Shown here: piece after piece, positions 1-64,000 of the stretch
Layout: each line of letters starts with the position of its first letter
Position numbering within the stretch: the first letter of the stretch is position 1
DNA from: Rubrobacter taiwanensis
Lineage (GTDB): Bacteria; Actinomycetota; Rubrobacteria; Rubrobacterales; Rubrobacteraceae
Reading direction: 5' to 3'
Length of the DNA: 64,000 nucleotides
NCBI RefSeq assembly: GCF_004337705.1
Contig: NZ_SKBU01000020.1
Coordinates: 1-64,000, forward strand
Notes under the pieces: model-generated
Database searches by the model: none
Told to the model about the DNA's origin: nothing
The model's input: the letters and a program-made list of their open reading frames with translations, nothing else
Program-made: the position numbers and the translations under genes

Positions 1-88
1 GCTTACGGCGGCGGCGTTCACCTACATTGCGGCGGCTCTGACGGCGCTTCTGACGCTGCTGTACCTGATCCTGATCAGCCGCCAGTAG
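1..88 (+). CDS. 3' end of a small membrane protein (partial)
   Basis: An open frame enters from the left edge (first full codon at 2) and stops at TAG 86-88. The visible 28 residues are one hydrophobic helix (FTYIAAALTALLTLLYLILI) followed by a short SRQ tail, so this is the C-terminal membrane segment of a protein starting outside the window. A single helix with a short basic tail resembles CcmD-type heme-exporter accessory proteins, but this is a guess from 28 residues. It is followed directly by a strong hairpin. Confidence 0.5.
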   Translation, partial: LTAAAFTYIAAALTALLTLLYLILISRQ

Positions 89-96
89 AACCGTAA

Positions 97-130
97 GAAG
101 GGCGGGCTCCGGGACCGGAGCCCGCCCTTC
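97..130. terminator. Perfect 16-bp hairpin between convergent genes
   Basis: Bases 97-112 are exactly complementary to 115-130 with a 2-base centre. The hairpin sits between the stop of the left-edge gene and the stop of the sigma factor gene (convergent), the usual place for a bidirectional terminator. There is no long T tract, so it may be Rho-assisted or act mainly as an mRNA 3' end. Confidence 0.75.
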
Positions 131-155
131 TCCCTCGCCTCGCCGGGATGCGGTC

Positions 156-878
156 TTAGGCCACAAGCCCCTCCAGCCCCAGCTCTCCTCCCCGCTCTCC
201 GAGCTCGTCGAGTGCGGCTCTCTCCAGCTGGCGTACCCGCTCGCGGGAGATCCCCAGACTCTCCCCGATGGCCGTCCGGCTCTCCGGCGCGCCGGAGAAC
301 CCGGCGCGCCGGCTCAAGATGGTGCGCTGCCGCTCCGGAAGCGCGGCCAGCGCCTCGGCCAGCCGGCGCCGGGCGTCGTTCCGGGCCGCCACCTCGGCCG
401 GGTCCTCGGCCCGGTGATCCGGAAGCAGCTCCCCAAGCTCGTCTCCGTCCTCCCCGACGAGCGACTCCAGCGAGGCCACCGGCTGCAAAGCCCGGCGCAC
501 CGCCCCGAGCTCCTCGTCCGTCCAGCCCTCCCCCGGCGCCCCGTCGTAGAGCGCCCTCCACGCCCTCTCCGGCACCCTCACCGGCCCCAGCTGCGCCACG
601 GCCGCCCGCCGGATGGCCTGCCGCGCCCACCACGCAGCATAGGTGGAGAACCGCATCTCCCGGCCCGGATCGTAGCTGTTCACCGCCTGCACGAGGGCCA
701 GAGCCCCCTCCTGCAACAGATCATCCAGCGAAACACCCCACCTCCGGGCGTACCTCCGGGCCAAAGCCGCAACCATGCCCAGATTCCCCTCTATAAGCCG
801 CCGCCGGGCAGCCCGGTCCCCCGCAGCCGCCCGCCGCGCCAGACGCCGCTCTACATGCTCGCTCAACACCCCACTCAT
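156..878 (-). CDS. RNA polymerase sigma-70 family factor (group 2/RpoH-like)
   Basis: This 240-residue sigma factor directs core RNA polymerase to a subset of promoters. Region 2 is complete (NLGMVAALARRY, DLLQEGALALVQAV, FSTYAAWWARQAIRRA) and region 4 has the helix-turn-helix RTAIGESLGISRERVRQLE. Region 3 is short and region 1.1 is absent, as in alternative factors. The start is ATG 878, with GGAGGG eight bases upstream; the GTG six bases earlier would lie only two bases from that Shine-Dalgarno. A perfect SigB-type promoter (933-959) precedes it, so it may be part of, or control, a general stress response. It diverges from the clpC-like gene. Confidence 0.9.
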   Translation of the reverse strand: MSGVLSEHVERRLARRAAAGDRAARRRLIEGNLGMVAALARRYARRWGVSLDDLLQEGALALVQAVNSYDPGREMRFSTYAAWWARQAIRRAAVAQLGPVRVPERAWRALYDGAPGEGWTDEELGAVRRALQPVASLESLVGEDGDELGELLPDHRAEDPAEVAARNDARRRLAEALAALPERQRTILSRRAGFSGAPESRTAIGESLGISRERVRQLERAALDELGERGGELGLEGLVA

Positions 879-932
879 AACCACAACCCTCCTGCAGAAG
901 AATCCCTCGAAACCCGGGAATCTGTTCCCTAT

Positions 933-959
933 ATACCCCGTATCAGATCGCTTTTAAAC
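933..959 (-). promoter_or_regulatory. SigB-type stress promoter for the sigma factor gene
   Basis: Read on the minus strand this is GTTTAA (959-954), 15 bases, GGGTAT (938-933), an exact match to the consensus recalled for SigB/SigF-type stress sigma factors (GTTTAA-N12-15-GGGTAT). The expected transcription start near 926 lies inside a GGGAA-TCTG-TTCCC palindrome at 916-929, a possible operator. It gives a leader of roughly 48 bases with the GGAGGG ribosome site. Confidence 0.7.
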
Positions 960-1001
960 ACAGCCTCAGGACAGTAATTCGGAGTATTCTGTAAAAAACA
1001 T

Positions 1002-1027
1002 GTTTATAAACTGTATTTGAGAGGTAG
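1002..1027 (+). promoter_or_regulatory. Possible SigB-like promoter for the clpC-like gene
   Basis: GTTTAT (1002-1007), 14 bases, AGGTAG (1022-1027) resembles the divergent SigB-type promoter, with one mismatch in the -35 box and two in the -10. The block 940-1030 is the most AT-rich part of the divergent intergenic region, and TAGAAT at 1025-1030 could instead be a housekeeping -10. Co-control of the two divergent genes is an inference. Confidence 0.35.
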
Positions 1028-1101
1028 AATAGCTGTTGTGGCGGGGCGGGGGCTCCGCCGCAGGCGACCGGAGCTGACCTGTAAGAGAGGGAGGTATCAA
1101 A

Positions 1102-3741
<2,640 letters not shown>

Positions 3742-3747
3742 AGCGGC

Positions 3748-4899
3748 ATGGGCAGGTCCTTCAGCCTGGGGCGGTATCTCGGTATAGAGGTGAAGGTCCA
3801 CTGGACCTTCTTCCTGCTCCTGGCCTTCTTCGGGGTCCTGGGCCTCACGCAGACCGGCAGCCCGGCCGGCGCTCTCGCGCTGGCCGGGCTCATCGTGCTG
3901 CTCTTCGTATTCGTGGTCCTGCACGAGTACGGCCACGCACTGGTCGCCCGGGGTCTCGGCTACGAGGTCGAGGACATAGTGCTCCTCCCCATGGGAGGGA
4001 TGGCCCGGCTTAAGACCTTCCCCGAGAAGGCTCTTGACGAGCTGAAGATAGCCATAGCCGGTCCCCCCGTGAACGTGGCCCTGGCGGCCCTCTTCTACGG
4101 CGCGGCCTACCTGTTCTACGGCATCTCTCCCCTCGCCGTCCCGCATCCGGCCGCGCTCGTAGAGGAGGCGGCGGGCTACTTCCTCTCCTATCTGGGCCTG
4201 GTCAACGTCATCCTGGCCGTCTTCAACCTCCTGCCGGCCTTCCCGATGGACGGCGGCCGGGTCCTGAGAGCCTTCCTCTCGACCCGGATGGACCGCGTGC
4301 GCGCAACGGAGATCGCCGCGGCCGTAGGCCAGGCCTTCGCTATCCTCTTCTTCGTGATCGGGCTCCTGACTTTCAACTTGATCCTCACCCTGGTGGCCGT
4401 CTTCATCTTCCTCGCCGCCGCCGGGGAGGCACAGGCCATGCGCCAGCGGGAGCTGATGCGCGGCCTGATCGTCGCGGACGTGATGCGCCGCGGCTCCCGC
4501 ACCGAGACGCTCGCCCCTGAACATCCCTTCGAGCGGGTGCTCGAAGCCCTCATCCACGGCCATCAGGAGGACTTCCCGGTCCTCGACGAGCGGGGAAGGC
4601 TGGTGGGCATGCTCTACCGCAACGACATCTTCGACGCGGCGCGCTCCCGGGAGCACGCCCCACGCGTGGGCGAGCTCATGCGGCGGCGCTTCCCAACCAT
4701 CTCCCCGCAGGCCGACCTGTTCGAGGAGGCGCACCGGCTGCTGCAGGAGAACGACTTCAGAACGCTGCCCGTCTGCGACGGCGAGGAGCTCGTCGGACTG
4801 CTCAGCATGGAGGATCTGGGACAGGCCAGCCTGCTGCGGCGGCTGCCGGTGCGGGGATACGGAACTCTCGGCTCCGGCGGCAGGCGTCCCCAACCTTAA
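3748..4899 (+). CDS. Site-2 protease family membrane metalloprotease (M50) with CBS pair
   Basis: This 383-residue intramembrane zinc protease has HEYGH at 59-63 and the second zinc motif NLLPAFPMDGG with Asp168. Several membrane helices fill residues 20-220, and the C-terminal 240-360 is a CBS-domain pair that usually senses adenine nucleotides. This is the Rip3/SpoIVFB-like architecture. It starts six bases after the clpC-like stop, probably in the same transcript and with a weak ribosome site, linking membrane proteolysis to the unfoldase. The substrate is not evident; anti-sigma factors are the usual targets of the family. Confidence 0.92.
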   Translation: MGRSFSLGRYLGIEVKVHWTFFLLLAFFGVLGLTQTGSPAGALALAGLIVLLFVFVVLHEYGHALVARGLGYEVEDIVLLPMGGMARLKTFPEKALDELKIAIAGPPVNVALAALFYGAAYLFYGISPLAVPHPAALVEEAAGYFLSYLGLVNVILAVFNLLPAFPMDGGRVLRAFLSTRMDRVRATEIAAAVGQAFAILFFVIGLLTFNLILTLVAVFIFLAAAGEAQAMRQRELMRGLIVADVMRRGSRTETLAPEHPFERVLEALIHGHQEDFPVLDERGRLVGMLYRNDIFDAARSREHAPRVGELMRRRFPTISPQADLFEEAHRLLQENDFRTLPVCDGEELVGLLSMEDLGQASLLRRLPVRGYGTLGSGGRRPQP

Positions 4900-4939
4900 C
4901 TTCGTGCTGTAGTGTCATTGAGAAGAGGAGGTGAGAGAC

Positions 4940-5163
4940 TTGCGAAACCGGGTGACTAAAATCGCAGCGAGCACCGAGCTGCGCGGGCAGAGCGAGAAGA
5001 TCGGGCAACTGGTTGAGGCCGCCGGCGAGTGCCGGCCGGTGAGGAGAGCTTCCGCCAGGAGAGACTGGGAACCTCGCTGGTGGTCTCGCCGGGACGGTTG
5101 AGCGAGGGAAGGTTCGCCATCGTCGATCTTCTTGAGGGCGAGGCAGAGGCGAAAGGTCTCTAA
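4940..5163 (+). pseudogene. Small gene apparently broken by a frameshift
   Basis: An excellent Shine-Dalgarno (AGGAGGTGAG, 4926-4935) precedes TTG 4940, which opens a frame ending at TGA 5099-5101 (53 residues; its last 20 are Arg/Trp-rich and look out of frame). A second frame, open from about 5035 to TAA 5161-5163, encodes plausible protein: SFRQERLGTSLVVSPGRL and then an acidic helix ending in GEAEAKGL. Joining the first 30 residues to the second frame gives a sensible protein of about 74 residues, so a one-base shift near 5030-5045 is likely. It could also be two tiny genes or programmed frameshifting. Function not recognised. Confidence 0.4.
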
Positions 5164-5164
5164 A

Positions 5165-5186
5165 GCGGGCGGCGCGCGCCGCCCGC
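5165..5186. repeat. Perfect 22-bp GC palindrome (hairpin)
   Basis: Bases 5165-5175 and 5176-5186 are exact reverse complements. It starts two bases after the TAA of the small broken gene and 25 bases before the next ATG, so it may act as an attenuator or mRNA end between them. No T tract follows. Confidence 0.55.
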
Positions 5187-5210
5187 CGGTCATTCTCAAG
5201 GAGGGGGCCC

Positions 5211-5897
5211 ATGAACGTGGTAGAGATCGCCCAGATCGCCACCCCGATTATCAGCGCGATCTTCGTAGCGGTCATAGGACTGGGATACTACGCTCAAGTG
5301 AGGGTCAGCCGGGAGACGCTGCAGGAGATGCGCGATGAACGCATCGCCGGCAGTCACCCTCAGGTCATAGTCGACGCCGACTACGGCCGCCTGCCACAGG
5401 TCGTCGTGGTCGTGCGCAACGTCGGAGAGGGCGCCGCCAGAGACATCTCGTTCGAGTTCTCGGACCCCGTCGAGAGCTCGGACGGATTCGTCGTCTCGGA
5501 TCTGCCCTACTTCAAGCAGGGGCTGGACTTCCTCGCCCCCGACGGCGAGATCTCAGCCTACTGGGACGACCTCGACTCCCTGGTGCCCCTCTTCAGAGAG
5601 AAGGGCATCACGGGAGGCATCACCGTGACCACCAGATACAAGGACCTGGCCGGCAAATCCTACGAAACCCGCTGGAACCTCAACCCTATCATCTACAAGG
5701 ACCACCGCTACGTCCAACGCCAGAGCATAGAAAGCCTCGTCCAAAGGATGGACCGGATGATCGATAACCTCGAAAGGATCGCAACCGCCCTGGAGAAAAC
5801 CACCCCGCCCCGAATACCCGCCGGAGGCCAGCGCCACCGGAGAGAAACCCCCGGCGGCGATAACCGGCAGGCCAGCGCCCCCACCCCCGGAACGTAA
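5211..5897 (+). CDS. Hypothetical membrane-anchored protein
   Basis: 228 residues. It has one N-terminal membrane helix (about 10-30, IATPIISAIFVAVIGLGYYA), then a predicted beta-rich soluble domain (about 50-170; VRNVGEGAARDISFEF recalls an Ig-like fold), an amphipathic coiled helix (SIESLVQRMDRMIDNLERIA, 178-197) and a proline/arginine-rich tail. AAGGAGG lies just before ATG 5211. I do not recognise the family. The context between the site-2 protease and a Lon-like protease hints at a membrane stress role, but nothing in the sequence proves it. Confidence 0.7.
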   Translation: MNVVEIAQIATPIISAIFVAVIGLGYYAQVRVSRETLQEMRDERIAGSHPQVIVDADYGRLPQVVVVVRNVGEGAARDISFEFSDPVESSDGFVVSDLPYFKQGLDFLAPDGEISAYWDDLDSLVPLFREKGITGGITVTTRYKDLAGKSYETRWNLNPIIYKDHRYVQRQSIESLVQRMDRMIDNLERIATALEKTTPPRIPAGGQRHRRETPGGDNRQASAPTPGT

Positions 5898-6010
5898 GAA
5901 GAGAACGACCACACCGGGCGCCCGGCCCTTTCCCCTGCTCCGGTGCGGAGGTATGCCGGCGGGTCTAAAATACCGTTTGCGCGCGAGTTTTCAGGGAGGT
6001 GTGGAGCCGC

Positions 6011-8437
6011 ATGGCCAACCGGGGGTTAGACGCGGAGCAGCTCTACAGGCGGTGTGTGCCCGAGAGCCTGCCCTTTGAGACCACGGCCGAGGTGGAGCCT
6101 CTGGAGGACGGGCGGCTGGGTCAGTCCCGGGCCGTTCAGGCTCTGAGGTTCGGGGTGGGCATAGAGCATCCGGGCTACAACATATTCGCCCTCGGGCCGC
6201 CCGGGACGGGCAAGTTCCCTCTGGCCCGGCACTTCCTGACTCGCCGGGCCGAGAGCCGTCCGGCGCCTCCTGACTGGATCTACGTCTACAACTTCGAGCA
6301 TCCGGAGAGGCCCCGGGCGATCCGGCTTCCGGCCGGCATGGGGCTTCGGCTGCGCCAGGACATGGAGCAGCTGGTGGAGGAGCTGCGCCCGGCGCTCTCC
6401 AGCGCGTTTGAGAGCGAGGAGTACCAGGCGCGCCGCCAGGCGATAGAGGAGGAGTTCAGGGAGCGTTCCAACCGGGCCTTCACGGAGCTGCGGCGGAAGG
6501 CTCAGGAGAGGGGGCTGGCTCTGCTGCAGACCCCGATGGGATGGGTCTTCGCTCCGCTGCGGGGCGGGCAGGTGCTCTCTCCGGAGGATCTGCAGGCGCT
6601 GCCCGAGGCGGAGCGCCGCCGGATCGAGGAGGAGGTCGAGCGGCTGCAGCAGGAGCTGCAGCAGGTTCTCGCCCAAATGCCGCGCTGGCAGCGAGAGATG
6701 CAACGGAGCCTCCGGGAGCTGAATCGGGAGGTAACCAACTTCGCCGTCGGGGCCCGCATAGAGGATCTGCAAGAGAAGTACGCGAAGTTCGCTGCGGTGG
6801 TCGAGCATCTCGACGCGGTGCGGCGGGACATCGTGCGGCATGCGCGGGAGTTCCTCTCTTCCGGCGGCGAGGCTCAGGAGCCGGCCGGGGGCGACCGTTC
6901 CCAGCCGCCCCCGGCCCGGCGCTACCGGGTCAATCTGCTGGTGGACAACTCCGAGACCGATTACGCCCCGGTAGTCTACGAGGACAATCCGACCTACCAG
7001 AACCTGCTCGGCCGGGTGGAGTACGTCTCTCAGATGGGAGCGCTGATCACGGACTTCAACCTCATCCGGCCGGGGGCTCTGCACCGGGCCAACGGGGGGT
7101 ACCTGATCCTGGACGCCCGCCGGCTGCTTACGCAGCCCTTCGCGTGGGAGGGGCTCAAGCGGGCCCTCCGCTCCCGGCAGCTGCGCATCGAGTCGCCCGG
7201 GCAGGCGATGGGGCTCATCAGCACCATCTCGCTGGAGCCGGAGCCCGTGCCGCTGGACGTGAAGGTGGTGCTGCTCGGCGACCGGCTGCTCTACTATCTG
7301 CTCTCGGCTCTCGATCCGGAGTTCGGGCAACTCTTCAAGGTGGCCGCGGACTTCAGCGAGGAGCTGGAACGCACCGAGGAGAACCAGCTCCTCTACGCCC
7401 GGCTCATCGCCGCGATAACCCGGCGGGAGGGGCTCATGCCCTTCGACCGCACCGGGGTGGCTCGGATCATCGAGCACACCTCGCGGCTGGTCGGGGATGC
7501 GGGCAGGCTCTCCATACACCTGGAGAGCATCGCGGAGGTTCTGCGAGAGTCCGACTACTGGGCGCGGGAGAACGGCAACGGCGCGGTCACCGCCGCGGAC
7601 GTGCAGCGGGCCATAGACGCCCGCATCCGGAGATCCGACCGCCTGCGGGAGCGCATACAGGAGGAGATCCTGCGGGGCACGATCCTCATAGACACCGCCG
7701 GAGAGCGGGTGGGTCAGGTCAACGGTCTCTCCGTCATAGAGCTCGGCGGCTTCGCCTTCGGGCGCCCGAACCGCATCACCGCCCGGGTCCGCCTGGGACG
7801 GGGCGAGGTGGTGGATATCGAGCGGGAGGTGAAGCTGAGCGGCCCGATACACTCCAAGGGCGTGCTCATACTCGCCGGATTCCTCGGGGCCCGTTACGCC
7901 TCCGAGCGGCCACTCTCCCTCTCCGCCAGCCTGGTCTTCGAGCAGAGCTACAGCGGGGTCGAGGGGGATTCGGCATCCTCGGCGGAGCTCTACGCCTTAC
8001 TCTCGGCGATCGCGGGCGTACCGGTGAAGCAGTCGCTTGCGGTCACCGGCTCCGTGAACCAGCACGGGGACATTCAGGCTATCGGGGGCGTGAACGAGAA
8101 GATAGAGGGCTTCTTCGACATCTGCCGCGAGCGGGGATTGACCGGGGAACAGGGGGTAATAATCCCGGCTTCTAACGTGCAGCACCTGATGCTGAAGCAG
8201 GAGGTAGTCGAGGCCGTCCGAGCCGGGCGCTTCCACGTCTATCCGGTCGAGCGGGTCGATGAGGGTATAGAGCTGCTGACCGGCCTCCCGGCCGGGGAGC
8301 GGGATGAGAGCGGCGGCTACCCGGAGGGTACGGTCAACGGCATGGTCGAACGGCGGCTGGCGGAGCTGAGCAGGAAGCTGCGCCAGAGCTCGCCGCCGCG
8401 CGCTCCGGAGGAGAGCGAAGAGGAGGAACAGCGATGA
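6011..8437 (+). CDS. Lon-family ATP-dependent protease (LonC/YcbZ-like)
   Basis: This 808-residue AAA+ serine protease is expected to degrade misfolded proteins in the cytosol. The Walker A GPPGTGK lies near residue 62, close to the N terminus as in the LonC/YcbZ-type branch. A long coiled-coil insertion spans about 120-290 and a divergent AAA core follows. The C-terminal Lon protease domain has the catalytic dyad Ser654 (EGDSASSAE) and Lys697 (GGVNEKIEGFFD). I chose ATG 6011, about ten bases after GGGAGGTG; GTG 5999 overlaps the ribosome site. TAAAAT at 5966-5971 may be its -10. Its stop overlaps the start of the universal stress protein gene (ATGA). Confidence 0.9.
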   Translation: MANRGLDAEQLYRRCVPESLPFETTAEVEPLEDGRLGQSRAVQALRFGVGIEHPGYNIFALGPPGTGKFPLARHFLTRRAESRPAPPDWIYVYNFEHPERPRAIRLPAGMGLRLRQDMEQLVEELRPALSSAFESEEYQARRQAIEEEFRERSNRAFTELRRKAQERGLALLQTPMGWVFAPLRGGQVLSPEDLQALPEAERRRIEEEVERLQQELQQVLAQMPRWQREMQRSLRELNREVTNFAVGARIEDLQEKYAKFAAVVEHLDAVRRDIVRHAREFLSSGGEAQEPAGGDRSQPPPARRYRVNLLVDNSETDYAPVVYEDNPTYQNLLGRVEYVSQMGALITDFNLIRPGALHRANGGYLILDARRLLTQPFAWEGLKRALRSRQLRIESPGQAMGLISTISLEPEPVPLDVKVVLLGDRLLYYLLSALDPEFGQLFKVAADFSEELERTEENQLLYARLIAAITRREGLMPFDRTGVARIIEHTSRLVGDAGRLSIHLESIAEVLRESDYWARENGNGAVTAADVQRAIDARIRRSDRLRERIQEEILRGTILIDTAGERVGQVNGLSVIELGGFAFGRPNRITARVRLGRGEVVDIEREVKLSGPIHSKGVLILAGFLGARYASERPLSLSASLVFEQSYSGVEGDSASSAELYALLSAIAGVPVKQSLAVTGSVNQHGDIQAIGGVNEKIEGFFDICRERGLTGEQGVIIPASNVQHLMLKQEVVEAVRAGRFHVYPVERVDEGIELLTGLPAGERDESGGYPEGTVNGMVERRLAELSRKLRQSSPPRAPEESEEEEQR

Positions 8438-9222
8438 ACGATTCCCCCTCCATCCGGAGGGTCCTGGTGCTGCTGAGTGCCTCGCCCGAGAATCCGGCCG
8501 CGATCAGGACGGCGGTCGGATTGGCCGAGGAGCTGAAGACCGAGCTCACCGCCCTCTTCGTCGAGGATCCTAACCTGGAACGCCTGCCGCGCCTGCCGTT
8601 CCTGCGGGCGGTGGATCCCTTCTCCGGCGCGGTCCGGGAGCTGAGCGGCGAGGGCCTGCGGCGGGGGGTGCACGCCTACGCCAGCCGGGCGCGGGCCGCG
8701 CTCTCCGAGACCGCCCGCAGCCGGGTCCCGTGGGCCTTCCGGACCGTACGAGCCCTGGCGGGCATCTCCGGAGGGGATCTCCTGATCCTGGGGGCCCCCT
8801 CTCAGCTGGCATCTCCGGGCGTTCGAGAGGCGCTTGCCCGGGGCGACGCTCCGGTCCTGGTGCTCTGCGAGCACGGCCGGTCCGGGGGGCCGGTCCTGGT
8901 GCTCTACGAGCAGCGCCCCTCCTCCGGAGTCATGGAGATGGTCGCCGGCCTGGCGCGGCTCCGGAGAAGCCCGCTGGTCTTTCTGGCTCCGCCGGGCGCG
9001 CCCGGAGTGCCGCCGGAGCTAGCCGAGAGGCTCGGGGCGCGGGTGCGGCGGCTGCACGCCGTGGAGCTGCCCGCCATCCTGAGCGCTCTGCGGGAAGAGG
9101 GGGGGAGCCTTCTGGTCCTCGCCGCGCGGGGCGAGAGTGCCGCCGGGCTGCCGCTGCAGGCGCTGCTGGAGGAGAGCCGCTGCCCCGTCCTGCTCGTGAG
9201 GGTTCCAGATGTAAAAGCGTGA
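8434..9222 (+). CDS. Universal stress protein-like protein, two divergent halves
   Basis: 262 residues. The first half has the USP-like pattern: an N-terminal strand RRVLVLLSASPENPAAIRTAVGLAEEL and later GGDLLILGAPSQ and APVLVLCE. The second half repeats a weaker version (GPVLVLYEQRPSS to GGSLLVLAARGES and CPVLLVRVP), so it looks like a tandem USP. The ATP-binding G-x2-G-x9-G(S/T) motif is not obvious. The ATG overlaps the protease stop by four bases, so the two are translationally coupled and probably respond to the same stress. Confidence 0.75.
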   Translation: MNDSPSIRRVLVLLSASPENPAAIRTAVGLAEELKTELTALFVEDPNLERLPRLPFLRAVDPFSGAVRELSGEGLRRGVHAYASRARAALSETARSRVPWAFRTVRALAGISGGDLLILGAPSQLASPGVREALARGDAPVLVLCEHGRSGGPVLVLYEQRPSSGVMEMVAGLARLRRSPLVFLAPPGAPGVPPELAERLGARVRRLHAVELPAILSALREEGGSLLVLAARGESAAGLPLQALLEESRCPVLLVRVPDVKA

Positions 9223-9236
9223 AAGAAGCTGAGAGA

Positions 9237-10073
9237 ATGGACATCTTCAATCTGTTGTGGCTGTTCTTCATCCTGGCGGCGCTGCAGCCGCTCCTTCAGC
9301 GGAGGTTTCTGGAGACCATGCGCCAGCGGGCCCTCTCGCGGTTGGCCGCCGAGCGGAACTCCACGGTGATCACGCTCATACACCGCCAGGAGACCATGTC
9401 GCTTCTGGGATTTCCGCTCATCCGGCACATAGACATCGACGACGCCGAAGGGGTTCTGAACGCCATCCGGGCCACGCCACCGGGGACGCCCATAGACATA
9501 GTTCTGCACACCCCAGGAGGGCTGGTCCTGGCGGCGAGCCAGATCGCCTCGGCACTGGCCGAACATGAGGGGCCGGTGCGGGCGATCGTGCCGCACTACG
9601 CGATGAGCGGAGGTACGCTCATCGCTCTGGCCGCCGACGAGATAGTCGTGGACCCGCACGCGGCCCTCGGCCCGGTAGACCCCCAGATCGGGGGGTATCC
9701 GGCGGCCTCCATAGTCGCGGCTGCGCAGAGATCCAGCTCCCCCGAAGACCGCACCCTCATCCTCGCGGACATAAGCCGTAAGGCGCTGTGGCAGGTAGAA
9801 CGCTTCGTCACCGGATTGCTGGAGAAGCATATAGATCCGGAGCGGGCGCGCGGTGTCGCCCGGCTGCTCTCCACCGGCGTCTGGACCCACGACCACCCTC
9901 TGGAGCCGGAGACGCTCCGGCAGCTCGGTCTGCCGGTGCGAGTCGGGGTCCCCAAAGAGGTGCACGCACTTATGAAGCTCTACCCGCAGCCAAGGGGCAG
10001 GCAGACCTCCGTGGAGTACGTCCCCTCGCCTCCCCGCCCGGCCGAACGTCCCGCGGATGGCAAAGGTCCCTGA
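9237..10073 (+). CDS. Membrane-anchored serine protease, ClpP/SppA-like (SDH family)
   Basis: 278 residues with one N-terminal membrane helix (5-20) and a ClpP-fold catalytic domain. The oxyanion-strand motif H91-TPGG and nucleophile Ser124 in YAMSGGTLIA match the serine-dehydrogenase-proteinase branch (PF01972) of Ser-Lys membrane proteases, which cut membrane or exported peptides. ATG 9237 has only a weak GAGAG ahead of it. It follows the stress protein after 14 bases, continuing the proteolysis operon. Confidence 0.85.
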   Translation: MDIFNLLWLFFILAALQPLLQRRFLETMRQRALSRLAAERNSTVITLIHRQETMSLLGFPLIRHIDIDDAEGVLNAIRATPPGTPIDIVLHTPGGLVLAASQIASALAEHEGPVRAIVPHYAMSGGTLIALAADEIVVDPHAALGPVDPQIGGYPAASIVAAAQRSSSPEDRTLILADISRKALWQVERFVTGLLEKHIDPERARGVARLLSTGVWTHDHPLEPETLRQLGLPVRVGVPKEVHALMKLYPQPRGRQTSVEYVPSPPRPAERPADGKGP

Positions 10074-10155
10074 GAGATGCCGACTTGCATCTCGCTTCCG
10101 GCTCGCTAATACCTAAAGCGGAAGGGAAGGTAACAGCCGAAAAGGAGGTGGTAGC
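10074..10155 (+). promoter_or_regulatory. hsp20 upstream region with two hairpins
   Basis: The first hairpin is GAGATGC (10074-10080) with GCATCTC (10087-10093), directly after the previous stop. The second pairs CTTCCG (10095-10100) with CGGAAG (10119-10124) around an AT-richer loop, just ahead of the AAAAGGAGG ribosome site. The first could end the upstream mRNA; the second could shape hsp20 translation. I saw no CIRCE or HspR (HAIR) inverted repeat. Confidence 0.4.
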
Positions 10156-10629
10156 ATGGCGCTGACGCCGTTCCGTGGGTTCTGGGATCTGCAGAGTGAA
10201 GTAGACCGCATGTTCAACGACATAATGCGCGGCTTCTTCGGCGAGCGTCGCGGAGAGGCGGCCGGGATCTGGGCTCCGCCGGTGGAGGCGTTCGCCCGCG
10301 ACGGTGACCTGGTGATCCATGCCGATCTGCCGGGGGTCGCGCTGGAGGACGTAGACGTGACGGTGGACGGCAACACCCTGACCATCAGCGGCGAGCGCAA
10401 GCCACTGGCGGGTGAGGAGGTCAGCTACTACCTGCGCGAGGCGCCGGTGGGGGCCTTCCGGAGGAGCATGGCCATCCCCGCCGAGGTGGATGCCGACTCC
10501 ATCAAGGCGACCCTGAAGGACGGCGTGCTCGAGGTGGTGCTGCCCGGCGCCGTCGCCGAGGTCCAGCCGAAGAAGATCGCCATAGAGACCGGCGGGGAGC
10601 AGAAGACCATCGAGGGCGAAACCTCCTGA
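10156..10629 (+). CDS. Small heat-shock protein, Hsp20/alpha-crystallin family
   Basis: This 157-residue ATP-independent holdase has an N-terminal arm, TPFRGFWDLQSEVDRMFNDI, of the class A Hsp20 type. The alpha-crystallin domain spans about 45-140: DLVIHADLPGVALEDVDVTV, the L9 loop NTLTISGERKP and KATLKDGVLEVVLP. The last lacks the usual second-Gly A-x-x-x-n-G-v-L spacing only slightly. The C-terminal I-x-I motif may be KKIAIE. ATG 10156 follows AAAGGAGG. It ends the chaperone/protease run, and a strong terminator lies downstream. Confidence 0.95.
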   Translation: MALTPFRGFWDLQSEVDRMFNDIMRGFFGERRGEAAGIWAPPVEAFARDGDLVIHADLPGVALEDVDVTVDGNTLTISGERKPLAGEEVSYYLREAPVGAFRRSMAIPAEVDADSIKATLKDGVLEVVLPGAVAEVQPKKIAIETGGEQKTIEGETS

Positions 10630-10761
10630 GAGCTGCTCTCGCGCCGGGACCTCGGAGTCCGCGGCCGGCAGGACGACTTTCTCGGAAAGTCGGCTCCGGC
10701 GAGGGGAGCCAGGCCCGGCCCGGCCAGAGAGGGCTGTGGAGATGCCGGCCGCGGAGATCCG
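10630..10761. other. Intergenic stretch with a small hairpin, no gene seen
   Basis: No convincing coding frame is present. CGACTTTC (10674-10681) pairs with GAAAGTCG (10685-10692) around a 3-base loop, a compact mRNA hairpin downstream of hsp20. The rest is GC-rich spacer leading to the intrinsic terminator. Confidence 0.5.
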
Positions 10762-10784
10762 CCCCCCGACCGGGGGGTTCTTTT
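10762..10784 (+). terminator. Intrinsic terminator after hsp20
   Basis: Six C (10762-10767), the loop GACC, six G (10772-10777), then TTCTTTT. This is a textbook Rho-independent terminator for the plus-strand stress operon. Confidence 0.85.
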
Positions 10785-10847
10785 CGTCCGAGCCGGCCGG
10801 ATCAATGAGACTCCTTCCGCCCGTTCCCCGTGCCGGGGTGAGGCGGC

Positions 10848-11003
10848 TCAATACCCCGGCACGGGGACTTCGTCGAACTCTTCCCGGGGAGCTCCGCACT
10901 CAGGGCACCTTTCCGGAAGCTCTCCTTCGGCCCTGTATCCGCACCGGGTGCAGGCCCACAGAACGGGGACCGCGTCCGGCTCGTCGTTCCGGTCGTCCGG
11001 CAT
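10848..11003 (-). CDS. Rubredoxin-like small zinc/iron protein
   Basis: 51 residues. The pattern W-x-C-x2-C-GY...CPECGAPREEF is the rubredoxin-like knuckle found at the C terminus of rubrerythrins and as free mini-rubredoxins. It binds Fe or Zn and may transfer electrons in oxidative-stress defence. ATG 11003 is chosen because GGAAGGGG lies about eight bases ahead; the upstream in-frame extension lacks conserved features. Confidence 0.8.
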   Translation of the reverse strand: MPDDRNDEPDAVPVLWACTRCGYRAEGELPERCPECGAPREEFDEVPVPGY

Positions 11004-11056
11004 AAGTTGCGCCCCTTCCTGGCTCGCTGCCACTGATATCCGGTCTTGTACCCGGT

Positions 11057-11090
11057 GAGAGGGCCGGTTATGCCTCCACAACCGGCTCTC
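11057..11090 (-). terminator. Hairpin at the 3' end of the YjzC-like gene
   Basis: GAGAGGGCCGGTT (11057-11069) pairs with AACCGGCTCTC (11080-11090) with a 2-base bulge. It overlaps the stop codon of the minus-strand gene just upstream and precedes the rubredoxin-like gene, so it may end or attenuate transcription between them. Confidence 0.5.
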
Positions 11091-11307
11091 AACCCTGGAT
11101 GTTGGTCTCGCGCCAGCGGGTGTGCGGGCCCAGTCCCGCCACCTCGGGGAACGGCTCTCCCCTGGAGAGCTGGACGTAGACCGGCGGCAGCATGGTCCCC
11201 CGGTCGCACACGTACGTGCCCGAGAACGGGGCCCGGTCGCCCGGCTTGAAAGTCGGGGCGTACGGGCGGTAGCGGGAGATCACCCGCTCCAGAACCCGCG
11301 CTGCCAC
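11089..11307 (-). CDS. YjzC-like small protein
   Basis: 72 residues starting at GTG 11307 behind a perfect AGGAGGTG, which rules out the longer upstream frame. The core, PTFKPGDRAPFSGTYVC followed by YVQLSRGEPFPE, matches the YjzC-like pattern (K-P-G-D-x-A-P-x-S-G-x-Y ... L-x-K-G-x-x-F-P-P). The function of that family is unknown; it is often found in stress-related settings. Confidence 0.65.
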   Translation of the reverse strand: MAARVLERVISRYRPYAPTFKPGDRAPFSGTYVCDRGTMLPPVYVQLSRGEPFPEVAGLGPHTRWRETNIQG

Positions 11308-11387
11308 GGTGAGCCACCTCCTCTCGGCATCAACAAACTCCCCTACCCCTCCTATTAGCGCGGGGTCCGGCCGGGCACAAGGGCCGG

Positions 11388-11648
11388 CTACCGGCCCTCC
11401 AGATCCCGGCGCATCCGGAGCAGGGCGGCCTCGGGGTCGGTGCCCAGCGCCGCGTGCCACTCGGCGAAGGTCCGCAGATCCTCCCGCAGGCGCTCCTGGG
11501 TGTCGTCCCGCAGCAGCTCCCGGTCCTCCTCGCCGAACAGCCCCGGGGCCGCCTCTCCCCGGTCCACCAGCTCCAGTTTCATCCGGGCCAGTATCCTGCG
11601 GGACGCCAGGAGCGCCCGCGCCTGAGATTCGGTGTCTCCGGGCTCCAT
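11388..11648 (-). CDS. Small helical hypothetical protein
   Basis: 86 residues, highly charged and predicted all-helical (ARALLASRRILARMKLELVD, then DRELLRDDTQERLREDLRTF and HAALGTDPEAALLRMRRDLE). ATG 11648 has GAGGGC ahead of it. It lies 31 bases downstream of the MBL lipoprotein gene on the same strand. Family not recognised. Confidence 0.6.
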   Translation of the reverse strand: MEPGDTESQARALLASRRILARMKLELVDRGEAAPGLFGEEDRELLRDDTQERLREDLRTFAEWHAALGTDPEAALLRMRRDLEGR

Positions 11649-11679
11649 GGTGCCCTCATATTACCAGCCAGCGGACCCG

Positions 11680-12543
11680 CTACCCGCCTTTGGAGACCGC
11701 CACGTCCACCCGGCCGTCCTTTATGGTGACGGTGATGTCCCCGTGCAGATCGTTGCGGAAGACCCGCGCGCCGACGGTCTTCAGGCGGCGCAGTGTCTGG
11801 GGCGTGGGGTGCCCGTAGGAGTTCTCGCCCACCTGGATCACGGCGATCTGCGGCCGGAAGCGGCTCAGAAAGAGCGGCGTGGTGCTGGTATTGGACCCGT
11901 GATGATTGACCTTGAGCACGGTCAGCGGTCCGGCGTAGGGGCCCTCGGCCATGTAGCGCTCCTGCGCGGCCTCGGCATCGCCGGCCATCAGCGCCCGGGC
12001 CGGGCCGAAGGTCAGCAGGATGGCCACGGAGTTGTCGTTGGGCTCCTCGGAGAGCTCGCCGGGAGGCGGCGCGATCACGTCCGCCCGCGCCCGGCCCCAC
12101 TCCATGCTGTACCCCTCGCGCACCCGCTCCACCCTCGCGTCCGAGTCCCGGACGGCGCGCAGGAACTCGTTGAAGGTGGTGGTGCCCTTGCTCTCTCCCG
12201 AGAGGTAGACGGTCTCCACCGGGAAGGAATCCAGCACGTCCGCCAGCCCGCCGATGTGATCTGCATCCGGGTGGGTGGCGACTACGCCGTCCAGCTGCTC
12301 GACGCCCCGGCTCCGCAGGAAATCTACCACCTTCGGGCCGGCCTCGGGTCTGCCGCCGTCTATCAGGTAGTTCTCGCCGGCGCTCTGCACCAGGATGGAG
12401 TCTCCCTGCCCCACGTCTATGAAGTGGAGGACCAGAGCCCCGGCCGGCGGGGGCTGGCCCATGACGGGCAGCTGCGCGCAGCCGACGAGCAGCGCCGCGA
12501 GCAGGGCCGGGAAGAGCAGGCGCAGGCCGCTAGCGATCCTCAT
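11680..12543 (-). CDS. ComEC/Rec2-like metallo-beta-lactamase-fold lipoprotein
   Basis: 287 residues. A lipoprotein signal peptide ends in the lipobox LLVGC (Cys22), so the enzyme should be anchored outside the membrane. The domain that follows is the MBL fold found at the C terminus of Com[15 protein letters not shown], then [12 protein letters not shown] (the H-x-D-x-D-H metal motif), [13 protein letters not shown] and [10 protein letters not shown]. ComEC-type hydrolases degrade the non-transported DNA strand, but this stand-alone form lacks the membrane channel, so extracellular nuclease or phosphodiesterase activity is inferred. Its ATG overlaps the previous gene by 14 bases. Confidence 0.85.
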
Positions 12544-13156
12544 CCGCCGGGGTGAGGCGGTCGATCCACTCGTCGGCCTCGGCGCGAGTGAGCTCGGTCA
12601 GGGACTTCCCGATCCTCTGCTCCAGCCGCTCGACGCCGTTCTCTCCGCGCAGCTCGACCGCGAGCGTGCGCAGGAGGTTGATCTGGCTCGGACGCGCCGC
12701 CGCGGGGCGGGAGGACCTCTCATCCTTGGCCTCCTCCACGGGCCGTACCGGGCGGTTGCGCCCGTCCGGCCGGGAGCTCTCCCGGCCTCGCGGCGGCGGG
12801 AAGCTCGCGGGCGGAGCGTCGTCCCCGTCGGAGAGCTCCTCGAGCGCCGTGGCGCCGACGTTCACGGCGTCCCGCAGAGCGCGCGCCTTCGCCCGCGTTT
12901 CGGCCATGCGGATGATGTGCGGCGTGATATTGCGCGCGACGTTCTCGGGGTTGGCGTCCCCGATTCCGGAGAAGGTGCGGCCGTCCTCCATGGTGACGGT
13001 GGCCTTGACGATGGCGGTGTTGCCGTTGGACTCGTCCGGGACCTGCAGAAGCTCGGTGTCTATGCCCGAGAGCCCGCGGCTGTGAGCCTCGTCCAGAAGC
13101 CCCGCGAACAACACGTACTGCTTGCCCTGGCGGGTTATGAGGAACTCGTCGCGCAT
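12530..13156 (-). CDS. Putative ssDNA-annealing/recombination protein (Rad52- or Sak-like)
   Basis: 208 residues. The N-terminal domain (1-110) has [43 protein letters not shown] and [18 protein letters not shown]. The last resembles the A-x-T-x-A-x-x-R-A-L-R-x-A-x-N-x-G pattern of Rad52/Erf-type annealing proteins. After a disordered linker the C-terminal 50 residues ([10 protein letters not shown]...[18 protein letters not shown]) match a small module frequent in phage recombination proteins. The neighbours are a DnaC-like loader and a DnaD-like protein, which supports a replication/repair role. The family call is tentative. Confidence 0.55.
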
Positions 13157-13171
13157 CTCTCCGTCCTCTTC

Positions 13172-13990
13172 CTAGCGTCCTCCCCGGGCCGAAACTTCCC
13201 GGTAGTCCGGTCCGTCCAGTTCTATGCCCTCGCACATGGAGACGATGCGGCTCGCCGTGCGCGCGCCGAGTTTGTCTCCCAGGTCCCGCGGCCCGATGTT
13301 GGAGGTGATGATCGTGGGCAGCATCTCCCGGTACCGGTGGTCTATGACCACGAAGAGCCGCTCCTGCACCCACGGGGTGGGCTTCTCGCTCCCCAGATCG
13401 TCCAGCACCAGCAGGTCCGCGCTCTTGACGCTGTGCATCCACTCGTCTATGTCCTGCCCCGGGTCGTTGTACGCCAGGCGCAGGTTGTCCAGGAGCTCGG
13501 GCACGGTCACGAAGAGCGAGGGGACCCGGCGGCGCCGGATCAGCTCGGTCATCACGGCGACGGCGAGGTGCGTCTTGCCGGTCCCCACGTCCCCGCAGAG
13601 GTAGAGTCCCCGGCCGGCTTCCCGGTTCTCCTCCCAGCCGTCTATGTACGCCGTGACCTTCTCAAAGGCCCGGGTGGCCGCGGTGTTGGAGAACCGGTTG
13701 AAGTTCGAGAGGGTGCAGCGCTTCAGGCGCTCGGAGAGACCGCTGCGCTTCAGCAGGCTCCTGATGCGGGCCTCCCGGCGGGCGAGTTCCCACTCCCTGC
13801 GTTCGTTCTTGCGCTCGCACTCGGGGGTGCAGGGATGCACGTACCACTCGCCCGGCCGGCCGTACTTCTTCTGCAGGGCGGGGGGGAACTCCACCCATTC
13901 AGACTCCAGCTCCCGGCCGCAGTGCGGGCAGACGTTGTCGTCGAGCCGCAGCGCCCGGGCCTCCCGCCTACTCCCCGAAGAACCACTCAT
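13172..13990 (-). CDS. DnaC/DnaI-like helicase loader ATPase with zinc finger
   Basis: 272 residues. An N-terminal treble-cysteine zinc finger (CPHCG...HPCTPECERK) is followed by an AAA+ domain: Walker A CGDVGTGKTHLA, Walker B DLLVLDDLGSEK, sensor-1 TIITSNIG and an Arg-rich sensor-2 helix (GARTASRIVSMCEGI). This is the layout of DnaI/DnaC loaders that open the DnaB helicase ring. ATG 13990 follows AAGGAAGG and overlaps the DnaD-like gene by 23 bases, so the two proteins are probably made together. Confidence 0.88.
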   Translation of the reverse strand: MSGSSGSRREARALRLDDNVCPHCGRELESEWVEFPPALQKKYGRPGEWYVHPCTPECERKNERREWELARREARIRSLLKRSGLSERLKRCTLSNFNRFSNTAATRAFEKVTAYIDGWEENREAGRGLYLCGDVGTGKTHLAVAVMTELIRRRRVPSLFVTVPELLDNLRLAYNDPGQDIDEWMHSVKSADLLVLDDLGSEKPTPWVQERLFVVIDHRYREMLPTIITSNIGPRDLGDKLGARTASRIVSMCEGIELDGPDYREVSARGGR

Positions 13991-14651
13991 AGCCTTCCTT
14001 GCGTCGGGCAGCAGCCGATCTATTCTCTCCATAGCTCACCCCCTTCCCGCCCTCGGCAACGAGCTTGAGCCGCCGGTCCTCCTCGAACCGCCGCACGTCC
14101 TCTACGGTCCTCACGCCCCGCTCGACCCACCGCTCCAGAATGGAGCGCACGTAGCCGACCCGCCGGGCGTCGCGCTCGCTGGCGATCCTGAGCGCCTCCC
14201 GCACGGCGTCCGGCGTCATGCCGTCCCGCTCGCAGTAGCCGTTGAGGAACTCCAGGATATGCGGTGCGGGCAGGGTGCCCATGTACCTGAAGTAGTCGTC
14301 CGGCGTGACGCCCTCTGCCCCGGCCTGCACGACCTCGATGCCGGAATCTCCGGAGCCGCCGGCGGCCACCGGCGGGTGTTCGGCGACCTCCAGCCAGCCG
14401 TCGCGCTCGGCCACGAAACCGGCGTTCTTCAGCGCTTCGAGCGAGCGCTCCACCGACTCTGGGGTAGATCTCAGCAGCTCGGCGAGCTCTTCCAGCTCCG
14501 GGGCGTCCAGCCCCACATCGGGGAGGACGCGCAACAGCTCGTAGAGGGCTACCGCCTCGGCTCCGAGGTGCGGCATCCAGCGGATATAGAGCCGGGCGCG
14601 GGCGCCCCGCGCCCCTCTCTGCGCCGGGGGTGTGAGCCTGATCTTCCGCAT
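13968..14651 (-). CDS. DnaD-like replication initiation protein
   Basis: 227 residues. It has an N-terminal winged-helix-like region (AVALYELLRVLPDVG...LRSTPESVERSLEALKNAGFV) and a C-terminal DnaD/DnaB2 domain, ILEFLNGYCERDGMTPDAV, ending in the signature YVRSILERWVERGVRT (Y-x3-IL-x2-W-x3-G-x-x-T). In Firmicutes such proteins bring the helicase loader to origins. The start (ATG 14651 or GTG 14654) lies 5-8 bases after a -10 box with no ribosome site, so the mRNA is probably leaderless. Confidence 0.82.
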   Translation of the reverse strand: MRKIRLTPPAQRGARGARARLYIRWMPHLGAEAVALYELLRVLPDVGLDAPELEELAELLRSTPESVERSLEALKNAGFVAERDGWLEVAEHPPVAAGGSGDSGIEVVQAGAEGVTPDDYFRYMGTLPAPHILEFLNGYCERDGMTPDAVREALRIASERDARRVGYVRSILERWVERGVRTVEDVRRFEEDRRLKLVAEGGKGVSYGENRSAAARRKEGYEWFFGE

Positions 14652-14659
14652 CACCGGTC

Positions 14660-14665
14660 AGTATA
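14660..14665 (-). promoter_or_regulatory. -10 box of a leaderless promoter (dnaD-like operon)
   Basis: TATACT on the minus strand is followed by GACCG and then GTG/ATG. The expected transcription start coincides with the start codon, and no Shine-Dalgarno is present. A weak -35 (TGGAGA) lies 17 bases upstream. Confidence 0.6.
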
Positions 14666-14830
14666 GTCGCCAACGGGGCCGCTCTCCACGGGCAGCGGCA
14701 GAACTACCATGGTTGCCACCCCGAGTTCTTGACGCAGCCCACCACGCCCGGCGGGCCGAAGACCGCGGGCAGGATGAGGACGGCGAGCACGCCGGTCACC
14801 GGTTCAGGGCATATACCCGCAGCGAGACTG

Positions 14831-14836
14831 TATAAT
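14831..14836 (+). promoter_or_regulatory. -10 box of a leaderless promoter (ATP-grasp gene)
   Basis: A perfect TATAAT is followed nine bases later by GTG 14846, with only pyrimidines between (TCCTCTCCC), so no ribosome site exists. The 14666-14830 stretch between the divergent genes holds no gene that I can see. Confidence 0.65.
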
Positions 14837-14845
14837 TCCTCTCCC

Positions 14846-16234
14846 GTGAGGTTCGAGCGCAAACTTCCGGCCCCGAACGAGGTCTTCGACGCGGAAGGCA
14901 GCCCGCGCCCGCCCTACCACCCGGTCCTGGAGGAGCTCGAGAGGATGGGCGCTTGCGGGTGGCGGGAGAGGGCCGAGAGAGCGCACGAGCTGTTGCTTCG
15001 AGAGCAGCACGAGCTCGGCATACCGGAGGGTGACAGGACGCACCCCACGGACTGGGTGCCGCGCATAGTCCCGGCGGAAGACTGGGAGCGGCTGGAGCGG
15101 GGCGTGGAGCAGCGGATGCGCGCCATCAACGAGTTCCTGCGCCGGCTAGAGGCCGGAAAGGAAGAGGTCGTCCCGCAGGAGATCCTGGAGTCCAGCATCC
15201 TCTACGACACGACCACCCCGAACCGCTTCGGGGAGGTCCCGGTACGCCAGGTGGCCTTCGACATCGTGGCGGTCGAGCGGAACGGCCGGTGGGAGTATCA
15301 GGTCATCGAGGAGAACGCCAAGATGCCCGTGGGGCTGGCGCCGATGACCCGGCGCCGCAGAACGGCGGCTGGGGTGGTCTTCCCAGAGTCGCACTCGCGC
15401 CTTCCGGTACGCCCTCTCGACGGCTGGCTGGAGCGGCTCGGGGAGTGCCTGCGGGCGGCCTCCCGGGCTCCGGAGCCCGTGCTCGCCGTGGTCTCCGGCG
15501 GCCCGGAGGACCAGTTCTACCTGGACCACAAGATCTACGCCCGGGAGATGGACGCCATTCTGGCCGAGACGCACGAGCTCGGCTTCGACGGCGAGGGGTA
15601 TCTGGTGCACAGGCCCACCGGGCGCCGGATAGACGTGGTCTACGAGCGCGTAGACGAGGACCGGCTCTACGCGGAGCTGCCCGAGCTCATCGAGTGCCAC
15701 GTGGAGGGGAGGGTGCACGTGCTGTTCGCGCCCAATTCGGAGGTGGTGGACGACAAGGGCGTCTACGCCTTCATACCGGAGATGATCCGCACCTACCTCG
15801 GGGAGGAGCCCATCCTGCAGAACCCGAAGACCCTCTCGCTCGCCGACCCGAAAGACAGGAAGTACGTCCTGGAGCACTTCGAGGAGCTCGTGATCAAGAG
15901 CCGGGGCGGCTACGGCGGCAAGGAGGTCATGATCGGGCCGGAAGAGTCCGGGGAGAACATCGAGCGGTTCCGGCGGCTGGTGGAGGCCGACCCGGTGGAG
16001 TTCATCGCTCAGGAGGTGGTGGACTTCTCGACCCACGTCATCTGCACGGCCGAAGGCGACGAGCTCCTGCTGCGCGACTCGTATGCGGACTACCGCGTCA
16101 TAGCGCTCGCTCCGGACCGGGACACGGTGGAGGTAGTGCCCGGCTCCCTGGCGCGGGTCGCATCCCCCGGCAGGCGCCTCACCAACATCTCCAGCGGAGG
16201 CAAGATGAAAGACACCTGGGTGCTGGCCGGTTGA
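14846..16234 (+). CDS. Circularly permuted ATP-grasp family ligase
   Basis: 462 residues. The order of motifs (FDIVAVERNGRWEYQVIEENAKMP early; DQFYLDHKIYAREM and RIDVVYERVDEDRLY in the middle; LVIKSRGGYGGKEVMIG, FIAQEVVDFSTHV and TNISSGGKMKDTWVL at the end) is that of circularly permuted ATP-grasp proteins (PF04174/PF14403-like). These join carboxylates to amines via acyl-phosphates. Related enzymes usually sit next to alpha-E and transglutaminase genes; here none is present, so the peptide or small-molecule substrate is unknown. GTG 14846 follows a TATAAT box directly. Confidence 0.8.
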   Translation: MRFERKLPAPNEVFDAEGSPRPPYHPVLEELERMGACGWRERAERAHELLLREQHELGIPEGDRTHPTDWVPRIVPAEDWERLERGVEQRMRAINEFLRRLEAGKEEVVPQEILESSILYDTTTPNRFGEVPVRQVAFDIVAVERNGRWEYQVIEENAKMPVGLAPMTRRRRTAAGVVFPESHSRLPVRPLDGWLERLGECLRAASRAPEPVLAVVSGGPEDQFYLDHKIYAREMDAILAETHELGFDGEGYLVHRPTGRRIDVVYERVDEDRLYAELPELIECHVEGRVHVLFAPNSEVVDDKGVYAFIPEMIRTYLGEEPILQNPKTLSLADPKDRKYVLEHFEELVIKSRGGYGGKEVMIGPEESGENIERFRRLVEADPVEFIAQEVVDFSTHVICTAEGDELLLRDSYADYRVIALAPDRDTVEVVPGSLARVASPGRRLTNISSGGKMKDTWVLAG

Positions 16235-16255
16235 AGTCTCCCCGCGCCCGAAGGC

Positions 16256-17086
16256 TCAGTAGCGGGCCTCGAGCAGGATCGGGGAATCGCTCTCGCGTCC
16301 GTAGCGCTCGGCGCTGATCAGCAACCTCAGCGACTCCACGGCGACCTCCAGCTCCCCCAGCCGGGGCTCGGCGGTGGTGAAATAGCGCTGGAAGAAGTTG
16401 CCGACGGCTATCGAGGGGCGGGTCTGCCCAAAGACGAACCATGCCTCGGAGATGAGCAGAAACTGCAGGATGGCGTAAGGCCACCAGCTCACGAACGGCT
16501 CGATAAGCGAGGCGGCGAGGATGTAGATCAGGATGTTGGTGCCGCAGCGGGGGTGGATGCGGCTGGACCTGCGGGCCTCCTCCAGCGTCACCGTGCCGGT
16601 CCGCTCGTAGGCCGCCACCGCCTTATGCTCGGCGCCGTGGTAGCGGCCGAGCGCGGTCAGGCGCATCACGGCGAAGAGTACGAGGAGCAGCGGCAGGATG
16701 GGGAAGGTCGCCAGCAGCTCCAGCGCGCCGCCCGGAAGAGCTCCCCCGGCGGCGGCCCCGAACTCCAGGATCCGCAGGAGGGCGAACATTCCGGCCAGAA
16801 GGGCGAGGAAGGAGAGCAAAGTCTTCAGGGAGCCCAGGACCTGGAGCAGGAAGTTCGCCCAGAACAGCAGGGAGCGGATCACCGGCCAGCGCGAGATCCG
16901 GCGCAAAGCCCCGCTCCCGGGCCGCCACCCGCCGGAGCGCTCCACCCAGACGCAGATGTTCCGGTCGCGCTTGCGGGCCGCGCTGCGGTAGTTGGGGCCG
17001 AAGAAGTCTATCCCGGCGGGGCGGGCCATCCCACCCAGCGTGAGACCGGGCCCGCTCTCCAGTCCGGGTGCTCGCTCACCGCTCAA
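16256..17086 (-). CDS. DUF1385 (YqhQ-like) membrane protein
   Basis: 276 residues. The family signature YHGAEHKAVAAYE, the nearby IHPRCGTN and four to five membrane helices in the C-terminal two thirds identify DUF1385. The N-terminal GGMARPAGIDFFGPNY aligns with the family's GGQAV-x-EGVMM-x-GP start, so translation must begin upstream of it. I prefer TTG 17086, which has AAAGGAG eleven bases ahead, over ATG 17029 inside the motif. Function unknown; the His-rich cytosolic loop suggests metal binding. Convergent with the ATP-grasp gene. Confidence 0.85.
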   Translation of the reverse strand: MSGERAPGLESGPGLTLGGMARPAGIDFFGPNYRSAARKRDRNICVWVERSGGWRPGSGALRRISRWPVIRSLLFWANFLLQVLGSLKTLLSFLALLAGMFALLRILEFGAAAGGALPGGALELLATFPILPLLLVLFAVMRLTALGRYHGAEHKAVAAYERTGTVTLEEARRSSRIHPRCGTNILIYILAASLIEPFVSWWPYAILQFLLISEAWFVFGQTRPSIAVGNFFQRYFTTAEPRLGELEVAVESLRLLISAERYGRESDSPILLEARY

Positions 17087-17227
17087 ATAAGCCCGCGCTC
17101 CTTTCCAGGGTATGCTCTCTAAGCGCAGAAGGATAGCACGCCGCACCGGGCCGCGGACTCCTGAAGAAGTTGCGAAGCTGGTAGACTCTAACCACACGCA
17201 GAGCTTTGTTTGAGAGGAGCTTTGAGC

Positions 17228-18448
17228 TTGAAGGATCCCGAGGCCGGGTCCATCTACCGGGCGGTCTACGTCGGGGTGGCGCTGTTCTTCGCCGTCCTAT
17301 TCTCCGCGCTCTTCATCTACCAGATCCGGGGGATCGTGCTGGCGCTGCTCCTGACGCTCCTCTTCGCGATCATCCTGAGCGCCCCGGTCAACTACATGGC
17401 CCGCAGGGGCGTCCCCCGGGGACTGGGAGTCGTGATAGTCCTGGGCGCTCTGGCGCTCGTGTTCTGGATCACGGGCGTCTCCATAGCCCCCGTCGTCCGG
17501 GAGCAGGCCGAGCAGCTCGCAGAGGAGTTCCCGGCCCTGCTGGCGGCGACCCAGAACTTCGTTCAGGACGTTCAGACCCGCTTCGGGCTGGAGGTCGGCT
17601 TCGAGCTGAACATGAACGAGCTCATGAGCCAGGCTCAGAACCTGCTCTCGATGGACACGCTGGCCGCCGCAGCGGGGCTCGGGGTCAGCGTGGTGACCGT
17701 GATCTCCATGGCGCTCGTGATCGCGATCGGCACCATATACCTCTCCATCAGCCCGATGCCGGTCGTCAACGGCTTCGTCTCCCTCTTCCCGGCCGGCTGG
17801 CGGCCCCGGGTCCGCGAGGTTCTCTCCAGAACCTACAGCACCGTCCAGCGGTGGTTTTTGGGCCAGCTCACCGCCATGATATTCATCGGGATCTTCTCCG
17901 CTATCGCGCTCTCGATCATCGGGATCCAGTTCGCGGTGTTGCTCGGGGTCTTCTCCGGGCTCATCTCTTTCATCCCGTTCGTGGGGCCGGTGATCTCGGT
18001 CATCCCGCCGGTGCTGCTGGCGCTGGTCTCGGGGGACCTGATCTCAGCCATCTGGGTTATCGTGGCCTACACCGCCATCCAGCAGATAGAGTCGAACATC
18101 CTCCAGCCGGTGGTGATGAGCCGGGCCGTGGCCCTGCACCCGGCGGTGGTCCTCTTCGCGATCCTGATCATGGGCACGCTCTTCGGACTCGTGGGGCTCC
18201 TGCTGGCCGTCCCGCTGGTCGCCGCGATTCAGGTGCTGGTGCAAGAGCTGTGGGTCCGGCGCATGGACGAGATGGGCGAAGACCCGGACTCCCCCCCGCC
18301 CCCCGGAGGAAAGGACCGGACGAAGCTCAGGAAGCCGCTCGCGCGGCTGCGGAGAGCCGCAGCCGGCCTTCTGAGCTCTGGAAGCTCCGGGCGGCGAGAA
18401 AACCGGTCGGGACCCCGCCGCGAGCGAACTCCTCATCCTCCAGAATAG
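17228..18448 (+). CDS. AI-2E (PerM/UPF0118) family transporter
   Basis: 406 residues with about eight membrane helices. The family's C-terminal block is clear (GVFSGLISFIPFVGPVISVIP, WVIVAYTAIQQIESNILQPVV and LFGLVGLLLAVPLVAA). Members move autoinducer-2, Na+/Li+ or other solutes; the substrate here is unknown. TTG 17228 has GAGGAG nine bases ahead; an in-frame TTG at 17222 is too close. The basic C-terminal tail (about 40 residues) overlaps the accC 3' end on the other strand by 122 bases. Confidence 0.88.
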   Translation: MKDPEAGSIYRAVYVGVALFFAVLFSALFIYQIRGIVLALLLTLLFAIILSAPVNYMARRGVPRGLGVVIVLGALALVFWITGVSIAPVVREQAEQLAEEFPALLAATQNFVQDVQTRFGLEVGFELNMNELMSQAQNLLSMDTLAAAAGLGVSVVTVISMALVIAIGTIYLSISPMPVVNGFVSLFPAGWRPRVREVLSRTYSTVQRWFLGQLTAMIFIGIFSAIALSIIGIQFAVLLGVFSGLISFIPFVGPVISVIPPVLLALVSGDLISAIWVIVAYTAIQQIESNILQPVVMSRAVALHPAVVLFAILIMGTLFGLVGLLLAVPLVAAIQVLVQELWVRRMDEMGEDPDSPPPPGGKDRTKLRKPLARLRRAAAGLLSSGSSGRRENRSGPRRERTPHPPE

Positions 18449-19709
18449 CCATGTGCAAAGGGATCGTCGTCTCCACCCCGGTGAAGGCGAACTCCTCCAG
18501 CGCCCGCAGGCTGCGCCGGACCACCGCCGCCCGGTCCTCGGCCCACACCACGAGCTTGGCCAGCAGCGAATCGTAGTACGGCGTGATCGTGTACCCTGTG
18601 TACAGGTGCGAGTCCACCCGCACCCCGGGGCCGCCTGGCGGGTTGTAGAACTCTACCGGCCCGGTCTGCGGGAGGAAGTTGCGCCGCGGGTCCTCGGCGT
18701 TGATGCGGAACTCCATCGCGTGCCCCACCGGCTCCAGGTTGTGCTCTCCCAGCCGTTCCCCGGCCGCAACCCGGATCTGCTCGGCCACCAGATCCGCGCC
18801 GGTCACCATCTCCGTGACCGGGTGCTCCACCTGCAAACGGGTGTTCATCTCCATGAAGTAGAACTCGCCGTCGGCCAGCACGAACTCCACGGTCCCAGCA
18901 CCCTCGTAGCCGATCTCCTCCGCCAGCGCCACCGCGGCATCCTGCATCCGGCCGCGCAGCTCCGGCTCAAGACCCGGCGCCGGAGACTCCTCGATCAGCT
19001 TCTGATAGCGCCGCTGAACAGAGCAATCGCGCTCCGGGAAGGCGACCGTGTTCCCGTGCGCGTCGGCGAGCACCTGCACCTCCACGTGCCGCAACCGCTC
19101 CACGAACCGCTCCACGTAGACCGCACCGCTCCCGAAGGCGGCTTCGGCCTCCGCCCGGGCCGCCGTCAGAGCCGCCTCCAGCTCCTCCTCCGAGCGTACG
19201 ACGCGCATCCCCTTTCCCCCGCCGCCGGCGCTCGCCTTGAGCACTATGGGGTAGCCGACCTCACGGGCGACCCGGCGCACCTCACCGGCGTCCGAGCAGA
19301 CGCCCTCGCTGCCGGGCGTGATGGGAACACCCGCCTCCCAGGCTATCCGGCGCGCAGCGGCTTTGTCACCCATCTTCGAGATGACCTCCGAGCTCGGGCC
19401 GATAAACTTTATGCCACAGCGCTCGCAGATCTCGGCGAACCGCGCGTTCTCGGCCAGAAATCCGTAGCCGGGGTGGATCGCATCAGCCCCGGTGAGCTCG
19501 GCGGCGGAGATGATGGCCGGGATGTTCAGGTAGCTTCTCACCGCCGGCGGCGGGCCGATGCACACCGCCTCATCGGCCAGCAAGCGGTGCATGGAGTCCG
19601 CATCGGCAGTGGAGTAGACGGCCACGGTCGGTATCCCGAGCTCCCGGCAGGTCCGGATTACCCGGAGCGCGATCTCCCCCCGGTTCGCTACCAGAACCTT
19701 GTTTATCAT
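18327..19709 (-). CDS. accC: Acetyl-CoA carboxylase, biotin carboxylase subunit
   Basis: 460 residues, full length. It carboxylates the biotin of BCCP with bicarbonate and ATP, the first step of malonyl-CoA synthesis. Seen: the BC N-terminal domain (KVLVANRGEIALRVIR), the ATP-grasp glycine loop KASAGGGGKGMRVV, ERDCSVQRRYQK, MEMNTRLQVEHPVTE and the C-terminal domain. ATG 19709 overlaps the accB stop by four bases (ATGA), so the pair is coupled. Its 3' end runs 122 bases antisense into the transporter gene. No carboxyltransferase gene is adjacent. Confidence 0.96.
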   Translation of the reverse strand: MINKVLVANRGEIALRVIRTCRELGIPTVAVYSTADADSMHRLLADEAVCIGPPPAVRSYLNIPAIISAAELTGADAIHPGYGFLAENARFAEICERCGIKFIGPSSEVISKMGDKAAARRIAWEAGVPITPGSEGVCSDAGEVRRVAREVGYPIVLKASAGGGGKGMRVVRSEEELEAALTAARAEAEAAFGSGAVYVERFVERLRHVEVQVLADAHGNTVAFPERDCSVQRRYQKLIEESPAPGLEPELRGRMQDAAVALAEEIGYEGAGTVEFVLADGEFYFMEMNTRLQVEHPVTEMVTGADLVAEQIRVAAGERLGEHNLEPVGHAMEFRINAEDPRRNFLPQTGPVEFYNPPGGPGVRVDSHLYTGYTITPYYDSLLAKLVVWAEDRAAVVRRSLRALEEFAFTGVETTIPLHMAILEDEEFARGGVPTGFLAARSFQSSEGRLRLSAAARAAS

Positions 19710-20212
19710 TCCTCCGGCTCTATGACGAACAGCGGCTGGTCGTACTGGACCCCCGAGGTGTCCTCGACCAGGATCTCCCGGACCACCCCGGCCACCTCGG
19801 AGGGAATCTCGTTCATCAGCTTCATCGCCTCTACGATGCACAGCGTCTGGCCCGCAGAGACCCTATCCCCGACCTCCACGTACGGCTCCTCGCCCGGCGC
19901 CGGGGCCCGGTAGAAGGTGCCCACTATCGGGGAGCGGACCACGTGCAACCCCTCCCACTCCGGCCCGGAGTCGGGCGTCTCCGGAGCCGCGGGAGCCTCA
20001 GAGCGCTGGAAGGCCGGCTGCACCACCGGAGCCGCCTCGCCCTTCGCCTTCACGCTGACCTCCAACTCGCCCCGGCGGACCGTGATCTCCCCCACCCCGC
20101 TCTCGACGAGCAGCTCGACGACCTGCCGGACCGTCTCCAGCGGCAGGCTCTCTTCCTGATCTCCCTCGGCCCCGGCCCGCTCCCGGGCGGTTCTCTCTCT
20201 AAGCTCCGACAT
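19706..20212 (-). CDS. accB: Biotin carboxyl carrier protein of acetyl-CoA carboxylase
   Basis: 168 residues. The N-terminal helix/strand segment ETVRQVVELLVESGVGEITVRRGELEVSV, a Pro/Ala linker and the biotinyl domain (VRSPIVGTFYRAPAPGEEPYVEVGD...) with CIVEAMKLMNE identify it; Lys131 is the biotinylated residue. The start is ATG 20212, with no Shine-Dalgarno but a -10 box 8 bases upstream; upstream in-frame residues are not BCCP-like. It heads the accBC operon. Confidence 0.95.
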   Translation of the reverse strand: MSELRERTARERAGAEGDQEESLPLETVRQVVELLVESGVGEITVRRGELEVSVKAKGEAAPVVQPAFQRSEAPAAPETPDSGPEWEGLHVVRSPIVGTFYRAPAPGEEPYVEVGDRVSAGQTLCIVEAMKLMNEIPSEVAGVVREILVEDTSGVQYDQPLFVIEPEE

Positions 20213-20220
20213 GGAAGTAG

Positions 20221-20226
20221 ATTGTA
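20221..20226 (-). promoter_or_regulatory. -10 box of a leaderless promoter for accBC
   Basis: TACAAT on the minus strand followed by eight bases and ATG 20212. No Shine-Dalgarno is present, so the accB mRNA likely begins at or next to the start codon. A -35 box is not recognisable. Confidence 0.6.
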
Positions 20227-20314
20227 ACAGGTCAGGTCGCCGCCTTCCCCGCAACACCCCCATTCGTCCGCGCGACTCAAACCCGAGAGCGAAGGATGCC
20301 AAGAAAGACAAGTT

Positions 20315-20337
20315 CAGTGGTTGTTTTTTGACCACTG
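20315..20337 (-). terminator. Hairpin at the end of the bacteriocin-like island
   Basis: CAGTGGT (20315-20321) pairs perfectly with ACCACTG (20331-20337) around an A/T-rich 9-base loop. It lies downstream of the island's last minus-strand frame and upstream of the accB promoter. There is no good T tract on the minus strand (AACTTGTCTTTC follows), so it is a moderate call. The rest of 20227-20402 holds no gene that I can see. Confidence 0.5.
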
Positions 20338-20402
20338 TCCGGTTAATCTTCCACCCCTGCCTCCGACAGTACCCGGCGGTAGCGGCTATTCCCTGCCACG
20401 GC

Positions 20403-20540
20403 CTACCTCGAAGACCGCCGCAGGAGGATTACGCGGCTGACGTAGCCCGCCAGCAGCGGAACCGTCCACCACAGTTGCCACCATCCTGCCAGCTGCAGAG
20501 CACCCCAGTCGGTGGTGCCGACGGCGAGGCCGATCACCAA
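20403..20540 (-). CDS. Possible small single-helix membrane protein
   Basis: From TTG 20540 this encodes 45 residues with Trp-rich hydrophobic character: DWGALQLAGWWQLWWTVP, then LLAGYVSRVILLRR. It is in the same frame as, and begins one codon after, the TAA of the YIP1-like gene. It could therefore be a separate small membrane protein or the tail of a longer gene split by a nonsense change. The ribosome site (ATAAGG) is weak. In the island it could be an immunity or accessory peptide, but nothing proves that. Confidence 0.35.
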   Translation of the reverse strand: MVIGLAVGTTDWGALQLAGWWQLWWTVPLLAGYVSRVILLRRSSR

Positions 20541-20543
20541 GCC

Positions 20544-21143
20544 TTATCGGAAGGAGCCTGCCAGGAAGAGTATCAGCAGCCAAGCTGCTGCCGGCAAGAG
20601 CGCGACTATAGCCGCCTGCGTTCGCGACGCTGAGTGAAGTCTTCTGACACCCGCAAAGATCAAGTAGTATCCGTAGGCGTAGGCGAGGTACCCGACTACC
20701 GGGATCCAACTCAGAAGCAGTACTGCGGTGGAATACGCGTATATCCTGAAGGTGACCTCAAACCCCACATTGCGGGACCTCAGAACGATAGCGACCAGGA
20801 TGTGGTAGAAGCCAGCGGCTATGCAGAGCAAGACCGCGACAAACAGGGGGGCCAGGATCACGGCGAAGAACAGTACGGCCGCTATCGTTGGCAAGTCACC
20901 GAACCCGATTGCCTGGGTCACCGCTCCGTCTAGAACCGGGACACCGGTTGCCGCAGACAACAAGAAGTAGACCAGGACGCATGCAAGCCCGAACGTGAAT
21001 GGTGCCCTGATGTCGCTATCCCTGCCGACGCCACGGAAAAACGCATTCGGTTTTGTCATCACCTTCCAGGCGGTCGTCAAGAAGCTCCGCAACGGCACGG
21101 AAAGGTCGAACTCATTGCTGGACCTTTGTGCTCCGGCCTCCAT
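20544..21143 (-). CDS. YIP1-family polytopic membrane protein
   Basis: 199 residues with about five membrane helices and the YIP1-like opening SFLTTAWKVMTKPNAFFRGVGRDSDIRAPFTFG (a long amphipathic lead-in, then helix 1), then FYHILVAIVLRSR, TFRIYAYSTAVLLLSWIPVVG and the terminal helix. YIP1 proteins are membrane-shaping or trafficking factors of unclear bacterial role. ATG 21143 follows GGGAGGAG. It is less GC-rich than the flanking genes and is transcribed with the bacteriocin-like precursor, so immunity or export help is plausible but unproven. Confidence 0.7.
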   Translation of the reverse strand: MEAGAQRSSNEFDLSVPLRSFLTTAWKVMTKPNAFFRGVGRDSDIRAPFTFGLACVLVYFLLSAATGVPVLDGAVTQAIGFGDLPTIAAVLFFAVILAPLFVAVLLCIAAGFYHILVAIVLRSRNVGFEVTFRIYAYSTAVLLLSWIPVVGYLAYAYGYYLIFAGVRRLHSASRTQAAIVALLPAAAWLLILFLAGSFR

Positions 21144-21163
21144 ATACTCCTCCCTGGCTCTGG

Positions 21164-21466
21164 TTAGCGCCGCTTGAAGGAGGCCCTGGATCGGGCCTGC
21201 TCGGCGACGTAGTAGAGGTCTGTACCCTTCAGGATCTCCCACCACATCCTGACCTCCAGCCACAACCCCTTGACCAGCCCCGACCTATCTATCCGGGGCC
21301 GGTACTCGCTCCTGATCTCCTCCCGAACCTCCCGGCTTCTCTGTCGGTACCATCCTGTGGAACGGAGCCTCTCTTCACCGTCCGCGACGATAGTCTCCTT
21401 GCGTTCCGGCACCTTCGTGTATCTTCTCCGCCGGAGCATGAGCAGGAGCCAAGCCCCCAGGATCAC
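21164..21466 (-). CDS. Hypothetical basic protein with short N-terminal hydrophobic stretch
   Basis: About 100 residues: a short hydrophobic start (VILGAWLLLMLRRRR) and then a long charged, Trp/Tyr-containing helical region (RSTGWYRQRSREVREEIRSEY; LWLEVRMWWEILKGTDLYYVAEQA). GTG 21466 has AAGG six bases ahead; TTG 21481 is an alternative but lies in a palindrome. Family not recognised. It sits between two membrane-protein genes of the island. Confidence 0.5.
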   Translation of the reverse strand: MILGAWLLLMLRRRRYTKVPERKETIVADGEERLRSTGWYRQRSREVREEIRSEYRPRIDRSGLVKGLWLEVRMWWEILKGTDLYYVAEQARSRASFKRR

Positions 21467-21473
21467 CGAAAAC

Positions 21474-21492
21474 CTTGACAAGGCTTGTCAAG
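21474..21492. repeat. Perfect 9-bp inverted repeat at a gene junction
   Basis: CTTGACAAG (21474-21482), one base, CTTGTCAAG (21484-21492). It covers the stop codon of the 4-helix protein gene and the start region of the next gene. It could be an mRNA hairpin that separates their expression, or a protein-binding site. Confidence 0.6.
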
Positions 21493-21928
21493 CGGAGAAG
21501 TAAGCAACAGTATGTACGACGACCGCTAACAACCCGAAAATAACAGCCACCGCTGTTATCAAACCTACCGCAATCGCAGCAACTATGAGTACGCCGCGTC
21601 CGGCTTCCTTCCTACTTCGATAGACTTCACTCAAAGACAAGCCTGAGAAGCCCAGATACTGCTCGGCTAGTTTGTCAAGTATTACTCCTCCGACCCCCAA
21701 CATGAACCCTCCCAAGAAGCTCCCGAGCAGGTTTTCTTCGCTCACGATCAGAGACAGGAAGCCGGTGACAGGCTCGGCTACCACCAATACGGACCCGAGT
21801 ACCAAGATAATCCAAAGCACACCCAAAACAGCCGCCACGGATCTACCCCACCTTTGCGAAGAGGTGGCGAGGTATACCAAGCCACCTCCCACAAAAACTC
21901 CGCTCAAAAGTGCCAGGAAACTCAGCAT
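21488..21928 (-). CDS. Hypothetical four-helix membrane protein
   Basis: 146 residues: helices at about 3-22, 31-50, 66-88 and 110-140, with a charged cytosolic segment (LSLSEVYRSRKEAGRG) before the last. ATG 21928 has GGAG close by. It is the first gene downstream of the halocin-like precursor (34 bases away) and the natural candidate for an immunity or export partner. No family is recognised and the residue composition gives no enzymatic motif. Confidence 0.6.
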   Translation of the reverse strand: MLSFLALLSGVFVGGGLVYLATSSQRWGRSVAAVLGVLWIILVLGSVLVVAEPVTGFLSLIVSEENLLGSFLGGFMLGVGGVILDKLAEQYLGFSGLSLSEVYRSRKEAGRGVLIVAAIAVGLITAVAVIFGLLAVVVHTVAYFSA

Positions 21929-21962
21929 TCTCCGACATCCGGGTAGTTCGCTTCTGTCTGCG

Positions 21963-23135
21963 CTATCCTCTACGCGCGCAAGTGCTGTTGGCGTACGCTG
22001 CGCATCCTCCTCTGCACCCCCGTACGGCTCTACCGGCGATCGAACTACAAACAGCTCTTACTACTGCTCGTCCAACAATTCCGCCCACAACGAGACCGAA
22101 AGCACCACATCCGCCTCTCCGAACCACGAACAGACATATATCATAGTATTGCCTGCGACAAGGCGTGCAAGCAGCTTGGGGGCAGTCGACACAGTAAAGA
22201 TTCGACTGAATGGTGAATTCTGGCTCCTCGTTTTCCCTTACGAATTGCTCGCTACTGAGTCTGCGCCCGTCAGCATCAACGACGTAGTCGCTATCGAGGA
22301 GTATGTGAGAGTCGGCCTGATTCTGGTTGCCCAAGTAAGTGGTTAGCCTCTTCTTGTCCTGAACGACGGACGTACTGACCACATGATAGTAGTAGGAAAC
22401 CTCGCTATTCTGCAGATCAATAAGAAACGTGGCGACTACGGATCTTGCCTCGTTTACAGCCGGCACCGTAACTACTGCGAAAGTCATGTCGTCTGCGAAT
22501 GCGACATCGGCCCAGTCAAACCGAAATCGACCACTCCGAACACTACCATCCATCTGTATCAGAGCTTGCCGATGCGCAGCGGCCAGACGCCTGAACTCCT
22601 GCGAAGAACGGACTATCTGTTTCGCTCTCCTCTGCTGTGCCGGGCTACCATGGGAGATTCCTACTCCCTCTGCGGCGTCGGCCGTGGAAGTAAGCCTTCC
22701 AGCGCCCGACAATACGGACATGGCTAGTGCCATGCCACCCACACCCTTTATGAACTGCGCCCGGCTAAGACTCCTACCACCCATAGCTGTTGCATCTGCT
22801 ATGACTCCAGAGTTCATCTCGCCCAAAACCTGCATCACCCGCCAGGTGTCCTTCGGTCCCAACGCCCGGCTCAGACGAACCCCCATGCGCATCCCGGTCC
22901 AAGCCTTGACCTCTTCACCTCCAACCTCGATCAGCGTCGGAGCCCAAAGAGCATCCTCGCCCAGAGCCTCCTCGCGCCAGCGGTGCACCTGCGGGTCGTG
23001 CAGGCTGCGGACCTCCAGCCTCTCGCCTACCGCGTCCTCGATGCTCTTCGCCAGCTCGCTGCAGGTCATGCACCCGGCGTCGAAACCCAAAACCAGTCGC
23101 GCGTCCTCCGAAGAGCGACCAAACAACCTGCCCAT
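21963..23135 (-). CDS. Halocin-C8-like bacteriocin precursor fused to a thioredoxin-like domain
   Basis: 390 residues with three parts. Residues 12-105 look like a thioredoxin-like domain: LVLGFDAGCMTCSELA (Cys22/Cys25) and the partner-strand ALWAPTLIEVGG with a cis-Pro-like APT. Residues 121-155 form an export signal with a degenerate Tat motif (SLSRAQFIKG, second Arg replaced by Ala) and a hydrophobic stretch ending near ADA. Residues 156-314 are a soluble region with no known motif. Residues 315-390 hold ten cysteines (315, 318, 323, 326, 334, 343, 363, 374, 378, 386) in a Gly/Ala/Val-rich core. From memory, the archaeal halocin C8 precursor has the same plan: Tat signal, immunity region HalI, C-terminal ten-Cys 76-residue toxin. 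ATG 23135 follows GAGGAGGAG. The toxin role is inferred. Confidence 0.7.
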   Translation of the reverse strand: MGRLFGRSSEDARLVLGFDAGCMTCSELAKSIEDAVGERLEVRSLHDPQVHRWREEALGEDALWAPTLIEVGGEEVKAWTGMRMGVRLSRALGPKDTWRVMQVLGEMNSGVIADATAMGGRSLSRAQFIKGVGGMALAMSVLSGAGRLTSTADAAEGVGISHGSPAQQRRAKQIVRSSQEFRRLAAAHRQALIQMDGSVRSGRFRFDWADVAFADDMTFAVVTVPAVNEARSVVATFLIDLQNSEVSYYYHVVSTSVVQDKKRLTTYLGNQNQADSHILLDSDYVVDADGRRLSSEQFVRENEEPEFTIQSNLYCVDCPQAACTPCRRQYYDICLFVVRRGGCGAFGLVVGGIVGRAVVRAVCSSIAGRAVRGCRGGCAAYANSTCARRG

Positions 23136-23166
23136 TATCGACTCCTCCTCTTCTCCGTCGTTTACC

Positions 23167-23224
23167 GGGCAAACGGTCAGTACCGATCGCACGGTCAGTT
23201 TGCCATGTTTGATCTCTTTGTCAA
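23167..23224. promoter_or_regulatory. Divergent control region of the bacteriocin-like gene and tetR
   Basis: It contains an inverted pair GGCAAAC (23168-23174) / GTTTGCC (23198-23204) and a direct repeat ACGGTCAGT (23173-23181 and 23191-23199). A minus-strand TTGACA lies at 23224-23219. The repeats lie between that -35 and the precursor's ribosome site, a typical place for a TetR-family operator. A -10 at the right spacing is poor, so the exact start is open. Confidence 0.45.
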
Positions 23225-23310
23225 GGTCGAATCGGATAAAATTAGCCGGGCGGCCGGTAGAAGGTGCCGGCCAGCGGAGAAACGGTGTCCCGGTGAGAGA
23301 AGGAGCAGGG

Positions 23311-23862
23311 TTGGCCGAGCCTCTGGAGTTTCGGGAGAAGAATTCGCGCAGGGAGGAGATCCTGGAGGTCGCGCTCCGGCTCTTCCGGCAGCGGGGCTAC
23401 AGCGATACTCCGACGCGCATGATCGCCGAGGAGATCGGCACGAGCAAGGCAAACGTCTACCACCACTTCCGGGCCAAGGACGACATCCTGCGCGCCATGG
23501 CCGAGCCGCTGTTCGGGAGGGTGGAGGAGTTCCTGGAGAGACACGAGGCTGCCGGCTCGGCCGACCGGCAAGCGTTGTTGGAGGAGTACTTCGACCTGAT
23601 CCTCGAAGACCGGGAGCTGGTGGCGCTCCTGGGCGGCGACCCGACGGTGCTGGGGCGGCCGGGGATCGGGGAGCGGGCCGTGGAGCTCAACGACCGGCTC
23701 ATGCGGCTCCTCGCCGGGGAGGAGTCCGACTGCGAGGGCCGGGTGCGGGCGGGGTGCGCGCTGGCGGCGCTGCAGGCGGCGGTGATCCGCTTCCCGGAGG
23801 AAGACCCCGAGGCCGTGCGGCGGGCGGGGCTCGGAGCGGCCCACGGAGCGCTCACCGGCTAA
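23311..23862 (+). CDS. TetR/AcrR family transcriptional regulator
   Basis: 183 residues. The N-terminal TetR helix-turn-helix is complete: REEILEVALRLFRQRGYSDTPTRMIAEEIGTSKANVYHHFRAKDDIL. The C-terminal ligand domain (about 65-183) is short. TTG 23311 has AAGGAG six bases ahead; an in-frame GTG at 23293 lies inside the ribosome site area. It diverges from the halocin-like precursor and is probably its repressor, acting at the repeats at 23167-23204. Its GC content and codon use match the host chromosome rather than the island. Confidence 0.88.
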   Translation: MAEPLEFREKNSRREEILEVALRLFRQRGYSDTPTRMIAEEIGTSKANVYHHFRAKDDILRAMAEPLFGRVEEFLERHEAAGSADRQALLEEYFDLILEDRELVALLGGDPTVLGRPGIGERAVELNDRLMRLLAGEESDCEGRVRAGCALAALQAAVIRFPEEDPEAVRRAGLGAAHGALTG

Positions 23863-23890
23863 CCGCTGTAGTAACGGCTCCGCCAGCGTG

Positions 23891-23896
23891 TACAAT
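23891..23896 (+). promoter_or_regulatory. -10 box of a near-leaderless mutL promoter
   Basis: TACAAT with ATG 23907 ten bases downstream and only CTTCCCCCAG between; no Shine-Dalgarno is present. The mRNA probably has a leader of 0-4 bases. Confidence 0.6.
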
Positions 23897-23906
23897 CTTC
23901 CCCCAG

Positions 23907-25679
23907 ATGAAGATACACGTCCTGGAACCTCAGATAGCGCAGCAGGTCGCCGCCGGGGAGGTGGTGGACCGGCCGGCTTCGGTAGTCAAGGAGCTGGTCG
24001 AGAACGCCCTGGACGCCGGGGCCGGGCGCGTCGAGATAGAGCTTGCGGCCGGAGGGACCTCCCGCATCCTCGTGCGGGACGACGGCTCCGGGATGGGCCC
24101 TGAGGACGCGAAGCTCAGCGTGCAGCGCCATGCGACGAGCAAGATCCGCTCCGTGGAGGACATAGAGGCGGTAACTACTCTGGGGTTCCGGGGCGAGGCC
24201 CTGCCCTCCATAGCCAGCGTCAGCAGCTTCCAGCTCCTGACCTCCACCGGGAGCGGAGCCGGGACGAAGGTGGTGGTCGAGGGCGGCGCGGAGGCCGAGG
24301 TCTCCCCCACCGCCCACCCGAAGGGCACGACCGTGCTGGTGGACCGCATCTTCTACAACGTCCCGGCGCGGCGGGCGTTCCTGAAGGGCACCCGGCCGGA
24401 GCGAGCCGCGATCCTGGACGTGATGCACCACATAGCGCTCGCCTACCCGCAGGTGGCCTTCCGGCTGACCGAGCAGGGGCGGGATTACCTCTCGCTTCCG
24501 GCGGCCGGCGGTCTGCGGGAGCGGCTGGCCCAGCTCATCGGGGCGTCCAAGGCGCGGGCGCTGCGGCCGGTGGAGTACGAGACGGGAGCGTTCAGGATCG
24601 CGGGCTACGCTGCGCTGCCGAGCCTGACCGAGAGCGGCCGCGGTGCCCAGACGGTCGCCGTGAACCGCCGGTGGGTCCGCAGCGAGAGTCTCTTCCGGGG
24701 CCTGGACGACGCTTACCGGGCCACAGTCCCGGCCGGCCGGTACCCGCCGGTGGTGCTGCACATCGAGGTGGACCCGCGCCGGGTGGACGTGAACGTACAC
24801 CCCACCAAGCAGCTCGTGCGCTTCTCGGACGAGCGGGCCGCGCGCTCGGCGATCTCGGCCGCGGTGCGCAGCGCCATAGAGTGGACCCCGAGCCCGCCGC
24901 GCGCCGCGCCGCGCTCCCCGGAGCCGAGCTTCACCCAGGACCGGCTTACCGACCAGAGCCGGTGGACTCCGCCCCGGGTGGCCGAGAGCCGCGACCCGTA
25001 CCCGGCCCGGCCGCACCGCGACCTGCGGGAGGTGCGGGAGAGGCTCTCCGAGATCTCGCCGCCGGCCCGCGGAGAGGCACAGCCGGAGCTGCCCGAGCGC
25101 GGAGCGCTGCCGAAGCTGGAGGAGCTGCGCGTGATCGGCCAGCTCGCCGCCGGGTACATCCTCGTCGAGGAGCCGGGAGCGCTGTGGATAGTAGACCAGC
25201 ACGTAGCCCACGAGCGCGCCATTCTCGACCGCCTCACCGCCGCCGAGGAGCCCGCGGGCATCCAGAGCCTCCTCACCCCGGAGGTGGTCGAGCTCTCACC
25301 CTCAGAGGCCGAACTGGCCGCCGAGCACCTGGACGAGCTCGGTGTCTACGGCTTCGAGGTGGAGCCGTTCGGGCCGCGTTCGTACCGGATAACGGGCGTG
25401 ATCTCGACCCTGGCCGACCGGGACGTGGCCGGGGCGTTCAAGGAGGCCGTCTCGGCGCTCTCGGGCACCGAGCCGGGCCACCGGCGGGAGGAGAAGATCC
25501 TGGCCACCATCGCCTGCCACTCGGCGGTGAAGCTGGGCGACCGGCTCTCGCAGCCCGAGATGGAGGCCTTGATCCGGGACTGGCTCACCAGCCGCCTGCC
25601 CGCCACCTGCCCGCACGGGCGTTCGATCTGCTACCGCATCGGCGTCAGCGAGGTGGCCCGCAAGCTCGATCGTCATTAG
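23907..25679 (+). CDS. mutL: DNA mismatch repair protein MutL
   Basis: 590 residues. The GHKL ATPase motifs are complete: KELVENALDAGA, DDGSGM, RHATSKI, TLGFRGEALPSIASVS, then VNVHPTK. After a Pro/Arg-rich linker (about 330-400) the C-terminal dimer/nuclease domain carries DQHVAHERAILD (Asp430), close to the DQHA-x2-E-x4-E endonuclease motif with Asp for the last Glu, plus ACHSAVK and CPHGRS. It is therefore probably the latent endonuclease type that works without MutH. No mutS is seen nearby. Most Actinobacteria lack MutL. Confidence 0.95.
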   Translation: MKIHVLEPQIAQQVAAGEVVDRPASVVKELVENALDAGAGRVEIELAAGGTSRILVRDDGSGMGPEDAKLSVQRHATSKIRSVEDIEAVTTLGFRGEALPSIASVSSFQLLTSTGSGAGTKVVVEGGAEAEVSPTAHPKGTTVLVDRIFYNVPARRAFLKGTRPERAAILDVMHHIALAYPQVAFRLTEQGRDYLSLPAAGGLRERLAQLIGASKARALRPVEYETGAFRIAGYAALPSLTESGRGAQTVAVNRRWVRSESLFRGLDDAYRATVPAGRYPPVVLHIEVDPRRVDVNVHPTKQLVRFSDERAARSAISAAVRSAIEWTPSPPRAAPRSPEPSFTQDRLTDQSRWTPPRVAESRDPYPARPHRDLREVRERLSEISPPARGEAQPELPERGALPKLEELRVIGQLAAGYILVEEPGALWIVDQHVAHERAILDRLTAAEEPAGIQSLLTPEVVELSPSEAELAAEHLDELGVYGFEVEPFGPRSYRITGVISTLADRDVAGAFKEAVSALSGTEPGHRREEKILATIACHSAVKLGDRLSQPEMEALIRDWLTSRLPATCPHGRSICYRIGVSEVARKLDRH

Positions 25680-25688
25680 GCAGCAGGG

Positions 25689-27263
25689 TCATCTCTGCTC
25701 CTCCGGGACGGGCGGGCTCTCTACCCCCGGAGTCCGCTCCTCCGCCCGGTAGGCGGGTCCCCCTTCGCCGATACCGGCGTAGACCGCCGGGCTCCGGGAA
25801 CGCAGGAAGAGCGCCGTCAGAAGGCCGACGAAGCCCGCTCCGAGCACCACGGCGGGCAGGACGACGGCCAGCGGGTCCAGCGGCGCGGCCGGATCCCCCG
25901 TCAGCAGCACGTTGAAGTTCAGCACGACGAGCACCAGGACGACGATCAGCACCGCGCCCGCCAGCAGGGGGGCGATCAGGCGCTTCGCGCGGCTCTCGCC
26001 GCGGCCGTCACTCAGGAAGAAGGCGACGACCGAGAACGAGAGCAGGCTCAGCAGAGCCACCACCCCCAGCGCCCCCGTGTTCGTGAGCCACGTGAAGAGG
26101 GTGAGCACCGGGTCCAGACCGAGGACGGCGAAGACCGCCACGATAGCCAGGGCCAGAGCGGTCTGCGTCAGAGAGGCCGCGTATGGAGCCTCCGTGCGGG
26201 GGTTCACCCGGCTCAGGAAGGCGGGCAGAACCCGCTCACGGCCGAGGGCGAAGATATACCGGGCTACCGCGTTGTGGAAGGAGAGCAGGGCGGCGAACAG
26301 GCTCGTGGCGAAGAAGAGCCCGCCCACGTCCGCAAACCACGCGCCGAGCCTCTCGGCCCCGGCGATGAACAGCACGGTCGTGGGATCCGGCGCCCCAGCC
26401 GTCGTGTACCCCTCAGCGGCCAGCCGCTCCGGGGACGTGATCGTCGCCGGACCGGCCGCCACGGCGAGGAGCCAGCTGGAGACCGCGTAGAAGATGGCGA
26501 CGAGGGCCACGGCTATGTACGTGGCCCGCGCAACGGTCCGGCGCGGGTCCCGTGCCTCCTCACTGTAGAGAGCCGCCGACTCGAAGCCGACGAACGAGGC
26601 GATGCCGAACACCAGAGCCGCGCCCAGAGTTCCACCCTCCAACGCGGTGGTGGGGAGAAACTGGGACCAGGTAAGCCCCTGCGGGCCCGGATCGGTGAGA
26701 ATGGCCAAGTCGAACAGGACGACCACGAAGACCTCGGCGGCGAGCACCACGCCCAGAACCTTGGCGTTGAGGTCGATCTGAAGCACCCCCAAAACCCCGA
26801 TTATCCCGATCGTCAGCAGCACCACCACCCACCAGTCGATGCTGGTGCCGAGCTTGAGGTTGAGGTAGCCGGTGAGCGCCACGCCGTAGAGGCCATAGAT
26901 CCCGATCTGCATGGCATTGTATGCGACGAGGGCTATGAAGGCGGTCCCCAGCCCGGCAGCCCTGCCGAGCCCCCGGGCGACGTAGGCATAGAAGGCCCCG
27001 GCCCCGGTCACGTAGTGGCTCATGGTCGCGTAGCCGGTCGCGAAGAGCGCGAGCACGATCCCGTAGAACAGGAAGACGGCGGGAAGCCCCTGGTTCCCGG
27101 TCACCAGATAGGCTACCGCCTGTCCCCCTGCAACGGCGGTGAGCGGAGCCGCGGCGGCGACGATGAAGAAGACGATGTCGGAGACGCCCATGGCGCCCCG
27201 GTGCAGATGCTCCCGTCCCTCTCCCGAACTTCCCCCGCGGACGGGCGTTTCCCCCTGATTCAT
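25689..27263 (-). CDS. APC-family amino acid/amine permease
   Basis: 524 residues and about twelve to thirteen membrane helices, with a helix-1 break typical of APC carriers (VFFIVAAAAPLTAVAGG) and the conserved GFESAALYSEEARDPRR after helix 6. Closest in style to polyamine/amino acid permeases of the APC superfamily. ATG 27263 follows GAGAGGAGTG. It is the last gene on the strand of the catabolic operon, 77 bases after the aldehyde dehydrogenase, and may import the pathway substrate, for example an amine or aromatic amino acid (inferred). Confidence 0.88.
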   Translation of the reverse strand: MNQGETPVRGGSSGEGREHLHRGAMGVSDIVFFIVAAAAPLTAVAGGQAVAYLVTGNQGLPAVFLFYGIVLALFATGYATMSHYVTGAGAFYAYVARGLGRAAGLGTAFIALVAYNAMQIGIYGLYGVALTGYLNLKLGTSIDWWVVVLLTIGIIGVLGVLQIDLNAKVLGVVLAAEVFVVVLFDLAILTDPGPQGLTWSQFLPTTALEGGTLGAALVFGIASFVGFESAALYSEEARDPRRTVARATYIAVALVAIFYAVSSWLLAVAAGPATITSPERLAAEGYTTAGAPDPTTVLFIAGAERLGAWFADVGGLFFATSLFAALLSFHNAVARYIFALGRERVLPAFLSRVNPRTEAPYAASLTQTALALAIVAVFAVLGLDPVLTLFTWLTNTGALGVVALLSLLSFSVVAFFLSDGRGESRAKRLIAPLLAGAVLIVVLVLVVLNFNVLLTGDPAAPLDPLAVVLPAVVLGAGFVGLLTALFLRSRSPAVYAGIGEGGPAYRAEERTPGVESPPVPEEQR

Positions 27264-27340
27264 GCTCACTCCTCTCTTCCCCCGGTGAGTTTCAAGCCTG
27301 GCCCTAGAGATGCCCTACGGCGGCCGGGGCAGCCGGTCTT

Positions 27341-28807
27341 TCATCTCACGCTGCCCTCCAGGATCTGGAGGGTCTTCAGGTCGGAGTAGAAGTCCAGCGC
27401 GTAGTCACCGCCCTCGCGCCCGATGCCGGAGATGCCCATCCCGCCGAAGGGGGCGGTCAGGTCGCGCACCAGGAAGGTGTTGACCCACACCACGCCCGCG
27501 CGCACAGCCCTCCCGACGCGGTCCGCGCGCCCCATCGAGGAGGTGTAGATTATCCCGGAGAGACCGTACTCGGTGGAGTTGGCCAGAGCGACGGCCTCCT
27601 CCTCGTCGGCGAAGGTCTGGAAGGTGAGCACGGGCCCGAAGACCTCGCGCTGGACGATCTCGGCGTCGTTGGAGCGCGGCTCGATGAGGGTGGGCTGGTA
27701 GAAGAGCGGGCCCGCGGGCGAGCGCCGCCCGCCGCGCAGCACTTTGTGCCCCTCCTCGCGGGCGCGCTCGACGAAGCCCTCGACGCGCCTGAGGTGGTCG
27801 GGGTGGATGAGGGGCGAGACGGTGGTGCGCTCGTCGCGCGGGTCGCCGAGGACGTGATCGTCGGCGTGGCGGTGGAAGAGCCGGAGGAACTCCCCGGCCA
27901 CGGACTCCTGCACGAGCAGGCGCGTCCCGGCGAGGCAGACCTGCCCGGCGTCGTCGTACTGGCCGGCGGCCTTGCGGGCGGCGGCGTCGAGGTCTGCGTC
28001 CTCGAAGACGATGAGCGGCCCCTTGCCGCCGAGCTCGGCGGTAAAGGGCACGAGGTTTTTCGCGGCGGCCACCCCGATCAGGCGCCCCGTCTCCGGCGAG
28101 CCGGTAAAGGAGACGCGGCGCACCAGGGGGTGCGCCACGAGCGCCGCCCCGGCCTCCTCCCCGAGCCCCTGCACGACGTTGAAGACGCCGGGCGGGAAGC
28201 CGGCCTCCTCGAAGAGGTCGGCGAGCAGCGAGCAGGAGAGCGGCGACCACTCGGCGGGCTTGAGGACGACCGTGCAGCCGGCGGCCAAGGCCGGAGCGGT
28301 CTTCCAGGTAGAGAGCATGAACGGGGCGTTCCAGGGCGTGATGACCGCCGCCGGCCCGGCGGGCATCCGCTGCACCCGGTTCCAGGTACCCTGCGAGCGC
28401 CAGTCGCGCTCCTCGTAAGAGGCGGCGAGGTCGGCGTAGGCCCGGTAGTTGCGGGCCCCGCGCGGGATCACGCGCGCCCGCAGGGAGCGCAGGAGCATCG
28501 CCATGTCCATGCACTCGACCGCGGCGAGCCTCTCGACGTTGGCGTCTATGAGGTCGGCGAGGCGGTGCAGGTAGGGGGCGCGGCCGGCGGGGCCCAAAGC
28601 GGCCCACTCCGGGAAGGCGTCGCAGGCGGCGCGCACCGCCGCGTCCACCTCGGCCTCCCCGCCGCGCGAGATTTCGGCGATGACCTCGTTCGTGATCGGG
28701 GAGATGTCCTCGAAGCGCTCCCGGCTTGCGACCCGCTCTCCGCCGATGTAGTGGTCGGGGGAGACCTCCACGCCCGCCACCCGGATGCGCCCGGCGGCCG
28801 CTCTCAT
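27341..28807 (-). CDS. NAD-dependent aldehyde dehydrogenase (HpaE/BetB-like)
   Basis: 488 residues. Seen: VITPWNAPFM, KPAEWSP (cofactor), FTGSPETG, FTAELGGKGP with general base Glu258 and GQVCLAG with nucleophile Cys291. The order and length fit class 1/2-like ALDHs. Its neighbours, an extradiol dioxygenase and a FAH-family enzyme, suggest 5-carboxymethyl-2-hydroxymuconate semialdehyde or a similar ring-cleavage aldehyde as substrate (HpaE role), which is an inference. ATG 28807 overlaps the previous stop (ATGA). GC content (46/60 in line 27961) is above the chromosome's average. Confidence 0.9.
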   Translation of the reverse strand: MRAAAGRIRVAGVEVSPDHYIGGERVASRERFEDISPITNEVIAEISRGGEAEVDAAVRAACDAFPEWAALGPAGRAPYLHRLADLIDANVERLAAVECMDMAMLLRSLRARVIPRGARNYRAYADLAASYEERDWRSQGTWNRVQRMPAGPAAVITPWNAPFMLSTWKTAPALAAGCTVVLKPAEWSPLSCSLLADLFEEAGFPPGVFNVVQGLGEEAGAALVAHPLVRRVSFTGSPETGRLIGVAAAKNLVPFTAELGGKGPLIVFEDADLDAAARKAAGQYDDAGQVCLAGTRLLVQESVAGEFLRLFHRHADDHVLGDPRDERTTVSPLIHPDHLRRVEGFVERAREEGHKVLRGGRRSPAGPLFYQPTLIEPRSNDAEIVQREVFGPVLTFQTFADEEEAVALANSTEYGLSGIIYTSSMGRADRVGRAVRAGVVWVNTFLVRDLTAPFGGMGISGIGREGGDYALDFYSDLKTLQILEGSVR

Positions 28808-29604
28808 GCGAGCTCCTTCACGGTCTTCAGGTCGTCCACGGTGTAGCCGAAGGTGAAGCGGTAGCCGCGGTCTATCCTCACGGGGGCCAGAGAGTCGTGC
28901 TCCTCGCCGGGAGCCGGGTGCAGGGCGAGGGTGGCCGGCCCGGCGAAGACCCTGGAGATGGCCCGGTCGCGGCTCACGGCGCGCACCAGCTCGTGCACCT
29001 GCGGGTCGCCGTGGCGGCCGGCGGCCAGGCGCGGGAAGTGGCGCACGTTGATTATGGGCGGGGCGTTGTGGCGCGGCCCTTCGGCGCTCTCGCCCTCGAT
29101 GGTGAGGGTCATCTCGGCTATCTGGCGCCCGCGGGCGGAGCAGGTCGCGCCGTGGCGCCCCCCGGGCTTTAGGCCGGGGTCTGCGGGGACGTCGAGGCCG
29201 AAGGTGCGGGTCATCCAGATCGAGCCAAGTTTCTTGGGGAAGCCCTGGATCCAGCCCCGCGCGAGCGCGAAGTCCTGGTCCACCCAGATAAACGGGCAGG
29301 TGGTCACCTCCTCGCCCTCGAAGAGGGCGTTGACCACGATAAAGAACTCGCGGTAGTGGGAGCGGATGGGGTCAAGGATCTCCTCCCCGCCCTCGGAGCA
29401 CGACTGCCAGTCGGCGAAGACCGCGGCGCACCTTCCGGGGTCGGGGTGGGGGTCCAGCCCCTCGGGCAGGACGGCGCGCACCGCGTCGGGGTCGGCCCAG
29501 TAGTCCACGACGAGGAAGTCGCCGACGTAGTGCCACGGCGGCGGCGGGACGAGGCTCGCCTTCCCGGTGCTGGTGCGCGGGACGGTGTAACCCTTCAGGC
29601 TCAA
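28804..29604 (-). CDS. Acetoacetate decarboxylase-family enzyme
   Basis: 266 residues. The family core is clear: DPDAVRAVLPEGLDP, then CPFIWVDQDFALARGWIQGFPKKLG. Lys124 in FPKKLG corresponds to the Schiff-base lysine of acetoacetate decarboxylase and Lys125 to its pKa-lowering neighbour. The family includes true decarboxylases and enzymes acting on larger keto acids or enols. TTG 29604 has AGGAGGT seven bases ahead and overlaps the dioxygenase stop. Within this operon it may process a keto acid from ring cleavage. Confidence 0.82.
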   Translation of the reverse strand: MSLKGYTVPRTSTGKASLVPPPPWHYVGDFLVVDYWADPDAVRAVLPEGLDPHPDPGRCAAVFADWQSCSEGGEEILDPIRSHYREFFIVVNALFEGEEVTTCPFIWVDQDFALARGWIQGFPKKLGSIWMTRTFGLDVPADPGLKPGGRHGATCSARGRQIAEMTLTIEGESAEGPRHNAPPIINVRHFPRLAAGRHGDPQVHELVRAVSRDRAISRVFAGPATLALHPAPGEEHDSLAPVRIDRGYRFTFGYTVDDLKTVKELA

Positions 29605-30524
29605 CTGGAGACCTCCTCGGGTAGCGGGTGACCTAGCATCTCCAGGCTCTCGCGCTCGGAGGCGACGGCCGCCTCGTCGAAGCGGAAGTAGGAGCGGGGC
29701 GGCAGGGGGCCCCAGGTGTTGGAGGAGAAGCGGTTGTCGGGCCAGCGGCGCGCCTCGTGGTCGGGCTCGAGCTGCTCCATGTCGCAGTAGAGCTCGACGA
29801 AGCACTCCTCCTCGACGATGCGAACGTAGGAGGCGATGTTGCCGCCGATGCCGTGGCGCACCGGTCCCCACCCGAGCCAGCGCCCGTGCCGCCCGAGGTG
29901 GTCGAGGGCGGCCCGCATCTGACCGATGTCGACCACGTCGAAGGCGAGGTGGTGGAAGTGGGGGTAGCCCTTGTCCACGAGCGCCATGACGTGGTGGTCG
30001 CTGCTTATGTGGAACCACACCCCCCCGTCGCCGAGCCGGTCGGTGATCCGCATGCCGAGAACCCGGGTGTAGAACCCGACGCCCTCGGCGAGCGCCCCGG
30101 TGAGGAAGTTGACGTGCCCGAGCTTGCGCGGGTGGCCGACGACCTGGTCGGTGGCCGCCCGGGCGTGCGAAACCCACCTCTCCCGGGGCTCCCGGTAGGG
30201 GAGCACCAGCACGCGGTTGCCCTCCGGGTCGGCGACGCGCAGGCCGCCGGCGTGCTCCTCGTACGGCACGCCGAGGTCCTCGAAGTGCCGCCGGGCGTCG
30301 TCGAGGGTGCAGGAGCGCCGCAGCTCGTAGGCGACGTGCTCGACGCCGGGACCCTCAGCGGCGAGGAGCTCCAGCGAGAAGGGCTCGTCGTCGCAGGCGA
30401 GGCGGGCGCGGCGCCCGTCCTTCTCGCGTACGGCGAGGCCGAACTGGAGAGCCCAGCGGCGGGCGGCCTCCTCGACGTCGCGGACCCGGAGGCTCACGTG
30501 GTCTATCCGGCGCAGCGAGATCAC
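29601..30524 (-). CDS. Extradiol ring-cleavage dioxygenase (VOC type, two domains)
   Basis: 307 residues, two vicinal-oxygen-chelate modules; the C-terminal one is active. The Fe(II) facial triad is visible: His137 (GHVNF), His192 (HHLAFDV) and Glu244 (FVELYCD). This is the type I extradiol family of catechol and homoprotocatechuate 2,3-dioxygenases; the predicted reaction is meta-cleavage of a catechol made upstream in the pathway. GTG 30524 overlaps the P450 stop and has GGAGG ahead. It lies in the catabolic operon next to a semialdehyde-type dehydrogenase. Confidence 0.88.
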   Translation of the reverse strand: MISLRRIDHVSLRVRDVEEAARRWALQFGLAVREKDGRRARLACDDEPFSLELLAAEGPGVEHVAYELRRSCTLDDARRHFEDLGVPYEEHAGGLRVADPEGNRVLVLPYREPRERWVSHARAATDQVVGHPRKLGHVNFLTGALAEGVGFYTRVLGMRITDRLGDGGVWFHISSDHHVMALVDKGYPHFHHLAFDVVDIGQMRAALDHLGRHGRWLGWGPVRHGIGGNIASYVRIVEEECFVELYCDMEQLEPDHEARRWPDNRFSSNTWGPLPPRSYFRFDEAAVASERESLEMLGHPLPEEVSS

Positions 30525-31765
30525 ACCGCCTCCACCCTGACGGGCATCCGCTTTATGCCGTTGAAGAAGTTGGATCGCAGGCGGTCCACCGGCCCCGCGA
30601 GCTCGACGGCCTTGAGGCGCGGGATGAGCTCCTCGAACGTCACCCGCACCTCCATCCGGGCGAGGTGCGCCCCGAGGCAGAAGTGCTTGCCGCCGGGGCC
30701 GAAGGTCATGTGCCCCCGGTGCCGGCTCGGCTCCCGGCCGACGTCAAAGACGTCCGCCTTCTCGAAGACCGTCTCGTCCCGGTTGCCGGAGGTGAACCAG
30801 GTCGTCACCTTCGCCCCGGCCGGTATCTTCGTCCCGGCCAGCTCCGTCTCCCGGGTGGTGGTGCGCCGGAAGTGGTGCACCGGGGTCGCCCAGCGGAGCA
30901 TCTCCTCGGCCGCCGACGGGTAGAGGGAGGGGTCGCGGCGGAGCCTCTCGAGCTGGTCGGGGTTCTCGATGAGGGCCAGGAGGCCGTGGGTGATGGTGTG
31001 GCGGGTGGTCTCGTTCCCGGCGGTGGCGAGCAGCACGAAGTTCACGTCGAACTCGCGCTGGGTGAGCCCGCCGAAGGCCATCTGGGTGATGATGTCGTCC
31101 CTGGGGTTCTTGCGGCGCTCCGCGGCGAGCGCCCGCCCGATCCTGAAGAGCTCCAGCGCGGCCGGGCTCGAGAACGGAAGGAGCCGGTGCTCTGGCTTCT
31201 CCGGGGGCCGGGCGAACTCCGGGTCCTGGTTGCCGAGCAGGTGGTCCCCGATCTCGATGATGTAGCGCCGCTCCTCCTGCGGGACGCCCAGGATGTCCGC
31301 AAAGATCCGCATCGGGATCTCCGAGGAGATCTCGCGCACGAAGTCGAACTCGCCCTTGGGGAGGGCGGCCTCGATCACCTCGCGGGCGACCCGGCGCACC
31401 TGGTCCTCCCACTCCTTCACCGACCGCGGGGAGAAGCGCCCCCTGATGAGGCGCCGGATCTCGTCGTGGCGCGGCGGGTCGAGGTCTATCATGGACTTGC
31501 GCGCCTCGATCTGGTCGGGCTCCAGATCCTCAAGCGAGGTCCCACCGATCTCGGAGGAGTAGATCTCCCAGCGGCGGTGCACCTCCCGGATGTCCTCGTA
31601 GCGGCTTATGACCCAGAAGCCGGGGCCGTCGGGCTCGGGGTTAAAGAAGACGGGCGCCTCCCGGCGCAGCGTCCGGAACCACTCGTGGGGCACCCGCTCG
31701 ACGAAGGCGTCGGGGTCCGAGAGGTCTATCTCCTCCAGCGGAACCGTCTCGACTACTCTCGTCAT
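30521..31765 (-). CDS. Cytochrome P450
   Basis: 414 residues, soluble bacterial class. The heme-ligand loop is FGPGGKHFCLGAHLARME (Cys363), the I-helix oxygen-activation motif ATAGNETTRHT, the K-helix ERR-type Glu/Arg pair in EEMLRWATPV and PPRHDEIRRLIRGRFSP near the C helix. It resembles CYP124/125/142-like enzymes in style, though I cannot place it in a CYP family. ATG 31765 follows AGGAGGAGGGAG. No ferredoxin or reductase gene is adjacent, so electrons come from elsewhere. It probably hydroxylates the operon's substrate. Confidence 0.93.
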   Translation of the reverse strand: MTRVVETVPLEEIDLSDPDAFVERVPHEWFRTLRREAPVFFNPEPDGPGFWVISRYEDIREVHRRWEIYSSEIGGTSLEDLEPDQIEARKSMIDLDPPRHDEIRRLIRGRFSPRSVKEWEDQVRRVAREVIEAALPKGEFDFVREISSEIPMRIFADILGVPQEERRYIIEIGDHLLGNQDPEFARPPEKPEHRLLPFSSPAALELFRIGRALAAERRKNPRDDIITQMAFGGLTQREFDVNFVLLATAGNETTRHTITHGLLALIENPDQLERLRRDPSLYPSAAEEMLRWATPVHHFRRTTTRETELAGTKIPAGAKVTTWFTSGNRDETVFEKADVFDVGREPSRHRGHMTFGPGGKHFCLGAHLARMEVRVTFEELIPRLKAVELAGPVDRLRSNFFNGIKRMPVRVEAV

Positions 31766-31775
31766 CTCCCTCCTC

Positions 31776-33107
31776 CTAAAGGTGGTGCAAATACTCGGAG
31801 ATCTCCCAGTCGGAGACCCAGGTGCGGTGGCGCTCGATCTCGTACCTCTTGAGCGCGAGGAAGGTGTCCACTATCTGCGGCCCCATCGCCTCACGCAGCA
31901 CCTGGTCGGCCTCCAGCGCGTCCAGCGCCTCGTCGAGCGTGGCCGGGAGCGGCGGCCCCGCCTTCTCCCCGGCGAGGGTGTAGGCGTCGCCCCCGACCGG
32001 CGGGCCGAGCGGCAGCCGCTCGCGCACCCCGTGCAGCCCGGCAAAAAGGGTCGCCGCGGTCGCGAGATACGGGTTCGCGCTCCCGTCCCCCACCCGCACC
32101 TCGACCCGCGTGGCCCCGCCCCGCTCGGGCGGGATGCGGACGAACGCGGTGCGGTTGTCCCAGCCCCAGTTGGCGTGGGTCGGGGCGAGCGAGTCGGGCA
32201 CCAGGCGCCTGTAGGCGTTTATCGTGGGGTTGAGGAACGCCATGAGCCCGGAGGCGTGGGCGAGCACGCCCGCCACGAAGTGGCGCAGGAGGTCGGAGAC
32301 GCCGTCCGCGCCCCCGGCGAAGGCGTTCGCCCCGTCGCGCTCGAGCGAGAAGTGGATGTGGAAGCCAGATCCCCCCTGGTCGTTGAACGGCTTGCCCATG
32401 AACGTGGCGACAAGCCCCCGCATCGCGGCCACGTCCTTGACCGCGCACTTGAGGCGGAAGGCCCGGTCGGCGGCGGTGAGCGCGGGGGCGTGGTGCAGGT
32501 TTATCTCGTACTGCGAGTTCATGAACTCGTGGTTTGCGGCGAAGGCCCCGAGGCCCATCCCGGAGAGCATCTCGGCGATCTCGCGCACTATCCCCCGCGG
32601 GTCGGCCTGTGGCCCCACGGTGTAGACCATGCTGAGGTTGTCCACGTAGCGGCGCACCCCTCCCGCCGCCTCGCGCTCGCACAGGAAGAACTCGAGCTCG
32701 GGCCCCACCACAGGCGAGAGCCCCACCTCCTCGAAGGCCGCGACCGCCCGGCGCACCGCGCCCCTCGGGTCGGCGGGCGGCGCGTGGTCCCCGGCCGGGC
32801 GCAGGTCCGCAAGGCAGCACGCCACCCCCGGCTCCCAGGGCACGAGCGTCATCGTCGAGAGGTCGGGGCAGGCCACGAGGTCGGGGTAGCCCTCCTCGCC
32901 GCCCACCACGGGGGTGTGCCGCAGGTCGGTGCCCATGATCGCCGAGCAGAACGCGAGCCCGTGCTCCACGGCATGCCTGAACTCCCTGATGGGCACGTCC
33001 TTGCCGCGCGCCACGCCGTGCAGGTCGGCATACAGCACCCGCACCGACGTGACGGAGGGGTCCTCCAGCTCCGGAGGCAGCACTGCCGGATTCTCCTGCC
33101 TGATCAT
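31776..33107 (-). CDS. Glutamine synthetase-like gamma-glutamyl-amine ligase
   Basis: 443 residues with the GS fold: a beta-grasp N domain (SVRVLYADLHGVARGKDVPI), GPELEFFL, NHEFMNSQYEINLHHAPAL, GSGFHIHFSL, NWGWDNRTAFVRIP and ATRVEVRVGDGSANPYLA. The motifs fit the PuuA/GlnA3/gamma-glutamylanilide-synthetase branch rather than housekeeping GlnA, which is longer and has an adenylylation Tyr motif not seen here. Such enzymes use ATP to attach glutamate to an amine. The next gene upstream is an amidotransferase able to remove it. Its ATG overlaps that gene's stop. Confidence 0.86.
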   Translation of the reverse strand: MIRQENPAVLPPELEDPSVTSVRVLYADLHGVARGKDVPIREFRHAVEHGLAFCSAIMGTDLRHTPVVGGEEGYPDLVACPDLSTMTLVPWEPGVACCLADLRPAGDHAPPADPRGAVRRAVAAFEEVGLSPVVGPELEFFLCEREAAGGVRRYVDNLSMVYTVGPQADPRGIVREIAEMLSGMGLGAFAANHEFMNSQYEINLHHAPALTAADRAFRLKCAVKDVAAMRGLVATFMGKPFNDQGGSGFHIHFSLERDGANAFAGGADGVSDLLRHFVAGVLAHASGLMAFLNPTINAYRRLVPDSLAPTHANWGWDNRTAFVRIPPERGGATRVEVRVGDGSANPYLATAATLFAGLHGVRERLPLGPPVGGDAYTLAGEKAGPPLPATLDEALDALEADQVLREAMGPQIVDTFLALKRYEIERHRTWVSDWEISEYLHHL

Positions 33108-33841
33108 CTTCTCTCCTTCCCGCCGGTCTCATCTGCCGGCTCTCCTGCACCACCCTCCCGGATGTGCTCCAGAAACGCGTCGAAGAGACGGAAGGCCGCC
33201 TTCCTGGCCGCCTCCCGCTGTCCGGGCGGAGCGGCGAGCAGTCCCGACCCGTCCTCTATCCCGAAGCGGCCTAGCCGTCCGGACTCCCGGTCTTTGCGGG
33301 CCCACTGCGCCACCACCTCCACCGTGCTCTCCGGGTGGAACTGTATGCCGAGGTGCGGCCCGTACCTGAACGCCTGCGCGGAACGCTCCGTGCGAGCCAG
33401 CAAGGTGGCACCGGCCGGCACTGTGAACCCTTCGAAGTGCCACTCCAGCCACGGCCCGGGCGGAACCGACTCCGGATCGCGGGTCTCTATCTCATGCCAG
33501 CCGAGCTCGGGATGCGGCAGCGGCTCCGTGCGCCCGCCGAGCACGGCGGAGAGCACCTGCCCCCCGAAGCAGAGCCCGAGCACCGGGACTCCCTGCTCCA
33601 CCGCGTGTTCGATCAGCTCCAGTTCGGCAGCTACGGCGGGCTCGTGCGCATCGCGCGGACTGAACCTGGAACCGAGCGAGGCGACGAATGAGTACCGCCG
33701 GGGATCCGGCACCCGCTCCCCGAGCCAGGAGCGGCTGACCTCGTACTCCATCCCCCTCTCCCGCAGCCAGTCGGCCAGCAGAGCGGGCGGAGACGAGGGT
33801 CCGTGCTGCCGGATGAGCGCGGGCTTGATCTCCTCCTTCAT
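33104..33841 (-). CDS. Class-I glutamine amidotransferase-like gamma-glutamyl hydrolase
   Basis: 245 residues. The triad is nucleophile Cys91 (VLGLCFGGQ), His169 and Glu171 (GIQFHPEST). Single-domain GATase1 proteins paired with a GS-like ligase occur in putrescine (PuuD) and aniline (AtdA2/TdnT) catabolism, where they hydrolyse or help transfer the gamma-glutamyl group. ATG 33841 overlaps the FAH-gene stop by four bases; longer upstream reading lies inside that gene. No GMP-synthetase or other synthase domain is attached. Confidence 0.86.
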   Translation of the reverse strand: MKEEIKPALIRQHGPSSPPALLADWLRERGMEYEVSRSWLGERVPDPRRYSFVASLGSRFSPRDAHEPAVAAELELIEHAVEQGVPVLGLCFGGQVLSAVLGGRTEPLPHPELGWHEIETRDPESVPPGPWLEWHFEGFTVPAGATLLARTERSAQAFRYGPHLGIQFHPESTVEVVAQWARKDRESGRLGRFGIEDGSGLLAAPPGQREAARKAAFRLFDAFLEHIREGGAGEPADETGGKERR

Positions 33842-34722
33842 ACGACCCCCTCTTCCACCCTGCTCTCCGCCTCCTCCTCCGGAATGGCGAGCGCAACATG
33901 CAGCGTGCTGGCGGAGACCTCGGGCCGCTCGCCGGGCCCGGAGAGGTCTGCCTCCCACTCCTCGACGGTGTTCGAGAGGCGGCCTATGCCCTCTATCTCT
34001 ACCTCCACCACATCCCCAGGCTGCATGGGCCGGGAGTTGGCGGGCGTCCCGGTGAGGACCACGTCGCCGGGCTCGAGGGTGATGAAGCGGCACAGATCCG
34101 CGAGCTGGTAGGCGACGCCGAAGAGCAGATCCCCAGCCCCTCCCTCCTGCACGACCTCGCCGTTGAGGTAGGTGCGCAGCACGAAGTCCTCGGGGTCGAA
34201 CCCGCTCGCCGGTACCACCTCCGGCCCGAGCGGCAGGAACCCGTCCTGCCCCTTTACCCGCAGCATCGAACCCCGGTCGGCGTGCCGGAAGTCGTGCAGC
34301 CCGACGTCGTTGGCGCAGGTGTAGCCCGCCACGTACGAGAGCGCCTCCTCGACCCCCACGCCCTTCATCCGCCGCCCGACGATGACCGCGAGCTCCCCCT
34401 CGTAGTTGAGGAAACGCGTCCCCGCCGGCCGCCGCACCACCCCCCGGTGCCCGTTGAGCGCCGAAGGCGGCTTCAGGAAGTAAGAGGGCTCGGGCGGGAT
34501 GCGTGCCCCGTACTCCTCAACCCGGCTCCGGTAAGTGAGGTGTACCGCGATGATCTTCGTGGGCTCCGCCGGAGCCAGATACCGCGCCTCAACCTCCGGG
34601 ATGCTCTCCCCGCTGTCCAGCAGGATCTCATCCCCCACCCGCCACCCCCACGCCGGCGCACCCGCATGTAAAACCCGTACTACCCGCCCCCGGCCGACGA
34701 GCTCGGAAATGCTCATACCCAT
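33838..34722 (-). CDS. Fumarylacetoacetate hydrolase-family enzyme (HpaG-like)
   Basis: 294 residues. The C-terminal FAH domain has the metal-binding motif NYEGELAVIVGRRMKGV (E-x-E region) and DVGLHDFRHADRGSMLRVKGQDGFLPLGP, then LITLEPGDVV-type LEPGDVVLTGTPAN. Relatives are HpaG (OPET decarboxylase/HHDD isomerase), acylpyruvases and oxaloacetate decarboxylases. It is the first gene of the operon. ATG 34722 has GGGGTG six bases ahead; ATG 34716 is an alternative. Its position beside an extradiol dioxygenase and ALDH fits a lower meta-cleavage step. Confidence 0.88.
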   Translation of the reverse strand: MGMSISELVGRGRVVRVLHAGAPAWGWRVGDEILLDSGESIPEVEARYLAPAEPTKIIAVHLTYRSRVEEYGARIPPEPSYFLKPPSALNGHRGVVRRPAGTRFLNYEGELAVIVGRRMKGVGVEEALSYVAGYTCANDVGLHDFRHADRGSMLRVKGQDGFLPLGPEVVPASGFDPEDFVLRTYLNGEVVQEGGAGDLLFGVAYQLADLCRFITLEPGDVVLTGTPANSRPMQPGDVVEVEIEGIGRLSNTVEEWEADLSGPGERPEVSASTLHVALAIPEEEAESRVEEGVV

Positions 34723-34755
34723 AACATACACCCCATGTCAGTACCAGATCTCTGA

Positions 34756-34774
34756 AATGGATACATTATCCATT
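34756..34774. promoter_or_regulatory. Operator 1 (GntR-family palindrome)
   Basis: A perfect palindrome AATGGATA-CAT-TATCCATT that covers the -10 region of the catabolic operon promoter. A near-copy lies 46 bases downstream over the gntR promoter, which marks both as the regulator's binding sites. Confidence 0.75.
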
Positions 34775-34791
34775 GGACTGTGCTCTGTCAA
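34763..34791 (-). promoter_or_regulatory. Promoter of the catabolic operon
   Basis: A perfect -35 TTGACA (34791-34786) is followed by TAATGT at 17-base spacing (34768-34763) or GATAAT at 15 bases. The -10 lies inside operator 1, so a bound regulator would block RNA polymerase. Confidence 0.65.
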
Positions 34792-34800
34792 GTGGTGTCG

Positions 34801-34829
34801 TTGAATAATGTATCCAGGGAGCTTAAGAT
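34801..34829 (+). promoter_or_regulatory. Leaderless promoter of gntR
   Basis: TTGAAT (34801-34806), 17 bases, TAAGAT (34824-34829), then six bases to GTG 34836, the expected transcription start. No Shine-Dalgarno is visible. Operator 2 overlaps the -35, suggesting autoregulation. Confidence 0.7.
34802..34816. promoter_or_regulatory. Operator 2 (GntR-family palindrome)
   Basis: TGAATA-ATG-TATCCA is the same palindrome core as operator 1 with one mismatch in the left arm. It lies over the -35 box of gntR. Confidence 0.65.
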
Positions 34830-34835
34830 AGGTTT

Positions 34836-35531
34836 GTGAGCGATTCTCGATCTCGAAGGGCGTCGGATCCGATCCGGGTCGATTCGGTGGTGGATCTTGC
34901 ATACCGGCGGATCCGGGATCTGGTCTTGAGTGGCGAGTTGGCGCCGGGGGCGCGCCTCGGGCAGATCGAGCTCGCTGAGCGGTTCGGGATCTCGCGCACG
35001 CCGGTGCGGGAGGCTCTGCGGCGGCTTGCGGGCGAGGGGCTTGTGGATCCCCTTTCGAACCGGGGTTTCAGGGTTGCGGACTTTGGGCTTGAGGGGGTTT
35101 TGCGGCGTCTGGAGGTGCGGGCGCTGCTGGAGCCGGGCATAGCGAGGCTAGCAGCCGAGCGGCGGGGAAGGGGCGACATCGAGCGCATGGAGGCTTCGAT
35201 AGCGCGTGAGGAGCGGGCTCGCAGTGGGGTGGAGGCTCACGATGCCAGCCGGGACTTCCACGTTGCGCTCGCGCGGGCCACCGGCAACGAGGAGCTGGTG
35301 CGGGTGCTGGAGTCGCTGTGGCTGGTCGAGGTGGGGCGGCGGCTGCTTTCGCAGCGCTATGCGGTCTCCAACTGGCAGGCCGAGGACGTTGCGGAGCACC
35401 GGGAGATCCTGGCGGCGGTGGCGGAGGGGCGTCCGGGCGAGGCCGAGCGGCTCATGGCCGAGCACGTGCGCCGGGCCGTCCATCACTGGGAGCGGCCCGG
35501 CGAGCGCCGGGATCCGGCGGCTCGCCCGTGA
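34836..35531 (+). CDS. GntR-family regulator (FadR/VanR subfamily)
   Basis: 231 residues. The winged helix (YRRIRDLVLSGELAPGARL, LAERFGISRTPVREALRRLAGEGLV, NRGFRV) is followed by an all-helical FCD domain (about 85-215) with conserved His positions (FHVALARATGN, EHREILAAV) that usually bind a metal and a carboxylate ligand. It diverges from the catabolic operon, and two copies of one palindrome lie in the shared control region, so it is very likely the local repressor induced by a pathway acid. Its 3' end overlaps the MFS gene by 49 bases. Confidence 0.92.
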   Translation: MSDSRSRRASDPIRVDSVVDLAYRRIRDLVLSGELAPGARLGQIELAERFGISRTPVREALRRLAGEGLVDPLSNRGFRVADFGLEGVLRRLEVRALLEPGIARLAAERRGRGDIERMEASIAREERARSGVEAHDASRDFHVALARATGNEELVRVLESLWLVEVGRRLLSQRYAVSNWQAEDVAEHREILAAVAEGRPGEAERLMAEHVRRAVHHWERPGERRDPAARP

Positions 35532-36661
35532 GGGGCGTCGAGGCGGACGGCGCCGGTGGCGAGGATCATGAGCGCGGCCGAGAGAGCGAACGCCGGGCCG
35601 AAGCCGGCCGCTTCGACGATGAAGCCGAACGATGCGGCGCCGAGCCCCGTCCCGGCGTCGAAGGCCACGTTCCACAGGGTGCTAGCCAGCCCGTACTCTC
35701 CGGGCGGGACGCGATCGAACATCACCGCCAGCGTAGCGTTCTGCATCGTGCCGTAACCCGCGCCGAACAGCAGAGCCCCGCCTGCCAGCGCCGTCGCGGA
35801 GGCTCCGCTCAGCGCCAGGATCAGCATCCCGGCCGAGGCTACGAGAAGGCCGGGGAGCAGGAGCCTCTGCGGTCCGTGGCGGTCCCCGAAGCGGCCGGCC
35901 CACCAGCGCGCGGCGGTCGAGGCTGCTCCCATACAGAACAGCCCCGCGGCCGCGGATCCGGTCCCGGAAGCCGCGAGCGGCAAGAACGTGATCACGACGC
36001 CCGCCGCGATCGTGACGCTCGTGAACGTCGCGGTCGGCAGCAGGAGAGCTCTGCGCCCCATGCCACGGAGGACGTGCCCGTTCCCCGTCCGCGCCTCTGG
36101 AGTGCGGATCGAGATCCCGGCGGCGGCGAGGAGCCCCAGCAGGGGGGCTGCTGCACCGAGCAGGAAGACCGGACCGAAGCCCGCCGCTCCGGCCAGCCAG
36201 ACCCCGAGCGGCAGGCAGAAGAGCGCGGGCAGGCCGACAGCTATGCCGTAGAGGCCGATACCCTCCCCGCGGCGCCCGGCCGGGAAGAGATCTGCGACTG
36301 CCGCGCTGCCGACGACCGTAACGATGCCGAACCCGAGGCCCCGTACGAGCGTCACCGCCAGCAGCGACGCCAGGCTCTGCGTCCAGAGGTAGAGGAAGGC
36401 CGGCAGCCCGAGAAAGATGAGTCCCAGGGCCATCGCCGTCCGGTATCCGGTCCGGGGGAGCAGCCAGGGCATCGCCAGCTGGGCGGAGACCGTCGAGAGC
36501 ATGAAGGCCCCGGTCGCCAACCCGGCGGCCGGACCCCCGCCGTCCGGCCGCGCCGCGTAGAGCGGGACCACCGAGAGCAGGAGGAAGCCCCCGGAGAACG
36601 CCGCCAGCGCGGTCAGGAAGAGCCGGGCTGCCGGCGAAACCTTCTGAGCGCGATCCGGCAT
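35483..36661 (-). CDS. MFS transporter
   Basis: 392 residues with twelve predicted helices. The MFS loop-2/3 motif is degenerate (LPRTGYRTAMALGL), and the second half has RWWAGRFGDRHGPQRLLLPG, the repeat-A-like signature. It is similar in style to drug or sugar effluxers of the YfmO/Bcr type; the substrate is unknown. ATG 36661 lacks a good ribosome site and a hairpin lies directly ahead of it. It is convergent with gntR and overlaps it by 49 bases. Confidence 0.85.
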   Translation of the reverse strand: MPDRAQKVSPAARLFLTALAAFSGGFLLLSVVPLYAARPDGGGPAAGLATGAFMLSTVSAQLAMPWLLPRTGYRTAMALGLIFLGLPAFLYLWTQSLASLLAVTLVRGLGFGIVTVVGSAAVADLFPAGRRGEGIGLYGIAVGLPALFCLPLGVWLAGAAGFGPVFLLGAAAPLLGLLAAAGISIRTPEARTGNGHVLRGMGRRALLLPTATFTSVTIAAGVVITFLPLAASGTGSAAAGLFCMGAASTAARWWAGRFGDRHGPQRLLLPGLLVASAGMLILALSGASATALAGGALLFGAGYGTMQNATLAVMFDRVPPGEYGLASTLWNVAFDAGTGLGAASFGFIVEAAGFGPAFALSAALMILATGAVRLDAPHGRAAGSRRSPGRSQ

Positions 36662-36686
36662 GGTGCAAGTAGTAGTAGTAGTGTGC
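36662..36686 (-). repeat. Inverted repeat around a trinucleotide tract at the MFS start
   Basis: GGTGCA (36662-36667) and TGCACC (36681-36686) flank a run of AGT repeats. On the minus strand the second arm abuts the ATG of the MFS gene, so the hairpin could mask the start codon or be an operator. Confidence 0.45.
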
Positions 36687-36722
36687 ACCCCCCGGGAGGC
36701 GGCGGGCAAGGCGCGCCGGGTC

Positions 36723-37223
36723 TCAGGAGGTGCGCAGACGCGAGAGCAGGGCGTCGAGGCTGAAGCGTCCGGCCGAGGCGTAGACCAGGTGCAGGCCGAG
36801 TGCGAGCAGGCCCACGTCCCGCAGGAAGCTCAGCCAGAGGTTGGACGGTTCTCCGTCCGCCGTGGCGCCGAAGCAGCCGCAATCTATCTCCAGCCCCCGG
36901 ATTGCGCCCTGAAGGAGGGCCAGGATGAAGATCGCCATCATCCCGCTCACCGCCGCGGCGGCGAAGCGGGTAAAGAGCCCGACGAGCAGGTAGAAACCGA
37001 AGAGCACCTCCAGCCAGGGGAGCGCGTGGGCTGCGAGGGTCACGAACCACTCCGGCAGGTTAAGCTCGTAGGTACGGATCGAGGCCGCCAGAGCGCCCGG
37101 GTCCAGCGCTTTGACCGTTCCGGCGTAGAGGAACAGCCCCCCAAGCAGCAGGCGCGAGGCCAGGGTCACATAAGAGCCGGCCAGCAGAGATTTTACGGAG
37201 CGGGGACGTTTGTAGCTTTTCAT
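36723..37223 (-). CDS. MauE/DoxX-like membrane protein
   Basis: 166 residues with four membrane helices. Seen: LLLGGLFLYAGTVKALDP, LPWLEVLFGFYLLVGLFTR and a cysteine pair in LEIDCGCFGA (Cys115, Cys117). This is the MauE branch of the DoxX superfamily, thought to carry redox equivalents across the membrane for disulfide formation or methylamine dehydrogenase maturation. A TlpA-like thioredoxin is divergently transcribed beside it. No mau structural genes are present, so a general thiol-redox function is more likely. Confidence 0.82.
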   Translation of the reverse strand: MKSYKRPRSVKSLLAGSYVTLASRLLLGGLFLYAGTVKALDPGALAASIRTYELNLPEWFVTLAAHALPWLEVLFGFYLLVGLFTRFAAAAVSGMMAIFILALLQGAIRGLEIDCGCFGATADGEPSNLWLSFLRDVGLLALGLHLVYASAGRFSLDALLSRLRTS

Positions 37224-37236
37224 TCCCGAACCGGAT

Positions 37237-37244
37237 ACTATACT
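37237..37244. promoter_or_regulatory. Overlapping divergent -10 boxes (mauE-like / tlpA-like)
   Basis: The sequence ACTATACT contains TATACT on the plus strand (37239-37244), and its complement provides TATAGT on the minus strand. One element could serve both divergent genes, giving a plus-strand leader of about 30 bases. Confidence 0.45.
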
Positions 37245-37281
37245 ATCGCGAACCAGTCGTGCCGGCTACGCAGCGAGATCT

Positions 37282-37878
37282 ATGGCTGACAAAGATTGGA
37301 TGAGGGAGAAATCCGGCGGCAGCAAGTCCTCTCTGCCCCTGATCCTGGCCGGGATAACCGGGATCGCCATCATTGCGATCGCGGTCTTCGCCATCGTACA
37401 GGCCTCCGGCGGTCAGGGTGAATCCTTCACCCCCAACTCCCAGGGGCTTCTGCCCGCCGGCTCTCAGGCCCCGGACTTCACCGCCGACACGGTCAACGGC
37501 CGGGGAGAGGTCTCTCTGAGCGAGACCGGCGGCGCGAATGCGACCATGCTCGTCTTCTTCGCGAGCTGGTGCCCGCACTGCCAGAACGAGGCTCCGGTCA
37601 TTGCGGATCTCAAGCGGGACTACGGCGAGGACCTGCGTGTGATCATGATCGGCATAGACAGCGTGCAGGGCGACGATCCCGCAGCGGTGCGCGGCTTTGT
37701 GGAGGAGTACGGCATAGACGCTCCGGCGATCTACGAGCCCTCCCTCGGTGCCACCTATCAGGTGTCCGGCTATCCCACAACCTACGTGCTGGACGGCAGC
37801 AACGAGATAGTCGCCGCTCACGCCGGCGAGGCTCCGGAAGAGGCATTCCGCAGCTGGATAGAGGAGGCTCTAGCCTAG
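37282..37878 (+). CDS. TlpA/ResA-like thioredoxin-family protein, membrane anchored
   Basis: 198 residues. One membrane anchor (18-40) places the domain outside the cell. The thioredoxin fold has FFASWCPHC (Cys97/Cys100) and the cis-proline loop VSGYPTTYVLD, with the AhpC/TSA-like insertion of ResA/TlpA proteins. It is expected to reduce or exchange disulfides of exported proteins, perhaps using electrons from the neighbouring MauE-like protein. ATG 37282 has only a weak GAG-type ribosome site. Confidence 0.9.
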   Translation: MADKDWMREKSGGSKSSLPLILAGITGIAIIAIAVFAIVQASGGQGESFTPNSQGLLPAGSQAPDFTADTVNGRGEVSLSETGGANATMLVFFASWCPHCQNEAPVIADLKRDYGEDLRVIMIGIDSVQGDDPAAVRGFVEEYGIDAPAIYEPSLGATYQVSGYPTTYVLDGSNEIVAAHAGEAPEEAFRSWIEEALA

Positions 37879-37948
37879 AGGGAGACGGCCCTCCCGAGCA
37901 GATGAGACAAGGGGCGCCCCGCAAGCACCACGAGGATAGGAGACGCCT

Positions 37949-39070
37949 ATGCCGATCGAGTTCAAGGGCAGCGAAGGCTTCACCCTGGGGGTCGAGGAAG
38001 AATTCCAGATAGTCGACGCCAGCACGGGTGAGCTCGTACCCAAGGCGGAGGAGGTCATGTCGCGGCTGCCGGAGGACCTCGCGGAGCACATCTCCTACGA
38101 GCTCTTTCTGTCCGTGGTGGAGACCAAGACCCCGGTCTGCGCCTCGGTTCCGGAGGTGCACGCCAATCTGCGCGAGCTGCGCAATCGTCTGGGCTCCTGG
38201 GTCGCCGCCTGCGGGGCCTCGCTGGCCTCCGCGGGCACCCATCCTTTCTCCCGCTATCAGGATCAGGAGATCACCCCGCAGCAGCGCTATCTGGACGTCG
38301 TGGAGCGGCTGCAGTGGGTGGCCCGCCGGGAGGTCATCATGGGGCAGCACATCCACGTCAGCGTCCCGGACGCGCACCGGTCGATAGAGGCAACCAACCG
38401 GCTCGCCGAATATGCCCCGCTGCTGTTGGCGCTCTCGGCCAACTCACCGTTCTGGCACGGCGCCCTCACCGGCTTCGAGTCCACTCGGATCAAGGTCTTC
38501 GACGGCTTCCCGCGCGCCGGGCTGCCGCCGGAGTTCGGCTCCTGGGAAGATTTCGAGCGCTACGTGGAGAAGATGGTGGCCGCCGGGGCCATCGAGGACT
38601 ACACGTTCTGCTGGTGGGACGTCCGGCCGCACGCCAAGTTCGGCACGGTAGAGGTGCGCATACCGGACGCCCAGACCCGGCTGGAGCCCGCGGTGGCCCT
38701 CACGGCCCTCATCCAGTGTCTCGTCGCCCGGGCGGTGCGCGAGGCCCCGGAGACCGTCCGGCGCTACGACCGCGACCTCACCAGTGAGAACAAGTGGCGG
38801 GCCGCCCGCTACGGGATGGAGGCCGTCTTCTACGACTTCGGGGCTCAGGAGTCCGTGCCGGCGAAGGAGATGGCGCGCCGGCTGGTGGACGAGCTGCGCC
38901 CGCTCGCAGCCGAGCTCGGCTGCGAGAGCGAGCTCTGCGGCATCCTGGACATCGTGGAGCAGGGCACCGGCAGCCGGCGGCAGCGCCGGATCTACGAGGA
39001 GAGCGGGGATCTGCTGGAGGTAGTGGCGGACCTCATAGAGGGCACCCGCCCCGCGCTGGCGGAGACTTAG
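37949..39070 (+). CDS. YbdK-type carboxylate-amine ligase (GCS2 family)
   Basis: 373 residues. GVEEEFQIVD at the start, HIHVSVPD, RIKVFDGFPRAGLPPEF, CWWDVRPHAKFGTVEVRIPD and ENKWRAARYGM match the glutamate-cysteine ligase type 2 (GCS2) family. YbdK itself has weak gamma-glutamylcysteine ligase activity; the real substrate here is unknown. ATG 37949 follows AGGAG at seven bases. It is 70 bases after the TlpA-like gene on the same strand. Confidence 0.88.
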   Translation: MPIEFKGSEGFTLGVEEEFQIVDASTGELVPKAEEVMSRLPEDLAEHISYELFLSVVETKTPVCASVPEVHANLRELRNRLGSWVAACGASLASAGTHPFSRYQDQEITPQQRYLDVVERLQWVARREVIMGQHIHVSVPDAHRSIEATNRLAEYAPLLLALSANSPFWHGALTGFESTRIKVFDGFPRAGLPPEFGSWEDFERYVEKMVAAGAIEDYTFCWWDVRPHAKFGTVEVRIPDAQTRLEPAVALTALIQCLVARAVREAPETVRRYDRDLTSENKWRAARYGMEAVFYDFGAQESVPAKEMARRLVDELRPLAAELGCESELCGILDIVEQGTGSRRQRRIYEESGDLLEVVADLIEGTRPALAET

Positions 39071-39079
39071 AAGAGCCAG

Positions 39080-39361
39080 CTACTCCTCGAACCCCAGAGA
39101 CCACATGCGGTCGAGGTCGTAATTGGAGTAGCAGCGGAAGGCCACCAGGGTCTCGGTGCGGGCAACGCCGGGTATCTGGGCCAGCTGGCCGGGTACCACG
39201 TCGGCCAGCTTCTCGAACTCGGGGATACGCACCATCGCCACCAGATCGTACTCTCCGGTCACGGAGTAGACCTCGGTGACGCCCTCCACCTTCAGCATCG
39301 CCTGGGCGGCCTCCTGCACCCGCTCGCCCTCCGTCCTGATCAGCACTATCGCCGTCACCAA
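39080..39361 (-). CDS. Stand-alone Lrp/AsnC ligand-binding (RAM) domain protein
   Basis: 93 residues with only the alpha/beta RAM fold: AIVLIRTEGERVQEAAQAM, VEGVTEVYSVTGEYDLVAMVRIPEFEKL and IPGVARTETLVAF. There is no DNA-binding domain. Such proteins form effector-binding oligomers that modulate full-length Lrp proteins or enzymes. TTG 39361 has AGGAGGTG eight bases ahead. It ends nine bases from the convergent ybdK-like stop. Confidence 0.85.
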   Translation of the reverse strand: MVTAIVLIRTEGERVQEAAQAMLKVEGVTEVYSVTGEYDLVAMVRIPEFEKLADVVPGQLAQIPGVARTETLVAFRCYSNYDLDRMWSLGFEE

Positions 39362-39375
39362 GGCGCCACCACCTC

Positions 39376-40467
39376 CTAGATCCCGAACGTGACCGTGCCC
39401 GTGAGCGTGTTGTTCTCCAGAAACTCCTCGTACTCGACCGGGCCGACCTCCACCGTCACCTCGGCGGTCTCGTTGATCTGGCCGGGCCGGAAGCCCGAGA
39501 CCTCCACCAAGGTCGTCTCCTGAGCCTCCAGCCGCCGGATCGTCGCCGTCTGCGACTGGCGCTCCATGGCCGTGTTGATAACGACCTCCACGGGGACGTC
39601 CCCCTCAGGGACCTCGCCGCCGTTTCTGACGCCCACGGTGAAGACCGGCTCGTCGCCGCCCGAGAGCACCACGTTCCCGCCGGGATAGAGGGGCTGGCCG
39701 GCCACCAGAACCTCGGTTATCTCCACCCCGTGTACGGCGTCGGGGCTGGCGGGCGCGGAGGAGGCGGAGGCCGGAGCCTCGAGCTCGACCCCCAGCGCCG
39801 CGTAGTCCATGAAGGCGGCCGGCTCGTAGAGGTAGCTCTGATCGCTCTCCTGCTCCAGCCGGCGCAGTGCCTCCCGGGAGGCCGGGAGATAGTGCTCCTC
39901 GATGATGCGGTCGCTGACGATGAAGTCCTCGACCGCGGCAGTCAGAGCCTGCCGGTACCTCTCGGGCCCCTCGCCGGCGGCGCCCGCCAGCCGCTCGGTG
40001 GCGGTCACCCGGATGCCCAGAGCGCTCACCATGTAGGGGTGGGCGTCGGCGAACTCCGGCGGCACGTCCTCGTTCATCATCGCCTGCCGGTAGAGAACGC
40101 GCTGCTCGTCAGCGACGGCCTGCAGCGCCTCGGCGTCCAGATTGGCGGGGTCACCGCCCGCCTGCTCCAGAAGCGGCTGCAGCCGGGTAGCCCCCAGAGC
40201 GGCCGAATCACTCAGGATGCTGTCCGAGCCGGTGATGTACTTCCGGATCTCGGTCGCTTCCTGACTCGCCACGCAGCCCCGGGCCACGAAGAAGATAAAG
40301 GAGAAGGAGACGAAGACCATGACCACGAAGAGGATCGCGGTCAGCCACGTCGGCAGCGCCCGGACCCTGCCGCGAACCGGTCTTCGGCCCTCGCCGGGGC
40401 GCCGGGACCGCGCAGCGCTCGGGCTGCGCGGCTTGGTGCTGGATCTGCGAGAACGCCTCTCCGCCAA
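39376..40467 (-). CDS. Membrane-anchored protein with CARDB-like domain
   Basis: 363 residues: a long basic cytosolic tail (1-38), one membrane helix (about 40-63, LTAILFVVMVFVSFSFIFFVA), a helical extracellular region (70-230) and a beta-sandwich C terminus (VTVGVRNGGEVPEGDVPVEVVI... ENNTLTGTVTF) like CARDB/FxLD-type adhesion or spacer domains. TTG 40467 is the best start though its ribosome site is weak. It lies downstream of tRNA-Leu on the same strand and just before the RAM-domain gene. Function unknown. Confidence 0.7.
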   Translation of the reverse strand: MAERRSRRSSTKPRSPSAARSRRPGEGRRPVRGRVRALPTWLTAILFVVMVFVSFSFIFFVARGCVASQEATEIRKYITGSDSILSDSAALGATRLQPLLEQAGGDPANLDAEALQAVADEQRVLYRQAMMNEDVPPEFADAHPYMVSALGIRVTATERLAGAAGEGPERYRQALTAAVEDFIVSDRIIEEHYLPASREALRRLEQESDQSYLYEPAAFMDYAALGVELEAPASASSAPASPDAVHGVEITEVLVAGQPLYPGGNVVLSGGDEPVFTVGVRNGGEVPEGDVPVEVVINTAMERQSQTATIRRLEAQETTLVEVSGFRPGQINETAEVTVEVGPVEYEEFLENNTLTGTVTFGI

Positions 40468-40517
40468 GAATCTCTTTCTCTCTCCCCCAGAGCCGGTCGC
40501 CGCAGAGTGCGGGAGAG

Positions 40518-40601
40518 TGGGCGAGGGGAGACTCGAACTCCCACGGCCTTGCGGCCACTAGACCCTGAACCTAGCGCGTCTACCAATTCCGCCACTCGCC
40601 C
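40518..40601 (-). tRNA. tRNA-Leu (anticodon CAG)
   Basis: 84 nt. The acceptor stem GGGCGAG/CTCGCCC is perfect, the D arm (GTGGCGGAATTGGTAGAC) is leucine type, the anticodon loop TTCAGGG gives CAG, the long variable arm TGGCCGCAAGGCCG marks a class II tRNA, and the T arm has GTTCGAGTC. The discriminator is A and CCA is not encoded. No integrase or attachment duplication is visible next to it. Confidence 0.95.
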
Positions 40602-40694
40602 GTTTTGCGTCTCAAGAGTATACCAAGCGTATCCGGATGTGGCCATCCCTCCGCCGCATGTAACGGGCAGCGTCAAATCCGTTCCGATTGACGA

Positions 40695-40700
40695 TACAAT
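40695..40700 (+). promoter_or_regulatory. -10 box for the kinase/fha cluster
   Basis: TACAAT, 13 bases before ATG 40714, leaves a leader of about seven bases with GGCGGG as the only ribosome-site-like sequence. No clear -35 is visible. Confidence 0.45.
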
Positions 40701-40713
40701 TACCCGCGGCGGG

Positions 40714-42288
40714 ATGGCCGAGACGCGCTACATAGAGGGCAGGGAGAGCTACATGCTGGCCGAGGTGGTCGGCCGCGGCGGGTTCGCGACGGTCTGGCGC
40801 GCCCGCCCGCTCACCGGCGGTGAGGACGTGGCGATCAAGGTCATCCCCGTCTACTCCCAAGGCGAGCGTTCGCGCGCGCTGCGCGAGGGGCAGATAGCGC
40901 AGGGTCTGAAGCATCCGAACATCGTGGAGACGCTGGAGGTAATCCCCGGCGAGACCGAGGTGTATCTGGTGACGGAGTTCATCCGGGGCGTGCCGCTGGA
41001 CGAGGCGGCCCGGCACTACACCGTCCGGGAGACTACCGACGCGATAGCCCAGATCCTGCAGGCCCTGGACTACGCCCACGGCCAGGGCATCATCCACCGG
41101 GACGTCAAACCCCAGAATGCCCTCATCGACCGGCGGGGCCGGGTCAAGCTCACAGACTTCGGGGTCGCCTACCGGGCCGGGGACACGCGCCTGACCCGGA
41201 TAGGGTTCGCCGTCGGCACGCCGGGCTACATCGCGCCGGAGATAATGGACGGTGCGGAGCCCACCGCCCTGACCGACATCTACGCCGTGGGGGCCACGGC
41301 CCGGGTGCTTTTGACCCGCAATCACGACGAGCTCCCCCCGCGCCTCTCGGAGTTCATAAACCGGACGACCGCCCCGAACCCCGCCCACCGGCCGCAGAGC
41401 GCCCGGGAGGCGCTGGAGCTCCTCACCGGCCGCAGGGCGCCCGCCACCCGAAGCCGAGGCGAGGCCGTCCGGGAGGCTAAGAAGCCCGCCCGCCGTCCGG
41501 AGCAGCTCCTGAAGGCGGTAAACGGCGTCACGGCCGCCATGCTGGCGTACATGGGGAGCGGTCTGGTGCTCACCAACGGCGCGGAGATGCTGGGTTTGGC
41601 GGCGGGCTTCGGGGTAGCGGGGTATCTGCTGCCCCGGCTGGCGGCTCTGGGTGTGATCGTGGCGCTCGCCGTGGCGCTGATGCAGGCCACGGGCAGCGTC
41701 GTGGGGTTCGCAGCCCTGGGCCTCGTGCTGGGCACCTTCTGGGTCGCCGGGGTGCGGGGTAGCGCGCGTCTTTTGCCGCTCGGACCGCTGCTCGCCGTCC
41801 CGCTCTCCTGGGTGGGGCTGGGAGCCGGGCTGCCGGTGCTGCTCGGGGCGCTCATGCGCCCGGTAGGAGCAGCGGCGGCCGCCGCTGCGGGAGCCATAAC
41901 GCTCGCGGGCTACGACCTCGCGCGCGGCACGCCCGACCCGGCCACCGGGCTGGTCGAGGCGCGCTACACGGGGCTGGAGTTCCACGCGGGCAGCTTGAAC
42001 GTGCCGGCGGGCCAGCTCGCGCCGCAGATCCAGCTCATACTGCAGCAGGCTCCCGAGATTTTGTGGCAGGCGCTGCTCTGGGCGGCGATAGCCGGGATCC
42101 TGTCCACCGCCGAGAGGGCCGGGCGCTGGGTCTGGGGAGCGGCCGCGGCCGCCGTCGGCGGCAGCCTGGGGTACGCGTTGCTGGTGGCCCAGACGCCGCA
42201 GGCGCTGGCTACCGCTGTGACTTCGCTGGGGCTCGCAGCTATAATATATTCTGTGGTCCGGGTACTGGAGTCTAGAACTGTCAGGTAG
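40714..42288 (+). CDS. Polytopic membrane Ser/Thr protein kinase
   Basis: 524 residues. The kinase domain (about 10-245) has GRGGFATVWRA, AIKV (VAIK lysine), the catalytic loop IIHRDVKPQNALID, DFG and GTPGYIAPE; the lobe after APE is short but ends with HRPQSAREALELL. Residues 265-520 contain about eight membrane helices, an unusual topology for PknB-type kinases, which usually have one. It precedes fhaA, so it may phosphorylate the FHA proteins and is opposed by the PstP phosphatase of the cluster. Confidence 0.85.
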   Translation: MAETRYIEGRESYMLAEVVGRGGFATVWRARPLTGGEDVAIKVIPVYSQGERSRALREGQIAQGLKHPNIVETLEVIPGETEVYLVTEFIRGVPLDEAARHYTVRETTDAIAQILQALDYAHGQGIIHRDVKPQNALIDRRGRVKLTDFGVAYRAGDTRLTRIGFAVGTPGYIAPEIMDGAEPTALTDIYAVGATARVLLTRNHDELPPRLSEFINRTTAPNPAHRPQSAREALELLTGRRAPATRSRGEAVREAKKPARRPEQLLKAVNGVTAAMLAYMGSGLVLTNGAEMLGLAAGFGVAGYLLPRLAALGVIVALAVALMQATGSVVGFAALGLVLGTFWVAGVRGSARLLPLGPLLAVPLSWVGLGAGLPVLLGALMRPVGAAAAAAAGAITLAGYDLARGTPDPATGLVEARYTGLEFHAGSLNVPAGQLAPQIQLILQQAPEILWQALLWAAIAGILSTAERAGRWVWGAAAAAVGGSLGYALLVAQTPQALATAVTSLGLAAIIYSVVRVLESRTVR

Positions 42289-42293
42289 GTCTC

Positions 42294-43097
42294 TTGGGCT
42301 TTCTTAAAGGTATAGAGAAGCGCATGGAGTCTCTTGTGGAGGGTGTCTTCGGACGCGCCTTCAAGCGTCAGATACACCCGGTTGAGATCGCCAAGGGCCT
42401 CACCCGTGAGATGGACGACAACCGGATGGTGAGCGTTTCTCGCACCTACGCGCCCAACGACTTCACCGTTCATCTCTCTCCGCAGGATGCGGAGGCCATA
42501 GAGCCGTACAAAGAGTCGCTCAAGGAGGAGCTCATCCAGTACGTCTCCGCCCACGCCCGCAACCACAGCTACCACATGGTCGGACCGCCCCGGGTCGAGT
42601 TCGTCACCGAGGACTCGCTCAACCTCGGAGAGTTCGGGGTCACCGCGCGGCTCACGGGCAGCGACGACCGCCGGAGGCGCGAGGAGGGAGCGCCGGAGGA
42701 CACCTCGGGCGAGACGCGCATCTTCAAGACGGCCGTTATCGAGCAGGGGACGGCGGCCATCTCCGCCGAAGACGTGCGTCAGCACGGACTGGTCAGAGAG
42801 ATAGCCGAGCTGGAGGTCGAGGGCCGCAAGTACCCGCTGGAGGGTCAGGGGCCCTGGATCATCGGCCGCTCGGAGAAGAACGACATCGTGATCTCGGACC
42901 CCAACGTTTCGCGGCGGCACGCCCGGCTCTCGCGCTCGGGCGACGGGTTCGTGATAGAGGATCTGGACTCCACCAACGGAACCCTGTTGGACGGCGCTCC
43001 CATCAAGCGGGAGCGCATCGAGGACGGCGACGAGCTGACGTTCGGCCAGAGCCGGGCCCGGTTCATCCGCCGCGCCGTCGGCCCCGGGGAGGACTAA
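42294..43097 (+). CDS. fhaA: FhaA-like FHA-domain protein (DUF3662 + FHA)
   Basis: 267 residues. The N-terminal domain FERRLEGLVEGVF-like (GIEKRMESLVEGVFGRAFK, IHPVEIAKGLTREM) is the DUF2662/3662 module of FhaA. After a linker a C-terminal FHA domain has IIGRSEKNDIVISDPNVSRRHARL and DLDSTNGTLLDG. FhaA proteins bind phosphothreonine on PknB targets such as MviN and regulate peptidoglycan export. TTG 42294 follows AGGTAGG. A TATAAT at 42240-42245 inside the kinase end might be an internal promoter. Confidence 0.92.
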   Translation: MGFLKGIEKRMESLVEGVFGRAFKRQIHPVEIAKGLTREMDDNRMVSVSRTYAPNDFTVHLSPQDAEAIEPYKESLKEELIQYVSAHARNHSYHMVGPPRVEFVTEDSLNLGEFGVTARLTGSDDRRRREEGAPEDTSGETRIFKTAVIEQGTAAISAEDVRQHGLVREIAELEVEGRKYPLEGQGPWIIGRSEKNDIVISDPNVSRRHARLSRSGDGFVIEDLDSTNGTLLDGAPIKRERIEDGDELTFGQSRARFIRRAVGPGED

Positions 43098-43102
43098 GAC
43101 CG

Positions 43103-43573
43103 TTGATAGATCTGCAGGTGCCGCTGCTCGCGGCGAAGGCTTTACTATTGTTGCTGCTTTTCGCCTTCGTATACGTGGTGGTGCGCCGGGCGGTCGGGGA
43201 TCTGCGCTCGTTGCCCAGGAACAGCGACACCTTCGTCGCCGGGGGCGGCCGGGAATCGGTGGTGGACTCGGGTTCGGAGCCGGTGTTCGTGGTTGAGGAC
43301 TCGGAGAGTCTGGCGCCGGGGACCAGGTTCGCCATCGGCGGCGGGGTGACGGTCATCGGCCGCTCCGGGAGCAGCGACATAGCCCTCCGGCACGACGATT
43401 ACGCCTCCGGCGAGCACGCCCGGCTTATGCGACGGGGCGGCGTTCTGTATATAGAGGATATGAACTCCACCAACGGCACGTTCATCAACGGCGAGAGATG
43501 TACCGGAGCCTCGGCCCTGCAGCCGGGGGATCTGGTAAAGATCGGGTCCACGACCTTCCGCTACAAGGAGTAG
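43103..43573 (+). CDS. fhaB: FhaB-like membrane-anchored FHA-domain protein
   Basis: 156 residues: an N-terminal membrane helix (about 8-28) and a C-terminal FHA domain (VIGRSGSSDIALRHDDYASGEHARL, DMNSTNGTFINGERC). FhaB/FipA reads phosphothreonine made by the cluster's kinases at the division septum. TTG 43103 starts five bases after fhaA stops, with GGAGG eleven bases ahead. Confidence 0.9.
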   Translation: MIDLQVPLLAAKALLLLLLFAFVYVVVRRAVGDLRSLPRNSDTFVAGGGRESVVDSGSEPVFVVEDSESLAPGTRFAIGGGVTVIGRSGSSDIALRHDDYASGEHARLMRRGGVLYIEDMNSTNGTFINGERCTGASALQPGDLVKIGSTTFRYKE

Positions 43574-43577
43574 GGCC

Positions 43578-44735
43578 GTGGTCTCTCTGGAGTACTTCGG
43601 AGCCACGGACCCGGGCAAGGTGCGGCAGAACAACGAGGACTCGCTGCTTCTGGGTGGCGGGAAGGATCCCTCGCTGCTGGCGGTCGCGGACGGCATCGGC
43701 GGGTTCGAGGCCGGTGAGGTGGCGAGCCGCATCGCCATAGACGTGCTCGGGAAGTTGGACCCCGGCGACTCGCTGGAGGAGGCCATCCGGCGGGCGAACC
43801 GCAAGATCCTCAACATCGCGCGGCAGGACCGGCGGTACGAGGGCATGGGCACGACGATCGTGGCGATCAGGTTCTCGGGCCCGACGGCCGAGATAGCGCA
43901 CGTGGGCGACTCGCGGGCGTACCTCGTACAGGAGGGGGAGCTGAAGCCGGTGACCGAAGACCACTCGCTGGTGGCGGAGCTCATCAGGAGCGGGGACATA
44001 ACCCGGGATCAGGCTCAAGATCACCCGCAGAAGAACCTCATCACGCGGGCTCTGGGCGCCGAGGAGACGGTCGAGGTGGACGTGAGCGTGCTGCGGGTGC
44101 GGCCGGGGGACCGGCTGCTGCTGTGCACCGACGGGCTTTCGGACATGATCTCCGAGCGGGAGATAGAGCGCATCCTGCGCGAGAACCGGGACCCTGAGAT
44201 AGCCACCCGCCGGCTCATCTCGGCGGCGCTGGAGGCCGGTGGGGCGGACAACGTGACCGTGATAGTCACGAACGTCACGGAAGACGCGGGGACCCCGGTG
44301 CCGGACATCCGGCGGGATCGTTCCGGCGACACGGAAGAGATGGCGGGCGTCGCCGGGGCGGGTGAGCCCCCGCCCCCCATCCCCCGCACCCGTCCGCGTG
44401 GCAATCCCCGGCGCAAGCAGAAGGCCCGACCGGCCCTCCGGTTCCTGAAGGGGCTGGTGCGGGGTCTGGTGGCGCTGGCGGTGGTCGGCGTCATCCTGAT
44501 GCCGGCGTATCTGTGGGGCAGCAGCCGGTACTTCCTGGGCGTGGATGACGGGGTGGTCGTCGTTTACCGGGGGCTCCCGTACGAGCCGTTGGGCCTGCGG
44601 CTGAACGAGGAGTGGCGGCGCACGGATCTGCGGGTCTCGGAGATAGACGAGCCGTACCGGCAGCAGCTGGACGATCGGCGGCTCTACTCGCGGGAGCGGG
44701 CCGAGGCCGTGGTCAGGGATCTGAGGGAGGAGTAG
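43578..44735 (+). CDS. pstP: PP2C-family Ser/Thr phosphatase (PstP-like)
   Basis: 385 residues. The PP2C catalytic domain (1-235) has VRQNNEDS, LLAVADGIGGFEAGEVAS (metal Asp), GMGTTIVAI, HVGDSRAYL, DRLLLCTDGLSD and GGADNVTVIV, giving the acidic metal cluster. A membrane helix (about 296-315) precedes an 80-residue outer tail. It reverses phosphorylation by the PknB-type kinases. GTG 43578 has AAGGAG just before it and follows fhaB after four bases. Confidence 0.94.
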   Translation: MVSLEYFGATDPGKVRQNNEDSLLLGGGKDPSLLAVADGIGGFEAGEVASRIAIDVLGKLDPGDSLEEAIRRANRKILNIARQDRRYEGMGTTIVAIRFSGPTAEIAHVGDSRAYLVQEGELKPVTEDHSLVAELIRSGDITRDQAQDHPQKNLITRALGAEETVEVDVSVLRVRPGDRLLLCTDGLSDMISEREIERILRENRDPEIATRRLISAALEAGGADNVTVIVTNVTEDAGTPVPDIRRDRSGDTEEMAGVAGAGEPPPPIPRTRPRGNPRRKQKARPALRFLKGLVRGLVALAVVGVILMPAYLWGSSRYFLGVDDGVVVVYRGLPYEPLGLRLNEEWRRTDLRVSEIDEPYRQQLDDRRLYSRERAEAVVRDLREE

Positions 44736-44742
44736 AGCGGGT

Positions 44743-46032
44743 ATGGCGCAGAGAGCGACGCTCCCCATGCTCCTCGCCCTCGCGACGGTGGCGCTGGGGT
44801 TCGCCATCTTGCTCGCCGTGCAGCAGGAGACCAGCCCGCCGCTAATCTACGGCGGGGCGTACGCCGGGATGATGATCGGGGTCTACGGCTTCGTGCGGCT
44901 CTGGCTGCCGCGCTCCGACGCGCTGCTCATACCCGTGGTCACGCTGCTCACCGGGACGGGGTTGATCATGATCTACCGCCTCACCTACGGCGTCGAGGGC
45001 GTGGAAGACCTGGCGATCAGCCAGGTGATCTGGATCCTCACCGGCAGCGTCTTCCTGCTGCTCACGATCGTCTTCCTCAGAGACTACCACCGCCTGATGC
45101 AGTACAAGTACCTGCTGGCGCTTCTGGCCATCGGCCTGATAATGCTCACCTTCACCCCGTTCGGGTACGAAGTGAACGGCGCCCGGCTGTGGGTGCAGAT
45201 CGGGCCCGTCAACTTCCAGCCCTCGGAGTTCGCCCGCATAGGGCTCATCATCTTCTTCGCCGCGTACCTGGCGGAGAAGCGGGATCTGATGGCGGCCACC
45301 AGCAGAACCGTACTTGGGGTTCAGATCCCCTCCCCCAAGTACTTCGGCCCGGTTCTGGTGGTGTGGGCCGCCTCGCTCGGGCTGCTCGTCTTTGAGAAGG
45401 ATCTGGGCAGCAGCCTGCTCTTCTTCGCCGTGCCGCTCCTGATGCTCTATGTGGCCACGGGCCGGGCGGCGTACGTGGGCATAGGGAGCGTGCTCTTCGC
45501 CATCGGGTGCGTGATCAGCTACCACCTCTTCGCGCACGTGCGGGTGCGGGTGGCGGCGTGGTTGGACCCGTGGGCAGACCCGGACTTGATGGGCTTCCAG
45601 ATACTGCAGAGCCTCTTCAACATCGCCGACGGCGGGATAGTCGGAACGGGGCTGGGCGAGGGCTTCTCCCAGACCATCCCGGAGGTGCACACGGACTTCA
45701 TCTTCTCCGCCATAGCCGCCGAGCTCGGGCTGCTCGGCGCCTCCGCGATCCTGCTGACCTTCCTCATCTTCGTCTACCGGGGGATGAAGATCGCGCTCCT
45801 CTCCGGCGACGACTTCTCCAAGCTGCTGGCCGGGGGGCTGACCGTGATGTTCGCCCTGCAGACGCTGGTGATCATCGGGGGGGTTACGAAGGCTATCCCG
45901 CTGACCGGGATCACGCTCCCGTTCGTCTCCTACGGCGGGAGCTCGGTGGTCGGGAACTTCATCCTCACCGGGCTGCTGCTCGTGATATCCGAGAAGGCCG
46001 GCCGGCGGCTGGCCGGAGAGGAGGTCCGGTGA
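44743..46032 (+). CDS. rodA: SEDS peptidoglycan polymerase RodA/FtsW
   Basis: 429 residues and ten to twelve membrane helices. Family motifs are seen: NGARLWVQIGPVNFQPSEFARI, VVWAASLGLLVFEKDLGSSLLFFAVPLLMLYVATGR, GEGFSQTIPEVHTDFIFSAIAAELGLLG and the terminal LPFVSYGGSSVVGNF. SEDS proteins polymerise glycan strands from lipid II and work with a class B PBP, here the next gene. ATG 44743 follows GGAGGAG. Confidence 0.94.
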   Translation: MAQRATLPMLLALATVALGFAILLAVQQETSPPLIYGGAYAGMMIGVYGFVRLWLPRSDALLIPVVTLLTGTGLIMIYRLTYGVEGVEDLAISQVIWILTGSVFLLLTIVFLRDYHRLMQYKYLLALLAIGLIMLTFTPFGYEVNGARLWVQIGPVNFQPSEFARIGLIIFFAAYLAEKRDLMAATSRTVLGVQIPSPKYFGPVLVVWAASLGLLVFEKDLGSSLLFFAVPLLMLYVATGRAAYVGIGSVLFAIGCVISYHLFAHVRVRVAAWLDPWADPDLMGFQILQSLFNIADGGIVGTGLGEGFSQTIPEVHTDFIFSAIAAELGLLGASAILLTFLIFVYRGMKIALLSGDDFSKLLAGGLTVMFALQTLVIIGGVTKAIPLTGITLPFVSYGGSSVVGNFILTGLLLVISEKAGRRLAGEEVR

Positions 46033-47459
46033 ACACGCAGCTGAGGCTCCTCTTCTACACGTTCACCGCGATGTTCGTGGCCCTGATCGGGGTGCTCGCC
46101 TACTGGCAGGTCTACGCCCGCGAGTCGCTGGCGAACAACCCGCACAACGGGCTGCAGACTCAGCGGGAGGTGCAGGTCCCGCGCGGACTCATCACCGCGA
46201 GCGACGGCACCGTCCTGGCCCGCAGTGTCCCGAGCGGCGAGAACTCCTACGACCGCGTCTATCCCGAGGGAGCGGTGTACGCCCCGGTGGTCGGCTACTG
46301 GAGCACCAGATACGGGGCGACCGGGATAGAGATCGGGATGAACACCGAGCTCTCCGGCCGGGGCGAGCCGGCCACCCTCGACGAACTGATAAACCAGCTC
46401 TCTGGCCGGCCGCAGGGCGGGAACAACGTCGAGCTGACCCTGGACCCGGAGCTGCAGCGCCTCGCCTACGAAAGGCTCGCCGCCAGCGCCACCGGCCGCG
46501 GGTCGGCGGTGGCCATAGACCCGCAGACCGGTGAGATCCTGGCGCTCGTCTCCCATCCGTCCTACGACCCGAACAACATAGACGAGACCTTCCCCGAGCT
46601 CCAGCGGGCCGAGAACTCGCCGCTTCTGAACCGGGCCACGCAGGGGCTCTACATCCCGGGCTCGGTCTTCAAGGTGATCACGGCCGCCGCCGCGCTCGAA
46701 GCCGGGGTGAGCCCGAGCCGGAGCTTCGTGGACACCGGCAGCTACACCGCGGGCGGCTTCCGGGTGACCAACTACGGCGGCGCCTCCTACGGAGCCCAGG
46801 ACTTCGCGCACGCGCTGGCGCTCTCGATCAACACCATCTTCGCCCAGATCGCCGTAGAGGAGGTGGGCGCTCAGGCGCTCGCGCAGAAGGCGCTGGAGTT
46901 CGGCTTCGGAGACGGCTACGAGGACTTCGTGCTGCCGGTCGCCCCCAGCACTCTGGGCGAACCGCCCTCCGAGTGGGACGCCGCCCTGCTGGCGAGCAAC
47001 GGCTTCGGCCAGGGCACGGTGCAGACCAACACCTTCGAGATGGCGCTGGTGGCCGCTACCATAGCGAACGGGGGCACGATGATGCAGCCGCAGCTCGTGA
47101 ACGAGGTGCGCTCGCAGGACGGCATCATCCTCGACCGCGCCACCCCCCAGACCCGCAACCGGGTCATGCCCTCCGAGCAAGCCCGGCAGCTCACCTCGAT
47201 GATGGAGCTGGTCATGACCGAAGGAACGGCACAGAGCGGCCAGCTGCCCGGCGTGGAGATAGCCGGCAAGACCGGCACGGCCGAGACCGGCAGCGGTCCG
47301 CCGCACTCCTGGTTCATCGCATTCGCCCCGGCGGACGATCCCACCATCGCGGTCGCCGTGCTGGTGGAGAACGGCGGTGACGGCGAATCTGCCGCGCTTC
47401 CCATAGCGCGGGACATGATCCGGACGCATCTGGAGGACCGTAATGAAGACCAAGGGTAA
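46029..47459 (+). CDS. pbpA: Class B penicillin-binding protein (PbpA-like transpeptidase)
   Basis: 476 residues. One N-terminal membrane anchor is followed by a dimerisation region (VPRGLITASDGTVLARS). The transpeptidase has S212-VFK, S-I-N (LALSINTIFAQ) and K-T-G (AGKTGTAETG). It crosslinks peptidoglycan made by its partner RodA. GTG 46029 overlaps the rodA stop (GTGA), so the two are coupled, as in mycobacterial rodA-pbpA. Confidence 0.94.
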   Translation: MNTQLRLLFYTFTAMFVALIGVLAYWQVYARESLANNPHNGLQTQREVQVPRGLITASDGTVLARSVPSGENSYDRVYPEGAVYAPVVGYWSTRYGATGIEIGMNTELSGRGEPATLDELINQLSGRPQGGNNVELTLDPELQRLAYERLAASATGRGSAVAIDPQTGEILALVSHPSYDPNNIDETFPELQRAENSPLLNRATQGLYIPGSVFKVITAAAALEAGVSPSRSFVDTGSYTAGGFRVTNYGGASYGAQDFAHALALSINTIFAQIAVEEVGAQALAQKALEFGFGDGYEDFVLPVAPSTLGEPPSEWDAALLASNGFGQGTVQTNTFEMALVAATIANGGTMMQPQLVNEVRSQDGIILDRATPQTRNRVMPSEQARQLTSMMELVMTEGTAQSGQLPGVEIAGKTGTAETGSGPPHSWFIAFAPADDPTIAVAVLVENGGDGESAALPIARDMIRTHLEDRNEDQG

Positions 47460-47477
47460 AGAGTGTAACCTGAGCCC

Positions 47478-49583
47478 GTGCAGCAGGTAATAGACAACCG
47501 CTACAACATCATCCGGCCGCTGGGCAGCGGCGGGATGGCCGATGTCTACCTGGCACACGACGAGGTGCTGGACCGCAACGTCGCCCTCAAGGTGCTCAGC
47601 CGCCGCTACGCCGACGACGAGGAGTTCGTGGAGCGGTTCAAGCGCGAGGCCCAGAGCGCAGCGGCGCTCTCGCACCCGAACATCGTCTCTATCTACGACC
47701 GTCGCGAGACCGAGGACGACACCTACTACATCGCCATGGAGTACCTGCCCGGCGGCACGCTCAAGGAACGGATTCTCAAGAAAGGTCCGCTGCCGCCGGA
47801 CGTGGCGACCGAGGTCACGATCCAGATCGCCGAGGCGCTGCAGGTGGCACACCGGCGGGGACTCGTCCACCGGGATGTCAAGCCGCACAACATCCTCATA
47901 ACCGAGTCCGGTGACGTGAAGGTGGCGGACTTCGGCATAGCCCGGGCCGCCTCCTCTTCCACCATGACCCGCACAGGCTCCATCCTGGGCACCGCACACT
48001 ACATCTCGCCCGAGCAGGCGATGGGCGAGGGCGCAACCCCCCGGAGCGACCTGTACTCTTTAGGGGTCGTGCTCTACGAGATGCTCACCGGCGAGCTGCC
48101 GTTCGACGCCGAGACGCCGATCGGGATTGCTCTGAAGCACGTCAACGGCCATCTGAGGCCGCCGAAGGAGATAAACCCGGAGATCCCGGACGGGTTGAAC
48201 GCCATCTGCGTCCGGCTGATGGCCAAAGACCCCGCCGAACGCTACGGGAGCGCCGGGGAGCTCATAGAGGACCTGCGGCGTGTGAAGTCCGGGCTCGAGC
48301 CCTCGGGAGAGACCACGCAGGCGATGACCCGCATCATGGCCCCGGCCGCCGCGCAGCGGACCGCCCGTACCCGGCCCGTGGGAGTCGGAGCGCAGCAGAC
48401 CGGCCGGATAGAGGAAGGCCGCCGCCGGCGCGGTCTCTTCCCGTTCGTGATGGGGCTCGTCGCAATCGCCGCGCTGGTGCTGCTGGGCATCATCGGCTGG
48501 AGCCTCTGGCAGGGAATCCAGAGCCTCCAGGAGCAGCAGGCCCCCGTCGAAGTGCCGGACCTCCGGGGCATGACGCTCGACGAGGCCCGGGCCGAATACG
48601 GCGAGGACTTCACCATCACCGTCGACGACCGGCAGAGCGGCCGGGAGCCGGAGGATACGATCCTGGATCAGGACCCCGCGCCGGGCGAGATGCTCCAGCG
48701 GGGCGAGACGATCCTGGTCACGGTCAGCACCGGCCGGATCCCGGTCCCGGACGTGACGGGCATCCCTGAGGACGAGGCGCGCCAGACGCTCGAAGACGAA
48801 GGGTTCCGGGTGCGCGTGCAGTCCGAGGAGACCGACGAGGCCACAGAAGGTACGGTCTTCCGGCAGAGCCCCCGGGGTGGCGAGGAAGCCCTCTTCGGCT
48901 CTACGGTCACCATCGTGGTGAGCGCCGGACCGGAGACGACGACGGTGCCGGACCTCTCCGGCAGCACCGTCTCACAGGCAAGCAGCACCCTCTCCGGTGC
49001 CGGACTCACGCTGGGCTCCACGAGCGAGCAGCCGAGCGACAGCGTTCCGGAAGGACTCATCATGAGCCAGAGCCCGGGACCGGGCAGCGAGGTTCCGCCG
49101 GGCAGCAGCGTGGACGTCGTGGTCAGCTCCGGACCCGAGGAGCCGGAGACGGTGACCGTGCCGGACGTCTCCGGCCAGAGCACGAGCGCCGCGGTCTCCA
49201 ACCTGGAGGCCGCCGGCCTGGAGGTGGCGAGCCAGGGGATACAGCGCCCCGACCCGAGCGTCCCGGAGGGCTTCGTCATCGGCACCAACCCCTCGGCCGG
49301 CTCCGAAGTCCCCGAAGGGACGGTCGTGACCCTGATCGTGAGCTCGGGAGCCCCGGCGCAGAGCCCCGCCCCCCCGGACGACGATGATGACGACTCCGCC
49401 GGCCCCACACCCCGCCCCGGTGATGACGATGATGATGACGACAACGACAACGCCGGCCAGCCCGGCGGCAACGACAACACCGGCCAGCCCGGCAGGGGTG
49501 GCGGCCAGCCCGGCGGCAACGACAACACCGGCCGGCCCGGCGGCAACCGAACCGCGGAGGGGGGGACTAGATCTCCACGCTGA
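47478..49583 (+). CDS. pknB: PASTA-domain Ser/Thr protein kinase PknB
   Basis: 701 residues. The kinase domain (1-270) has GSGGMADVYLA, VALKVL, LVHRDVKPHNILI, DFGIARA and GTAHYISPEQA. After a linker and one membrane helix (about 324-345) come four PASTA repeats of about 65 residues (355-620), each with the VPD-[LV]-x-G start, which bind lipid II or muropeptides. The last 80 residues are an odd low-complexity tail of Asp runs and N-D-N-x-G-x-P-G repeats. GTG 47478 has no ribosome site; TGTAAC eight bases ahead could be a leaderless -10. Its 3' end overlaps the next gene on the other strand by 17 bases. Confidence 0.95.
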   Translation: MQQVIDNRYNIIRPLGSGGMADVYLAHDEVLDRNVALKVLSRRYADDEEFVERFKREAQSAAALSHPNIVSIYDRRETEDDTYYIAMEYLPGGTLKERILKKGPLPPDVATEVTIQIAEALQVAHRRGLVHRDVKPHNILITESGDVKVADFGIARAASSSTMTRTGSILGTAHYISPEQAMGEGATPRSDLYSLGVVLYEMLTGELPFDAETPIGIALKHVNGHLRPPKEINPEIPDGLNAICVRLMAKDPAERYGSAGELIEDLRRVKSGLEPSGETTQAMTRIMAPAAAQRTARTRPVGVGAQQTGRIEEGRRRRGLFPFVMGLVAIAALVLLGIIGWSLWQGIQSLQEQQAPVEVPDLRGMTLDEARAEYGEDFTITVDDRQSGREPEDTILDQDPAPGEMLQRGETILVTVSTGRIPVPDVTGIPEDEARQTLEDEGFRVRVQSEETDEATEGTVFRQSPRGGEEALFGSTVTIVVSAGPETTTVPDLSGSTVSQASSTLSGAGLTLGSTSEQPSDSVPEGLIMSQSPGPGSEVPPGSSVDVVVSSGPEEPETVTVPDVSGQSTSAAVSNLEAAGLEVASQGIQRPDPSVPEGFVIGTNPSAGSEVPEGTVVTLIVSSGAPAQSPAPPDDDDDDSAGPTPRPGDDDDDDDNDNAGQPGGNDNTGQPGRGGGQPGGNDNTGRPGGNRTAEGGTRSPR

Positions 49584-49830
49584 CCGCGCGGACTATGGCG
49601 GATACGTCTCTGAGCCGGGAGATGAAGTTCTCCGAGTCGCTCTCGGTCACCACGGTGTATCCCGCGCCGAACAGGTAGAAGCTGCGCATGCCCCCGGCAC
49701 CCTCGGTGTAGAAGATCGGGGGCGCCTCATGCGGCCCGAGATGCGAGAGCAGGTCCAGAAAGTCCCGCGGCTCGCACCGGATCCGGGGATTCGAGGACAG
49801 CCTGCCGGTCACCCCTCCCGGAAGGGTCAA
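49567..49830 (-). CDS. Hypothetical protein
   Basis: 87 residues, alpha/beta in style: PRDFLDLLSHLGPHEAPPIFYTEG, SFYLFGAGYTVVTESDSENFISRLRDVSAIVRAVSV. TTG 49830 overlaps the stop of the gene before it (TTGA). The pair is translated together, facing pknB. No family recognised. Confidence 0.6.
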   Translation of the reverse strand: MTLPGGVTGRLSSNPRIRCEPRDFLDLLSHLGPHEAPPIFYTEGAGGMRSFYLFGAGYTVVTESDSENFISRLRDVSAIVRAVSVEI

Positions 49831-50081
49831 TCCCTCAGCTCCCGCTCCACGTACTCGCGCAGACCGGAGGCGGGGACGCTTCGCGGTGGCCTTACCTCCG
49901 CGAACTCGTGGCGCCCGATGGCATTTTCGTACATCCAGCGCTCCTCGACCGGCTTCGAACGCTCCAGATCGTAGCCCGTCTCGGCGTAGACCGCCCGGAG
50001 CCCGCCGGATGCCGGCTCGACGATCAGAATGTTGTACCGCCCCGGCGAGTAAGCCCGGAGTCTCAGCGTAGAATCGCTCAT
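49827..50081 (-). CDS. Hypothetical protein
   Basis: 84 residues with a beta-hairpin-rich start (STLRLRAYSPGRYNILIVEPASGGLRAVYAETGYD) and a charged C terminus. ATG 50081 lies nine bases after TATAAA with no ribosome site, so its mRNA is probably leaderless. First gene of a two-gene unit with the previous entry. No family recognised. Confidence 0.6.
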   Translation of the reverse strand: MSDSTLRLRAYSPGRYNILIVEPASGGLRAVYAETGYDLERSKPVEERWMYENAIGRHEFAEVRPPRSVPASGLREYVERELRD

Positions 50082-50090
50082 GACGACCAG

Positions 50091-50096
50091 TTTATA
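50091..50096 (-). promoter_or_regulatory. -10 box of a leaderless promoter
   Basis: TATAAA on the minus strand is followed by nine bases to ATG 50081. On the plus side, TAGAAT at 50142-50147 is the best -10 for the divergent nuclease gene. 50097-50202 holds only these control elements and an AT-rich leader. Confidence 0.5.
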
Positions 50097-50202
50097 AGAT
50101 GACGCCGCCTCCCGCCCGGCGGAGCCCGACCACCCCCATGATAGAATTTGAGAGAGATGAAGGGTATTAGAAGCGAAAATAACACATCGGAAAGGAGTCG
50201 CT

Positions 50203-52614
50203 GTGTCAGATCCTATACCCAGAGAAGACAGAATTGAAGAGGATGAAACCCCTGCAAACACCGAAGAAACGCAGCCGAGTCTGCCGCCGGAGGGGTTTCC
50301 GGAGGAGCTCATACTCCGCCGTCTCGGGCGGCTAGACACCCGCCGGGCGCTGGCCGAGCTGTGCAAGAGCGTACCCGGGCTGGACGAGGTGTTGCTCCCT
50401 CCGGCCATCCGGGCCGACGCTCTGACGCGCAGGTCTGGGAGTCAGAAGATCATCAAGAGCATCGCCCGCCGGGTGCTGAACGAGCCTGCGGCGTGGAGGG
50501 CTTTCCGGACGGCTATTCACGAGCAGATCCCTTCCGAGACGCTGGCGGCCGTGGAGGATCTCTCCGAGGAGAAGCTGGAGGGGCTTGCACGAGCTCACAC
50601 CACGGAGGGGCTCATCTACGCCGCCATCAGCGGTGAGGAGGAGGTCGACCCTGGGCTCATAGCCCGGCTCATAGAGATGTGGAAGGAGGAGAACCGGAAA
50701 GCTGAGCGGCAGGCGCACAGGGATGCCCGGCTGAGCGAGCTGGAGGGGGAGCTGGAGAAGCTCCGGCGTGAGAACGAGCGGTTGACGTTCGCGGCGCGGG
50801 CGGCCGACGAGCGGGCTGCATCCCTGCAGCGGGGTCTGGAGGAGCTTCAGAGCGAGCGCAACGACGTTCTCTCCAAGAGCCGCAAAGCTGAGGAGCGGAT
50901 CGCGGCCGCCGAGGAGCTGCGGGAGCGGCTCCGCGGCCGGCTCTCCGAGCTGGAGGACGAGGTCGAGCATCTCAACCGGGTGCTGAAGCGGGAGCGTCAG
51001 CAGTATTCGGCCGCGGCCCGCCGGCTGGAGGAGATGCACGAAGAGCTGAACCGGGTCGTGCGGGAGCGGCGTGCGCTCGAGCAGGCCCGCTTCACGGACG
51101 AGAGCTTCGGCAACCTGCTGATGCGGGCCGTAAAGAACGAGATCCGGGCCATACCCGACACCCTGGAAGACGCGGCCCGGACGGCACGCCTGCTGGAGCT
51201 CATGAGCGAAGTGGTACGGGCCCGGGGAGAATTCGCCTCCGGAGGCAGCGGAGAGCCGTCCGGGCCGGATGAAGAGGTCGGGGAAGCACCGGCGGTCCGG
51301 GGAAAAGCGGCCGCCCCGGAGGTGAGCGTGGGGGCGAGGCCTACGCTCGCCTTCCGGGCGCTCGGAGGAGCGGGAGAGGTCGGCGGCAGCAGCCACTTTA
51401 TAGACTTCGGCTCGACCCGCGTTCTCGTTGACGCGGGCATAAAGCCGGACGGGCGGGGCATCGTGGCTCCGGACTTCCGGGATCTGGGCGAACTGGACGC
51501 CGCGATAATAACCCACGCACACCTGGACCACTGCGGGGCGCTGCCGCTCCTGTGTCAGCAGCATCCGGAGCTTCCCATCTACTGCACGCCGCCGTCGGCC
51601 AGGCTCATCATCTCGGCGCTCAACGACCACGCGGCGATGGGCGGGTCGCTCTCGGGCGGGGCCTCCATCCGCCGGGTGCAGCAGCAGCTCAGGCCGGTAC
51701 CGTTCGGGGAGCCGGTGAAGATCGGGGGTGCGGAGGTGACCCTCACGGAGAGCGGGCACATTCTGGGAGCGGCGAGCGTGCTGCTCAGGTCCGGGTCGGC
51801 GATGGCCTTTCACACCGGAGACATCTGTCTTGAGGATCACTTCTCCATCCCTTCGGCGCGCCTGCCGGAGGTAAAGAACATAGATCTGCTCATCATGGAG
51901 GCCACACTCGCCGACCGGCAGCACCAGCCGTTCTCCGAGTCCATCCGGAAGATGATCCGGGTCATAAACGAGGTCACGGGCCGGGGCGGCACGGTTCTCA
52001 TCCCGACCTACGCGCTGGGTCAGGCGCAGGAGATCATCCTCGGACTCAAGCACCACAGCAGGGAGTTCGGCCTGGACAGCGAGGCTTTCATCTACGTGGA
52101 CGGCTCGGTGGTGACCACCTCCGAGCGGCTCTACGCCGAACAGATCGGCTACCTGAAGCCGTACCTGCATCTCTCGGACCCGAGGGAGATCTTCTCCAGC
52201 GAGAACATTCGGGCCGTCTCCAACGATGACAGGGCCCGCGAACGCATCCTTGCCAATCCGTGCGCCATAATCGCATCGCCGGTCACCATGCAGGGCGGGG
52301 CCTCGGCCTTCTACCGGCGGCACCTGCAGAACGACCCGAAGAATGCCGTGATCCTGCCGTCCAACGCCGAGGCCTCTTACGGAGCGTTCCGGGCGGGTGA
52401 AGAGAGCGGCGCCGGATGGCAGGTGGAGCGCGTGAGCTTCGCGGCCCACTGCACGCAGGACGAGCTCGTGCAGATAACCGAGCGGCTCATGCCCCGGCAG
52501 GTGATCCTGGTCCACGGCTCGCGGCGCAGGATAAACGATCTGGCCCACCGGCTGGCACCGAACCACAAGATCTACACCCCGGCCGTGGGCGAGACCGTGC
52601 GCACGATACTGTAG
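50203..52614 (+). CDS. Beta-CASP metallo-beta-lactamase nuclease fused to a coiled coil
   Basis: 803 residues. The N-terminal 350 are helical, with a long coiled coil (about 160-300) rich in Glu/Arg/Leu heptads and no known catalytic domain. The C-terminal part (about 375-803) is an MBL/beta-CASP nuclease: THAHLDHCGALPLL, SGHILGAASVLL, HTGDICLEDH, LIMEATLAD, GGTVLIPTYALGQAQEIIL, SPVTMQGG, AAHCTQDELVQI and ILVHGSRR. The motifs fit the CPSF/YSH1-like RNase group rather than RNase J. It should cut RNA, perhaps tethered to a partner by the coiled coil. GTG 50203 follows AAAGGAG. Confidence 0.86.
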   Translation: MSDPIPREDRIEEDETPANTEETQPSLPPEGFPEELILRRLGRLDTRRALAELCKSVPGLDEVLLPPAIRADALTRRSGSQKIIKSIARRVLNEPAAWRAFRTAIHEQIPSETLAAVEDLSEEKLEGLARAHTTEGLIYAAISGEEEVDPGLIARLIEMWKEENRKAERQAHRDARLSELEGELEKLRRENERLTFAARAADERAASLQRGLEELQSERNDVLSKSRKAEERIAAAEELRERLRGRLSELEDEVEHLNRVLKRERQQYSAAARRLEEMHEELNRVVRERRALEQARFTDESFGNLLMRAVKNEIRAIPDTLEDAARTARLLELMSEVVRARGEFASGGSGEPSGPDEEVGEAPAVRGKAAAPEVSVGARPTLAFRALGGAGEVGGSSHFIDFGSTRVLVDAGIKPDGRGIVAPDFRDLGELDAAIITHAHLDHCGALPLLCQQHPELPIYCTPPSARLIISALNDHAAMGGSLSGGASIRRVQQQLRPVPFGEPVKIGGAEVTLTESGHILGAASVLLRSGSAMAFHTGDICLEDHFSIPSARLPEVKNIDLLIMEATLADRQHQPFSESIRKMIRVINEVTGRGGTVLIPTYALGQAQEIILGLKHHSREFGLDSEAFIYVDGSVVTTSERLYAEQIGYLKPYLHLSDPREIFSSENIRAVSNDDRARERILANPCAIIASPVTMQGGASAFYRRHLQNDPKNAVILPSNAEASYGAFRAGEESGAGWQVERVSFAAHCTQDELVQITERLMPRQVILVHGSRRRINDLAHRLAPNHKIYTPAVGETVRTIL

Positions 52615-52619
52615 TAGGG

Positions 52620-52940
52620 ATGGCGGGCGTAATCCCGGAGGTAACCCGGCTGGAGGACCGCCGCCCGGAGCGTCCGGAGAGCGCGGCGGGGGCGGGGGAT
52701 TTCTGGTACGAGCCGGAGATCTGGCAGCTCCCCCTCTCCCCCGCCGGCCGCGTGCTGTACGCCGCCCTGTGCTCGTTTCTGGGGCACGGGGAGATCAACC
52801 GCCAGGATCTGCGGGGCGCTCTTAAGGGCTCCACCGACGAGGAGATAGCGAACGCGCTGCAAGAGCTCGTCCGGCACAACCTGCTGGATCCCGTAGAGGG
52901 CGGGTACGCGGTCCGCTCGGTGCGGGAGTTCGCAGGCTAG
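52620..52940 (+). CDS. Small winged-helix-like protein
   Basis: 106 residues. The C-terminal two thirds (WQLPLSPAGRVLYAALCSFLGHGEINRQDLRGALKGSTDEEIANALQELVRHNLLDPV) read as a winged helix of the DnaD N-terminal/RepA style. ATG 52620 lies five bases after the nuclease stop with GTAGTAGGG as a weak ribosome site, so it is probably co-translated. It may bind nucleic acid. Confidence 0.6.
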   Translation: MAGVIPEVTRLEDRRPERPESAAGAGDFWYEPEIWQLPLSPAGRVLYAALCSFLGHGEINRQDLRGALKGSTDEEIANALQELVRHNLLDPVEGGYAVRSVREFAG

Positions 52941-53569
52941 CGCGGCCAGCGAAGGTCCGTAGGGGGTTTTGTGCCCCTCAGGTAATCCTCCGGCGGGAAC
53001 TCCCCGTCCGTCCAGCGGCGCCCCGCTCCCTCCGTGAGCGCCGCGAGGTCTATGATCCGGCCCAGAATGCGCAGGCAGAAGCCTCTCATCACCTCGTCCG
53101 GATCGCCGAGGTGTCCCCGCGAGCGGATGACGAAGAGCCCGTCCGTCTTCCACACCCCGTCCCGGTAGACGGCGAAGATCTGGCACGGCCTCTCCCCCGC
53201 CGCGCTCGACCACCCGAGTACCCTGGCAGAGTAGCCGCCGGGATGCTCGGGCCAGCCGGAGAGCTCTTCGTGCATCAGGGTCTCCTCCGTTTCGGCCGCG
53301 GCCCCCGGAACGAGTCCGAAGAGGGCCGAGCTCTCCATCCCCGGCCGCACCGCAACCTCCACCCTCAGCGCGTCCCCGACGCGCTCAGTCCTCAGGCCGT
53401 CGAACCCCGCCCGGCGCGCCAGAGTGGCCGTATACTCCAGCCCGCCGAAGAGGCGTCCGGCGAACCGGCGGGCGGCGCGCTCCACCTCACCCACCAGCCG
53501 CACCGTCTCGTCGGCCGCCCGCCGGTAGCGCCGGAGCCGGGCCAGGGCGTTCTCCTCGAAGCTCGCCAT
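52937..53569 (-). CDS. Hypothetical protein
   Basis: 210 residues: a helical N terminus (ENALARLRRYRRAADETVRLVGEVERAARRFA) and a mixed C-terminal domain (EETLMHEELSGWPEHPGGYSARVLGW; CQIFAVYRDGVWKTDGLFVIRSRGHLGDPDEVMRGFCLRILGRIID). ATG 53569 follows GGGGAG. It lies one base after the SDR gene stop on the same strand and overlaps the winged-helix gene by four bases, tail to tail. No family recognised. Confidence 0.65.
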   Translation of the reverse strand: MASFEENALARLRRYRRAADETVRLVGEVERAARRFAGRLFGGLEYTATLARRAGFDGLRTERVGDALRVEVAVRPGMESSALFGLVPGAAAETEETLMHEELSGWPEHPGGYSARVLGWSSAAGERPCQIFAVYRDGVWKTDGLFVIRSRGHLGDPDEVMRGFCLRILGRIIDLAALTEGAGRRWTDGEFPPEDYLRGTKPPTDLRWPR

Positions 53570-53570
53570 C

Positions 53571-54356
53571 CTAGCTCCCCACCCACCGCTCAAGGGCGCG
53601 GTCGGCCGGTCCCGGCGCGAGCGTCGCCAGCGCGACGAAGAGGCGGTCGTAGAGCGTCACGTAGGCGTCCCGCTCCCGGCGCTCGATCGCGCGCACTATC
53701 CTTTCGGCCACCTTCTCCGGAGGAACTCCCCGCGGCCGCCAGCCCCTCTTCTCGTCCCCGGTGCGCAGGGAGTTCTCGGAGAATCGGGTGCGGGTGGTGC
53801 CGGGGTAGACGGTGGTGACCGCTATCCCCCGGCCGGCGAGCTCGACCCGCAGGGCGTCAGATACGGCGTTCAGGGCGAACTTGGCGGCGCAGTATCCACC
53901 CCGCTTGGGGATCGAGCGCTTCCCGATCACGGACGAGACGTTTACTATGCTGCCGCCCGGGCGCATGTGCGGCAGCGCGGCCTGGATGCAGCTCACCGCC
54001 CCGAAGAGGTTCACGTCGAAGACGTAGCGGAGGTCCTCCATCCGCAGCTCGCCGATCCTGCCCGAGAGCCCCACCCCGGCGTTGTTTACGAGGATGTCCA
54101 GCCGCCCGAACCGCTCCACCGTCCTCTCCGCCAGCTCCCGGGCCGCTCCCGCGCGGGAGAGGTCCGCCGGAACCACCAGCGCCTCGCCGCCCGCGGCCAG
54201 AACCTCGCGCTCCGCAAATCGGAGCCTCTCCTCGTCGCGTGCGGAGAGGACCACCGCCGCGCCCCGGCGGGAGAGGGCGAGCGCCGTCGCCTCCCCGATC
54301 CCGCTCGAAGCCCCCGTGATGACCGCCACCCTGCCTCTGAAGCCGCTCTCCGTCAC
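53571..54356 (-). CDS. Short-chain dehydrogenase/reductase
   Basis: 261 residues, classical SDR: the cofactor loop VITGASSGIGEATA, an early basic residue after beta-2 (SARDEERL, suggesting NADP(H)), NNAG, the catalytic Ser in NVSSVIGKRS and Y-C-A-A-K (YxxxK). The C-terminal extension is typical of DltE/SDR-type membrane-associated oxidoreductases. The substrate is unknown. GTG 54356 sits eight bases after TATCAT without a ribosome site (leaderless). Confidence 0.9.
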   Translation of the reverse strand: MTESGFRGRVAVITGASSGIGEATALALSRRGAAVVLSARDEERLRFAEREVLAAGGEALVVPADLSRAGAARELAERTVERFGRLDILVNNAGVGLSGRIGELRMEDLRYVFDVNLFGAVSCIQAALPHMRPGGSIVNVSSVIGKRSIPKRGGYCAAKFALNAVSDALRVELAGRGIAVTTVYPGTTRTRFSENSLRTGDEKRGWRPRGVPPEKVAERIVRAIERRERDAYVTLYDRLFVALATLAPGPADRALERWVGS

Positions 54357-54364
54357 AACCGTCC

Positions 54365-54410
54365 ATGATAGCAAGCCGGGACCGCCTGAAGGAGCGCCAT
54401 ACTTTACACT
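54365..54410. promoter_or_regulatory. Divergent leaderless promoters (SDR / CoaC-like flavoprotein)
   Basis: The minus-strand -10 TATCAT (54370-54365) lies eight bases from GTG 54356. The plus-strand -10 TACACT (54405-54410) lies seven bases from GTG 54418. Neither gene has a Shine-Dalgarno. Confidence 0.6.
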
Positions 54411-54417
54411 TACGGGC

Positions 54418-54966
54418 GTGGAGGCGAAGAAGATACTCGTCGGGGTGACGGGCGGTATAGCCGCCTACAAGGCTCCGAACGTCATCCGGCGGCTGCGCGA
54501 ACGGGGATGCGGGGTGAAGGTGATCGCCACAGAGGCCGCCCTCCGCTTCATACCCGAGGAGACCCTCGCGATAGCGGCCGGAGGGCCCATCCACACCGAG
54601 CGCACCTGGTGGGAGGAGTCCGGCAGGATCGAGCACATCACCCTGGCACGCTGGGCGGACTTGCTGCTCGTCGCCCCGGCGACCGCGGACGCGCTGGCGC
54701 GGGCCGCGATCGGGCTCGGAGACGACCTGCTCTCCGCGACCATCCTGGCCGGGGTCAGAAAGGTGCTCTGGGCCCCGGCGATGAACACCGAGATGTGGTT
54801 CCACCCCGCGACCCGGCGCAACCTGAAGACCCTGAAGTCCTGGGGCCATCAGTTCGTCGGCCCGGCCGAGGGCGCGCTGGCTTCGGAAGAAGAAGGCACC
54901 GGTCCGGGGCGTCTGGCAGCGGAAGAAGAGATTTTGGAAGCGGTAAAGAGAGCCCTGGCCTCCTGA
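54418..54966 (+). CDS. CoaC-like flavoprotein (phosphopantothenoylcysteine decarboxylase-type)
   Basis: 182 residues, the flavoprotein half of CoaBC/Dfp only. Seen: KILVGVTGGIAAYKAPNVIRRL (FMN phosphate loop), HITLARWADLLLVAPATADALARAAIG (active-site His in the decarboxylase style), the PAMNTEMW substrate loop and VGPAEGALASEEEGTGR-like PE-x-GxLA region. The synthetase half (CoaB) is missing, so either coaB is elsewhere or this is a related flavin decarboxylase such as the EpiD/Dfp-like group. GTG 54418 is leaderless. Confidence 0.85.
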   Translation: MEAKKILVGVTGGIAAYKAPNVIRRLRERGCGVKVIATEAALRFIPEETLAIAAGGPIHTERTWWEESGRIEHITLARWADLLLVAPATADALARAAIGLGDDLLSATILAGVRKVLWAPAMNTEMWFHPATRRNLKTLKSWGHQFVGPAEGALASEEEGTGPGRLAAEEEILEAVKRALAS

Positions 54967-54992
54967 ACTGGCCGGACGCCCGCCCGCAGTGG

Positions 54993-54998
54993 TACAAT
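54993..54998 (+). promoter_or_regulatory. -10 box for tRNA-Gly
   Basis: TACAAT lies 11 bases before the mature tRNA 5' end, consistent with a short precursor leader. Confidence 0.5.
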
Positions 54999-55009
54999 AG
55001 AGGCCGGTT

Positions 55010-55082
55010 GCGGACGTAGCTCAGTTGGTAGAGCGCCAGCTTCCCAAGCTGGAGGTCGCGGGTTCGAAGCCCGTCGTCCGCT
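55010..55082 (+). tRNA. tRNA-Gly (anticodon CCC)
   Basis: 73 nt. The acceptor GCGGACG pairs with CGTCCGC, the discriminator is T, the D arm is GCTCAGTTGGTAGAGC, the anticodon loop TTCCCAA has CCC at 55043-55045, and the T arm GCGGGTTCGAAGCCCGT is canonical. CCA is not encoded. A TCTCTTTTCTT tract follows, a likely transcription end. Confidence 0.95.
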
Positions 55083-55103
55083 CTCTTTTCTTGCTGAGGC
55101 CCT

Positions 55104-55886
55104 CTACTCTCCGTTCCTGCGGCCCCGGATCTTGCGCATCAACCACTTGGCCGGGTCGTAGTAATCCCCGACGACCCGTTCCTTGAGCGGGATGATGGAG
55201 TTGTCCGTGATGTTGATGTGCTCCGGGCAGACCTCGGTACAGCACTTGGTGATGTTGCAGAATCCAATGCCGCCCCGGCCCTCCTTGAGGTACTCCGTCC
55301 GGTGGCCGGTGTCCATCGGGTGCATCTCGAGGCTCTGGATCTTGGCGAAGAACCGCGGGCCGGCGAACGCCGGGTGCTTGTGATGGCTGCGCAGCACGTG
55401 GCACACGTCCTGGCAGAGGAAGCACTCGATGCACCGCTTGGGCTCATATAGCCTCTCTACGTCCTCCTCGTACATGGTGAACGGGGCCTTCTCCGCCGGC
55501 TTGAACTCCGGTATGGAGCGGGCGACCTCGTAGTTCCAGGAGACGTCGGTGACGAGGTCCTTGATCAGGGGGAACGCCCGCATGGGGCTCACCCTTATCT
55601 CCTCGCCCTCGTAGTCGTCCACCCGGGTCTTACACAGCAGCTTGGGCCGGCCGTTCACCTCGCCGCCGCAGGAGCCGCAGTGCGCGGCCTTGCAATTCCA
55701 GCGTACGGCCAGATCGGGGGAGATGTGAGCCTGGACGTAGAGGACGGCGTCCAGTACCACCATTCCCTCCACCAGCGGTACATCGTACTCCACGAACTCA
55801 CCGCCCTCGGCGTCGCCCCGGTAGATGTTTATCCTCACCGTCTTCTGCGTCTCGGGGCTCGCGCCCCGGTGCTGGCTGCTCTCCAT
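55104..55886 (-). CDS. sdhB: Succinate dehydrogenase/fumarate reductase iron-sulfur subunit
   Basis: 260 residues. The [2Fe-2S] ligands lie in HCGSCGGEVNGRPKLLCKT, and the [4Fe-4S]/[3Fe-4S] clusters in CIECFLCQDVCHV and CNITKCCTEVCPEHI. It passes electrons from SdhA to the membrane anchor quinone site. ATG 55886 lies immediately after the sdhA stop. Confidence 0.96.
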   Translation of the reverse strand: MESSQHRGASPETQKTVRINIYRGDAEGGEFVEYDVPLVEGMVVLDAVLYVQAHISPDLAVRWNCKAAHCGSCGGEVNGRPKLLCKTRVDDYEGEEIRVSPMRAFPLIKDLVTDVSWNYEVARSIPEFKPAEKAPFTMYEEDVERLYEPKRCIECFLCQDVCHVLRSHHKHPAFAGPRFFAKIQSLEMHPMDTGHRTEYLKEGRGGIGFCNITKCCTEVCPEHINITDNSIIPLKERVVGDYYDPAKWLMRKIRGRRNGE

Positions 55887-57608
55887 TCAGTCCTCCTCAA
55901 AAAGCCGGGAGAGATGTTCCGGCATGGGCTCTATCTCACGGGTCGTGATCTCGACCTCTCCGTCGCTCCCCTTGCGGGCGACGAAGTTCACCTTTCCGAG
56001 CTCCTCGTCCAGCCCCTCATGATCCAGCCGCCACTGCGCCCCGCGCTGCTCGCGGCGCTCCAGCGCGGACATGAGGATGATCTCCGAAACCTGGAGCATG
56101 AAGTGGATGTCCAGCGCGGTGTGCCAGCCGGGGTTGTACATCCGCGAACCCTCGATGCGTACCCCCGGCGCGCGCTCCTTGAGCGCCCGCACCTTTTCCA
56201 GCCCCTCCCGGAGCGACTCCTCGGTGCGCATGATGCTGGCGTGCTCCTGCATGATCTCCTGCAGCTCGGACTGGATGGCGTACGGGCTCTCGCCGCCCTC
56301 CGGGTTCTCGAAGGGCCTTAAGACCCGCTCCTTCTCCTGCCGGATCTGGTCCTCGTCCACCTCCAGCGAGTAGCCGTTGGCCTTGACGTACTCCGAGGCC
56401 CCGATCCCGGCCCGCCGGCCGAAGACGAGCAGGTCCGAGAGCGAGTTCCCGCCGAGCCGGTTGGCCCCGTGCAGCCCGCCGGCGACCTCACCGGCGGCGA
56501 AGAGCCCGGGAACCGTGGTCGCCCCGGTCTCGGCCTCCACCCGGACCCCGCCCATCGTGTAGTGGATGGTCGGGTAGACCTCCATCGGCTCCCTGGTTAT
56601 GTCCACGTCCGCCAGCTTGAGGAACTGCTCGTACATGGTGGGGAGCTTCTTCTTTATCTTCTCGGGCCCCAGATGTGTTATGTCCAGATAGACGCCGCCG
56701 TGCTCGCTGCCGCGGCCCTGCTCGACCTCGGTGTAGTTGGCGCGGGCCACGACGTCGCGCGAGGAGAGCTCCATCTTCTCGGGGTCGTAGCGCTCCATGT
56801 AGCGCTCGCCCCTGGAGTTCTTGAGAATCCCGCCCTCGCCGCGAACCCCCTCGGTGACGAGTATGCCCCGCACCCCGGGCGGCCATACCATGCCCGTGGG
56901 GTGGAACTGCACCATCTCCATGTCCACAAGCTCGGCTCCGGCCTCGTAGGCCAGTATCACGCCGTCGCCGGTCCCCTCCCAGGAGTTGGAGGTCACCTTG
57001 TAGATCCGGCCCCACCCCCCGGTGGCCATGATCACGGCCGGGGCCTTGAAGTGAACGAAGCGCCCGGTCTCCCGCACGTAGCCGAGAGCCCCGACCACCC
57101 GCTCGCCGTCCTTCAGGAGCCTCGTGATTGTGGTCTCCATGTAGACCTCAGCCCCGGTGTGCAGCACCTTGTCTTGCAGCGTCCGGATCAGCTCCAGCCC
57201 CGTGCGGTCCCCGACGTGACAGAGCCGGCGGTAGGTGTGCGCGCCGAACGGACGCTGCATGATCCTGCCGTCCGGCGTGCGGTCGAAGAGACCGCCCCAC
57301 TCCTCAAGCTCGTAGACCCGGTCGGGAGCCTCCTTGGCGAATATCTCAGCCATCCGCCAGTTGTTGATGAACTTCCCGCTCTTCATCGTGTCCTTGAAGT
57401 GGGTCTCCCAGCTGTCGTCCGGGTCCACGTTACCCATGGCCGCCGCGATCCCACCCTCGGCCATGATCGTGTGCGCCTTGCCCAGCAGCGACTTGCAGAC
57501 GATCCCGACCGAAAGCCCCCGCTCGGCAGCCTCGATCGCCGCCCGCAGACCGGCCCCGCCGGCCCCGATCACCAGGATGTCGTGCTCAACCGTGTCGTGC
57601 CTCTCCAT
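55887..57608 (-). CDS. sdhA: Succinate dehydrogenase/fumarate reductase flavoprotein subunit
   Basis: 573 residues. The FAD Rossmann loop is GAGGAGLRAAIEAAERG, and the covalent-FAD His lies in GKAHTIMAEGGIAA. Catalytic region residues are in QFHPTGMVWPPGVRGILVTEGVRGEGG, with the C-terminal helical domain and VRIEGSRMYNPGWHTALDI. It oxidises succinate to fumarate in the TCA cycle. ATG 57608 has GAGG eight bases ahead; the TTG two codons earlier is too close to it. Confidence 0.96.
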   Translation of the reverse strand: MERHDTVEHDILVIGAGGAGLRAAIEAAERGLSVGIVCKSLLGKAHTIMAEGGIAAAMGNVDPDDSWETHFKDTMKSGKFINNWRMAEIFAKEAPDRVYELEEWGGLFDRTPDGRIMQRPFGAHTYRRLCHVGDRTGLELIRTLQDKVLHTGAEVYMETTITRLLKDGERVVGALGYVRETGRFVHFKAPAVIMATGGWGRIYKVTSNSWEGTGDGVILAYEAGAELVDMEMVQFHPTGMVWPPGVRGILVTEGVRGEGGILKNSRGERYMERYDPEKMELSSRDVVARANYTEVEQGRGSEHGGVYLDITHLGPEKIKKKLPTMYEQFLKLADVDITREPMEVYPTIHYTMGGVRVEAETGATTVPGLFAAGEVAGGLHGANRLGGNSLSDLLVFGRRAGIGASEYVKANGYSLEVDEDQIRQEKERVLRPFENPEGGESPYAIQSELQEIMQEHASIMRTEESLREGLEKVRALKERAPGVRIEGSRMYNPGWHTALDIHFMLQVSEIILMSALERREQRGAQWRLDHEGLDEELGKVNFVARKGSDGEVEITTREIEPMPEHLSRLFEED

Positions 57609-57618
57609 GCTCAAAACC

Positions 57619-58395
57619 TCAGATCCGGAAGAGTATCGGGTCGCTTATGATCTGGGCTATGACCAACCTCAGGTAGATGTCCGCGAACACCACCGAGAAC
57701 AGGCTGGCCCAGGCCCAGGTCGCGTGCCGGGCGTTCAGCTTGCTGACCCCCTTGTAGAGCTTGCGCAGCGCACCGCCGCCCTTAAAGCAAGAGTAGCAAT
57801 CCAGCCGGCCTCCGATCAGATGCCTGAATGAGTGACAGCCGAAGGTGTATCCGCCGAGCAGGATCGCGTTGATCAGCAGGATCAGAGCCCCCAGCGGCAG
57901 CGCGAACCCGCCATCCACCGGGAACATCGCCAAGACCGCCTCTATGGCGAGAAACGTGACGATTATGATCGAACCGTAGAAGAAGTAGCGGTGAATGTTG
58001 TTGAAGATCCAGGGCGCGGCCCGCTCGCCCCGGTAGCTCTCGGGCTCGCGGGGCTCCTTTCTCTGAGCATCGTCCGAGCATGCCGGAGGGTCCCAGAAGA
58101 AGGCCCGGTAGTATGCCTTGCGGTAGTAGTAGCAGGTTGCCCGGAAGCCGAGCGGAATCCACAGGATGAAGACCGCCGGCGAGAGCCACTCCCACGGGCT
58201 GGGTATGTAGGGCGAGTAGAAGGGTGACAGGTAGTTTATACCTTCAGGGGTCTGGTACGTCGCAGCGTGCGACTGAAAGAACACCACCCACAGCGAGTAG
58301 AAGGTGAACAGCGTGAGCGCCGTGACGATGGCTATCGGACCGGCCCACCACGGCAACCGCCGGTTGATGGCCGATGTGATGGCTGCCAGACTCAA
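57619..58395 (-). CDS. sdhC: Succinate dehydrogenase membrane anchor (SdhC-like, large single subunit)
   Basis: 258 residues, five to six membrane helices with several His in helices (IHRYFFYGS, GCHSFRHLIGGRLD, NARHATWAW) that can hold heme b and the quinone site. It replaces separate SdhC and SdhD subunits, as in the actinobacterial Sdh1-like type. TTG 58395 is the only plausible start (the frame above it is closed), coupled to a tiny upstream ORF. First gene of sdhCAB. Confidence 0.85.
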   Translation of the reverse strand: MSLAAITSAINRRLPWWAGPIAIVTALTLFTFYSLWVVFFQSHAATYQTPEGINYLSPFYSPYIPSPWEWLSPAVFILWIPLGFRATCYYYRKAYYRAFFWDPPACSDDAQRKEPREPESYRGERAAPWIFNNIHRYFFYGSIIIVTFLAIEAVLAMFPVDGGFALPLGALILLINAILLGGYTFGCHSFRHLIGGRLDCYSCFKGGGALRKLYKGVSKLNARHATWAWASLFSVVFADIYLRLVIAQIISDPILFRI

Positions 58396-58427
58396 ACCGG
58401 ATCACGCTCCCTCGATGCCTCTCCCAT
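58392..58427 (-). CDS. Possible 11-residue leader ORF before sdhC
   Basis: ATG 58427 has a strong ribosome site (GAGAGAGGTG) about six bases ahead and encodes MGEASRERDPV. Its TGA overlaps the TTG start of sdhC (TTGA), so ribosomes finishing it could restart on sdhC. The rest of 58428-58537 holds no clear gene; the promoter of the operon should lie there but no convincing boxes stand out. Confidence 0.35.
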   Translation of the reverse strand: MGEASRERDPV

Positions 58428-58537
58428 AGAACGCACCTCTCTCCCTCGGGGAAGATTCCTCGACGATAGTGAAGAATAAACCACCCGCACCCCTAACGCT
58501 GTGAAAAGTTTCTGCGGAGCCCTCTCAAAAGAGAAAG

Positions 58538-58957
58538 CGCCCGGCCGCCCCGTAAGCCGGATTCTGTTCTATCCCGCCATCCATCTCCGGGAGGCCGTCC
58601 CCCCGGGCCTCTCTGAGAGAGGCCGCGCCTACCAGTCCGGAATCTTCCGGACAATTTGGCTTGCTCGCACCGGTAGTTTACCTGGCCGGTCCCTCACGGG
58701 ATACCGCCGGTGGGCTCTTACCCCACCCTTTCACCCATCACCTGTGCCCAGGGAAACTCCCCCGGGCCATCGGCTGGTCTACTCTCTGTTGCACTTGACG
58801 TGGCGGCGGGCTTGCGCCACACCGCCCCTCAGGTTGTTAGCCTGAGCGGCCTTTCCGGACCCGGATGTCTCCACCCGGGCCCTCGCGAGTCCGGACTTTC
58901 CTCTGCACCCGCCGGAGGCGGGCACAGCGGCGGGCCGGACGGCCGGGCGTTTTCCAT
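58538..58957 (-). ncRNA. rnpB: RNase P RNA, class A
   Basis: About 412-420 nt on the minus strand. The two ends pair perfectly over ten bases (58940-58949 with 58538-58547), forming P1. Universal elements are present: GAGGAAAGTCCGGACTC near the 5' end, AGTGCAACAGAGAGTAGACC, the GGTGAAAGGGTGGGGTAAGAGCCCACC block (P10-P12 side), GGTAAACTACCGGTG, and the 3' terminal AGAATCCGGCTTAC. The RNA matures tRNA 5' ends, and the gene's own -10 is visible. Confidence 0.96.
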
Positions 58958-58963
58958 CCCCTG

Positions 58964-58969
58964 ATTATA
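58964..58969 (-). promoter_or_regulatory. -10 box of rnpB
   Basis: A perfect TATAAT on the minus strand, about seven bases from the expected RNA 5' end. It lies 10-15 bases downstream of the stop codon of the neighbouring gene, whose 3' end would contain the -35. Confidence 0.7.
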
Positions 58970-58978
58970 CCGCGCGAT

Positions 58979-59332
58979 CTACTTGCGGCGGAGTAAGACG
59001 ATGCGTCTTGGGGTTACGTGAACCTCCACCTCCCGCACCCTCTCCCAGCGGCGAGTCCAGTAAGGATCCTCCTGCACCTCGGGATCGAACCACACCCCCC
59101 ACCGCCCCTCCTCACAGTCCAGAACCCCCTCGTAGGAACTGTACTCCTTCGGATCGTGCAGCGCCGAACCGGCATCCCTGCGGTAGATCCCATTGCGCGA
59201 CCGGAAAGACTGCACAGAGGACGCACTCGTCCCCAACGCACTGGCTATCCACTCGTCGCTCTTCCCCTCCTCTACCCAGCGCCGGATGTCGTCTACGAAC
59301 TTCCTGAGCGAAACCCTCTGGTTTATTCCCAT
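58979..59332 (-). CDS. Hypothetical protein with helix-turn-helix-like segment
   Basis: 117 residues. The segment RKFVDDIRRWVEEGKSDEWIASALGTSASSVQSFRSRNGIYRR reads like an HTH that recognises sequence by a resolvase-type helix. The rest (GRWGVWFDPEVQEDPYWTRRW...) is a small beta domain. ATG 59332 follows GGAAGG. The gene stops ten bases before the rnpB -10 box. Confidence 0.6.
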   Translation of the reverse strand: MGINQRVSLRKFVDDIRRWVEEGKSDEWIASALGTSASSVQSFRSRNGIYRRDAGSALHDPKEYSSYEGVLDCEEGRWGVWFDPEVQEDPYWTRRWERVREVEVHVTPRRIVLLRRK

Positions 59333-59364
59333 AACCCTTCCACTTTCCACTAGCCTTACATCGC

Positions 59365-59370
59365 AGTATA
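59365..59370 (-). promoter_or_regulatory. -10 box of the HTH-like gene
   Basis: TATACT on the minus strand; a weak TGTAAA lies 17 bases upstream. The predicted leader is about 25 bases and includes the GGAAGG ribosome site. Confidence 0.45.
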
Positions 59371-59409
59371 TCCGGTCGCGGGGGTGATTTACAGGGCCGG
59401 GCGTAGATT

Positions 59410-59437
59410 TTGTCAGACAGGCATTATCTGGTATACA
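59410..59437 (+). promoter_or_regulatory. Promoter of the small membrane protein gene
   Basis: TTGTCA (59410-59415), 16 bases, TATACA (59432-59437). ATG 59449 lies 11 bases beyond, giving a leader of about five bases without a ribosome site. Confidence 0.6.
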
Positions 59438-59448
59438 TCTTGCGTGAC

Positions 59449-59733
59449 ATGGAGACGCTGATAGACATTCTAACGGAGATACTGCGGCTGATACCTTTAA
59501 TTCTGGCGTACTACATACCGGCGTTGCTGGCCTTCATCATCTGGCGGGAGCGCAGTCCTAACTACCGGATGAAGGCGGGTCTGATACTGGCTGTGGGGTT
59601 CGGGTTCATCATCTTCGTGAAGCTGCTCTTCCAGCCCGGCACACAGCTTGCGGCGCTGGCGCTGGTCTCCTCCGTTCAGATAGCGGCGGCGATGCTCTTC
59701 GCCTACCTGACGGTTTACCGGCTGGCCGATTAG
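59449..59733 (+). CDS. Small three-helix membrane protein
   Basis: 94 residues, almost all hydrophobic: LIPLILAYYIPALLAFIIW, MKAGLILAVGFGFIIFVKLLF and LAALALVSSVQIAAAMLFAYLTVY. ATG 59449 fits the strong promoter just ahead; an in-frame TTG at 59410 lies inside the -35 box. Stops four bases into the end of the NYN gene on the other strand. No family recognised. Confidence 0.65.
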   Translation: METLIDILTEILRLIPLILAYYIPALLAFIIWRERSPNYRMKAGLILAVGFGFIIFVKLLFQPGTQLAALALVSSVQIAAAMLFAYLTVYRLAD

Positions 59734-60899
59734 GGGTTCAGGGCCTCTTTCACGGCCTTCTGCCGCCGGTCCAGGCGGTAGAGCGTGATATCTGCTTTGG
59801 CTCCCTTGTAGGGCTTCTTGCGGGCCGGTTTGAGGTAGCCCTGCCGGAGCATGGCGTCTAGGACGCTGCGGATCTCCTCCCGCGAGAGCTCCAGCTCGCC
59901 GCGTTCGGTACGCTCGCGGATACTGCTGAAGATGTTCACGAAGGAGGCCGGGGTCTCCAGGTCGGCCACGCTCTTGCACACGATGCCGAACTCGTAGGGC
60001 GTGAGGTCGCTCAGCTCGAGCTCTCCGTTCGGTGAGGCGGGGGCCTCGGCGGACCTCTCCTTCCCGTTCCTCTTTGCGGGAGTCTTCTTCGGTTCCGCGG
60101 CGGGTCCGGGCTCTTCGGCCGGCGGGATCTTCTCGTCCGGCAGGTAGACGTGCAGTTCCAGGTCTTCGTCTACGGTATTGACCAGCCCCCGCTTTTCGGC
60201 TTCGACCACGAAGTCCTTGAACTTCTTGAAGCCGTGGTCGCGTTCGTCGAACGAGCCGAGCTGCACGATCATCTGCTGCTTGACCTGCCCCAGCACCCGG
60301 GTCTTGTCGCCCTTCTTGAGGGTTCTGACGGCGCGCACCAGTTCCTCGTACGGGTCCACCGCTTTCCTGGGCTTCTCGTCCCGAGCCGCGCGCTCCTCCT
60401 CCAGCAGCGAGGCGTAGGAGATGAACCGGTCGGCGGACTCGATGAGGTGGTAGGAGGTCGCCTCGGAGACCCCGATAACGACCACCTGCTTGCCCCGGCT
60501 CCTCAGCAGGTTCACAAGGGGTATGAAGTCCCCGTCGCCGGTCACCAGCACGTAGGTGTTCACCTGCGGGTGGTTGTGCAGGAAGTCCGAGCACTCCACC
60601 GCCAGCATCACATCTATGGAGTTGGTACGGCGCTTAGAGGCCCGGCCGCCCGGGAAGTACCGGGCGGAGATATAGCGCGGGGCTATGCCGTTGGAGTACA
60701 GGGTCGGTGGCGCCTCGCGGAAATCTCCGTCGGTCCAGTCGGCGTAGGCGGTAGCCGCCACGATGCGGCCGAACTCCCGGCTCTTCTCCAGAATCGCCGA
60801 GACGTTCGGCTTCGCCCCGTACTCATTCACCGTGGAGATGTAGATGTTCTCCCAGTCTATAAAGATCGCCAGGTCTTCGGAAAGGTTCTCTTTAGCCAT
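59730..60899 (-). CDS. NYN-domain (LabA/DUF88) ribonuclease-like protein with OST-HTH domain
   Basis: 389 residues. The NYN/PIN-like domain (1-165) has the acidic active-site set LAIFIDWENIYI, SIDVMLAVECSDFL and VLVTGDGDFIPLV. A middle OST-HTH/LOTUS-like domain follows (VRAVRTLKKGDKTRVLGQVKQQMIV ... GFKKFKDFVVEAEKRGLV). The C-terminal 80 residues form another helical/winged region after a disordered linker. NYN proteins cut RNA; OST-HTH domains bind RNA. ATG 60899 follows GAAGAAGAG. Confidence 0.85.
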   Translation of the reverse strand: MAKENLSEDLAIFIDWENIYISTVNEYGAKPNVSAILEKSREFGRIVAATAYADWTDGDFREAPPTLYSNGIAPRYISARYFPGGRASKRRTNSIDVMLAVECSDFLHNHPQVNTYVLVTGDGDFIPLVNLLRSRGKQVVVIGVSEATSYHLIESADRFISYASLLEEERAARDEKPRKAVDPYEELVRAVRTLKKGDKTRVLGQVKQQMIVQLGSFDERDHGFKKFKDFVVEAEKRGLVNTVDEDLELHVYLPDEKIPPAEEPGPAAEPKKTPAKRNGKERSAEAPASPNGELELSDLTPYEFGIVCKSVADLETPASFVNIFSSIRERTERGELELSREEIRSVLDAMLRQGYLKPARKKPYKGAKADITLYRLDRRQKAVKEALNP

Positions 60900-60912
60900 C
60901 TCTTCTTCGTCT

Positions 60913-61326
60913 CTATACGTTGTAGCGCTCCCGGATCCAGACCGCCGTCTGGGAGACGGTGCTGTCCTCCAGCACGGCCTCGACCCAGAGCACCCGCTCC
61001 TCGGCGGCGAAGTCTTCGGGAACGTCAAACTCGGCTATTATGGTCTGCGACTCGCTCTCGTCGAACCAGAGGGCATACTCCTCGGACTCCTGCAGGACCT
61101 GGCCGTCCTCGTCGGAGACCAGCACGGAGGCCGGCCAGGGCCGGTCGCCCGCGTGCTCGCAGCCCTCGAACTTGGCGTAGACCACGAAGGAGGCGGGACT
61201 CCGGGGCTCGACCTTCAGCTCCTCCAGGATGCCGAAGAGCGTGATCTTGCCCTCTACCTCCGCGTAGCCCTCGGCTATCACGAGAGCCGTGCAGTCAACT
61301 ACGCCTTCGCAAGAGTTGTGATCCAC
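60913..61326 (-). CDS. Hypothetical beta-sandwich protein
   Basis: 137 residues, predicted mainly beta: ALVIAEGYAEVEGKITLFGILEELKVEPRSPASFVVYAKFEG and the C-terminal SQTIIAEFDVPEDFAAEERVLWVEAVL. It resembles the DUF6941-type folds I recall, but weakly. GTG 61326 follows AGAAGGGG and starts three bases after gyrA stops. Function unknown. Confidence 0.6.
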   Translation of the reverse strand: MDHNSCEGVVDCTALVIAEGYAEVEGKITLFGILEELKVEPRSPASFVVYAKFEGCEHAGDRPWPASVLVSDEDGQVLQESEEYALWFDESESQTIIAEFDVPEDFAAEERVLWVEAVLEDSTVSQTAVWIRERYNV

Positions 61327-61329
61327 GGC

Positions 61330-63858
61330 CTACCCCTTCTGATTACGCTTGCCGTCGCCGTTGGCGATTCCCTCGATGGCCAGCTCGTCCCCCTGGTTGG
61401 CCCGGTTTTCGACTATGTTGCCTGAGGATACCACCTTGGCCAGCGCGCTGACAGAGTCGCCGACGCGCAGGTTCATCACGCGCACGCCCTGCGCGCCGCG
61501 GCCCTGCTGCGAGACCGAGCCGGAGTCGATGCGTATCGTGGTCCCCTGGTTGGAGACGATGACCAGATCGTGCATCCCCGGCTTCACCACCCGCACCCCG
61601 GCGATCCGGCCGCGCTCCTCGCCGGTCTTCATGGCGATGACCCCCTGACCTCCCCGGCCCTGCGCCCGGAACTGGGAGAGCGGGGTGCGCTTGCCGTAGC
61701 CCTTCTCGGTGATCATGAAGAGATCCGCCGCGTCGTCCGAGACCACGTCCATCGAGAGCACCGAGTCGCCCTCCCTGAGCGTGATGCCCTTGACGCCGGC
61801 GGTGGCGCGCCCCATGGCCCGCACGTCGCTCTGGCGGAACCGGAGGCCCTTGCCGCCCCGGGTCACCAGTATCACCTCGTCCCCCTCGGAGGCGTGCCGC
61901 ACGTCTATGAGCTCGTCGTCGCCGGCGAGGTTGATGGCGATGATGCCCTCGTTCTTCAGCGGCGTGTTGTACTCGGAGAAGAGCGTCTTCTTCACCACTC
62001 CGTTCCTGGTGGCGAAGAGCAGGTACTCGGCCTCGTCGAACGCTCTGGTCGCGATCACGGCCGCGATGCGCTCATCCTGCGCGAGCGGGAGCAGGTTCGC
62101 TACGTGGCGGCCCCGGGCCGTGCGGCCCATGCGCGGGAGCTGGTGCACCTTGAGGCGGTAGACCTTGCCCTTGTTGGTGAAGAAGAGCATGTAGTGGTGG
62201 GTCGTGGTGATAAAGAGGTGCTCTATGTAATCGCCCTCCTTGAGCTCCATGCCGTTCACCCCGACCCCGCCGCGGCCCTGCTTCCGGAAGGAGCTGACGG
62301 GTACGCTCTTGAGGTAGCCGCCGCCGGTGATGGAGATGACCACCTCCTCCTCGGCGATCAGATCCTCCACCTCGAAGTCCGCACCCTCCTCGGAGGCTAT
62401 CTGGGTCCGGCGCTCGTCGGCGTAGGCGGCCTTGATCTCCAGCAGCTCCTCCCGGATGATCTCGTACACCTTCCGTTCGTCGGCGAGCACGCCCTCCAGG
62501 TACTCGATCTTCTCCAGAAGGTCTCTGTGCTCGCGCTCGACCTTCTGCCGCTCCATGGCGGTCAGCCGCTGCAGCCTGAGGTCCAGGATCGCCTGCGCCT
62601 GACGCTCGGAGAGCCTGAACTTCCTCATCAGGTTCGTGCGCGCCGTCTCGACGCTGCGCGAGCGGCGGATGGTCTCCACCACCTCGTCCAGATTGGCCAG
62701 CGCGATCATGAGGCCCTCAAGAATGTGCGCCCGCGCCCGCGTCCGCTCCAGCTCGTAGCGCGTCCGGCGCGTTATGACCTCGAACTGATGGTCGATGTAA
62801 TGCCGGAGAGCCTGCTTGTACGAGAGCGTCCGCGGTACGCCGTCCACCAGCGCGACCATATTCACACCGAAGCTCTGCTGCAGCTGGGTATGCTTGTACA
62901 GGTTGTTTAGAACGACCTTCGGGACAGCCTCACGCTTGAGCTCGATAACGATGCGCATCCCGGTCCGGTCGGACTCGTCCCGGAGATCCGAGATGTCCCT
63001 GATCTTCCGCTCCTTGACCAGCTCGGCGATCTTCTGCAGCAGGTGGCTCTTGTTGACCTGGTAGGGGATCTCGGTGATCACGATCTGGGTCTTGTTGCCC
63101 TTGATCTGCTCGGTGTGCGCCCTGGCCTGGACCCGGATGGAGCCGCGCCCCGTCCGGATGGCGTTCCTTATCCCCCGCCGCCCAACGATTATGCCGCCGG
63201 TCGGGAAGTCCGGACCCTTGATGTACCGCTCCAGCTCCTCGTCCCCGAGATCGGGATCCTCGATCAGGGCCACCGTGGCGTCGATAACCTCGCCCAGGTT
63301 GTGGGGCGGGATCTTGGTCGCCATCCCGACCGCGATCCCGTCCGCCCCGTTCACCAGCAGGTTCGGGAAGCGCGCCGGCAGCACCTCGGGCTCCCGCTTG
63401 CTCTCGTCGAAGTTCGGGACGAAATTCACCGTATCCGAGTTGATGTCCCGCAGCATCTCGGTCGCGATGCGGGTCATGCGTGCCTCGGTGTAGCGCATGG
63501 CCGCCGCCGGGTCGCCGTCTATGGAACCGAAGTTCCCCTGCCCGTCCACGAGCGGGTGACGCATCGCGAACTCCTGCGCGAGCCGCACCAGCGTGTCGTA
63601 GACGGCCGCATCCCCGTGCGGATGGTAGTTACCGATGACCTCGCCGACGACCGTCGCGCTCTTGCGGTACGGCCGGTTGGGCTGCAGCCCGAGGTCGTGC
63701 ATGGCGTACAGTACCCGCCGGTGAACGGGTTTGAGACCGTCCCGTACGTCCGGCAGCGCCCGCGAGACGATCACGCTCATCGCGTAGGAGAGGAAGGAGT
63801 CCTTTATCTCCTCTTCTATGGAGTGGGGCTGAATGTTTCCCGAGAACGTATCAAGCAT
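61330..63858 (-). CDS. gyrA: DNA gyrase subunit A
   Basis: 842 residues. The breakage-reunion domain has the active Tyr123 ([11 protein letters not shown]), the quinolone region [12 protein letters not shown] (81-90, with Ala84 where E. coli has Ser83) and the C-terminal beta-pinwheel with the GyrA box QGRGGQG. It introduces negative supercoils with GyrB. ATG 63858 overlaps the gyrB stop by eight bases. Confidence 0.97.
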
Positions 63859-64000
63859 CTATGTTCTTCACCTCTTTGGCGTTGGCCTCGATGAACTCCC
63901 GGCGGGGCTCCACCTTGTCCCCCATCAGGGCCGTGAACAGCTCGTCGGCGACCGCCGCCGACTCTATCCCGACCTGCAGCAGCGTCCGCTTCTCCGGGTC
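63851..64000 (-). CDS. gyrB: DNA gyrase subunit B, C-terminal end (partial)
   Basis: 49 codons plus stop, cut by the right edge. It reads [20 protein letters not shown] and then [21 protein letters not shown], the conserved GyrB TOPRIM/tail end that contacts GyrA. It continues beyond the window and probably heads a gyrBA operon. Confidence 0.93.

Follow-up and report, generated by a model that had tools for sequence, protein, structure and literature searches.

An exact SigB/SigF-type promoter motif ahead of a sigma factor gene

Which signal switches on the sigma factor gene near the start of the window (the whole stretch of DNA that was analysed, 64,000 nucleotides), and does the divergently transcribed chaperone-type gene beside it answer to the same signal? 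The first part of the question concerns two features.

156..884, minus strand: group-2 (RpoS/RpoD-like) sigma factor gene, assigned from NCBIfam, Pfam and ortholog and paralog alignments
933..959, minus strand: SigB/SigF-type promoter, -35 GTTTAA at 954-959 and -10 GGGTAT at 933-938, an exact match

The promoter reads GTTTAA-N15-GGGTAT without a mismatch, 49 bp upstream of the sigma gene, and none of 100 shuffles of the 64-kb window contains such a sequence. The pattern GTTTAAN13-17GGGTAT has three matches in the 3.04-Mb genome, compared with one for a reversed-pattern control. Of the other two exact matches, one is followed at 66 bp by a gene judged by eye, without a family scan, to be malonyltransferase-like, and the other at 43 bp by a dodecin gene. 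A scan for sigma-70-type promoters made no prediction at 933-959, and an Rfam scan returned no RNA element near this promoter.

SigB and SigF promoters built in this way are amply documented in the available excerpts of three papers (PMC9847131, PMC7390352, PMC8346170). The Bacillus subtilis SigB consensus is given there as GTTTAA-N15 +/- 2-GGGTAT, and the window site matches it exactly, with its spacer inside the permitted range; N14 is described as optimal and longer spacers as giving mild induction, while the window spacer is N15 (PMC9847131, excerpts). The site likewise fits the spacing rule of the mycobacterial SigF regulon, GTTT-N15-17-GGGTA, as an exact GTTT-N17-GGGTAT, and is like the mycobacterial promoters in -35, -10, spacing and sigma family (PMC7390352, excerpts). 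It differs from that regulon in what it precedes, a group-2 sigma gene with a ClpG-like neighbour, and in that no rsbW was recognised beside sigF. The preliminary description of this DNA, which had placed an exact SigB-type promoter in front of an alternative sigma factor, is thus upheld in both respects: the motif is exact and the downstream gene does encode a sigma factor. The switch at 933-959 is probably real and of a well-known kind.

If the last base of GGGTAT occupies its usual position at -7, transcription would start near 926, within a further feature.

916..929, no strand: palindrome GGGAATCTGTTCCC, spanning the predicted start near 926

This palindrome occurs once in the window against an expectation of 0.05, so the earlier observation that transcription would begin in a GGGAA/TTCCC palindrome stands as far as the existence of the sequence goes. 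A role for it is not supported. The palindrome is found upstream of none of the six other orthologous sigma genes, which rules it out as a conserved operator, and it is therefore probably incidental.

The sigma factor gene and its orthologs

The product of 156-884 is a sigma-70 factor of 242 amino acids whose closest models are RpoS and RpoD. It fails the SigB/SigF/SigG family model TIGR02980, with 73 bits against a cut-off of 234. Translation probably begins at the ATG at 878, since AGGAGG lies about 9-10 nt upstream. Close orthologs were identified by tblastn in six other genomes among the 60 searched (57–60% identity), all belonging to the window's own family. More distant sigma factors at 80 loci from named-genome contigs (31–42% identity) were considered as orthologs and set aside. 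In the alignment, region 3 of the window sigma is about 20 residues shorter than in all six orthologs, consistent with a Pfam region 3 match that begins only at profile position 32. A group-2 sigma paralog in the same genome (L014 1375-2094) has a similar gap; the stretch missing from these two proteins is kept by orthologs or other paralogs.

Across the seven orthologous loci, the window included, GTTT is present in 7/7 and RGGTAT in 6/7, while the spacers have diverged. The individual -10 variants are AGGTAT (five promoters), GGATAT (one) and GGGTAT (the window only). The chance of finding GTTT-N15-17-RGGTAT is at most 0.0024 in each of the five 200-bp regions tested, a figure for a pattern whose first -10 base was relaxed to R only after the orthologs had been inspected. 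AGGTAT at the same spacing is not enriched in 15 family genomes (45 versus 47), and a private AGGTAT-type regulon was rejected on that ground.

The same lack of family-wide enrichment would suit a different reading, in which 933-959 serves housekeeping sigma-A as a weak promoter, with the sequence TTTAAA-N17-TATATA, and its likeness to a SigF site arises by overlap or chance. Four of six bases agree in each hexamer at ideal spacing, and in most orthologs TATATA, TATCAT or TATACA follows the GG. However, the sigma-70 scan passes over the site, and conservation falls on GTTT and on the GG that precedes TAT, neither of which sigma-A needs. The enrichment of the SigF-type code in the window's own genome, described below, also speaks against a housekeeping promoter, and we regard this explanation as unlikely.

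The SigF-type code across the genome and the family

Matches to the relaxed pattern GTTT-N16/17-GGGTAW were counted and compared with two controls, the reversed pattern and a wrong spacing of N21/22. The window's own genome has 22 matches, against four at the wrong spacing and four reversed. In 23 family genomes the right-spacing, wrong-spacing and reversed counts are 298, 157 and 90, whereas in 14 genomes of other families the right-spacing and reversed counts are about equal (83 and 86). We judged the background by the wrong-spacing figure because the reversed control understates it (90 versus 157 in the 23 family genomes). Chance accounts for about half of the matches in the family as a whole, as 298 against 157 implies; the proportion is far lower in the window's own genome and in the relatives G019 (18 right-spacing versus 4 wrong-spacing) and G008 (14 versus 3). 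Enrichment is not universal in the family, some genomes lacking it (G002 has 11 right-spacing and 18 wrong-spacing matches). Genomes with the window sigma show 109 versus 37 and those without it 189 versus 120, and several of the latter show no GGGTAW enrichment. These counts, like those for AGGTAT, weigh against an unqualified SigF reading. In several genomes one match is GTTTACGGCTAGGACTACCAGGGTAT, which we take to be the antisense of 16S rRNA; it was excluded only from the own-genome Poisson figure (21 versus 4).

Using a purpose-written gene caller based on codon usage, 15 of the 22 own-genome matches were found to be intergenic, with a same-strand gene beginning no more than 250 bp downstream. 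A genome scan for the motif ahead of stress genes had been proposed as a check on the original claim, and the sites do precede genes for ferritin-like, BON, RsbW-like ATPase and DksA/TraR zinc finger proteins, as well as a metallo-beta-lactamase-fold protein and another sigma factor (all Pfam) and an F420-dependent oxidoreductase (NCBIfam). Four downstream families are common to this genome and G019, for which the chance is approximately 3e-7 assuming 3000 genes per genome.

A group-2 sigma gene other than that of the window lies behind such a site in four of six genomes compared (the window's own, G008, G010 and G019), a comparison that covers only part of the matches for three genomes: all 18 were covered in G019, and only the six with loci in each of G009, G003 and G010. 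Overlapping loci also repeat sites in it, so that G008 counts 16 where 14 are real and G010 counts 8. Because a non-window group-2 sigma gene is targeted in four genomes, a relay from SigF to a group-2 sigma factor may recur across the family, and group-2 sigma genes appear to be repeated SigF targets there. At three loci in G019 and G008 (L291, L269 and L274), a group-2 sigma gene stands back to back with an hsp20 gene, both with GTTT-N16-GGGTAA; this is the layout of the window at a different locus.

A candidate for the cognate factor is encoded in the same genome. The sigma factor at G000:C6:92747-93508 scores 264 bits against the SigB/SigF-family cut-off of 234, and orthologs at 72–81% identity occur in 21 of 23 family genomes, counting the own copy and one split across two contigs. 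The two genomes in which no ortholog was found have assemblies 77% and 60% complete. No rsbW gene was recognised beside sigF, and Pfam finds nothing in the small preceding gene. When 11 sigma factors of this genome were aligned, a SigB/SigF-type region 4.2 (SQMHVSRLM) was seen in the SigF protein alone; the window sigma has the sigma-A pattern ISRERVRQLE at this position. Recognition of the -35 element follows from the region 4.2 pattern, and the window sigma is therefore not expected to read GTTT itself.

One could suppose that some other sigma-70 paralog reads the GTTT-N-GGGTAW promoters of the family. The genome has many such paralogs, and G006, the 77% complete assembly in which no SigF ortholog was found, has eight matches versus one at the wrong spacing. 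The restriction of the SigB/SigF-type region 4.2 to a single protein argues against this, as does the fit of the published consensus to SigF in the available part of PMC7390352, and the idea has very little to recommend it. With a cognate sigma encoded, the motif enriched at the right spacing, general-stress genes downstream and conservation at orthologs, the assignment of 933-959 to the SigB/SigF class is reinforced.

We therefore favor, with a probability of roughly 0.7, a model in which 933-959 is a SigB/SigF-type promoter from which SigF passes the general-stress signal on to a group-2 sigma factor of a second tier. General stress would free SigF, and SigF-RNA polymerase would initiate near 926, about 48 nt before the ATG of the sigma gene. 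The product would act as the second-tier factor and then serve sigma-A-like promoters; its -35-reading helix is still of the sigma-A type, so that the response would be extended to such promoters and the factor would not read its own. We infer from sequence the reading of 933-959 by SigF, the start point, the stress induction and the targets of the second sigma.

Our searches of an open-licence literature collection turned up no account of either a SigB/SigF regulon or an hsp20 promoter in Rubrobacter; the available portion of one paper reports work on WhiG-RsiG with start-site mapping (PMC8325347). The matches described here provide an outline, from sequence, of a general stress regulon in the window's family. 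The Rubrobacteraceae are known for heat and radiation hardiness.

A probable separate heat-shock element before the divergent gene

The divergent gene appears to have a promoter of its own.

1002..1030, plus strand: hsp20-type heat-shock promoter element ahead of the neighbour gene, GTTTATAAACTGT-N8-GGTAGAAT, from pattern matches and the sigma-70 scan
1102..3741, plus strand: ClpG-like Hsp100 ATPase gene with a TTG start, from profile matches and ortholog linkage

The preliminary description had noted a weaker SigB-type match here and suggested that stress-sigma control perhaps extends to this gene. The match is present (GTTT-N16-AGGTAG at 1002-1027), within a promoter that reads AAAAACATGTTTATAAACTGT-ATTTGAGA-GGTAGAAT with GTTT at 1002. 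The pattern GTTTNNAANNTGTN8-9GGTA, built from the window promoter and some relatives and chosen after about seven promoters had been inspected, occurs 21 times in 36 family genomes and not once in 24 others, while its reverse has a single match in all 60. Fourteen of the 21 lie 5–71 bp before an hsp20 gene, such genes being identified by resemblance to those at L050 and L052 and not by a family scan, and one is that of the window ClpG-like gene. Of the remaining six, two are 257–263 bp before a MerR-type gene, and for the other four the next 400 bp downstream contain no gene. The element is found at window positions 1002-1030 and at L311, L314, L317, L318, L320-L323, L325 and L327-L331. The consensus of 13 distinct hsp20 sites is.aAAAa.TGTTTgaAAaCTGT-N8-GGTAtAATg. 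At L315 and L316 (G016 and G004) the sequence GTTTACAAGCTGTAGCGAGCGGGGTAATAT is the one preceding the gene for the MerR-type regulator, which may thus be another gene that uses the element.

The -10 of the element resembles TATAAT, and the sigma-70 scan predicts no promoter in the region other than the window copy. For these reasons we take 1002-1030 to be a separate heat-shock element and not a weak SigF site, although the GTTT and GGTA common to both types leave a SigF reading some plausibility. Given a family-wide hsp20-type element with a sigma-A-like -10, SigF control of the divergent gene is doubtful. The gene would instead respond to the heat-shock element in front of it, at a distance of 42 bp from the SigF-type promoter. 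Known heat-shock operators were sought in 14 hsp20/clpG promoter regions, each as one simplified consensus, and rejected: mismatches number at least 7 for CIRCE, at least 5 for HAIR, at least 5 for RheA and 3–6 for CtsR.

As a tentative proposal, against which the odds lie slightly, the 217-bp divergent region may carry two stress codes back to back, a SigF-type relay promoter and a TGTTTnnAAaCTGT-N8-GGTATAAT element read by an undescribed regulator. Such a regulator would perhaps bind two TGT repeats one helical turn apart. Being compact and found only in the window's family among the 60 genomes, the hsp20 promoter element offers a handle on heat-shock gene control.

It is also conceivable that the window sigma reads two promoters, its own and the one before the ClpG-like gene, forming a small autoregulated heat-shock circuit. 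The clpG-like gene is present in 7/7 sigma-bearing genomes but in only 1/16 family genomes without the sigma (Fisher 3e-5, uncorrected for kinship), GTTT and GGTA are common to both promoters, and in G008 the sigma promoter is the sole AGGTAT match of the genome. However, region 4.2 of the window sigma follows the sigma-A and not the SigF pattern, and both promoter classes are present in family genomes that lack this sigma. The hsp20-type element, for example, is found in G002, G009, G011 and G030, among others, which shows that it does not depend on the window sigma. We consider such a circuit improbable, and retain the relay from SigF as the preferred explanation for 933-959.

The ClpG-like gene and its surroundings

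The neighbour had been called clpC-like, which is doubtful. A ClpC is recognised by an L/I-G-F loop for ClpP docking in the second AAA domain, and no such tripeptide occurs between TSNLG and RPEFINRID in this protein. Its first 130 amino acids match ClpG and ClpK models only, and there is a CxxC...CxxH stretch at the N-terminus. It is thus similar to the stand-alone disaggregase ClpG in its N-terminal 130 residues, in the lack of a visible ClpP loop and, in relatives, in an adjoining hsp20 gene, and it differs in missing the NCBIfam cut-off for ClpG (973 bits versus 1900).

The ATPase gene occurs in 8 of 37 genomes, the seven with the window sigma and G004, and also in G030, which lies outside that set. 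In all seven genomes that have the sigma gene the two are linked. In the six relatives an hsp20 gene immediately precedes the sigma gene in the same orientation, with a ClpB/ClpC-like ATPase gene nearby. The hsp20 gene directly precedes the ATPase gene in G010, G008, G019 and G004 and is one small gene further upstream in the other three. In the window this hsp20 gene is missing, and the ATPase gene stands directly behind the hsp20-type promoter. A ClpG-like ATPase and, in relatives, hsp20 as neighbours suggest a role in rescuing proteins after heat or drying.

Protein-quality-control genes continue downstream of the ClpG-like gene, where window positions 3748-8437 encode an M50 protease that carries CBS domains, along with a LonB-like protease. 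Elsewhere in the window, Rfam identifies a class A RNase P RNA at 58537-58946 on the minus strand.
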